Positions 1 through 24,679 of a DNA stretch of 24,679 bases are shown here, in pieces. The notes beneath the pieces were generated by a model. It did no database searches, was not told where the DNA came from, and was given only the letters and a program-made list of their open reading frames with translations. The position numbers were made by a program, and so were the translations under genes. How positions within the stretch are numbered: position 1 is the first letter of the stretch; each line of letters begins with the position of its first letter. This stretch comes from a virus, in IMG/VR virus record IMGVR_UViG_3300027832_000103, positions 1 through 24,679 of that record; one strand, given 5' to 3'.

Positions 1-200
1 TGTTTTTCAATCACATTTGCTTTATCTTGTTCGACCAATTGTTCTACCTTGAGCAAATGGTCTTGCAACCATTGTGGCAATGCGTCAAATTCGCTTGTGG
101 TCGCGAGTAACTTGACCATATCAATGCCAAATTTTGTTTTCAATGGCGCATAGTGTTTGACCATGCCAGCCAATTGTGAGATTCGTGGGTTAGTTGCCAA
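1..200 (-). CDS. Partial head-region protein of unknown function (N-terminus only)
   Basis: An open frame runs off the left edge; about 66 residues are visible. I place the start at a TTG (198-200) preceded by a GAGAGG sequence about 9 nt upstream, giving an N-terminus MATNPRIS. An in-frame ATG at 162-164 is the alternative but lacks a ribosome-binding site. The gene overlaps the end of the ART-like gene by 11 bp, which fits the tight packing of this head operon. The visible part is mainly charged and helical, with no motif I recognise. Its position just after the MuF and ART-like genes would suit a scaffold, protease or another head gene, but nothing in the sequence decides this. Confidence 0.5.
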   Translation of the reverse strand, partial: MATNPRISQLAGMVKHYAPLKTKFGIDMVKLLATTSEFDALPQWLQDHLLKVEQLVEQDKANVIEK

Positions 201-1122
201 CAACTTGCACCGCCTCTCTGTTGAAAACGACTGTGTAGGTTTCAGTCAATCCAATATCTATCTGCATACCATCATAACCTTCTAAGATGAGGTCTGTCAC
301 AAGCGCATTGCCATAATCACCATAAAAGTTGTTAAAAATTGAATCTTCAGCGTCTGATGCTCGCGTGTTTATGTTGAGCTTGTCAATGGCATTGCTATTA
401 GATGCAGTTGCCACATCGAGCCAGCCGTCAGTATTGCCAACATCATAAACTTTTGCGTCTTTTTTCCAACCGCCTATCATCACATCTGCTGTGGTGTTGC
501 CATAAATGCGGTCATCGACAGCTCTTTGAGCATAATCCTGAGCAGTCGCTTTGGTATCAGAAAAGTAATACCCATCCCCATACTGACCAAGACCGATTCT
601 GTCATACTCAGATGTTTTGAAAGAGTCATTTGTAATATCAGCAGCGCCACGATAAAAGGGTTCGCCATCTAAATCGGCTACAGCAGCAACGATTTCGGGC
701 TTTCCACCTTTGCCCACACGCTCAAGCAATACTCGCATTTCCACATTCCCGTCTGCCGCTCCAGAAATGCCTAGTTCATCAATCGCTTCTTGAATGTCTA
801 AGCCGTCTTTTACAAGGTCGTCTGTCGATTTATAAGACCTCTTGCCCGCGTGGGTCGATTGGTCATGCTGACCCGCGAGGTGTTTGGTCACATTGTCAGT
901 TGCCCACGCTTGAAAGGCTTTCCAGTCGGCGACTAGTTCGGCGTATTCATTGTCTAATAAAATCAATTCGCCGACAGGCTTAATTGGCTTGACTGGTTTT
1001 TCCCACAAATTGTCAGCGGTTAGTTTTGCGATTACTTTTTTTGTATTGGTTATGTAATGTTCTGCATCTAACTCGGCAAGCAAGGTCGTGCCGCTTTTGT
1101 ATTCAAAAGGTAGCGTTATCAT
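190..1122 (-). CDS. Head-associated ADP-ribosyltransferase-like protein with HDQSTH motif
   Basis: This 310-residue protein has a C-terminal domain that looks like an ADP-ribosyltransferase fold. YRG lies at 157-159, a glycine-rich stretch ending GYYFSD at 184-189, and ETYTVVF at 294-300. These would supply the R-S-E triad of arginine-type ARTs (R158, S188, E294). Residues 81-93 carry HLAGQHDQSTHAG, a motif often seen in actinophage MuF-type proteins and present in related form in the gene just upstream. The first 80 residues are unrecognised. ATG is preceded by GAGGTGA and overlaps the MuF stop codon by 4 bp, so the two are probably translationally coupled. ART domains linked to head proteins can be packaged and injected (T4 Alt is the classic case), so I infer a virion-borne effector acting on host proteins. 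The ART assignment is from motif order only. Confidence 0.6.
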   Translation of the reverse strand: MITLPFEYKSGTTLLAELDAEHYITNTKKVIAKLTADNLWEKPVKPIKPVGELILLDNEYAELVADWKAFQAWATDNVTKHLAGQHDQSTHAGKRSYKSTDDLVKDGLDIQEAIDELGISGAADGNVEMRVLLERVGKGGKPEIVAAVADLDGEPFYRGAADITNDSFKTSEYDRIGLGQYGDGYYFSDTKATAQDYAQRAVDDRIYGNTTADVMIGGWKKDAKVYDVGNTDGWLDVATASNSNAIDKLNINTRASDAEDSIFNNFYGDYGNALVTDLILEGYDGMQIDIGLTETYTVVFNREAVQVVGN

Positions 1123-2954
1123 CGTTCAGTCACCTCATATTTGATGCCCAGCTCATCTAATTGTGTTGCTGGTATATCAATCATAGGCGAATGAAAGATA
1201 ATTTTGGCTATGTCTTTTAACTTAACTCCCCCATGCACTTGCGCTTCAATATAATTTTCATTCCAAAATCGAAGTGTGTCAAACATGTTTGTATTCTCAT
1301 TTTTACGGCTGTATGCGGCTCTTTGTGCAGTAGTGATTAAGTCCATAGTTCGTGGAACTTTGCCTGTGCCAGAGTTCGGCTTTTGGAATTTGTCTAAACT
1401 ATCACCGAGTGTATAAGTCGTTCTGCTCTTTACTTCATCTTTCAACACAACTTGAGCAGACCCGAAGTGGTCGCCAAAAGCGTAGAAAGCTTCTTGATTT
1501 TCTGCTGTTGGCAATACTGTGCCAGATACGGGTCTTGATTCATTGGGAAAAGTGCCTTCATAGCCAAACGCCGCTCGTTCATAAATCAATCTGTGGTCAA
1601 AATAAATGTCGCCTTTTGCATCAGGCATATCGAAGATGGTTTTCATTTTACCATCATCTAAAAGTGATTCAATTACTTGTTCGGGCATCATAACCGAAAC
1701 TGGATTGTCTTTCACGAAAGCACTAAACTCCTCATCTAACACTTTAAACTTATTTTCAAAACCTTCAGTAGCTGGTAAGGAACGAAACCCAAATCGATTC
1801 GCTCCGAAACGAATGTAGTCATCAGAAACCGCTGTCCCATCAGGTCGTTTTAATTCGTTCATTGCTTCCATGAATTTTTTGCCATCAGGACTAATCAATT
1901 CATCGTAACCAGCGGTGTTATAAGCCTTTGAGCCTCCTCGCCCATGAGTGGCTTGGTCATGTTTTCCGGGAAGATGTTTTACAATTTCGTTGAGAAAATC
2001 GCTTCCTGCCATCTTGGTCAATTCAATTGCACCCTTGGGCATTTTGCCACCACTTGCGGGAGTAAACACATTGTCAACATAGTCAGGCGGCAAGATGGCT
2101 ACCGAACAACGACAGTTGGGATGAGCGGGTGGCATCTTGTTCGATGACCCCGCAGAAACGCCTTCAGGGAATTGCCATTCTTCATTCCACCCAATGAGTG
2201 TGCCATCGAGGGGTTTGCAAATAGGACAAGCATCGGGTTCAGCAATCCATTCTTTTACTGAATCACTTGCGATAAGCCCAGCATCAACCCCAGCTTCCCA
2301 CCCAAGATAACGACCCGACATCGCCGCATCCATAATTTCAGTTCGTGCAATTGTTCTGGTGCGTGAGCCGAGTAATTTAGCGGCGTATTTTGCACCCATG
2401 TTTTGTGCTTTGATAGTAGCTTTGGTGGTGGATAATCCATTTTTGACAAACCGCTGGAATTGTCTGTCAATGAATTTATCGACTGCGGCGGCATCGCGCG
2501 AGGTGAGAGGTATTGTTGACTGCAAGCGTATTGCAGCGCCTTGATAAGTGATTAGACCTTGTTCTGCTTGTGCAATTACAGCGCGAACAGTATCTCGCAT
2601 TTGTTCGCTAATTTCAACGATGAGTTTTGCAGTGCGTTTTTTGGCGTATTGAACAGCTCGCTCATCTATCAACTCGAACATCAGGTTGGCATCAATGCCC
2701 CCAAGCTTAAAAGTCGCGACTCCTGATTTTCCAGCGGTATTGGCAATTAGCGTTTCGAGGTCGCCAAAACCTATTCTGATTTTATCCCAATCGACAAAAC
2801 CCAAAAAGGCATCTACATTGCCCATTCGCAATTGTTCAAAAGCGGCATCAGGTAATGTAGACCCAGATTCTTTCAGGGCAGCACGAAGAATTTTTAGGGC
2901 TTCTGCGGTAGCGGCATTAAATCCAGCTGGGAGAACCCAAGGATTCTTTGCCAT
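1119..2954 (-). CDS. MuF-type minor head protein fused to a DUF3626/ART-like C-terminal domain
   Basis: This 611-residue protein has three parts. Residues 100-290 form a Mu F-like head morphogenesis domain, with an ARTEIMDAA stretch near 203-211, a CPIC pair at 243-246 and the typical ending PPAHPNCRC near 275-283. Residues 327-338 hold HLPGKHDQATHG, the linker motif shared with the next gene. From 345 on is a separate domain with RPVSG (474-478), FGSAQVVL (497-504), RTTYTLGDS (511-519) and YIEAQVHGG (568-576). That order resembles what I recall of DUF3626, possibly an ART-like fold. MuF proteins sit at the head-portal junction in few copies and often carry toxin or enzyme tails. The start has an ideal GAGGAG site. 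It follows the portal gene by 2 bp. Confidence 0.8.
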   Translation of the reverse strand: MAKNPWVLPAGFNAATAEALKILRAALKESGSTLPDAAFEQLRMGNVDAFLGFVDWDKIRIGFGDLETLIANTAGKSGVATFKLGGIDANLMFELIDERAVQYAKKRTAKLIVEISEQMRDTVRAVIAQAEQGLITYQGAAIRLQSTIPLTSRDAAAVDKFIDRQFQRFVKNGLSTTKATIKAQNMGAKYAAKLLGSRTRTIARTEIMDAAMSGRYLGWEAGVDAGLIASDSVKEWIAEPDACPICKPLDGTLIGWNEEWQFPEGVSAGSSNKMPPAHPNCRCSVAILPPDYVDNVFTPASGGKMPKGAIELTKMAGSDFLNEIVKHLPGKHDQATHGRGGSKAYNTAGYDELISPDGKKFMEAMNELKRPDGTAVSDDYIRFGANRFGFRSLPATEGFENKFKVLDEEFSAFVKDNPVSVMMPEQVIESLLDDGKMKTIFDMPDAKGDIYFDHRLIYERAAFGYEGTFPNESRPVSGTVLPTAENQEAFYAFGDHFGSAQVVLKDEVKSRTTYTLGDSLDKFQKPNSGTGKVPRTMDLITTAQRAAYSRKNENTNMFDTLRFWNENYIEAQVHGGVKLKDIAKIIFHSPMIDIPATQLDELGIKYEVTER

Positions 2955-2956
2955 TA

Positions 2957-4234
2957 TTACTCCTCAGCCAGTGGCGGGATATCTGCCTGTCGTCTAGCCC
3001 AAGCCTCTAGGTCTGGGTCGCTCATAGTTAGGATACCCGAATCTGCCAACGCAGACAAGTAAGGCGCGAGTGCAGAAAGGTCTGACCTAGCAACCGAACC
3101 GAATACTAATTTAGGTGGCGTTTTGCAACTCATCCCGTTTAGTTTTAGCAGTTTTTTTATCGCGTTCTTATTGAAAACCTCGGCGATGGATTTTGCAAGC
3201 GACTCAATAATCATCTGCCATGATTCAAGCTTTTGAGAACCCAGAGCAAACGAACCCACATTGCCTTGTCCCAGCAAGACAAAATCAGCAAGCATCGAGG
3301 TGGCAATCATTTTGTTGTAGCGGTCAATAATTGCGCCTGTGTCAAAAGAACGCGACCCACCTGAGCTTAGAAGTTCGAGGGTGAGAACCTTAGTGCCGTT
3401 TTCGTCAGTTATGAAGGGTAAGACAGCACCTTCGGATTGATTCCTCTTAATGTTCGTCACCAATGATTGAACTGCCGCTAACGACTGTGCCGCACCTTCG
3501 TCACCATCGCTGGCAAACCATTCGTTCGGCGCATACACAACTGGGTAGCCCGCTAGGTCGCGCTCAATGCCAATGGCTTCAATTTCTTGAATACGCTTTT
3601 TGTAATACCAAGAAGTGTAAGCCTTACGCAACAACGAAACGCCTTCTGGGTTATCCTTAAATTCATTTGTTCTGAACAGGAGCGACTTCTCGTAGGGAAT
3701 GTAGTGCATACCCGTAGTGATGTCTTGCTGAACCATTCCTTTGACTTTGCCGTTACCTGCAAATTCCCACCTCAAGTAAGAATCCTGTGAGCGAATTGTA
3801 AAATTCTTCCAACCTATTCGACCATCAGCAGATGCGGAGCGATACTTTTCCGAAGGATTGTATTCGCCACCTCGAATTTTATAAATGACCTCAAGCCATG
3901 ACCATCCGTAGATGAGCATTGACAAAATCTGAGAAAGGGTAACATCCCATGAATCTTCGGTGTCCTTAAATGCGCTGTCAATAAATTCATAGGCGATAAG
4001 TTCTTCTGCTGTCGCTTCTTCGGGTTTCTCGATGTGCCAATCAAGGCGACCCATTACCTCATTGAAGGCGAGTAAAATTCCGCCAACGATTGGGTCATTG
4101 TCAGCCATCTCACGAAACGCTTGTCTTGCTTTCGTGCCTTGCAGTTGAGGCAGAAATTCTTCAAGAACAAATCCCCCAGAACGCCTTAGTCCTGTTGCGC
4201 CCACTTCAGTAAATTTAGTATTCTTAGTAGTCAT
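2957..4234 (-). CDS. Phage portal protein (DUF935/Mu gp29-like)
   Basis: The 425-residue protein should form the dodecameric ring at the head vertex through which DNA enters and leaves. Recognisable features are an N-terminal stretch on small-residue repacking (NDPIVGGILLAF, 46-57), a central YGWSWLEVIY segment, a LFRTNEF stretch and the conserved FVLLGQGNVGSFALGSQ region near 317-333, all typical of the Mu-like/DUF935 portal group. Length is in the range of the shorter actinophage portals. It lies directly upstream of the MuF head protein, the usual order. Its ATG lies inside the end of the preceding small gene (11-bp overlap), with only a weak ribosome-binding site, so coupling to that gene is likely. 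Confidence 0.88.
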   Translation of the reverse strand: MTTKNTKFTEVGATGLRRSGGFVLEEFLPQLQGTKARQAFREMADNDPIVGGILLAFNEVMGRLDWHIEKPEEATAEELIAYEFIDSAFKDTEDSWDVTLSQILSMLIYGWSWLEVIYKIRGGEYNPSEKYRSASADGRIGWKNFTIRSQDSYLRWEFAGNGKVKGMVQQDITTGMHYIPYEKSLLFRTNEFKDNPEGVSLLRKAYTSWYYKKRIQEIEAIGIERDLAGYPVVYAPNEWFASDGDEGAAQSLAAVQSLVTNIKRNQSEGAVLPFITDENGTKVLTLELLSSGGSRSFDTGAIIDRYNKMIATSMLADFVLLGQGNVGSFALGSQKLESWQMIIESLAKSIAEVFNKNAIKKLLKLNGMSCKTPPKLVFGSVARSDLSALAPYLSALADSGILTMSDPDLEAWARRQADIPPLAEE

Positions 4235-4451
4235 CTTCGTCTAAGTCCAATTCTCCGTATGAGTTTTGTTCATTATAAAGGCTCGCCTCAAGTGTTTTCA
4301 TTGTAAGCGCAAGCGCCTGATTACTTTTGAACCCCGACTCCAAGAAGGCAGAGTAGGTTTCGTGAGTCAAAATTGCCATCTGTAGCAACGGACCTACAAC
4401 ATCTTCAGGCATTTGCCCATCCGCTATAATTCCATCGCCCTCGTCTGCCAT
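4224..4451 (-). CDS. Small acidic protein preceding the portal gene
   Basis: A 75-residue acidic protein ending in a very acidic tail (GELDLDEDDY). The middle (VVGPLLQMAILTHETYSAFLESGF) looks helical. It overlaps the portal start by 11 bp and is therefore likely to be co-translated with it. I do not recognise a family. The ribosome-binding site is weak (GTGGGA about 11 nt upstream). It is the first gene of the minus-strand head operon visible here. Confidence 0.6.
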   Translation of the reverse strand: MADEGDGIIADGQMPEDVVGPLLQMAILTHETYSAFLESGFKSNQALALTMKTLEASLYNEQNSYGELDLDEDDY

Positions 4452-4644
4452 TCAACAAGTGTCCCACTCACGCGCTCGGTTTGATTACTGACACGCAGAC
4501 AACACAAAGTCACAGAAATGGCTAAGGGGTTTGATTTTGCAGCAGGGGTGATTGGTCGTGCTGTAGGTTCAAACCCGCTCAGAGGCGCTCACAGGCAGCG
4601 TGATGGCACTCTTTTGGATGTCTGTTGCTCTAAGGTTCATCTGC

Positions 4645-4815
4645 TTATACATCACAAATTTCCACATCCCCTATGCTCATTTCAATGTCGTTGAACTCCA
4701 GCTTTTCTTCAAAATACAACGCAGACGCTTCTTCTCTCGCTTGCTCCTCGTTGTCGGCTTCGACTTCCACAGCCGCTGTTCTCAGTTCCGTAACTTCAAC
4801 CATGTATGTTTTCAT
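4645..4815 (-). CDS. DpnD/PcfM-like small protein
   Basis: A 56-residue ORF with a very good ribosome-binding site (GAAAGGA, 7 nt from ATG). The pattern is a short beta strand beginning KTYMVEVTE, then VEVEADNEEQAREEA, then a tyrosine and an acidic second half ending GDVEICDV. This matches my memory of the DpnD/PcfM C-terminal family (Y.VEV.E....VEVEA...EEA...Y). That family is found in phages, plasmids and the DpnII locus, and its molecular role is unclear to me. The opposite strand is also open over this interval, but without a ribosome-binding site. Confidence 0.7.
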   Translation of the reverse strand: MKTYMVEVTELRTAAVEVEADNEEQAREEASALYFEEKLEFNDIEMSIGDVEICDV

Positions 4816-4901
4816 TTTTTTCCTTTCGTTGTCATTGCATTAGACAATCTTATCGATGAAGTGGCAAACCCCTCACCCGAAAGCAAGGGGCAGCGGTGAG
4901 A

Positions 4902-5186
4902 CTAAGGAATGGTAACTTCCCAGCCGTTTTCAACCTTCACAACATTTCCTGGAAGTTGATAACCGAAGTCAAAGCCCTGCTCTAATTTCAGCATTGCATT
5001 GACTGTCGCAGCATAAGAACACTCGTCAGCGATTTCCTGTGTCGAATAAGTTCTCCATCCAACTTTACAGCCAGACCTTTGACTAACAAAGTCCTGTTCT
5101 GAATAGTTGATTTCTTTCCATTCAGCCATAGGAACGGTTTCGACAAGATTGTCTGCCGCATCTATTTCATGATATTTCATATTCAT
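4902..5186 (-). CDS. Hypothetical protein transcribed from a consensus promoter
   Basis: A 94-residue protein with the start set by a GGGGGTGGG ribosome-binding site 2-3 nt upstream. Residues 46-66 read as a helix (STQEIADECSYAATVNAML), followed by a strand-rich end (GNVVKVENGWEVTIP). No family recognised. It has its own consensus promoter 20 bp upstream, back-to-back with the promoter of the plus-strand small-gene block, so it is probably expressed early or strongly, possibly together with the downstream DpnD-like gene. Confidence 0.65.
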   Translation of the reverse strand: MNMKYHEIDAADNLVETVPMAEWKEINYSEQDFVSQRSGCKVGWRTYSTQEIADECSYAATVNAMLKLEQGFDFGYQLPGNVVKVENGWEVTIP

Positions 5187-5206
5187 TTCCCACCCCCTTC
5201 ATTTGT

Positions 5207-5235
5207 ATTATAACATAGGTGTAGTTGATTGTCAA
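5207..5235 (-). promoter_or_regulatory. Consensus sigma-70-type promoter, minus strand
   Basis: Read on the minus strand: TTGACA (5230-5235), 17 bp, TATAAT (5207-5212), a perfect match to consensus. Transcription would start about 5200, giving a very short leader before the 94-residue gene at 5186. Its -35 box shares one base with the -35 box of the plus-strand promoter, and both sit in the 11-bp palindrome GATTGTCAATC (5227-5237). Confidence 0.8.
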
Positions 5236-5253
5236 TCTTATGTGTGTTATAAT
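5225..5253 (+). promoter_or_regulatory. Sigma-70-type promoter of the plus-strand small-gene block
   Basis: TTGATT (5225-5230), 17 bp, TATAAT (5248-5253), preceded by TGTG directly upstream of the -10 box. A strong AGGAGG ribosome-binding site follows at 5262-5267, so the leader is barely longer than the ribosome-binding site itself. The region from TGTGTTA to AGGAGGTGA is repeated almost unchanged at 6576-6603. Confidence 0.8.
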
Positions 5254-5274
5254 GTAAATGTAGGAGGTGAAAAA

Positions 5275-5547
5275 ATGACGAAACAAAGAGCATATGCAAA
5301 AGCCCAAGAGTTGGGTGCAACCATTGAGGATGATGGATGCGTTTATCAACTCATTGCGCCAATCGGGAAAGTATCGAGCGCGTCTTTTACTCATTACTCT
5401 CCGTTTAGTTATGAGGATGGCATCAAAGACCCTTGGAGCGGTAGAACGGTGTGGCAAGACATAATTGAATTTCTGACTTATGGCTATGAACCTTGCCCGA
5501 CAAACGAGTGTGATGTTTGTCAAGAAGAATTTGACACAAAACATTGA
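5275..5547 (+). CDS. Hypothetical protein with C-terminal zinc-knuckle-like cysteines
   Basis: A 90-residue protein. I set the start at ATG 5275 because AGGAGG lies 7 nt upstream; an in-frame upstream ATG at 5203 would precede the promoter. The C-terminus holds CPTNECDVCQEEFDTKH, with spaced cysteines and a final histidine that could bind zinc. The body shows no recognised fold. First gene of the plus-strand small-gene block. Confidence 0.75.
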   Translation: MTKQRAYAKAQELGATIEDDGCVYQLIAPIGKVSSASFTHYSPFSYEDGIKDPWSGRTVWQDIIEFLTYGYEPCPTNECDVCQEEFDTKH

Positions 5548-5561
5548 CATTGTGTTATTAT
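5531..5561 (+). promoter_or_regulatory. Possible promoter before the 56-residue gene
   Basis: TATTAT (5556-5561) preceded by TGTGT, as in the neighbouring promoters. A TTGACA lies at 5531-5536 with a 19-bp spacer, and a second TTGACA at 5544-5549 is followed 16 bp later by TTGTAA. Spacing is not ideal in either reading. Confidence 0.35.
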
Positions 5562-5586
5562 TGTTTTGTAAGAGAAAGGAGACATC

Positions 5587-5757
5587 ATGAAGGTCGGAGA
5601 CAAAGTTTGGATTTATGTTGGTTCGTTTTGGGAGAAGGCGCAAGTAGTGGCTAAACCCGAAAACATGAGTGCGAAGCGAGGGAGAGTGTTTGTTCAATGT
5701 GAAGCCTTCGGTCAGGTCTATCGGTATAACAAAGAATTTGTAAGGAGGGAAAACTAA
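5587..5757 (+). CDS. Small beta-rich hypothetical protein (SH3/KOW-like in feel)
   Basis: A 56-residue ORF with an AAAGGAGA ribosome-binding site. The sequence begins MKVGDKVWIYVGSFWEKAQVV and ends VYRYNKEFVRREN. The GDKVW...A.V start and a short strand pattern suggest a small beta barrel of the kind found in many phage proteins, but no function follows. It ends in TAATG, sharing one base with the next start. Confidence 0.7.
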   Translation: MKVGDKVWIYVGSFWEKAQVVAKPENMSAKRGRVFVQCEAFGQVYRYNKEFVRREN

Positions 5758-5867
5758 TGGATATGAAAACTACTGTTGTGTGTGCAGAGTGTAAGAGATT
5801 CTTTAATCTCAAAGATGAAGATGATTCCAACGAGTGGTATTACGGACACGATTGTGAGGATAGCTAA
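5757..5867 (+). CDS. Tiny zinc-ribbon-like protein, 36 residues
   Basis: An ORF of 36 residues with an excellent AGGAGGG ribosome-binding site. It has a CAEC pair at 9-12 and an H-D-C trio near 31-33, a layout that could hold one zinc ion. Both ends overlap neighbours by one base (TAATG), so it is translated as part of the block. Confidence 0.65.
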   Translation: MDMKTTVVCAECKRFFNLKDEDDSNEWYYGHDCEDS

Positions 5868-6232
5868 TGGCTGACTATGACCAACTAAAAAAAGTGATGT
5901 ATAAAGAATGGGAAAGGATAGATGGCGAGCGAGGCGCGTGGATGAAAACAGCAATTGACGAAGCCGTTCCTACTCGCACCAAAGACATAAAAGCTCAATG
6001 GGTGCAAATGCCATATGAGTTTTGTGATGCGTGGCAAGACAAATGTGGAATTATGTCCATGTCTATGATAAACGATTCCCAAATTCTTGCCATAGAATAT
6101 CCGTCTCGCTCAGACGCGAAACAAGAGTCCTGCACAATTGAACAATTGATGTTGGTCGATTTGTATCTATATATTGAAGGACAATATGTATGCGCTCACC
6201 GAGAGATAACAGAACAGAAAGAGGAATACTGA
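5867..6232 (+). CDS. Hypothetical protein, 121 residues
   Basis: A 121-residue protein that starts at TAATG, overlapping the preceding stop. It is largely helical at the N-terminus (DYDQLKKVMYKEWERIDGERGAW) and has several tryptophans. The C-terminus ends in a charged EITEQKEEY. I recognise no family. Short overlaps on both sides place it in the same transcript. Confidence 0.75.
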   Translation: MADYDQLKKVMYKEWERIDGERGAWMKTAIDEAVPTRTKDIKAQWVQMPYEFCDAWQDKCGIMSMSMINDSQILAIEYPSRSDAKQESCTIEQLMLVDLYLYIEGQYVCAHREITEQKEEY

Positions 6233-6414
6233 TGAGCAAGACAGCGTATTTTATGACTGACGAACAGGCGGAAATGCTGGCAGAATTATTAGCAGACAAA
6301 CTTGAATTGGTTTTACTCAAGGCGGATTCCAAATTTTATGAAACCATGAAACCTGTCCATGAGACATTAACAAGAAGTTGGACTTGGAACACTAATGGGG
6401 AGGTCGCGAAATGA
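6232..6414 (+). CDS. Small helical hypothetical protein
   Basis: 60 residues. The start is ATG 6232 (TGATG overlap, AGAGGA upstream) rather than an earlier in-frame ATG inside the previous gene. The N-terminal half (TDEQAEMLAELLADKLELVLL) is amphipathic and may dimerise. No family recognised. Confidence 0.65.
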   Translation: MSKTAYFMTDEQAEMLAELLADKLELVLLKADSKFYETMKPVHETLTRSWTWNTNGEVAK

Positions 6415-6557
6415 CAACTCATAAACTACAAGCCACAGTTTGCTATCAATGCGAGGTTGCGATGTTGGCGAACCCCAAGAACATTCATCCTCTTTGTTCT
6501 GACTGCGAAGATGGGTTTGCAGAATGGTTCTCTGAACAGATGATACAGCTTGGGTAA
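6411..6557 (+). CDS. Tiny zinc-ribbon protein with two CxxC pairs
   Basis: 48 residues, starting in an ATGA overlap with the previous gene. CYQC at 11-14 and CSDC at 29-32, separated by 14 residues, form a clear zinc-ribbon pattern. The tail (FAEWFSEQMIQLG) is helical. Small zinc ribbons of this kind can be transcription or translation modulators, but nothing shown here says which. Confidence 0.7.
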   Translation: MTTHKLQATVCYQCEVAMLANPKNIHPLCSDCEDGFAEWFSEQMIQLG

Positions 6558-6586
6558 TTGTCAGGTGTGTGATTATGTGTTACAAT
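6558..6586 (+). promoter_or_regulatory. Second copy of the TGTGTTA promoter and leader
   Basis: TTGTCA (6558-6563), 17 bp, TACAAT (6581-6586), again with TGTGT just before the -10 box, followed by AATGTAGGAGGTGA. The stretch 6576-6603 is nearly the same as 5243-5270. It should give an internal boost to the genes from 6609 on. Confidence 0.7.
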
Positions 6587-6608
6587 GTGAATGTAGGAGG
6601 TGAGAAAG

Positions 6609-6791
6609 ATGGGTGGCAATATGATGTGCAATTTCTGCTGTGAATACCGCGAGTGTTTTGATGTGGTTCACAAAAATGCGAAATTGAAATTTGGCATGTG
6701 CTATCGCTGTGCATACAGTTACAACGGCACAGATGTTTGGCGTGTGTTAAGCGATGAAGGGATGAAAGAAAATGAAAAACAAAATAGCTAA
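6609..6791 (+). CDS. Cysteine-rich zinc-ribbon-like protein, 60 residues
   Basis: I use ATG 6609, 8 nt after AGGAGG, not the GTG at 6600 that overlaps the ribosome-binding site. The protein has CNFCC near the start, a further cysteine, and CYRC near residue 32, a possible treble-clef or ribbon. It overlaps the next gene by 20 bp. Confidence 0.7.
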   Translation: MGGNMMCNFCCEYRECFDVVHKNAKLKFGMCYRCAYSYNGTDVWRVLSDEGMKENEKQNS

Positions 6792-7206
6792 TGATACAAA
6801 ATCAGGTTCAAGTGACAAAACGATTGTCGCGTGGAATGGTGAAACTTACAAGGGCGTTGGTGCTTATTATGAACGCATCCCCGCAATAGGTGAGTTTCAA
6901 TCTTTTACAGATGAGGAAATAATCCGCTTGGCGATTTTTGCGTGGAATGAGTCGCAGACACTTACCGATGAAGAATTGATTGATTTGGCGGTGACTGAGA
7001 GATGGTCGTTCGTGACTGAATGTGAATCAGAAGCAAAATTTGCTGAAGAAATGATTGATTCAAGTGGGTTCGAGGGCTTGCCCAACTGGGTGAAGATTGA
7101 TTATCAAGCAACTTGGGACACCGAGCTACGCTTTGATTATTTTTGCTATGACATTATTACAATTGACGGCATTTACAAGAAATACTTCTGGTCAAATAAC
7201 TATTAA
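6772..7206 (+). CDS. Acidic hypothetical protein, weakly ArdA-like at the C-terminus
   Basis: A 144-residue strongly acidic protein with two repeated helices (TDEEIIRLAIFAWNES and TDEELIDLAVTERW). The last 55 residues (AKFAEEMIDSSGFEGLPNW..., then IDYQATWDTELRFDYFCYD) recall the C-terminal part of ArdA-type antirestriction proteins, which mimic DNA. The similarity is faint and the protein could equally be an unrelated acidic protein. A DNA-mimic role would fit with a genome that also seems to modify its DNA. The ribosome-binding site is GAAGGGA within the previous gene. Confidence 0.6.
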   Translation: MKNKIANDTKSGSSDKTIVAWNGETYKGVGAYYERIPAIGEFQSFTDEEIIRLAIFAWNESQTLTDEELIDLAVTERWSFVTECESEAKFAEEMIDSSGFEGLPNWVKIDYQATWDTELRFDYFCYDIITIDGIYKKYFWSNNY

Positions 7207-7219
7207 GTGAGGACACAAA

Positions 7220-7480
7220 ATGGACAAGCTGAAATTAGACATTGACAACTTGGGCGAACTGATAAAACAAACCTTCGCCTTACGCCGTGAAACACTTGAA
7301 GCAATAAGCGTTCTGTGCAGGAATGACCACCCCACTTTCCCAACGGTGCAAACCGAGGTGATGGAAAAGGCGGTTCTGTTGCACGAACAATCGCAAGAGA
7401 TAAACAGGATGATGGTTCAGCGAAAATTTATGAAGTCAAAAAGGGTGAAGTGTGAGTGCGGTAATTTTCTTTCCCCATAG
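7220..7480 (+). CDS. Hypothetical protein, helical with C-terminal CECG
   Basis: 86 residues. Mostly helical (LGELIKQTFALRRETLEAISVL and later VMEKAVLLHEQSQEINRMM), ending in a basic KSKRVKCECGNFLSP. The helices and a terminal cysteine pair could allow dimerisation or zinc sharing. GTGAGGA lies upstream of the ATG. Last well-supported gene of the plus block before a terminator. Confidence 0.7.
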   Translation: MDKLKLDIDNLGELIKQTFALRRETLEAISVLCRNDHPTFPTVQTEVMEKAVLLHEQSQEINRMMVQRKFMKSKRVKCECGNFLSP

Positions 7481-7495
7481 GGTTCATTCTGCAAG

Positions 7496-7532
7496 CGACT
7501 GGCGTGGTTGATTTTGACCGCCCAGTCGTTTT
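7496..7532 (+). terminator. Rho-independent terminator-like hairpin
   Basis: CGACTGG (7496-7502) pairs with CCAGTCG (7522-7528), and GGT/ACC can pair inside; TTTTA follows. It lies 16 bp after the 86-residue gene. It overlaps a possible promoter for the next small ORF. Confidence 0.55.
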
Positions 7533-7546
7533 ACTAAACTACTGCT

Positions 7547-7711
7547 ATGCCCGTCTATCAAATAACGATTACAATTCCAATGTCCATCAGCGGTGACAAT
7601 GAGAAAGATGCTGAGGAACAAGCTGCCTACAAAATGTTTGAGCGACTGCAAAGGTCAATCCCAATGAGAGAAATTACAGCAAAGGTCGAAGGACAAACCA
7701 GCTTTTTTTGA
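7547..7711 (+). CDS. Small hypothetical protein, possibly leaderless
   Basis: 54 residues starting MPVYQITITIPMSISG, then an acidic helix (DNEKDAEEQAAYKMFERL) and a final strand. The pattern is strand-helix-strand and looks like real protein. There is no ribosome-binding site; TTGATT (7508-7513), 18 bp, TACTAA (7532-7537) would put a transcript start within a few bases of the ATG, and leaderless mRNAs are common in Actinobacteria. It ends 14 bp from the convergent terL stop. Confidence 0.45.
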   Translation: MPVYQITITIPMSISGDNEKDAEEQAAYKMFERLQRSIPMREITAKVEGQTSFF

Positions 7712-7725
7712 GACACCTGCGCCAA

Positions 7726-9078
7726 TTAGATTTGCCAAGGATTTGACTGTCCGATTGAAATGACTGGCGCATTGCCAATTGGCGCTCTGCCTGATGCAAG
7801 TTCGGTCATTGCCCACACCAACGCATCCATCCTGTCAGGTGAAGTGCCATCTTCAGGTGTCCACCCAGTCATCTGCGCCTCAAGGTCTTGTAACCCATAC
7901 ACATGCCTAACCTTGCCCTGTTCATACAATGCAGCAATCGGCTCTGCTCTTTGAACCTTACCCCTAGAAGCTGTAACCATTTTGAATGAGATGTTTTTGT
8001 CTATCTGTGCAATAACGGCTTTCACCATATCTCCGCCAAAGTTTTTCTCGGCGACCAATTTGTCGGCTGAAAATTCGTTGTATGCGCCGACTGCCCTTGA
8101 TGCCCAACCTTGAGGTGTAAGTTTGCACGACCTATCGGCAAGCACATAATAGAAACCATCAATTCCTTTACCTGCCACAACAATTCCTTGTTCGTCATTG
8201 CCTTCACCATCACCGCCCGATGGGTCAACGGCTACGACAATTCGCTGCATGGTTGGAACTTCTTCAACCAAAGCCGATTCGAGCATCTGATTAGTCCATA
8301 ATGCGCCCTCTACATCTTCCAACAACTCGCCCAATAGCTCCTGTCTCCCAAGACGAGTGCCTTCATAGGAATCAAGAACCTGTTGTCTGAATGATGCTGC
8401 GAGGTTGTCTAGGTTGTCATAAGTCGAACCGCGAGTGATAGTCGTTGATTTGCGCCCCAAGATATCCTTTGTAAGACGATTTGGCTTGGGAGTTGTTGTA
8501 ACCATCACTTGAGGTGCTGTTCCAAGGCGTAGACCTAGCATAAGGTTGTTCCAAGCGGTATCCAAGGAGTCGCCTTTAGGTGCATCAGTCCACGAAGATG
8601 CCTCGTCTGCCCAAGCGTAATGATGTTGGGGTCCACGCAATTGTGATGCGACTTCAGCAGAGTAAGTCATTGCGATTGTGCCATTGGGAAAAGTAAGCTT
8701 TCGCTTCGATGGCTCATACTGAATGTTCATACCTCTGCCGCAAGCCATAATGCCCGACTCGCCTTCCACCATAACATCGCGAACATCGGCAGGAGTTCTT
8801 CCAACAAGCGCAAGTCGTAGGTTGGGTGTCTTTGCTCGTTCTATTATCCATTCGGCAGCCGAGCGTGTTTTGCCAGCACCTCGACCCGCGAGAAACATCC
8901 AAGTCAACCATTCACCATCAGGTGGCAGTTGCTCGGCTCTAGCTATCGTTGCCCAGTCGGGCTTATCGCCATGCATAGCAAGAAGGGTAAGCATGTTCGC
9001 TTCATCTTCTGATAATGATTCAAGAAAGACTCTCCGTTTGTCAGGAGTCAATTTCTTGAATGTCTGTAGAATCGTCAC
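7726..9078 (-). CDS. terL: Terminase large subunit
   Basis: The 450-residue ATPase-nuclease drives DNA into the prohead and cuts it. Walker A is GRGAGKT (65-71), Walker B ends in WADEAS (156-161), and TTTPKP (194-199) is the coupling motif. The C-terminal RNase H-like nuclease begins with VDPSGGDGEGND (284-295), whose D285 is a likely metal ligand. Full length for this family. It overlaps terS by 38 bp and is the last gene of the long minus-strand block that begins with dpdA and the queuosine-type genes, so packaging may be expressed with DNA modification. Head genes follow only 3.3 kb further on, beyond an inserted block of small genes on the other strand. Confidence 0.95.
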   Translation of the reverse strand: MTILQTFKKLTPDKRRVFLESLSEDEANMLTLLAMHGDKPDWATIARAEQLPPDGEWLTWMFLAGRGAGKTRSAAEWIIERAKTPNLRLALVGRTPADVRDVMVEGESGIMACGRGMNIQYEPSKRKLTFPNGTIAMTYSAEVASQLRGPQHHYAWADEASSWTDAPKGDSLDTAWNNLMLGLRLGTAPQVMVTTTPKPNRLTKDILGRKSTTITRGSTYDNLDNLAASFRQQVLDSYEGTRLGRQELLGELLEDVEGALWTNQMLESALVEEVPTMQRIVVAVDPSGGDGEGNDEQGIVVAGKGIDGFYYVLADRSCKLTPQGWASRAVGAYNEFSADKLVAEKNFGGDMVKAVIAQIDKNISFKMVTASRGKVQRAEPIAALYEQGKVRHVYGLQDLEAQMTGWTPEDGTSPDRMDALVWAMTELASGRAPIGNAPVISIGQSNPWQI

Positions 9079-9502
9079 CTATCAACTCTAACATTCTGCG
9101 CTCTAAATCATCGATAGAAATGCGACCCGTCACTTCAGCTTGTATTTTCCTGCCGAACTGTTGCGGGTTGGTTCTCTCAAGCCACCATGCAGCAGCTTGC
9201 CAAGTTCCGTCTCTGGCGGCTTTTTGAATCACAGCGACATTACCAACTATCGCTTTTGCTCTTGCGCTTTCTATTGCCTCAAATAATTCTAAATATGTTT
9301 TCTTGGTTGGGTCGGCTAAGTCGCCATTTTCAATACGCGTTTTCTCTGCCTTGCCCTTTTCAAGCCATTGGTAAACAACCCCAACTGACAATCCAGCGTA
9401 GGCACAAGACACTTCAACATAATTACCCGCTGATAACGCCTGTAACAACAACACGACTTTTGGGTCGGCTAGCTGGGTGACCTTCCTGCCTCTTGTAGCC
9501 AT
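9041..9502 (-). CDS. terS: Terminase small subunit
   Basis: I start at ATG 9502 (MATRGRKVTQ), with GGGG upstream, rather than an in-frame start at 9526 that lies inside folE. The 153-residue protein has an N-terminal helix-turn-helix (VEVSCAYAGLSVGVVYQWLEKG), a long helix (EAIESARAKAIVGNVAVIQKAA) and the sequence TWQAAAWWLERTNPQQFGRK, which is typical of TerS in this group. It binds the packaging site and recruits TerL. It follows folE by 7 bp. Confidence 0.88.
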   Translation of the reverse strand: MATRGRKVTQLADPKVVLLLQALSAGNYVEVSCAYAGLSVGVVYQWLEKGKAEKTRIENGDLADPTKKTYLELFEAIESARAKAIVGNVAVIQKAARDGTWQAAAWWLERTNPQQFGRKIQAEVTGRISIDDLERRMLELIGDDSTDIQEIDS

Positions 9503-9509
9503 AACACTC

Positions 9510-10067
9510 TTACCCCTTAGCGGCAATTAGGTTCAGGAACTCTGCCCTTGTTTCTGGCTCGTTGCGGAATGCGCCATTCATAACGCTCGTTCGCATGTTT
9601 CCCGATGTTCTAATGCCTCTCATAATCATGCAGGAATGTTCGCCATCTGCAACAACTGCTATGTCTTTTGAACCTGTAACTCTTTTTACCTCGTCAGCAA
9701 TTTCCTGCACAAGTCTTTCTTGCACCTGTGGCTTGTGAGCATATTTGTGTGCTATTCGTGCAAACTTACTCAACCCAAGAACCTTATCGGTTGGGATGTA
9801 GCCAATAGCGATTGTGGCGTTGAAGGGCAAGAGGTGATGTTCACATAGTGACCAGACCTGCATTCCAGTTACTGCAACCATTTGGTCGTTGTTGTCTAAA
9901 GTAAACGCTGTTTCAATTTTGCCAGCATCGTAGTCAATGAACTCTTTCCACCACTTCGCATACCTTTGTGGCGTATCTTGCAATCCATCACGATTTGGGT
10001 TTTCGCCAATTGCCACAAGAAGGTCTTTGCCTATCTGCACTAGCTTGTCAAAATCTACAGCCATCAT
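9510..10067 (-). CDS. folE: GTP cyclohydrolase I (FolE)
   Basis: Converts GTP to dihydroneopterin triphosphate, the first step to 7-deazaguanines. The 185-residue protein has zinc ligands C75 and H78 in CEHHLLPF (75-82) and C146 in GEHSCMIMRG (142-151), plus the conserved DTPQRYAKWW (31-40). The start is ATG 10067, overlapping the queE stop by 4 bp, with AGAGAGG upstream; a longer in-frame version would sit in queE. A phage folE next to queD, queE and queC is best read as feeding deazaguanine synthesis rather than folate. Confidence 0.95.
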   Translation of the reverse strand: MMAVDFDKLVQIGKDLLVAIGENPNRDGLQDTPQRYAKWWKEFIDYDAGKIETAFTLDNNDQMVAVTGMQVWSLCEHHLLPFNATIAIGYIPTDKVLGLSKFARIAHKYAHKPQVQERLVQEIADEVKRVTGSKDIAVVADGEHSCMIMRGIRTSGNMRTSVMNGAFRNEPETRAEFLNLIAAKG

Positions 10068-10783
10068 CGACCTCTCTCTAAGTTCCAAATTAGCGTGTGA
10101 ATCCTTGGGGATAAATTCCACCCTTTGGAAATTACTGGGTCTGCAAGTAAGCGCATTGATGCAAGTTGGTCGTCTGCTGTCGCGCCAAGTGGCATTACCC
10201 ATACTGCTGCTGCTGGGATGTTGGCAATATCAATCATTGCCTCAATCTCATTGAAGTCGCTTGGGGTTTCTGCAACAAACTTAAACATCGCCTTGCCTTG
10301 CTTTGACAATTCAGCAAAAGCAATAAGCGCATCAGGGTTTACTCTTGCTTGCTCTGTGTCACCTGAGTGTGAAAGCTTGGGAGATACAACGAACATATCT
10401 ACTGCATCAATCGTCTCTAGCTTTGGGATAACCGTTCCGTTGGTTTCGATGTCCAACAAACATCCAGTTACCTCGCGTATTCCTGCAAAGTTGCGCTGTT
10501 GAAGCATAGGTTCTCCGCCGCTAACAATAATACGACTGACACGCATTGGTTCAATTTGTGTTGCAATTTCCTCAAGGGTCATTTTGTGAACCTCGGCATC
10601 GTAATCATACCGCTCCCAATCCCAAGAGTAAGGAGTGTCACACCATGAGCAAGCAAGGTTGCAACCAGCCAGTCTTAGAAAGGCAACGAGCTGACCAGTA
10701 TGAATACCTTCGCCTTGCACAGTCGGACCAAAAATTTCATTGACATTTATATGATTGACTTTGGGCGTAATGTCTAATTTCAT
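10064..10783 (-). CDS. queE: 7-carboxy-7-deazaguanine synthase (QueE)
   Basis: A radical SAM enzyme that turns 6-carboxytetrahydropterin into 7-carboxy-7-deazaguanine. The iron-sulfur cysteines are C41, C45 and C48 in CNLACSWC, the CX3CX2C arrangement. FGPTVQGEG (18-26) and SGGEP (88-92) are the standard QueE motifs. I take ATG 10783, whose ATGA overlaps the queD stop and which has GGA upstream; an ATG 9 bp earlier is equally possible. It overlaps folE by 4 bp, showing a tightly coupled operon. Confidence 0.95.
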   Translation of the reverse strand: MKLDITPKVNHINVNEIFGPTVQGEGIHTGQLVAFLRLAGCNLACSWCDTPYSWDWERYDYDAEVHKMTLEEIATQIEPMRVSRIIVSGGEPMLQQRNFAGIREVTGCLLDIETNGTVIPKLETIDAVDMFVVSPKLSHSGDTEQARVNPDALIAFAELSKQGKAMFKFVAETPSDFNEIEAMIDIANIPAAAVWVMPLGATADDQLASMRLLADPVISKGWNLSPRIHTLIWNLERGR

Positions 10784-11226
10784 AATTTCCATATCGCAGA
10801 ATTAGCGCCGTGTTCGGCACATTCAACTTCTACAACCTTTACCCGCGAGCTTATACCAAGGTCTTGCAATTCTGCACTGGCAAGCTGGGCGGCGAGTTCC
10901 GCGAATTTTTCACAACCAACATGCTCAAGTATGATTACATCCGCCAACCCATCGTCACCTATTTTAGCAAGCAGCTCTAGCCTAGGGTCATCTTTTGCGA
11001 CCACCAGCTTATGGTCAAAGGTTTCTTGTAGTTTTGCTTTCAACCCTTTTAGTCCACCAAAATCCATGACCCAATTGCGGCTATCTAGCTCTGATGCCAT
11101 AAATGTAAATTTAAAGCTGAGGGCGTAGCCATGTAATTTATTACAATGACTATTGGCTCTCCATTGCCGAAACACCGCGCTAAGACCAAGTTCATGCCCG
11201 TAGGTTTTTGTGCTTAGAAATGTCAC
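10780..11226 (-). CDS. queD: 6-carboxytetrahydropterin synthase-like (QueD) with an HGY motif
   Basis: Makes 6-carboxytetrahydropterin from dihydroneopterin triphosphate. The catalytic cysteine C28 precedes LHGYALSF (31-38); FDHK (70-73) and CAEHGAN (136-142) follow the family order. The usual zinc-binding HGH is HGY here, so the third ligand would be Y34. I recall an environmental QueD-like subgroup with this HGY form, so it may be normal for the branch. The start is GTG at 11224-11226, with AGAAGG upstream; its GTGA overlaps the stop of the tiny upstream ORF. 148 residues, somewhat longer than E. coli QueD. Confidence 0.88.
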   Translation of the reverse strand: MTFLSTKTYGHELGLSAVFRQWRANSHCNKLHGYALSFKFTFMASELDSRNWVMDFGGLKGLKAKLQETFDHKLVVAKDDPRLELLAKIGDDGLADVIILEHVGCEKFAELAAQLASAELQDLGISSRVKVVEVECAEHGANSAIWKL

Positions 11227-11318
11227 TTATTTTCCTTCTTGTCTAAGCTGATACACTTGAGGCAAATGTCACCTTTGGTGATTAAGTGTCCCCTCTTGCA
11301 GCTCTTGCTTTTAGCCAA
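11223..11318 (-). CDS. Tiny basic zinc-ribbon ORF between XapX-like gene and queD
   Basis: 31 residues from a TTG start (11316-11318) that overlaps the stop of the XapX-like gene by 8 bp; its own stop overlaps the queD GTG start (GTGA). CKRGH (7-11) and CLKC (19-22) give a compact four-ligand zinc site. The fit to both neighbours by short overlaps supports a real gene, but there is no good ribosome-binding site, and the start is uncertain. Confidence 0.45.
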   Translation of the reverse strand: MAKSKSCKRGHLITKGDICLKCISLDKKENK

Positions 11319-11466
11319 TTATTTTACTTACTATAAAAAATCCCAGCGTGATGCCTATAATTCCTAGCAGTCCAGCCAAAGTTGGCGGTGCAGGAATGGG
11401 CAGCCGAAGAATCGCAAACAGGAATCCAACCACCAAGCCTAGTCCCAAGGCGCTTACTTCATGCAT
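11311..11466 (-). CDS. XapX-domain small membrane protein
   Basis: 51 residues with two hydrophobic segments (about 5-20 and 30-49) joined by RLPIPAPPTLAG (21-32). The pattern LGLVVGFLFAILRLPIPAPP, then AGLLGIIGITLGF, is the XapX signature (DUF1427 family), whose function is unknown. It starts inside queC (8-bp overlap) and its end overlaps the tiny zinc-ribbon ORF, so it is part of the deazaguanine operon. Whether it transports or holds an intermediate, or just rides in the operon, is not visible. Confidence 0.75.
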   Translation of the reverse strand: MHEVSALGLGLVVGFLFAILRLPIPAPPTLAGLLGIIGITLGFFIVSKIIG

Positions 11467-12172
11467 CTTTATGGCTTGCTATCTCACCTAATGCAAAATC
11501 AATACCAAACTCGTAATCAGTCGGGTCGTCTACTCCTGCTTCAATAAAAGCCTCTACTCGCTCGACACAAGTGCCGCATCGACCACAGTGCTTTTCTCCA
11601 CCCTTGTAGCACGACCAAGTAAGGTGATAGGGAACATTTAGCGACTGCCCAATTTGTGCAATTTCAGACTTGAGGATGCCGACAAAAGGCGCTTCGAGAT
11701 GGAAGCCAGCTTTTGAATGACCTTCTGTTCCTAGCTCAAATGCCAAGCTAATCGCATCTATGAACTCGGGTCGGCAATCTGGATAGATAAAATGGTCGCC
11801 CGCGTGAACTCCTGTTGCGACCAAGTCAGAGCCGTTTGCAACAGCAATCCCAGTTGCGATAGACAGCATGATGGCGTTGCGATTAGGCACTACAGTTACT
11901 CGCATCGTTTCTTCTGCGTAATGCCCATCTGGGACATCAATTGCATCTGAGGTCAAAGACGAGTTGGCGATGCTTGACTTGAGTTGGCTAAGGTCAATTA
12001 CTTCCACAGAAGCCTTGAGTTGTTTCGCGACAGCAAAAAGCGACTCAAGCTCTTTGACATGCCTTTGCCCATAATCAAACCCAACAAGATGAAGGTCGTA
12101 TCCTCTGTTGGCATAATAGTATGCAAGAGTAACGCTGTCCATGCCTCCTGAGACAATAAGGGTTGCCTTCAT
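11459..12172 (-). CDS. queC: 7-cyano-7-deazaguanine synthase (QueC)
   Basis: ATP-dependent enzyme that converts 7-carboxy-7-deazaguanine and ammonia to preQ0. The PP-loop SGGMDS lies at 8-13. The zinc site is C188, C196, C199 and C202 (WSC...HCGRCGTC). Length 237 is normal for plain QueC, so it is not the Gat-QueC fusion known from some phages that make dG+. It overlaps the queF-like stop (TAATG) and the start of the XapX-like gene. Confidence 0.95.
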   Translation of the reverse strand: MKATLIVSGGMDSVTLAYYYANRGYDLHLVGFDYGQRHVKELESLFAVAKQLKASVEVIDLSQLKSSIANSSLTSDAIDVPDGHYAEETMRVTVVPNRNAIMLSIATGIAVANGSDLVATGVHAGDHFIYPDCRPEFIDAISLAFELGTEGHSKAGFHLEAPFVGILKSEIAQIGQSLNVPYHLTWSCYKGGEKHCGRCGTCVERVEAFIEAGVDDPTDYEFGIDFALGEIASHKDA

Positions 12173-12579
12173 TAGAATGGCATTTCCATTTGATTCTCCA
12201 TACGAACTGCCCGCGAGGTCATTCTCAGCCCGCCACGAATTTGCTGAGTGGTTGATACCTTTACGGCTTTTGGCGAAATTGATTCAAACAGGTCGTCTGC
12301 AATTCGCGCAGTAATGGCTTCTCCAAACATGCCTTCGTTGCGAAAGCTCATTAAATATAGCTTGAGGGTTTTTGACTCAACGCAATATTCCTTTGGAACA
12401 TAACTAATTTTGATGGTGTAAACATCTGGCTGATTGGTAACTGGACAGAGTGCGGTCAGCTCATGCGATTCAAATTCGACTTCGCTCACATTGGGTGCTG
12501 GGAACTTTTCAAGCTCTGATGCGGAAAGGCTTCCGTCAACTGTGCTGCCTAATACTGTTAGCTTATGGGACTTGCTCAT
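12172..12579 (-). CDS. queF: QueF-like preQ0 nitrile-modifying enzyme
   Basis: Short (type I) QueF-like protein of 135 residues. LCPVTNQPD (44-52) supplies the nucleophilic cysteine C45 that forms the thioimide with preQ0 and the acid D52. ESKTLKLYLMSFRN (68-81) is the NADPH-linked QueF signature, so reduction to preQ1 is the simplest prediction. However, where Bacillus QueF has FHE (its H96-E97) this protein has FGE (85-87): the histidine is glycine. Retained E87 would still hold the base. The ATG is preceded by AACGAGG. It opens the operon after a 79-bp gap containing a palindrome. A QueF-L-like amidation reaction remains possible. Confidence 0.85.
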   Translation of the reverse strand: MSKSHKLTVLGSTVDGSLSASELEKFPAPNVSEVEFESHELTALCPVTNQPDVYTIKISYVPKEYCVESKTLKLYLMSFRNEGMFGEAITARIADDLFESISPKAVKVSTTQQIRGGLRMTSRAVRMENQMEMPF

Positions 12580-12631
12580 GATGCCTCGTTTTCTTTAAAG
12601 GGTTTCGATTACCTTGCCGATGGTTCGGTAC

Positions 12632-12648
12632 TATAAGTATAACTTATA
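12632..12648. promoter_or_regulatory. Palindrome in the promoter region upstream of queF
   Basis: TATAAGT, ATA, ACTTATA is a perfect 7-bp inverted repeat in the only gap between parB-like and queF-like genes (12580-12658). On the minus strand it contains TATACT, a fair -10 box, with CTGTAA 17 bp upstream. It could be an operator over the promoter of the deazaguanine operon. Confidence 0.4.
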
Positions 12649-12658
12649 ATTGCTATGT

Positions 12659-13348
12659 TTACAGTTTTTCGTGTGTGTTCAAGAAGCTCTTTAGCAGAAT
12701 GTCAATCATTTTGCCTGAAGCATCGCGCTCGTTTTTGGGCAACGCAGCGGCATTATCAATTAACGCTTGTGTCCAAAGAATTTCTGTATCGGGAGTAAGG
12801 TCGGCAACAAGGCGATAAGCCATAGAAGCATCTTCGCCTTTATCTTCTTCTATAAGTTCTTCAAGGTTCTCCCAGTCAAATTCAGCCAGCGATAGCAAGT
12901 CAATAAGCTGACCTTCGTTATATGGCAATCCACGAATAAGGTCATCGCCAAAATCCAATTGGATTGAATCAAGCAGTGCGCCCAGTTCGCCCAGCTCTGC
13001 TCGACCCCTTGTTTCATTTAGCACAATGGTTAGCTTTTTTGCCTGCGCGTCCGTAACATCAAGAACGACACATGGGATTTCTTGAGTAATAACAATCTCT
13101 TGAAGCGGCGCAGTTTGCAAGGACTTGTCAGCAAAGATTTTTTGCAAAGCAAGCCAACGATGATAACCGTCAATTATTTGATACTTTGATTTTTGAGTGG
13201 GGTGCTTGCGAACCGTTACTGGCTGAACAAATCCGTTGTCAGTAATTGATTCAATTTCGGCTTCAAAGGCTCTTTCGTTTTGCTTGTTTGGATTCCAGTC
13301 ATTAGGAATTATTTCTGAGTGCTTTATATTTACAAGTTGCAGTTGCAT
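12659..13348 (-). CDS. ParB-like N-terminal domain protein
   Basis: 229 residues. ATG 13348 is chosen because GGGAGG lies upstream and TAATG overlaps the dpdA stop. The N-terminal ParB/Srx-type domain shows IIPNDWNPNKQNE (13-25), NGFVQPVTVRK (38-48) and the nucleotide-binding-like DGYHRW (60-65), followed by LNETRGRAEL near residue 112. The C-terminal 90 residues are acidic and lack the usual ParB helix-turn-helix and dimer regions, so chromosome-like partition is unlikely. Phage proteins of this kind are variably nucleases, CTPases or DNA-modification partners. It sits between dpdA and queF, so a role tied to base modification is the natural inference. Confidence 0.75.
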   Translation of the reverse strand: MQLQLVNIKHSEIIPNDWNPNKQNERAFEAEIESITDNGFVQPVTVRKHPTQKSKYQIIDGYHRWLALQKIFADKSLQTAPLQEIVITQEIPCVVLDVTDAQAKKLTIVLNETRGRAELGELGALLDSIQLDFGDDLIRGLPYNEGQLIDLLSLAEFDWENLEELIEEDKGEDASMAYRLVADLTPDTEILWTQALIDNAAALPKNERDASGKMIDILLKSFLNTHEKL

Positions 13349-14172
13349 TAGTCCTCCCAAACTATTCCTCGTCTTTTCCAAGTGGTGGTGACCAGTTCTT
13401 CCATCTTCTTATAATAGTCAACAGATTGAACCATCATCATTCTCATTGCGCTTTCTTGTCCGCTTCTCACATTGATACCCAAGAAATCTTTTACTTTTAT
13501 TCCATTGCCATTATGGTCAAAAGTCACACCAAACCTTGCGGGATTTGCATAAGTTGATGAGTCAGCGGAGTAAAAAGGGAAAGCAAGCATGAGGTCTTTG
13601 GAAGTAACAGCAAGCCCGTGCATCTTTGGCAGGTTATCTTTGCCAACTGTCTTGACAAGGTGTGTCAAGATGCTTTGTAGCCAAATAAGTTTCTTTTTTT
13701 TAGAAACATCATTGCGAGGAGAAATGCACAAGATGTCACCCTTTGCTAGTCTGCTTACCAGTAAGTCAAGAAATTCAAAAGGCTCGTCTTGATGAAATAC
13801 TTCCTCAATCAAAATGCCCCTACTGCGTAAATAATCTGCGTTTTTGATTGATGCTGTCATGCCCAATTTGCGTTCAGCTTCGGTTGAGGTTCGACCTGCT
13901 TCTCCGGGAATTACATCTAGGTTTACTGCGCGCACTTTGTCCTGCTTGGCTTTCCACTTCAAGCACCATTCCGCATATTTAATAATGTCTACTGACTTTC
14001 CGCTATTCCAAGCCGTAAACGCACCAGAGTCGAGAGCAAGGTCTTTGGGAACATAATCAAGTTTATCCAGCGCGTTGCTATAAGCAAATGAGTTCAAAAT
14101 ATAAGGATACTTTATTTGATTCATTGTGCCGATAGAAGTGGGCGCAGAAGCAAGAGCCATAAAAATTTTCAC
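13348..14172 (-). CDS. dpdA: DpdA-like DNA 7-deazaguanine transglycosylase
   Basis: A 274-residue TGT-fold relative. LALDSGAFTAW (45-55) matches the TGT DSG(G/A)F active-site motif with D48; HQDEPFEFL (127-135) and MHGLAVTSKDLMLAFPF (184-200) follow, then YSADSSTY (201-208) supplies D204, at the place of the TGT nucleophile. No CxCxxC zinc site is present, unlike tRNA-TGT. This order fits phage DpdA, which swaps guanine in DNA for a 7-deazaguanine. The start is GTG 14172 with no clear ribosome-binding site; ATG 14160 is an alternative. First gene of the modification block. Confidence 0.8.
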   Translation of the reverse strand: MKIFMALASAPTSIGTMNQIKYPYILNSFAYSNALDKLDYVPKDLALDSGAFTAWNSGKSVDIIKYAEWCLKWKAKQDKVRAVNLDVIPGEAGRTSTEAERKLGMTASIKNADYLRSRGILIEEVFHQDEPFEFLDLLVSRLAKGDILCISPRNDVSKKKKLIWLQSILTHLVKTVGKDNLPKMHGLAVTSKDLMLAFPFYSADSSTYANPARFGVTFDHNGNGIKVKDFLGINVRSGQESAMRMMMVQSVDYYKKMEELVTTTWKRRGIVWED

Positions 14173-14231
14173 AAGCCAAGCTTACAAGGAAAATTAAGTC
14201 AAAAGGTTCTCAACATACTATACACATAAGT

Positions 14232-14260
14232 TTGACATAGTATCATTTTTATGTCATAAT
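14232..14260 (+). promoter_or_regulatory. Promoter for gene 14283 with overlapping inverted repeat
   Basis: TTGACA (14232-14237), 17 bp, CATAAT (14255-14260). An inverted repeat TGACATA (14233-14239) and TATGTCA (14250-14256), 10 bp apart, covers both boxes and looks like an operator. On the other strand a TATAGT preceded by TGTG lies 47 bp upstream of dpdA and may be its -10 box, so the gap could be a divergent control region. Confidence 0.65.
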
Positions 14261-14282
14261 AAAAGTGAAGAAAGGATACATA

Positions 14283-14672
14283 ATGAATAAAAATGAATTT
14301 GAGCAAATTTTTGCTCAAGCATCAATGGCTGCAAACAAGGCGTATTCAGATGCAACGCCCAATCCAATGGCGGTTCAAAATTCCGACATGAATGAAGGCT
14401 TCGATTGGAACAAGCCATACGAAATTGTTCAAGGTGGCGTTTGTGGTTTTGCTTGGTTGAACTTTCCAGTTGATGGTCGTTCTGCAATTGCCAAAATTAT
14501 GAAGGAGTTTGGCGCTTACAAAGATTACTACGGCGGGTTGTCATTTTGGTCAAGCGATTTGATGCACGACAAAACTCAATCGATGCAACGAAAAGAAGCT
14601 GGCATAAAAGCTGCTGCTGCAGTCTTTGGGGCGCATGGAATACAATGTTACCCAATGTCCAGAATGGATTAA
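14283..14672 (+). CDS. Conserved-looking phage hypothetical protein
   Basis: 129 residues; ATG 14283 is preferred over a GTG at 14265 because AAGAAAGGA lies upstream. The core reads GGVCGFAWLNFPVDGRSAIAK (58-78 or so), then GGLSFW and QSMQRKEAGIKAAAAVFGAHGI, ending SRMD. I have a sense of similar sequences in other phages, but no function. It is flanked by convergent WhiB-like and divergent dpdA genes and has its own promoter. Confidence 0.75.
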   Translation: MNKNEFEQIFAQASMAANKAYSDATPNPMAVQNSDMNEGFDWNKPYEIVQGGVCGFAWLNFPVDGRSAIAKIMKEFGAYKDYYGGLSFWSSDLMHDKTQSMQRKEAGIKAAAAVFGAHGIQCYPMSRMD

Positions 14673-14938
14673 CGCTTCTTTCGTAATCGCAGTCTTTGCG
14701 AGGATGTCATGCCACCCCACACTCCATAGTGTGATTGGGTGGTTATGGCAGTTTGAAGGCACAAATTTTTTATCGGGCAAGGCGGAGTTCGTTGCTGTCC
14801 TTTTGCCACGCTCACAGTTCCGTTACAACCGTTCTGTGCAATTTTTGAATCCTCGGTATTTTCTGCATCCCAAATGTTCGGAGCTTGCTGGCAAATTGTC
14901 TGATATTTGATTGCCAAATCTCTTAGGCGTTCTAACAT
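14669..14938 (-). CDS. WhiB-like regulator with an incomplete cysteine set
   Basis: 89 residues. The C-terminal half is clearly WhiB: CPIKNLC (53-59 or so), then YGVWGG followed by a basic tail QRLRLRKKR that would contact DNA. The family normally has four cysteines (C...CxxCx5C) for an iron-sulfur cluster. Here the CxxC partner position is not cysteine (TPPC), although other cysteines occur earlier (YQTIC, NGC). WhiB-like proteins bind the host sigma-A and occur only in Actinobacteria and their phages. ATG 14938 has AAGGGG upstream; the frame stays open a further 17 codons upstream without a good start. It overlaps the convergent gene by 4 bp. Confidence 0.75.
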   Translation of the reverse strand: MLERLRDLAIKYQTICQQAPNIWDAENTEDSKIAQNGCNGTVSVAKGQQRTPPCPIKNLCLQTAITTQSHYGVWGGMTSSQRLRLRKKR

Positions 14939-14982
14939 TACAGCCCCTTCAGGAGTTAATTCAAAAAAGTCAAAAGATTTAA

Positions 14983-16206
14983 TTAACTTACCGCCCTTGC
15001 GTATTCGCCCTCCCAGCGAAGTTTCACAAGTGCTGGCGGTCCTTGTCTGTTTTTGGCGATATCTAACATAAGTAAATCATCTTCCTGATGCAATAAAATA
15101 ACACAATCACTATCTTGCTCTATTGCACCCGATTCACGCAAGTCGGCAAGCGAAGGTTTTTTGTCATGTCTTTGCTCAGCGTTACGATTCAGTTGACTTA
15201 ACGCGATAACTGGCACTTCTAAATCTCTCGCCAATATCTTCAATTGTCTTGACATGTCAGCCACTATTTCGTGCCTTGGGCGCTTATCTTTGCTGCTCAT
15301 TAGTTGCAAGTAATCAACCACAACCCCCTTCAGCGGCATTACTCTATGAACAGACCGCGCAAAAGCCCTGATGTCCTGTATTGAAACCTCAGCCCTATCG
15401 TCAATTACAATGTTAGGTCTAATCTCCTCTTTGAATCTTGCAAGGCGTTCCCATTCAGTTTGAGTAAGTGAATTGTTCATTGTTGAATCCATCGGGATTG
15501 ATGCCCCCATGGAAATAATCCTTTTGTGAATTTCCATCCTGCCCATTTCAAGCGAAGCAAAAGCAACTGCACCTTCGCGGCTTAATGTCATGGCACATTG
15601 TAATCCAATTGAAGTTTTGCCAATTCCAGGTCTTGCACCAATTGTGTATAATGAACCGCGCCTGAACCCTCCTATGGCTTTTGTGAGTAAAGCCCAAGGC
15701 GTTGGATAAGCTTGACTGGGTTGTTGCATGGCATCAATCGTTTCGCCAATTTCATCGCTTATAAAAGTAATCGAACCGTGTTTAACGCCGACTGCATCGT
15801 CTAATCGTTTTCGACTTGTTTCTGTCAAATAAGTAAAATCAAGCGATTCAGCATCTTTGATTATGTTTCTACTCGCATCAATTACTTTTCGGCGTGTGCT
15901 TGCTTCATACACTAAATTGGCATAATATTCAACATTGTCTGAATGTATGGCAAAATCCGTCAACGCAAACAAATCAAGACTATGAACTCCTACCGTAGCA
16001 AATTCAGGATGAGCTGAGATTGTTATAGCATCAACACCTTCACCTCGTAAGTGCATTTTGCGAATCAATTCATACAATCTGCCAGTTTTTAATTCGTAGA
16101 AATCATCTGGTTGCAAAGTGATGTCATCTAAGCATTTGCCATTGGTCAACAATATGCCGCCCAGCACAGCCTTTTCGGCTTCGATGTTACGAATCAGAAT
16201 CTCCAT
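14983..16206 (-). CDS. dnaB: Replicative DnaB-type helicase
   Basis: 407 residues. The N-terminal domain (EAEKAVLGGILL, 9-20) resembles DnaB and the RecA-like domain has Walker A GARPGIGKTS (190-199), Walker B in VVVDYLQLMSS, and SQLNRNAEQR with DLRESGAIEQDSD, all standard. Shorter than E. coli DnaB (471). It unwinds DNA at the phage fork. ATG has AAAAGG upstream and overlaps the loader gene by 20 bp. Confidence 0.95.
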   Translation of the reverse strand: MEILIRNIEAEKAVLGGILLTNGKCLDDITLQPDDFYELKTGRLYELIRKMHLRGEGVDAITISAHPEFATVGVHSLDLFALTDFAIHSDNVEYYANLVYEASTRRKVIDASRNIIKDAESLDFTYLTETSRKRLDDAVGVKHGSITFISDEIGETIDAMQQPSQAYPTPWALLTKAIGGFRRGSLYTIGARPGIGKTSIGLQCAMTLSREGAVAFASLEMGRMEIHKRIISMGASIPMDSTMNNSLTQTEWERLARFKEEIRPNIVIDDRAEVSIQDIRAFARSVHRVMPLKGVVVDYLQLMSSKDKRPRHEIVADMSRQLKILARDLEVPVIALSQLNRNAEQRHDKKPSLADLRESGAIEQDSDCVILLHQEDDLLMLDIAKNRQGPPALVKLRWEGEYARAVS

Positions 16207-16435
16207 ATACCTTTTTCCTTTTCTCCGCTTGTAAGTCTTTGCTCATTTTGTAAATGTGAGCTGGCTTTATGGTTTCAGTATGCGATTGATAATAATGAAC
16301 AACCGATTCACTTGCAAAAGTAAAACTTGTGTCCATAAGCAAAACCTGCCACGCCGCTATTTGTTCATCTGTAAACTTGCGATTTTCAATCAAAGCAATC
16401 ATCGCCAGTATTTTTGATGTTTGTTCAATGTCCAA
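16187..16435 (-). CDS. Probable helicase loader (G39P-like)
   Basis: 82 residues from a TTG start (16433-16435) with AAGGA upstream. The order (helical N-terminus, FTDEQIAAWQVLLMD, HYYQSHTETIKPAHIYKMSKDLQ) follows the phage helicase loader/inhibitor family: a first helix pair, a W-containing helix, then a proline-led recognition helix. It lies between the initiator (11-bp overlap) and dnaB (20-bp overlap), where a loader is expected. Similarity is by pattern only. Confidence 0.6.
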   Translation of the reverse strand: MDIEQTSKILAMIALIENRKFTDEQIAAWQVLLMDTSFTFASESVVHYYQSHTETIKPAHIYKMSKDLQAEKRKKVYGDSDS

Positions 16436-17171
16436 TTTCCTTCATCCTTTCGCTTTGTTGCTGTAACGCTTTGCCTCGATTCAAAATATCTGCTGCGTTT
16501 GTGCTTGCGTTTGAATTACCAGACGCACTCAAATCATCGTTCCATCGTTCTTGATTCAACCATGTGGTTGGGTGTGGAATAAATTGTAAGTCGGGCAAAT
16601 CTGACTTGCCCGCATATTGTTCGGCAATTTGTAAAATGGTTTCTGGAATCACCTTTGCGGCGGCTTTAGCAAATGCAGTTCGCGCACTTCCTTTGCCAAT
16701 GCGCCGCGGGTAAATAGCCCAAAATTGCTCAAACAAATCGTCATAATTGTTGTTAATATTGTTTTCTTTATATTTAGTATTCTTAATATTAGTATTCTTA
16801 AGCATTAGATTTCCTGATGTTAGGTTTCCTGATGTTAGGTTTCCTGATGTTAGGTTTTCTAATTCAAAGGGGTCAGCCAATAACCACTCGCTTCTTTCAA
16901 CCTGCGCTTTGTCATTTCTCACCAGTGTTCGTGTGAGATAGCCCGATTTTTCAAGTTCTTGAATTGCTGTCCTAACAGCGGTAATCCCATCGGGCGAACC
17001 GTGTGCAAGGTGAGCCAGTGAAATGCTCCAACCGTTGCTGTGACTCATAAGCAAAACAAGTATGCCTTTTGCTCTAAAGCCTATGTTGGTGTCTCTTGCC
17101 CATGAGTTTGGGAACTGAGTAAAATGACCTTCAAATCCAAGCGGTCTGCGTAACAATGAGTTGCGATTCAT
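16425..17171 (-). CDS. Phage replication initiator/replisome organizer
   Basis: 248 residues; ATG 17171 has AAAGGATGG upstream and is preferred over 17198. Residues 15-100 form a winged helix-turn-helix (IGFRAKGILVLLMSHSNGW; GITAVRTAIQELEKSGYL). Residues 106-145 are a low-complexity linker with three LTSGN-type repeats and an asparagine-rich tract. The C-terminal domain has FEQFWAIYPRRIGKGSA and FIPHPTTWLNQERWND, typical of phage initiators that recruit the helicase loader. The linker DNA looks like an origin. This layout parallels lambda O. Confidence 0.8.
   Translation of the reverse strand: MNRNSLLRRPLGFEGHFTQFPNSWARDTNIGFRAKGILVLLMSHSNGWSISLAHLAHGSPDGITAVRTAIQELEKSGYLTRTLVRNDKAQVERSEWLLADPFELENLTSGNLTSGNLTSGNLMLKNTNIKNTKYKENNINNNYDDLFEQFWAIYPRRIGKGSARTAFAKAAAKVIPETILQIAEQYAGKSDLPDLQFIPHPTTWLNQERWNDDLSASGNSNASTNAADILNRGKALQQQSERMKEIGH
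16741..16860. other. Candidate replication origin inside the initiator gene
   Basis: Three perfect tandem 15-bp repeats, TTCCTGATGTTAGGT (16811-16855), adjoin a strongly AT-rich stretch (16741-16800). The latter itself contains TTAGTATTCTTAA twice (16774-16786 and 16789-16801), also at a 15-bp step. Iterons beside an AT-rich region, between the DNA-binding and C-terminal domains of an initiator gene, is the lambda-like origin design. Origin function is inferred. Confidence 0.5.
16811..16855. repeat. Three perfect 15-bp tandem repeats
   Basis: Unit TTCCTGATGTTAGGT, 3 copies, in frame with the initiator gene, where each unit codes a pentapeptide (NLTSG). A degenerate half unit flanks each side. 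Likely DNA-binding iterons rather than a structural protein repeat. Confidence 0.9.
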
Positions 17172-17205
17172 TATCCATCCTTTAGGTAATAATCGCAATT
17201 ATGAT

Positions 17206-17991
17206 TTATTTTAGTTCAAAAAACAAGTTCCATTCTAAAAATCCAATTCGACCTGTAATTCTAAGGTTGTTTGCTTTTTGAAAATCTCTGACCGTTCTTA
17301 TTGTCTCAGTTCCAAAGCGTGAAGTGACTGGACAGTTGTAACCATACACTCGCAGCGCAGATTGTAATATGCGAACTTTTTGCCCAGCATACCCAGCCGC
17401 GATTCTTTCACCGCCTCTTGGAATTATTGAGTTCCAAGTGTACCAATCTACTGTTTTCGTAATTGGTATGCCCATACGATTTTGATAGAAATTCAAAGCC
17501 TCAAGCATTTCATTATCAAAAACTCTTTTGTTTGCTGGGTCAGTTAAGCCAAAAAGATATGCGAGAAAGCCGACATCATCGCCGCCTGTTCCAAGCGATA
17601 TTTGCCTGTATCCAATTTTAGTCGGTACTTTGTCAACAAACCTTTCTTCATGAGTCGGTATGTTGACTTCAATTTTTGTGTCGTAAATGAATACATCGCC
17701 AATTTGTTTAAACCCGATGTCCGCAACATCGATTACAGTATCGAAATTTTCAATCTGTAATTTTAATCCCATTTTTGAACTGGGTGAATCATCCATCAAA
17801 TACGCAGGTAAAATAACAGGCAGGTGATTGGTAGCGAAAATCGCACCGTGATTGATTGCACGAAGCAACAACTCCTCAACCTGACCCACAATGTGCTTGT
17901 GAACAAACACCCTTGCTTGGTCTACTATCACCCTGCGGATGTAATTATTCTTAAAAGATTTGAGTTCGGGATTGCCCCATTTTTCAGCCAT
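17206..17991 (-). CDS. Protein with two C-terminal peptidoglycan-binding repeats
   Basis: 261 residues. Two related peptidoglycan-binding (PG_binding_1-like) units close the protein: about 140-193 (VGFLAYLFGLTD...MLEALNFYQNRMGI) and about 207-260 (VRILQSALRVYGYN...IRTVRDFQKANNLRITGRIGFLEW). The first 130 residues are unrecognised and carry no catalytic motif I can see. No ribosome-binding site precedes the ATG, and TATGCT sits just upstream, so the transcript may be leaderless. It is the first gene of the replication block, an odd place for a cell-wall binder. It might be a virion or entry protein, or a lysis helper. Confidence 0.7.
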   Translation of the reverse strand: MAEKWGNPELKSFKNNYIRRVIVDQARVFVHKHIVGQVEELLLRAINHGAIFATNHLPVILPAYLMDDSPSSKMGLKLQIENFDTVIDVADIGFKQIGDVFIYDTKIEVNIPTHEERFVDKVPTKIGYRQISLGTGGDDVGFLAYLFGLTDPANKRVFDNEMLEALNFYQNRMGIPITKTVDWYTWNSIIPRGGERIAAGYAGQKVRILQSALRVYGYNCPVTSRFGTETIRTVRDFQKANNLRITGRIGFLEWNLFFELK

Positions 17992-18046
17992 AGTAATAGC
18001 ATACTGAATTTTATACTAAATAGAGTTCTTTCTGCGTGTCAAAAGA

Positions 18047-18075
18047 TTGAGTAAGAATAAAAAATGTGCTAAGAT
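18047..18075 (+). promoter_or_regulatory. Promoter of the small RNA
   Basis: TTGAGT (18047-18052), 17 bp, TAAGAT (18070-18075), with TGTGC before the -10 box as in the other phage promoters here. Start expected near 18081, at the foot of the first hairpin. Confidence 0.65.
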
Positions 18076-18080
18076 ATGTT

Positions 18081-18158
18081 GTTGAGCGCCTACCCATCCT
18101 TTCGGCTCTCAACAAAGCCCCTTGGGTTGAGCATACCGCTTGCTCCCCAAGGGGTTTT
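18081..18158 (+). ncRNA. Probable small RNA with an anti-Shine-Dalgarno loop
   Basis: About 78 nt, lying between a promoter and a strong terminator, with no ORF. Hairpin 1: GTTGAG (18081-18086) pairs with CTCAAC (18108-18113), and GCC (18088-18090) with GGC (18104-18106), leaving a 13-nt loop TACCCATCCTTTC (18091-18103). Hairpin 2 is the terminator. The loop is complementary to GAAAGGATGGG-type ribosome-binding sites. It contains 9 contiguous matches (CCATCCTTT) to the initiator leader at 17175-17183, 9 (CATCCTTTC) to 16443-16451 before the loader gene, and 8 to the leader of gene 14283. Base-pairing would hide those ribosome sites. Confidence 0.6.
18118..18158 (+). terminator. Strong Rho-independent terminator
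   Basis: CCCCTTGGG (18118-18126) pairs with CCCAAGGGG (18146-18154), with an inner GAGCA/TGCTC stem, then TTTTATTT. It ends the small RNA and insulates the recombination genes that follow. Confidence 0.85.
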
Positions 18159-18195
18159 ATTTATAAAATGTCAGTGCCTGCTTTTATAATTATGC

Positions 18196-18223
18196 TTGCA
18201 CAAAGAAATAAATGCCTTATTAT
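18196..18223 (+). promoter_or_regulatory. Promoter for the recombination operon
   Basis: TTGCAC (18196-18201), 16 bp, TATTAT (18218-18223). The first gene starts 20 bp downstream behind AAGGGA. A second TATAAT at 18185-18190 lacks a good -35 box. Confidence 0.5.
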
Positions 18224-18242
18224 GTTATTGAAGGGATGAAAA

Positions 18243-18827
18243 ATGACACTTGAATTAATCATGAAACGCATAGTTGCACACTCAGATGACCGTGATGCTT
18301 GGCTAGAGGCTAGAAACAAAGGAGTAACCGCGAGCAATGCCGCTTCACTCGCCACTCCCAATTCGATTGAGTCAATTCTAAAGTCAAAATTTTATACTGA
18401 CTTTGTTGGCAACGCCGCAACCGAGTGGGGGATTGAACGCGAACCATTGCTTTTAGAATGGGCGGGATTTAGTCAAAATAAATATTTGCTTCACGCGGCA
18501 GACAATAAACGCTTTATGGCAACACCAGACGGAATCAAGGAAACGAAAACTGGTGTCGAGTTGTGTCAAGTCAAAACATCGAGCAAGCCACTTGGCAAAA
18601 TACCAGCAACTTATTGGAGACAGATGCAATGGGAAATGTATGTTGCTGACGCAAACAGAAATCTCTTGGTGTGGGAACACCATGAAAACTTCGTACCTGT
18701 AGACCTACAACCAGTAAGCGTTTGGGTTGACAGAGACGAAGATGCAATAAATCAGATAAAACAATTGGCTACTGCTTTGCTAGGTCAACTAGATGAAGCA
18801 AACGCTTTCGAGAAGGAGATGAAATGA
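18243..18827 (+). CDS. YqaJ-type (lambda exonuclease-like) recombination nuclease
   Basis: 194 residues of PD-(D/E)XK nuclease fold. GVTASNAASL (28-37) is the typical start of the YqaJ domain, NAATEWGIEREPLL carries the first acidic residue, MATPDGI holds the aspartate and ELCQVKTS the ExK. YWRQMQWEMYV is the usual aromatic region. It should resect double-strand ends 5' to 3', giving single strands for the RecT-like protein. ATG 18243 has AAGGGA upstream. Its end overlaps the recT-like start by 4 bp. Confidence 0.88.
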   Translation: MTLELIMKRIVAHSDDRDAWLEARNKGVTASNAASLATPNSIESILKSKFYTDFVGNAATEWGIEREPLLLEWAGFSQNKYLLHAADNKRFMATPDGIKETKTGVELCQVKTSSKPLGKIPATYWRQMQWEMYVADANRNLLVWEHHENFVPVDLQPVSVWVDRDEDAINQIKQLATALLGQLDEANAFEKEMK

Positions 18828-19663
18828 ATGAAATAGCAATTCCAGTTCATGGAGATGCCACCCAATGGTCAGACTCGCAAAAAGCACTAATGGAGTTTGC
18901 TGGGTTGTATAAGAAAATACAAAGCTCAAAGGGCGAGGAAATGAAACTTGCTCCAAGAGCAATTGTTGAGGCATTTGCCCAAACAGTTCAACGAACGCAA
19001 CTTGACCCTATTGCTCGACAAATTTACTGTATCGAGCGAGGCGGTAAATATACAATTCAAGTAGGCATTGATGGTGCAAGATTGGTTGCTCAACGAAGCG
19101 GTGAGTATGCTGGTCAAAAACCAATTGAATGGACATCAGACGGCAAAGAATGGGTTGATGTTTGGCTTGAACAAGAACCCCCAAAGGCGGCTAGAGCTGC
19201 GGTTATGCGAACAGGATTTGTTGAGCCGTTGTATGCGGTAGCAACTTGGGCTTCTTACGCGCCTTACTTTAGCGGCAAATTATCTTCAATGTGGCAACAG
19301 CATGGCAGTTTGATGCTGGGTAAATGTGCTGAAATGCTTGCACTTCGCAAAGCGTTTCCAATGGAATTGTCTGGGTTGTATGTTGCCGAAGAACTTGATG
19401 TTGCAACACCTGTGCAACTCGCGCAAGTCGGTTCGGGCAGAGATTGGCTTGCTGAATCAAAAGCGTGTCAATCAAAGGATGAATTACGCGAACTGTTTAG
19501 AACTTGTAAAGACCTTGGCGAAATGACACCCAACCTAAGTGCTGAATTTATGACACTTTCAACCAAATTGCTTGACTTGATTGAAGTCGAAGTAATTCAA
19601 GAAGATGAGGCTGTATCAACCAAGAAGGAGAAGGTCAATGTCGGCACAAATGAACCTGAATGA
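18824..19663 (+). CDS. RecT/Bet-type single-strand annealing protein
   Basis: 279 residues. QLDPIARQIYCI, then IQVGIDGARLVAQRSGEYAG and later LMLGKCAEMLALRKAFPMELSGLYVAEE, are the marks of the RecT/Bet family. It anneals single strands made by the preceding nuclease, giving recombination and probably concatemer formation. Residues beyond 200 are a helical, acidic tail. It overlaps both neighbours and is part of the same operon. Confidence 0.92.
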   Translation: MNEIAIPVHGDATQWSDSQKALMEFAGLYKKIQSSKGEEMKLAPRAIVEAFAQTVQRTQLDPIARQIYCIERGGKYTIQVGIDGARLVAQRSGEYAGQKPIEWTSDGKEWVDVWLEQEPPKAARAAVMRTGFVEPLYAVATWASYAPYFSGKLSSMWQQHGSLMLGKCAEMLALRKAFPMELSGLYVAEELDVATPVQLAQVGSGRDWLAESKACQSKDELRELFRTCKDLGEMTPNLSAEFMTLSTKLLDLIEVEVIQEDEAVSTKKEKVNVGTNEPE

Positions 19664-20003
19664 CCACTTGATTGAATGGAATCGTTTTTTATTAAGCGAT
19701 TGGCGACCTGCCTTGCAAGTTGAAGCTGAGTCAAAAGCCGAGTATGAATATCAATTTGCTTTATCAAAAACCTCTCATCGAATCAAAAATCCTACAATTG
19801 CCGCTTCTTGGGCTGAGGCGCTTACTTCTGCAAACGAACAAATTGGCGTTTTGAATATGAAGCGAAGATTAGCGGAAGCAAATGTTGAGGCGATGAGAAA
19901 AACATTGAACTACATGGAAGCCAGAGCGGATGCAATTCGTTCGGAGGTTTCGTCTGAACGCGAAGAATCAAAGCTTCATTCTGTGAATAAGTTCGTGCCT
20001 TGA
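19638..20003 (+). CDS. Coiled-coil-like protein of the recombination operon
   Basis: 121 residues. I take ATG 19638, with AAGGAGAAGG upstream, not the in-frame ATG 33 bp earlier. Highly helical, with a long charged helix (IGVLNMKRRLAEANVEAMRKTLNYMEARAD split here into its main part) likely to form a coiled coil. Position between recT-like and HNH genes suggests a recombination or replication accessory. No family recognised. Confidence 0.7.
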   Translation: MSAQMNLNDHLIEWNRFLLSDWRPALQVEAESKAEYEYQFALSKTSHRIKNPTIAASWAEALTSANEQIGVLNMKRRLAEANVEAMRKTLNYMEARADAIRSEVSSEREESKLHSVNKFVP

Positions 20004-20344
20004 TTTCTAAGAAAAAACGCGAGCTAATTATTCATCGTGATAATGAAATTTGTGTTGCCTGTGGGAGCAGGAACGAACTTACCATTCATCATCGCGTAAA
20101 CAGAGGTGCAGGAGGTTCAAAGCTATTTGATGGGTTTGAATACCTATTGACAGTTTGTAACCCTTGTAATGTCGGATTTGAATCAGACGCGTTTTCAGCG
20201 CAAGAAGCAAGACGCTTGGGTTATAAACTCTCGCGTAATGCTTCGCCCGCAGTCGATGCAACTCAGATTCCGATATATTATTTAAGTTCAAATAAGTGGT
20301 ATCACCTTGATATCAAAGGAAACAAGAGAGAGAATAATGAGTAA
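20000..20344 (+). CDS. HNH-type nuclease
   Basis: 114 residues from a TTG start that overlaps the previous stop by 4 bp. CVACGS (18-23), TIHHR (28-32) and TVCNPCN (51-57) give the zinc-binding cysteines and the H-H and N of the HNH core; H30-H31 are the likely catalytic/metal residues. Functions of phage HNH proteins include packaging nicking, replication and recombination. Its location between recombination genes and ssb suggests nicking during replication or recombination rather than packaging. Confidence 0.75.
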   Translation: MISKKKRELIIHRDNEICVACGSRNELTIHHRVNRGAGGSKLFDGFEYLLTVCNPCNVGFESDAFSAQEARRLGYKLSRNASPAVDATQIPIYYLSSNKWYHLDIKGNKRENNE

Positions 20345-20768
20345 CGAAACTAATATGACTGTTGTTGGCTACTTGACATCCGACCCAGAATTGAAAAATA
20401 CCTCAACTGGGTTTGCGGTTACAAACATTACAATTGCCAGCACACCAAGCAAATATGACAAAAACACAAGTTCATGGGTAGACGGACAAACACTTTTTAT
20501 GAGAGCAACGGGTTGGCGAGCAATGGCTGAACAAATTGTTGCATCAATGAAAAAGGGTGACAAAGTAATCGCCTTGGGCAAACTTGTTTCAGAAACCTAT
20601 AAGGACAAAGACGATAATGAACGCACTTCAATTCGACTAGACCTTGAATCAATTGGCATTGATTTGTCCCGACTCCCAAAAACAAACATGGGAGTTTCTG
20701 GCGTGACTTCGACCACGAACGATGTTTATGAGTTTGCAAACAAGCAAAACGAAGATTCGCCGTTCTAA
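20337..20768 (+). CDS. ssb: Single-stranded DNA-binding protein
   Basis: 143 residues; ATG 20337 has AAGAGAGAG upstream, and an in-frame ATG 30 bp earlier lies in the HNH gene. The OB fold begins MTVVGYLTSDPEL and runs through FAVTNITIAST, FMRATGWRAMAEQ and KGDKVIALGKL. The tail ends in NEDSPF, matching the acidic C-terminal tip used by SSB to call replication partners. It protects single strands in replication and recombination. Confidence 0.92.
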   Translation: MSNETNMTVVGYLTSDPELKNTSTGFAVTNITIASTPSKYDKNTSSWVDGQTLFMRATGWRAMAEQIVASMKKGDKVIALGKLVSETYKDKDDNERTSIRLDLESIGIDLSRLPKTNMGVSGVTSTTNDVYEFANKQNEDSPF

Positions 20769-20777
20769 ACACATTCA

Positions 20778-20806
20778 TTGATTTAGCTTGATAATTCTGT
20801 TATACT
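20778..20806 (+). promoter_or_regulatory. Sigma-70-type promoter before gene 20845
   Basis: TTGATT (20778-20783), 17 bp, TATACT (20801-20806), in the gap after ssb. It should give separate expression of the two small genes that follow. Confidence 0.65.
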
Positions 20807-20844
20807 AAATGCTAAGTCACAATTGATAAAGAAGGGGCAGTAAA

Positions 20845-21084
20845 GTGAATATTGAGTGGACACAACCACCAGCGGCGAGGCGCGGAAAAACATCCTCTAA
20901 GTGGCGAACAATAACTAATGAACTTAAGGCGAATCCAGACTCTTGGGCATTGATTGGGAAAGTGAAACACGCTTCTCAAGCGACTGTAATTTCTCGCACT
21001 TATAATGTGAAGGTTGTTAGTCGCAAAAATCCTGATGGCTTTTATGACCTATATGGGGTTTACGGGAATGCAAATCAAGAATAA
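20845..21084 (+). CDS. Small basic hypothetical protein
   Basis: 79 residues from a GTG start with GAAGGGG upstream. The N-terminus is basic (PPAARRGKTSSKWRTI), and TYNVKVVSRKNPDGFYDLYGVY forms a likely hairpin. It could bind nucleic acid, but no family is recognised. Preceded by its own promoter. Confidence 0.7.
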   Translation: MNIEWTQPPAARRGKTSSKWRTITNELKANPDSWALIGKVKHASQATVISRTYNVKVVSRKNPDGFYDLYGVYGNANQE

Positions 21085-21108
21085 CGGCACATCAACCAAA
21101 GAGCAAGA

Positions 21109-21261
21109 ATGACCACGACTTTAGTTATAGGGCTTATAACCTTTATGGTTATCTTCATAGCCATTTGGTTTATTGCTGTTGTCGTTTTGATTGATGGTGT
21201 TACAGACCACTTGCCCGATGAGGATATTTGGTGTGAAGAATGTAACAACAGAAAGTATTGA
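21109..21261 (+). CDS. Single-span membrane protein with CxxC tail
   Basis: 50 residues: a strongly hydrophobic segment (3-28) followed by an acidic stretch DHLPDEDIW and a CEEC pair (42-45). The ribosome-binding site is weak. The hydrophobic helix and length fit a small phage membrane protein; a holin-type role is possible but lysis genes lie on the other strand. No signal cleavage site is obvious. Confidence 0.55.
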   Translation: MTTTLVIGLITFMVIFIAIWFIAVVVLIDGVTDHLPDEDIWCEECNNRKY

Positions 21262-21287
21262 CATCATTGAGTTGAATCGAAACAAAG

Positions 21288-21322
21288 AGAACCCCTCCGA
21301 AGCCGAAGGGGTTCTTTTCTTT
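21288..21322 (+). terminator. Rho-independent terminator, possibly bidirectional
   Basis: AGAACCCCT (21288-21296) pairs with AGGGGTTCT (21307-21315), followed by TTTCTTT. On the minus strand the stem is followed by CTTTG, so it may also end the lysis operon that stops at 21370. A smaller hairpin (AGGC/GCCT near 21331-21343) follows. Confidence 0.85.
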
Positions 21323-21369
21323 GCTCATTAGGCTAAACGCCTTTGTTTATTACCACAGTGGGTTTTTTG

Positions 21370-21576
21370 TTATGAGTCAGACTTCTTAGTAAGGGTGGCT
21401 ATCGATGTAAGGATTGACAACAAACCCGCGCCCAAAGAGACAGACATAAGCGATGCCCAGTCAATCGAAAACAAGCCAAGCGAGCCAGACCCCAGATAGG
21501 CAACCGCAGCTTGAGCTATTGTTTTTATTCCACGCTCAACCGAGTATGACCAAAATTCTTTATTAAACATCTCCAT
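21370..21576 (-). CDS. Holin, phage r1t-like
   Basis: 68 residues from ATG 21576 (an in-frame upstream ATG would add unlikely residues). The layout EFWSYSVERGIKTIAQAAVAYLG, a short SIDW turn and SVSLGAGLLSILTSIA is the r1t holin pattern: two membrane helices joined by a short turn. It overlaps the preceding two-span gene by 14 bp. It should form the holes that let the endolysin out. Confidence 0.75.
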   Translation of the reverse strand: MEMFNKEFWSYSVERGIKTIAQAAVAYLGSGSLGLFSIDWASLMSVSLGAGLLSILTSIATLTKKSDS

Positions 21577-21862
21577 TAGTCCAATCTTGATTATTTTTAC
21601 CGTCTTGCCATGATGCACTTACAGTGTACGCCGTTGTGATGATTGAAATAAGAGACACGCCACCCGTAATAAGTGTCACGCCGACTCCCCATTGGTCAAC
21701 AAGAAAAGTAAGAGAGCCAAAAATTATCATTGCAAAGCCAAGTCGGTAAGAGCCAAAGATTAGTTTGCGCCGAAACTTCCAACTTGCACCAGTTGCGGAC
21801 TCTGGCTCATCCTTGAGAAAAAACACTCCGTCAAGGACTTTTAGTAGCTTCTTTTGCAACAT
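21563..21862 (-). CDS. Two-span membrane protein of the lysis cassette
   Basis: 99 residues; ATG 21862 has AGGAG at 7 nt. Two hydrophobic segments (about 40-58 and 64-82) lie after a charged, basic N-terminus (WKFRRKLIFGSYRLG). I recognise no exact family; by place it may be an antiholin or second holin. It overlaps the endolysin gene by 22 bp. Confidence 0.6.
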   Translation of the reverse strand: MLQKKLLKVLDGVFFLKDEPESATGASWKFRRKLIFGSYRLGFAMIIFGSLTFLVDQWGVGVTLITGGVSLISIITTAYTVSASWQDGKNNQDWTNGDV

Positions 21863-22365
21863 GGGCAAACTCCTGTAGATTGAATTGGCTTAGCTTGAAT
21901 TGCTGGTGCTCTTTTAGTGTTAGCAAGAATCAGTTTGTAAAGGTCTACTTTTGCGGATGTTACTCCGAACACTCCTTTTAATGTTCTTGAAGCCGTTGCA
22001 TGCAAATGTGAACCCGAAGATTTTCCAGTATTTCCGCAGAGTCCAATCGTCTGTCCCTTACGCAATTTCTGCCCAACCCGATAATTTGGTTTGTTGTCCA
22101 TGTGGCAATAGCCTAGATACCAAATTACGCCATCCTTATCCATAGCGGTTTGAACTACTACCCAACCAAGAACCTCTGAAAACTGGATGAGCTGAATTGT
22201 TCCTTTGGCTATGGCTGGTATGCGTGTGCCGCGAGGTCTTGCCCAGTCTGTTCCTGAGTGTGCTTGCATCTCGTTGTCTTTACGAAACTGAGACATCTCG
22301 CCATAGTGAGCGGTTATGTATTTAGCATCATAAGGCAAACGCCAATCAGCTATTCGTTTAGCCAT
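21841..22365 (-). CDS. M23-family endolysin (zinc endopeptidase)
   Basis: 174 residues. The zinc site is H36 and D40 (HSGTD) and H122 in GSHLH (118-122); H88 (YCHMD) and H120 are the other family histidines. The catalytic region is about 15-155. The C-terminus ends in CPCC, and no separate cell-wall-binding domain is visible. It should cleave peptide cross-links of host peptidoglycan. It overlaps XhlA-like and the two-span gene, so all lysis genes are one transcript. Confidence 0.9.
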   Translation of the reverse strand: MAKRIADWRLPYDAKYITAHYGEMSQFRKDNEMQAHSGTDWARPRGTRIPAIAKGTIQLIQFSEVLGWVVVQTAMDKDGVIWYLGYCHMDNKPNYRVGQKLRKGQTIGLCGNTGKSSGSHLHATASRTLKGVFGVTSAKVDLYKLILANTKRAPAIQAKPIQSTGVCPCCKRSY

Positions 22366-22606
22366 TAAGTAAGCTCACTAACCCGACCGCTACTGCTCCC
22401 AGCGTTGCTCCGTAGACTCCGTAAACGAGTCGAGCAATCAATTCAACCTTTGAGAGTCGGTTCTCCATGTCAGCAACCTTTTCAGGTAAATACTTCAATC
22501 CACGCAACTCGGCAAACATCTCAATTTGATTCTCGTTCACTTCCATCAGCTTTTCATAAACCTGCACATTAGTAATGCGAACCGAGGAGCTTGTTTCGTC
22601 TGACAC
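22358..22606 (-). CDS. XhlA-like coiled-coil membrane protein
   Basis: 82 residues: an N-terminal coiled coil (KLMEVNENQIEMFAELRGL; KVADMENRLSKVELIARLV) and a C-terminal membrane helix (about 60-81) ending LLNG. This resembles XhlA-type lysis accessory proteins. The 8-bp overlap with the endolysin puts it in the lysis unit. Confidence 0.65.
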   Translation of the reverse strand: MSDETSSSVRITNVQVYEKLMEVNENQIEMFAELRGLKYLPEKVADMENRLSKVELIARLVYGVYGATLGAVAVGLVSLLNG

Positions 22607-22609
22607 GAG

Positions 22610-22912
22610 TTAGCCTACTTCTACAACTCTTACAGAACCAGTTCCGCTTGAAACAGCCCAAAGTTCATCAGTCTGATGCAACTGGAAAACAGTAACATTC
22701 GTCTTGGATAGAAGAACTCCGTTGGTTGTTGCAACAGCACTCCCACCTACATAAGTGAGAGTGTCTCCATCAAAATCCCCATCTTGAACATAGACAAACT
22801 TAGCGACAACGCTTGGGTCGTAATATCTATTTGCTTGAGATGTAGGAACTTTTGAATCCGAAATTTTTACTCGTGTTCCTGTGACTGTTACGCCTGTTGA
22901 TACTACTGGCAT
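22610..22912 (-). CDS. Hypothetical virion-region protein
   Basis: 100 residues, beta-rich (TGVTVTGTRVKIS, FVYVQDGDFDGDTLTYVGG, VTVFQLHQTDELWAVSSG) and without charged helices, which resembles small virion proteins. It lies between lysis and tail genes. No family recognised; might be a head or tail accessory. Confidence 0.65.
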   Translation of the reverse strand: MPVVSTGVTVTGTRVKISDSKVPTSQANRYYDPSVVAKFVYVQDGDFDGDTLTYVGGSAVATTNGVLLSKTNVTVFQLHQTDELWAVSSGTGSVRVVEVG

Positions 22913-22914
22913 TT

Positions 22915-23172
22915 TTATGCTCCTGTGATTGCAGCGATTTCAGCATCGCTTAGTCCGAGTGCCGACAACTTTGCAACACCTGAAGCTTTTGCGTCTGCTC
23001 TGTCCTGAGCTTCGGCTTCTTCTAGGGCTTTTCTTTCTAAGTAGTCGGTGCTTTCTTTTTCTGCCTGAGCTATTTCCTCAGCAGAAAATGGAACAAGAGT
23101 TTCACGCTGCCCCTTTGGCTTGCTCAGGTCAATGGTTAGCCTCATGGGTGTTTCTGTTGCTTGGGTTGACAT
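22915..23172 (-). CDS. Hypothetical tail-region protein, helical
   Basis: 85 residues: a charged helix (AEEIAQAEKESTDYLERKALEEAEAQ split here) and an ending LSALGLSDAEIAAITGA, a pattern I often see in short proteins near phage tail-fibre genes. Role unknown; 2 bp from the previous gene. Confidence 0.6.
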   Translation of the reverse strand: MSTQATETPMRLTIDLSKPKGQRETLVPFSAEEIAQAEKESTDYLERKALEEAEAQDRADAKASGVAKLSALGLSDAEIAAITGA

Positions 23173-23189
23173 TATTTTCCTATCTTGTT

Positions 23190-23684
23190 TTAGTAGGTCT
23201 TGTAAAGTGACATTGTTGAACCAGTATAAAAGGGAGCGATGAATTTTATTGAGGTGATGGCGGCTTTTCCGTCTGTGCTGTCATACCTTGCAAGCCCACC
23301 AAATTCTGGGGCGTTATTTGGAATGTTGGTAGGCGTTTGTGAGGAACCCCTTATCGCATCATAGGTCAGAAGTTTCTGCGTGCTGTCAGCATAACGGCTG
23401 AATCTCCATTTCATCAGCGCCCACTCCCCTGTGTTATACCCGCCTGTGTTATAGACATAGATGTTTGTGCCACTATTACCAAGACCACTTATGTCAGTAT
23501 CAGACCCAGTAAGCTTTGCGTGATAATAACTATCCGTGTTATTTATCTTGAATTGAAACTGGCTTCCGTTAGACTGTGCGCTAATGTAGACAAACAAATC
23601 TTTACCGTCTTGGGGGATATTAGAAAACTCTATCTCACTTAGTGTGCCTGTAGCCTCAACAGTTTGTATAAGTTCAAAGGTCAT
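23190..23684 (-). CDS. Tail-surface protein, paralogue 1
   Basis: 164 residues, beta-rich. The start runs EFSNIPQDGKDLFVYISA, then FQFKINNTDSYYHAKLTG, with SYADST-type strands and a SIKF...GSTMSLYKTY end. The same plan (opening strand, F...P.DG, a polar N-rich strand, then an IKF and IYK/LYK end) recurs in the next two genes. Such proteins are usually on tail fibres or baseplates and bind the host surface. Receptor binding is inferred. Confidence 0.6.
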   Translation of the reverse strand: MTFELIQTVEATGTLSEIEFSNIPQDGKDLFVYISAQSNGSQFQFKINNTDSYYHAKLTGSDTDISGLGNSGTNIYVYNTGGYNTGEWALMKWRFSRYADSTQKLLTYDAIRGSSQTPTNIPNNAPEFGGLARYDSTDGKAAITSIKFIAPFYTGSTMSLYKTY

Positions 23685-23691
23685 GATTTTC

Positions 23692-24186
23692 CTAACGAAT
23701 CAGTTTGTAAATGTCAATAGTTGTTCCAGCGGAATAGGATTCAGCGCCGTTCATTAGCCCAAACTTAATACTATTCAAGGAGTTTATCCCTGCTGCGGAT
23801 ACGGCAAACAATTCAGATTTTTGATTGTATTTCATGCTGTGCCCAGTTACGATTTGGTTAACGCTAATGCCTAAAGCTATAACCTCAAGATTCCAAACTA
23901 CATTAGGAATTGACTCAGGGTAGCCCTGCTTATTCAAAACTACTTGACCTGTCCCTGATTCCCAACCGCTTCTAGAGCCTGTACCACTACCGCCAAACAT
24001 ATAGGTCATGTAATGGGTAGTAGATGTAGAGTTGTTCAATCGAATCCAAGGGTCTGAACTACCACTTGAGATTGGTCTTATGCTTATAGAATAGCTGCCG
24101 TCTGACGGAAACCCTGTAATTTCAAATGTCGCTGAGCCTGATGAAAGTGTGGTGCTTGAGACTAACTCAAAAGTTTCTGTTGCCAT
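23692..24186 (-). CDS. Tail-surface protein, paralogue 2
   Basis: 164 residues, the same length as the neighbour. TFEITGFPSDGSYSISIRPISS, then WIRLNNSTSTTHYMTYMFGG and a SIKFGLMN...TTIDIYKLIR end match paralogue 1 at all three places, although the rest differs. That is what I would expect of surface proteins that diverge under host pressure. Short gaps (7 bp and 3 bp) join it to its neighbours. Confidence 0.65.
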   Translation of the reverse strand: MATETFELVSSTTLSSGSATFEITGFPSDGSYSISIRPISSGSSDPWIRLNNSTSTTHYMTYMFGGSGTGSRSGWESGTGQVVLNKQGYPESIPNVVWNLEVIALGISVNQIVTGHSMKYNQKSELFAVSAAGINSLNSIKFGLMNGAESYSAGTTIDIYKLIR

Positions 24187-24189
24187 TAT

Positions 24190-24679
24190 TTACGCCCTTA
24201 CGCCATAGATTGCAAAAGTGGTATTACCTGTGCTGGGGTAACTGCCTTGAATACTAAAGTCAATTTGAGTAATTGCTGCTGTGCTGCGCCAGTTACCTAA
24301 GCCATAGAAAATTCTTCTGTAGCTTGCTGAAATTTGAGCGAAATACCCTTTTATGGACTTAATCTTGGTTGTTGAATTGAAGTCCATAAGGTCTAAAATC
24401 ATAACTGAGCTTGTATAGGTATCCCTGCCCATAGCTTCGGGGAACTCAATTCCAGAAGTACCAAGGTATTGCTGTGATAGCGGGTAATCATTACTTGAGC
24501 TACTTGTGTAAAGCCCTGTTCGGTTATAGTTGCTACCGCTATCGCCGTTGAACTTGACTAGCAAGACTTCTCTGCGTGTTGATTCTAGTGTTGCTCGAAT
24601 GTGTAGGTGCTTGTAATCCGAGTAAGCGCCAAGCCCTGTTATCGACCAGCTTGAAGCTGTCCCAGGACTAAAGGTTGCT
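24190..24679 (-). CDS. Tail-surface protein, paralogue 3 (truncated by the window)
   Basis: The frame runs off the right edge; about 162 residues are visible. They include YSDYKHLHIRATLES, then LLVKFNGDSGSNYNRTGLYT, and an ending TTFAIYGVRA. YKHLxIR followed by FNGDxGxNY is a common signature of tail proteins in phages, and it places all three genes in this group. A TTG at 24564 is in frame but is not the start, since the frame continues upstream. Confidence 0.7.
   Translation of the reverse strand, partial: ATFSPGTASSWSITGLGAYSDYKHLHIRATLESTRREVLLVKFNGDSGSNYNRTGLYTSSSSNDYPLSQQYLGTSGIEFPEAMGRDTYTSSVMILDLMDFNSTTKIKSIKGYFAQISASYRRIFYGLGNWRSTAAITQIDFSIQGSYPSTGNTTFAIYGVRA

Follow-up and report, generated by a model that had tools for sequence, protein, structure and literature searches.

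The window analyzed here, an uncultured viral sequence, is the whole stretch of 24,679 nucleotides deposited as positions 1–24,679 of IMG/VR record IMGVR_UViG_3300027832_000103. It encodes a DnaB-type replication module, an exonuclease–RecT–SSB recombination module, and a probable 7-deazaguanine DNA modification cluster (positions 9510–14172: folE, queE, queD, queC, a queF-like gene, ParB-N, and a Tgt/DpdA-like gene). The nearest cultured relatives, as judged by DnaB and the exonuclease, are phages of Microbacteriaceae and Arthrobacter, and the host is probably an actinobacterium. A gap of 251 nt separates two divergent genes, one encoding a PG-binding domain (17206–17991, minus strand) and the other a YqaJ/RecE-like exonuclease (start at 18243, plus strand); the plus strand of this gap encodes a predicted two-hairpin RNA (Table 1). 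The start region of the PG-binding-domain gene (17991–18042) places its ATG just 3′ of TTGACA-TAGTAT and looks like that of a leaderless mRNA, and the orthologous start also lacks a Shine–Dalgarno (SD) sequence in two of the related lineages introduced below (L015 and L041).

The exonuclease–RecT operon has a separate promoter, which sits between the terminator of the RNA and the exonuclease gene and is conserved in place in the relatives that bear the RNA. Its form, AATGTCnnnG-N8-TAnnnT, recurs at the same place in L015, L016, and L041 and, by eye, in L018, L021, and L022. A like promoter precedes the exonuclease operon of Microbacterium phage Terij (L064:11290-11313). We take this form to resemble the actinobacterial RecA-NDp (PafBC, DNA-damage) promoter.

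A Predicted Small RNA with an Exposed Pyrimidine Loop

The RNA, taken as 18079–18166, folds at −41.8 kcal/mol, compared with a mean of −20.2 kcal/mol for 200 shuffled sequences, none of which is as low (z = −7.8). The first helix pairs 18080–18090 with 18104–18114 around a single C·U mismatch and leaves unpaired a 13-nt loop exactly where the initial annotation had placed it. The terminator hairpin proper extends over 18115–18157, carries the loop UACCGCU, and is followed by UUUUAUUU. The annotation had further credited the RNA with a promoter and a terminator of its own. The terminator is borne out by a strong hairpin and a U-tract, and the promoter, read from sequence, is plausible but not proven: the candidate matches 8 of 12 consensus positions, which is under the threshold of the promoter scanner, and has an extended −10 element (TGC-TAAGAT; TGn). 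In the sister genomes it shows one −35 variant (TTGGGT). Reading the minus strand of the locus as a ribosome-binding site (RBS) was rejected, given that no gene begins after the purine tract there.

Table 1. Features of the RNA locus and RBSs complementary to the loop, in window coordinates
Feature	Position	Strand	Basis or remark
Predicted small RNA, two hairpins and U-tract	about 18079–18165	+	fold energy, conservation
Hairpin 1, displaying the loop	18080–18114	+	fold
Anti-RBS loop UACCCAUCCUUUC, 13 nt	18091–18103	+	fold, RBS complementarity
Intrinsic terminator hairpin and U-tract	18115–18165	+	fold; lower-stem covariation
Putative sRNA promoter TTGAGT-N17-(TGC)TAAGAT	18047–18075	+	read directly
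Separate promoter of the exonuclease–RecT operon	18167–18190	+	ATGTCAGTG-N8-TATAAT
YqaJ/RecE-like exonuclease	18243–18827	+	gene downstream of the RNA, also a predicted target
Initiator RBS AAAGGATGG	17175–17183	−	exact 9-nt complement; start ATG 17171
Loader RBS GAAAGGATG	16443–16451	−	exact 9-nt complement; start TTG 16435
Gene 14283 RBS GAAAGGAT	14270–14277	+	exact 8-nt complement
Exonuclease RBS GAAGGGATG	18230–18238	+	9 nt with one G–U
Gene 6772 RBS GAAGGGATG	6756–6764	+	9 nt with one G–U
Gene 4902–5186 RBS AGGGGGTGGG	5189–5198	−	10 nt with G–U

Loop Complementarity within the Window

The complementarity claimed earlier between the loop and the RBSs of the initiator, the loader, and gene 14283 is exact at all three. 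Beyond these, the exonuclease, gene 6772, and gene 4902–5186 also match, the last being a weaker case in that the 16S tail pairs equally well with its RBS. Every other gene in the window reaches at most 7 nt of loop pairing even with G–U pairs allowed, and no portal, terminase, or other structural gene is found among the matched RBSs. The proposed set of targets was incomplete: the recombination exonuclease is a predicted target as well, in every lineage compared below.

Complements of 8-mers from the loop occur at seven sites in the window, three of them in RBSs against 0.12 expected (P = 2e-4); shuffled versions of the loop reached three RBS matches in 1.3% of trials, and hairpin 1 has the most RBS matches among 541 hairpins in the window. 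Above-chance matching within the window is moderately supported. Taken by itself, the window is only suggestive, because some matching to SDs is expected of any anti-SD-like loop, and the comparison with relatives is therefore the real test.

Conservation of the RNA in Related Genomes

RecT searches yielded contigs that share the gene order of the window. The comparison covers six lineages, all metagenomic: the window; L015; L016 (= L017); L041; L018 (= L020); and L021 with L022 and L023. RecT is 60–77% identical in the five related lineages, and in all five a terminator preceded by a pyrimidine-loop hairpin lies immediately 5′ of the exonuclease gene. The stems vary in sequence between lineages yet fold, and the six loops, each pyrimidine-rich and 9–21 nt long, are different words (UACCCAUCCUUUC, UGUUUCCUUUCCCUUUCCU, UCCUUUCCCUC, GUCCUUUCCUUUCACUGA, AAUUUUCUCUCUCUUUUCU, and UUCCUUCCUUCCAUCCAUCCA), with a CCUUUC-like core shared among the four closest lineages. 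In a hand-registered alignment of the terminator arms from these four, 6 of the 15 lower-stem pairs are changed on both sides and 98% of cells are paired, and none of 500 shuffles attained the covariation score; automatic counts are weak because MAFFT, applied to whole RNAs, misaligns the stems. Among the near-identical genomes L001–L006, the RNA has no changes and its flanks have seven. A real structured and conserved element very probably lies at this locus.

The RNA of L018/L020 and L021/L022 lies immediately 3′ of the upstream stop codon, and it may there be derived from a 3′-UTR. An equivalent RNA was looked for and not found in L019, which keeps the exo–recT operon. Together with L072/L073 (IMGVR_UViG_3300032223_001457), L019 carries the same exo–recT genes with no detectable RNA upstream; these genomes may provide a natural control in which the RNA was lost or never present.

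Outside these contigs, a BLASTN search with the locus matched no cultured phage. RecT alignment in bacterial genomes returned no relatives, and DnaB returned distant ones only. Of 400 Microbacteriaceae genomes, 341 have an exonuclease homologue; the RNA was not seen upstream at any of the 25 top loci inspected, and these homologues therefore look like chromosomal genes. No comparable RNA was found in the cultured phages phiPsal1, Pickles13, Terij, and MrSmee, whose top hairpin matches are antisense copies of RBSs or weak. A loose scan for a pyrimidine-loop hairpin followed by a terminator was swamped by chance matches.

Co-Divergence of Loops and Ribosome-Binding Sites

The loops differ between lineages, and each tends to fit RBSs of its own phage. 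In every one of the six lineages, RBSs are enriched for complements of the loop (P from 1e-3 to 3e-11), and shuffled-loop P values are 0.0005–0.02 in five of the six. In a blind ranking, every hairpin of a genome (346–755 per genome) was scored by its RBS matches with its position not used; the sRNA hairpin came first in four of the six lineages (the window, L015, L020, and L021), and those of L016 and L041 did not surface.

At the level of single genes, the initiator RBSs of the window (AAAGGATGG), L016 (AGGGAAAGGA), and L020 (AGAAAAGAGA) are exact complements of their own loops over 9, 10, and 10 nt, respectively. Duplex energies, a check that the initial annotation had suggested, favor the loop at all three (−13.5, −16.7, and −13.8 kcal/mol vs −8.2, −10.1, and −8.4 kcal/mol for the 16S tail), and at key targets generally the loop duplex is about 3–13 kcal/mol stronger than the 16S tail duplex. 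The RecT RBS is complementary to the own loop as AAAGAGAGA in L018/L020 and as AAGGAAGGAA in L021/L023, and the exonuclease RBS pairs with the own loop over 7–9 nt in every lineage (9 with G–U in the window). No own-loop match is present at init and dnaB of L041 or at recT of the window, L015, L016, and L041. The DUF932 gene of L021 (L075:1111-2112, minus strand) carries a 12-nt perfect complement, GGATGGAAGGAA, to the loop of its own phage (−22.0 kcal/mol vs −9.1 kcal/mol for the 16S tail).

Smaller differences are seen between the window and its near-identical genomes. The exonuclease RBS is GAAGGGATG in the window vs GAAAGGATG, a perfect 9-nt complement, in L002, L003, L004, and L006, and the RBS of gene 6772 has the same A/G change, reading GAAAGGATG (perfect 9) in L002/L003. 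Both the A and the G forms pair with the loop, via A–U or G–U. The two RBSs, which belong to unrelated genes (exonuclease, window position 18232; gene 6772, 6756–6764), thus carry an identical A/G difference from L002/L003.

Pairing specificity was examined by permuting the loops among the six lineages, giving 720 assignments. Gene starts were chosen by canonical SD only, and the choice therefore favors no own loop. When RBSs with a complement of at least 8 nt were counted, the true assignment was the single best of the 720; on seven orthologous genes it scored 13 against a mean of 4.2, and it was also best genome-wide. Scoring by summed exonuclease and initiator match length again placed it best (86 vs 64.2). 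Other measures put it in the top 1–6, and stricter cut-offs put it at 2–9 of 720. With the swap limited to the four close lineages, the own assignment ranked 2 of 24, and one other does as well. Pairing specificity is thereby supported computationally, and we judge it likely that the loop–RBS pairing is functional.

The loop had been described as a mimic of the anti-SD sequence and as aimed at the replication module. Its targeting of SDs in that module is supported by the conserved position of the RNA and by the co-divergence of loop and RBSs; the loop does not, however, simply reproduce the 16S anti-SD. In L018/L020 the own loop has 6–7 RBS matches of at least 8 nt, whereas the 16S anti-SD and the loops of other lineages have none. 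As far as sequence comparison can tell, the loop is tuned to phage-specific extended SDs.

Proposed Mechanism and Alternatives

The structure, conservation, complementarity, and loop/RBS co-divergence are established by computation; we infer that the RNA is transcribed, that it pairs in the cell, and that it represses rather than activates. Our preferred reading, which we consider moderately probable, is a trans-acting phage riboregulator that represses early-gene translation via a shared extended SD. A stable RNA of about 85 nt would be delivered by its own promoter and terminator or, in L018/L020 and L021/L022, by the 3′ end of the upstream gene instead. Its 5′ hairpin would expose the pyrimidine-rich loop and its 3′ hairpin would act as the terminator. 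The loop would then pair with the extended SD common to a few early genes of the same phage, among them the exonuclease in all cases and, depending on the lineage, the initiator, the helicase loader, DnaB, RecT, the DUF932 gene, and small unknown genes. Covering the SD would keep the 30S subunit off and lower translation of the replication/recombination module, probably in order to limit or switch off early functions. With the SD covered by the loop, and with loop duplexes at key targets stronger than those of the 16S tail, the RNA would most simply compete with the ribosome and repress translation. Since the targets are spread over both strands and several operons, it most likely acts in trans.

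The element might instead be no more than an intrinsic terminator that, together with a protective 5′ hairpin, insulates the exonuclease operon, the loop complementarity being incidental. A strong terminator just 5′ of an operon with its own promoter, together with an sRNA promoter that in the window is weak by consensus, would suit such a role; moreover, pyrimidine loops match SDs by nature, and now and then a random loop of equal composition is complementary to several RBSs. We nevertheless regard this account as unlikely: the loop sequence fits its own phage (first among 720 assignments), no other hairpin matches RBSs better in four of the genomes, and in L018/L020 the 6–7 matches of the own loop stand against zero for the 16S anti-SD. 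Improbable to a greater degree is that the RNA acts mainly on host mRNAs, as a general SD blocker reducing host translation or as a decoy for another host factor. A general blocker would be expected to keep the canonical CCUCC core, which none of the loops does, and the loops drift with the phage RBSs. In favor of a host role, the window loop can still pair over 7 nt with the canonical SD GAAAGGA, and abundant toxic early ncRNAs are known in mycobacteriophages L5, D29, and StarStuff (PMC5712189).

The invariable placement of the RNA directly 5′ of the exonuclease gene, and the complementarity of that gene in every lineage, would fit pairing in cis, in which a read-through leader with its loop 100–140 nt 5′ of the exonuclease SD controls the exonuclease operon only. 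However, a terminator and a separate promoter intervene, and the best matches often fall at init or at genes elsewhere, in a different operon or on the opposite strand. Since a separate conserved promoter lies between terminator and exonuclease, the RNA is not simply the leader of that operon, and we give control in cis little credence. Least of all do we expect pairing at early RBSs to activate or protect the mRNAs, for example by unfolding the leader or by keeping an RNase away. Opening the init and exonuclease leaders of the window at the RBS costs 5–6 kcal/mol, so remodeling is conceivable, but the stretch complementary to the loop includes the SD itself, and pairing there normally prevents the 30S subunit from binding.

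Trans-acting repression may extend to an orthogonal SD/anti-SD system, a tentative proposal that we rate slightly below an even prospect. Here, a phage-specific extended SD would mark the early regulon, a dedicated sRNA would carry the matching loop, and both would co-evolve, giving each lineage a private code for silencing its replication/recombination genes.

Relation to Known RNAs

Rfam searches at permissive thresholds returned chance hits only (none at E ≤ 5 in the window or at E ≤ 1 in seven relatives), and the RNA is therefore not a member of the 6C or c4 families. 6C RNA has two hairpins, C-rich loops of about six C each, and a terminator. The phage RNA resembles it in its two hairpins, C-rich loop, and terminator and differs in having one pyrimidine loop (UACCCAUCCUUUC) and no run of six C; the 6C covariance model matched neither the window nor the seven relatives. 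Anti-SD sRNAs include the CCUCCUCCC/cuckoo RNAs (NfeR1, rhizobia), the streptococcal csRNAs, and the C-rich-loop sRNAs of S. aureus. Such bacterial sRNAs display an exposed pyrimidine loop that pairs with the SDs of many mRNAs (cf. PMC10746234, PMC3927594, PMC4438229). The RNA described here likewise has a predicted exposed pyrimidine loop complementary to the SDs of several mRNAs. Those sRNAs are chromosomal, with a motif near the canonical anti-SD, whereas the RNA of the window is phage-borne and its loop diverges with its own RBSs.

Among phage RNAs, the c4 antisense RNA of P1/P7 has loops that pair at the RBS of an mRNA of its own phage and block translation (PMC12197685), and the RNA of the window is similarly small, with a loop complementary to RBSs of its own phage. 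c4 targets the ant mRNA, whereas the loop studied here fits the extended SD of several early genes. Control of an antirepressor operon was not found, the matched genes of the window being the initiator, loader, and exonuclease, and the c4 covariance model gave no credible match in the window or the seven relatives. Cluster A mycobacteriophages (L5, D29, StarStuff) produce abundant toxic early ncRNAs from a region of about 500 bp transcribed from Pleft; these are also small non-coding RNAs of actinobacteriophages, and the accessible sections of that report describe no anti-RBS loop (PMC5712189). A literature search of partial coverage found no phage RNA that targets several early RBSs with loop/RBS co-divergence.

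Implications

If the proposed regulation is true, one short loop would coordinate the translation of a whole phage module through a modified SD shared among its genes. An sRNA loop that diverges together with several RBSs would amount to a naturally rewritten SD/anti-SD pairing, of use for studying the co-evolution of an sRNA with its regulon and for the design of orthogonal control of translation. Early-gene timing in phages of aquatic actinobacteria, a sparsely studied subject, would moreover gain a layer of post-transcriptional control.
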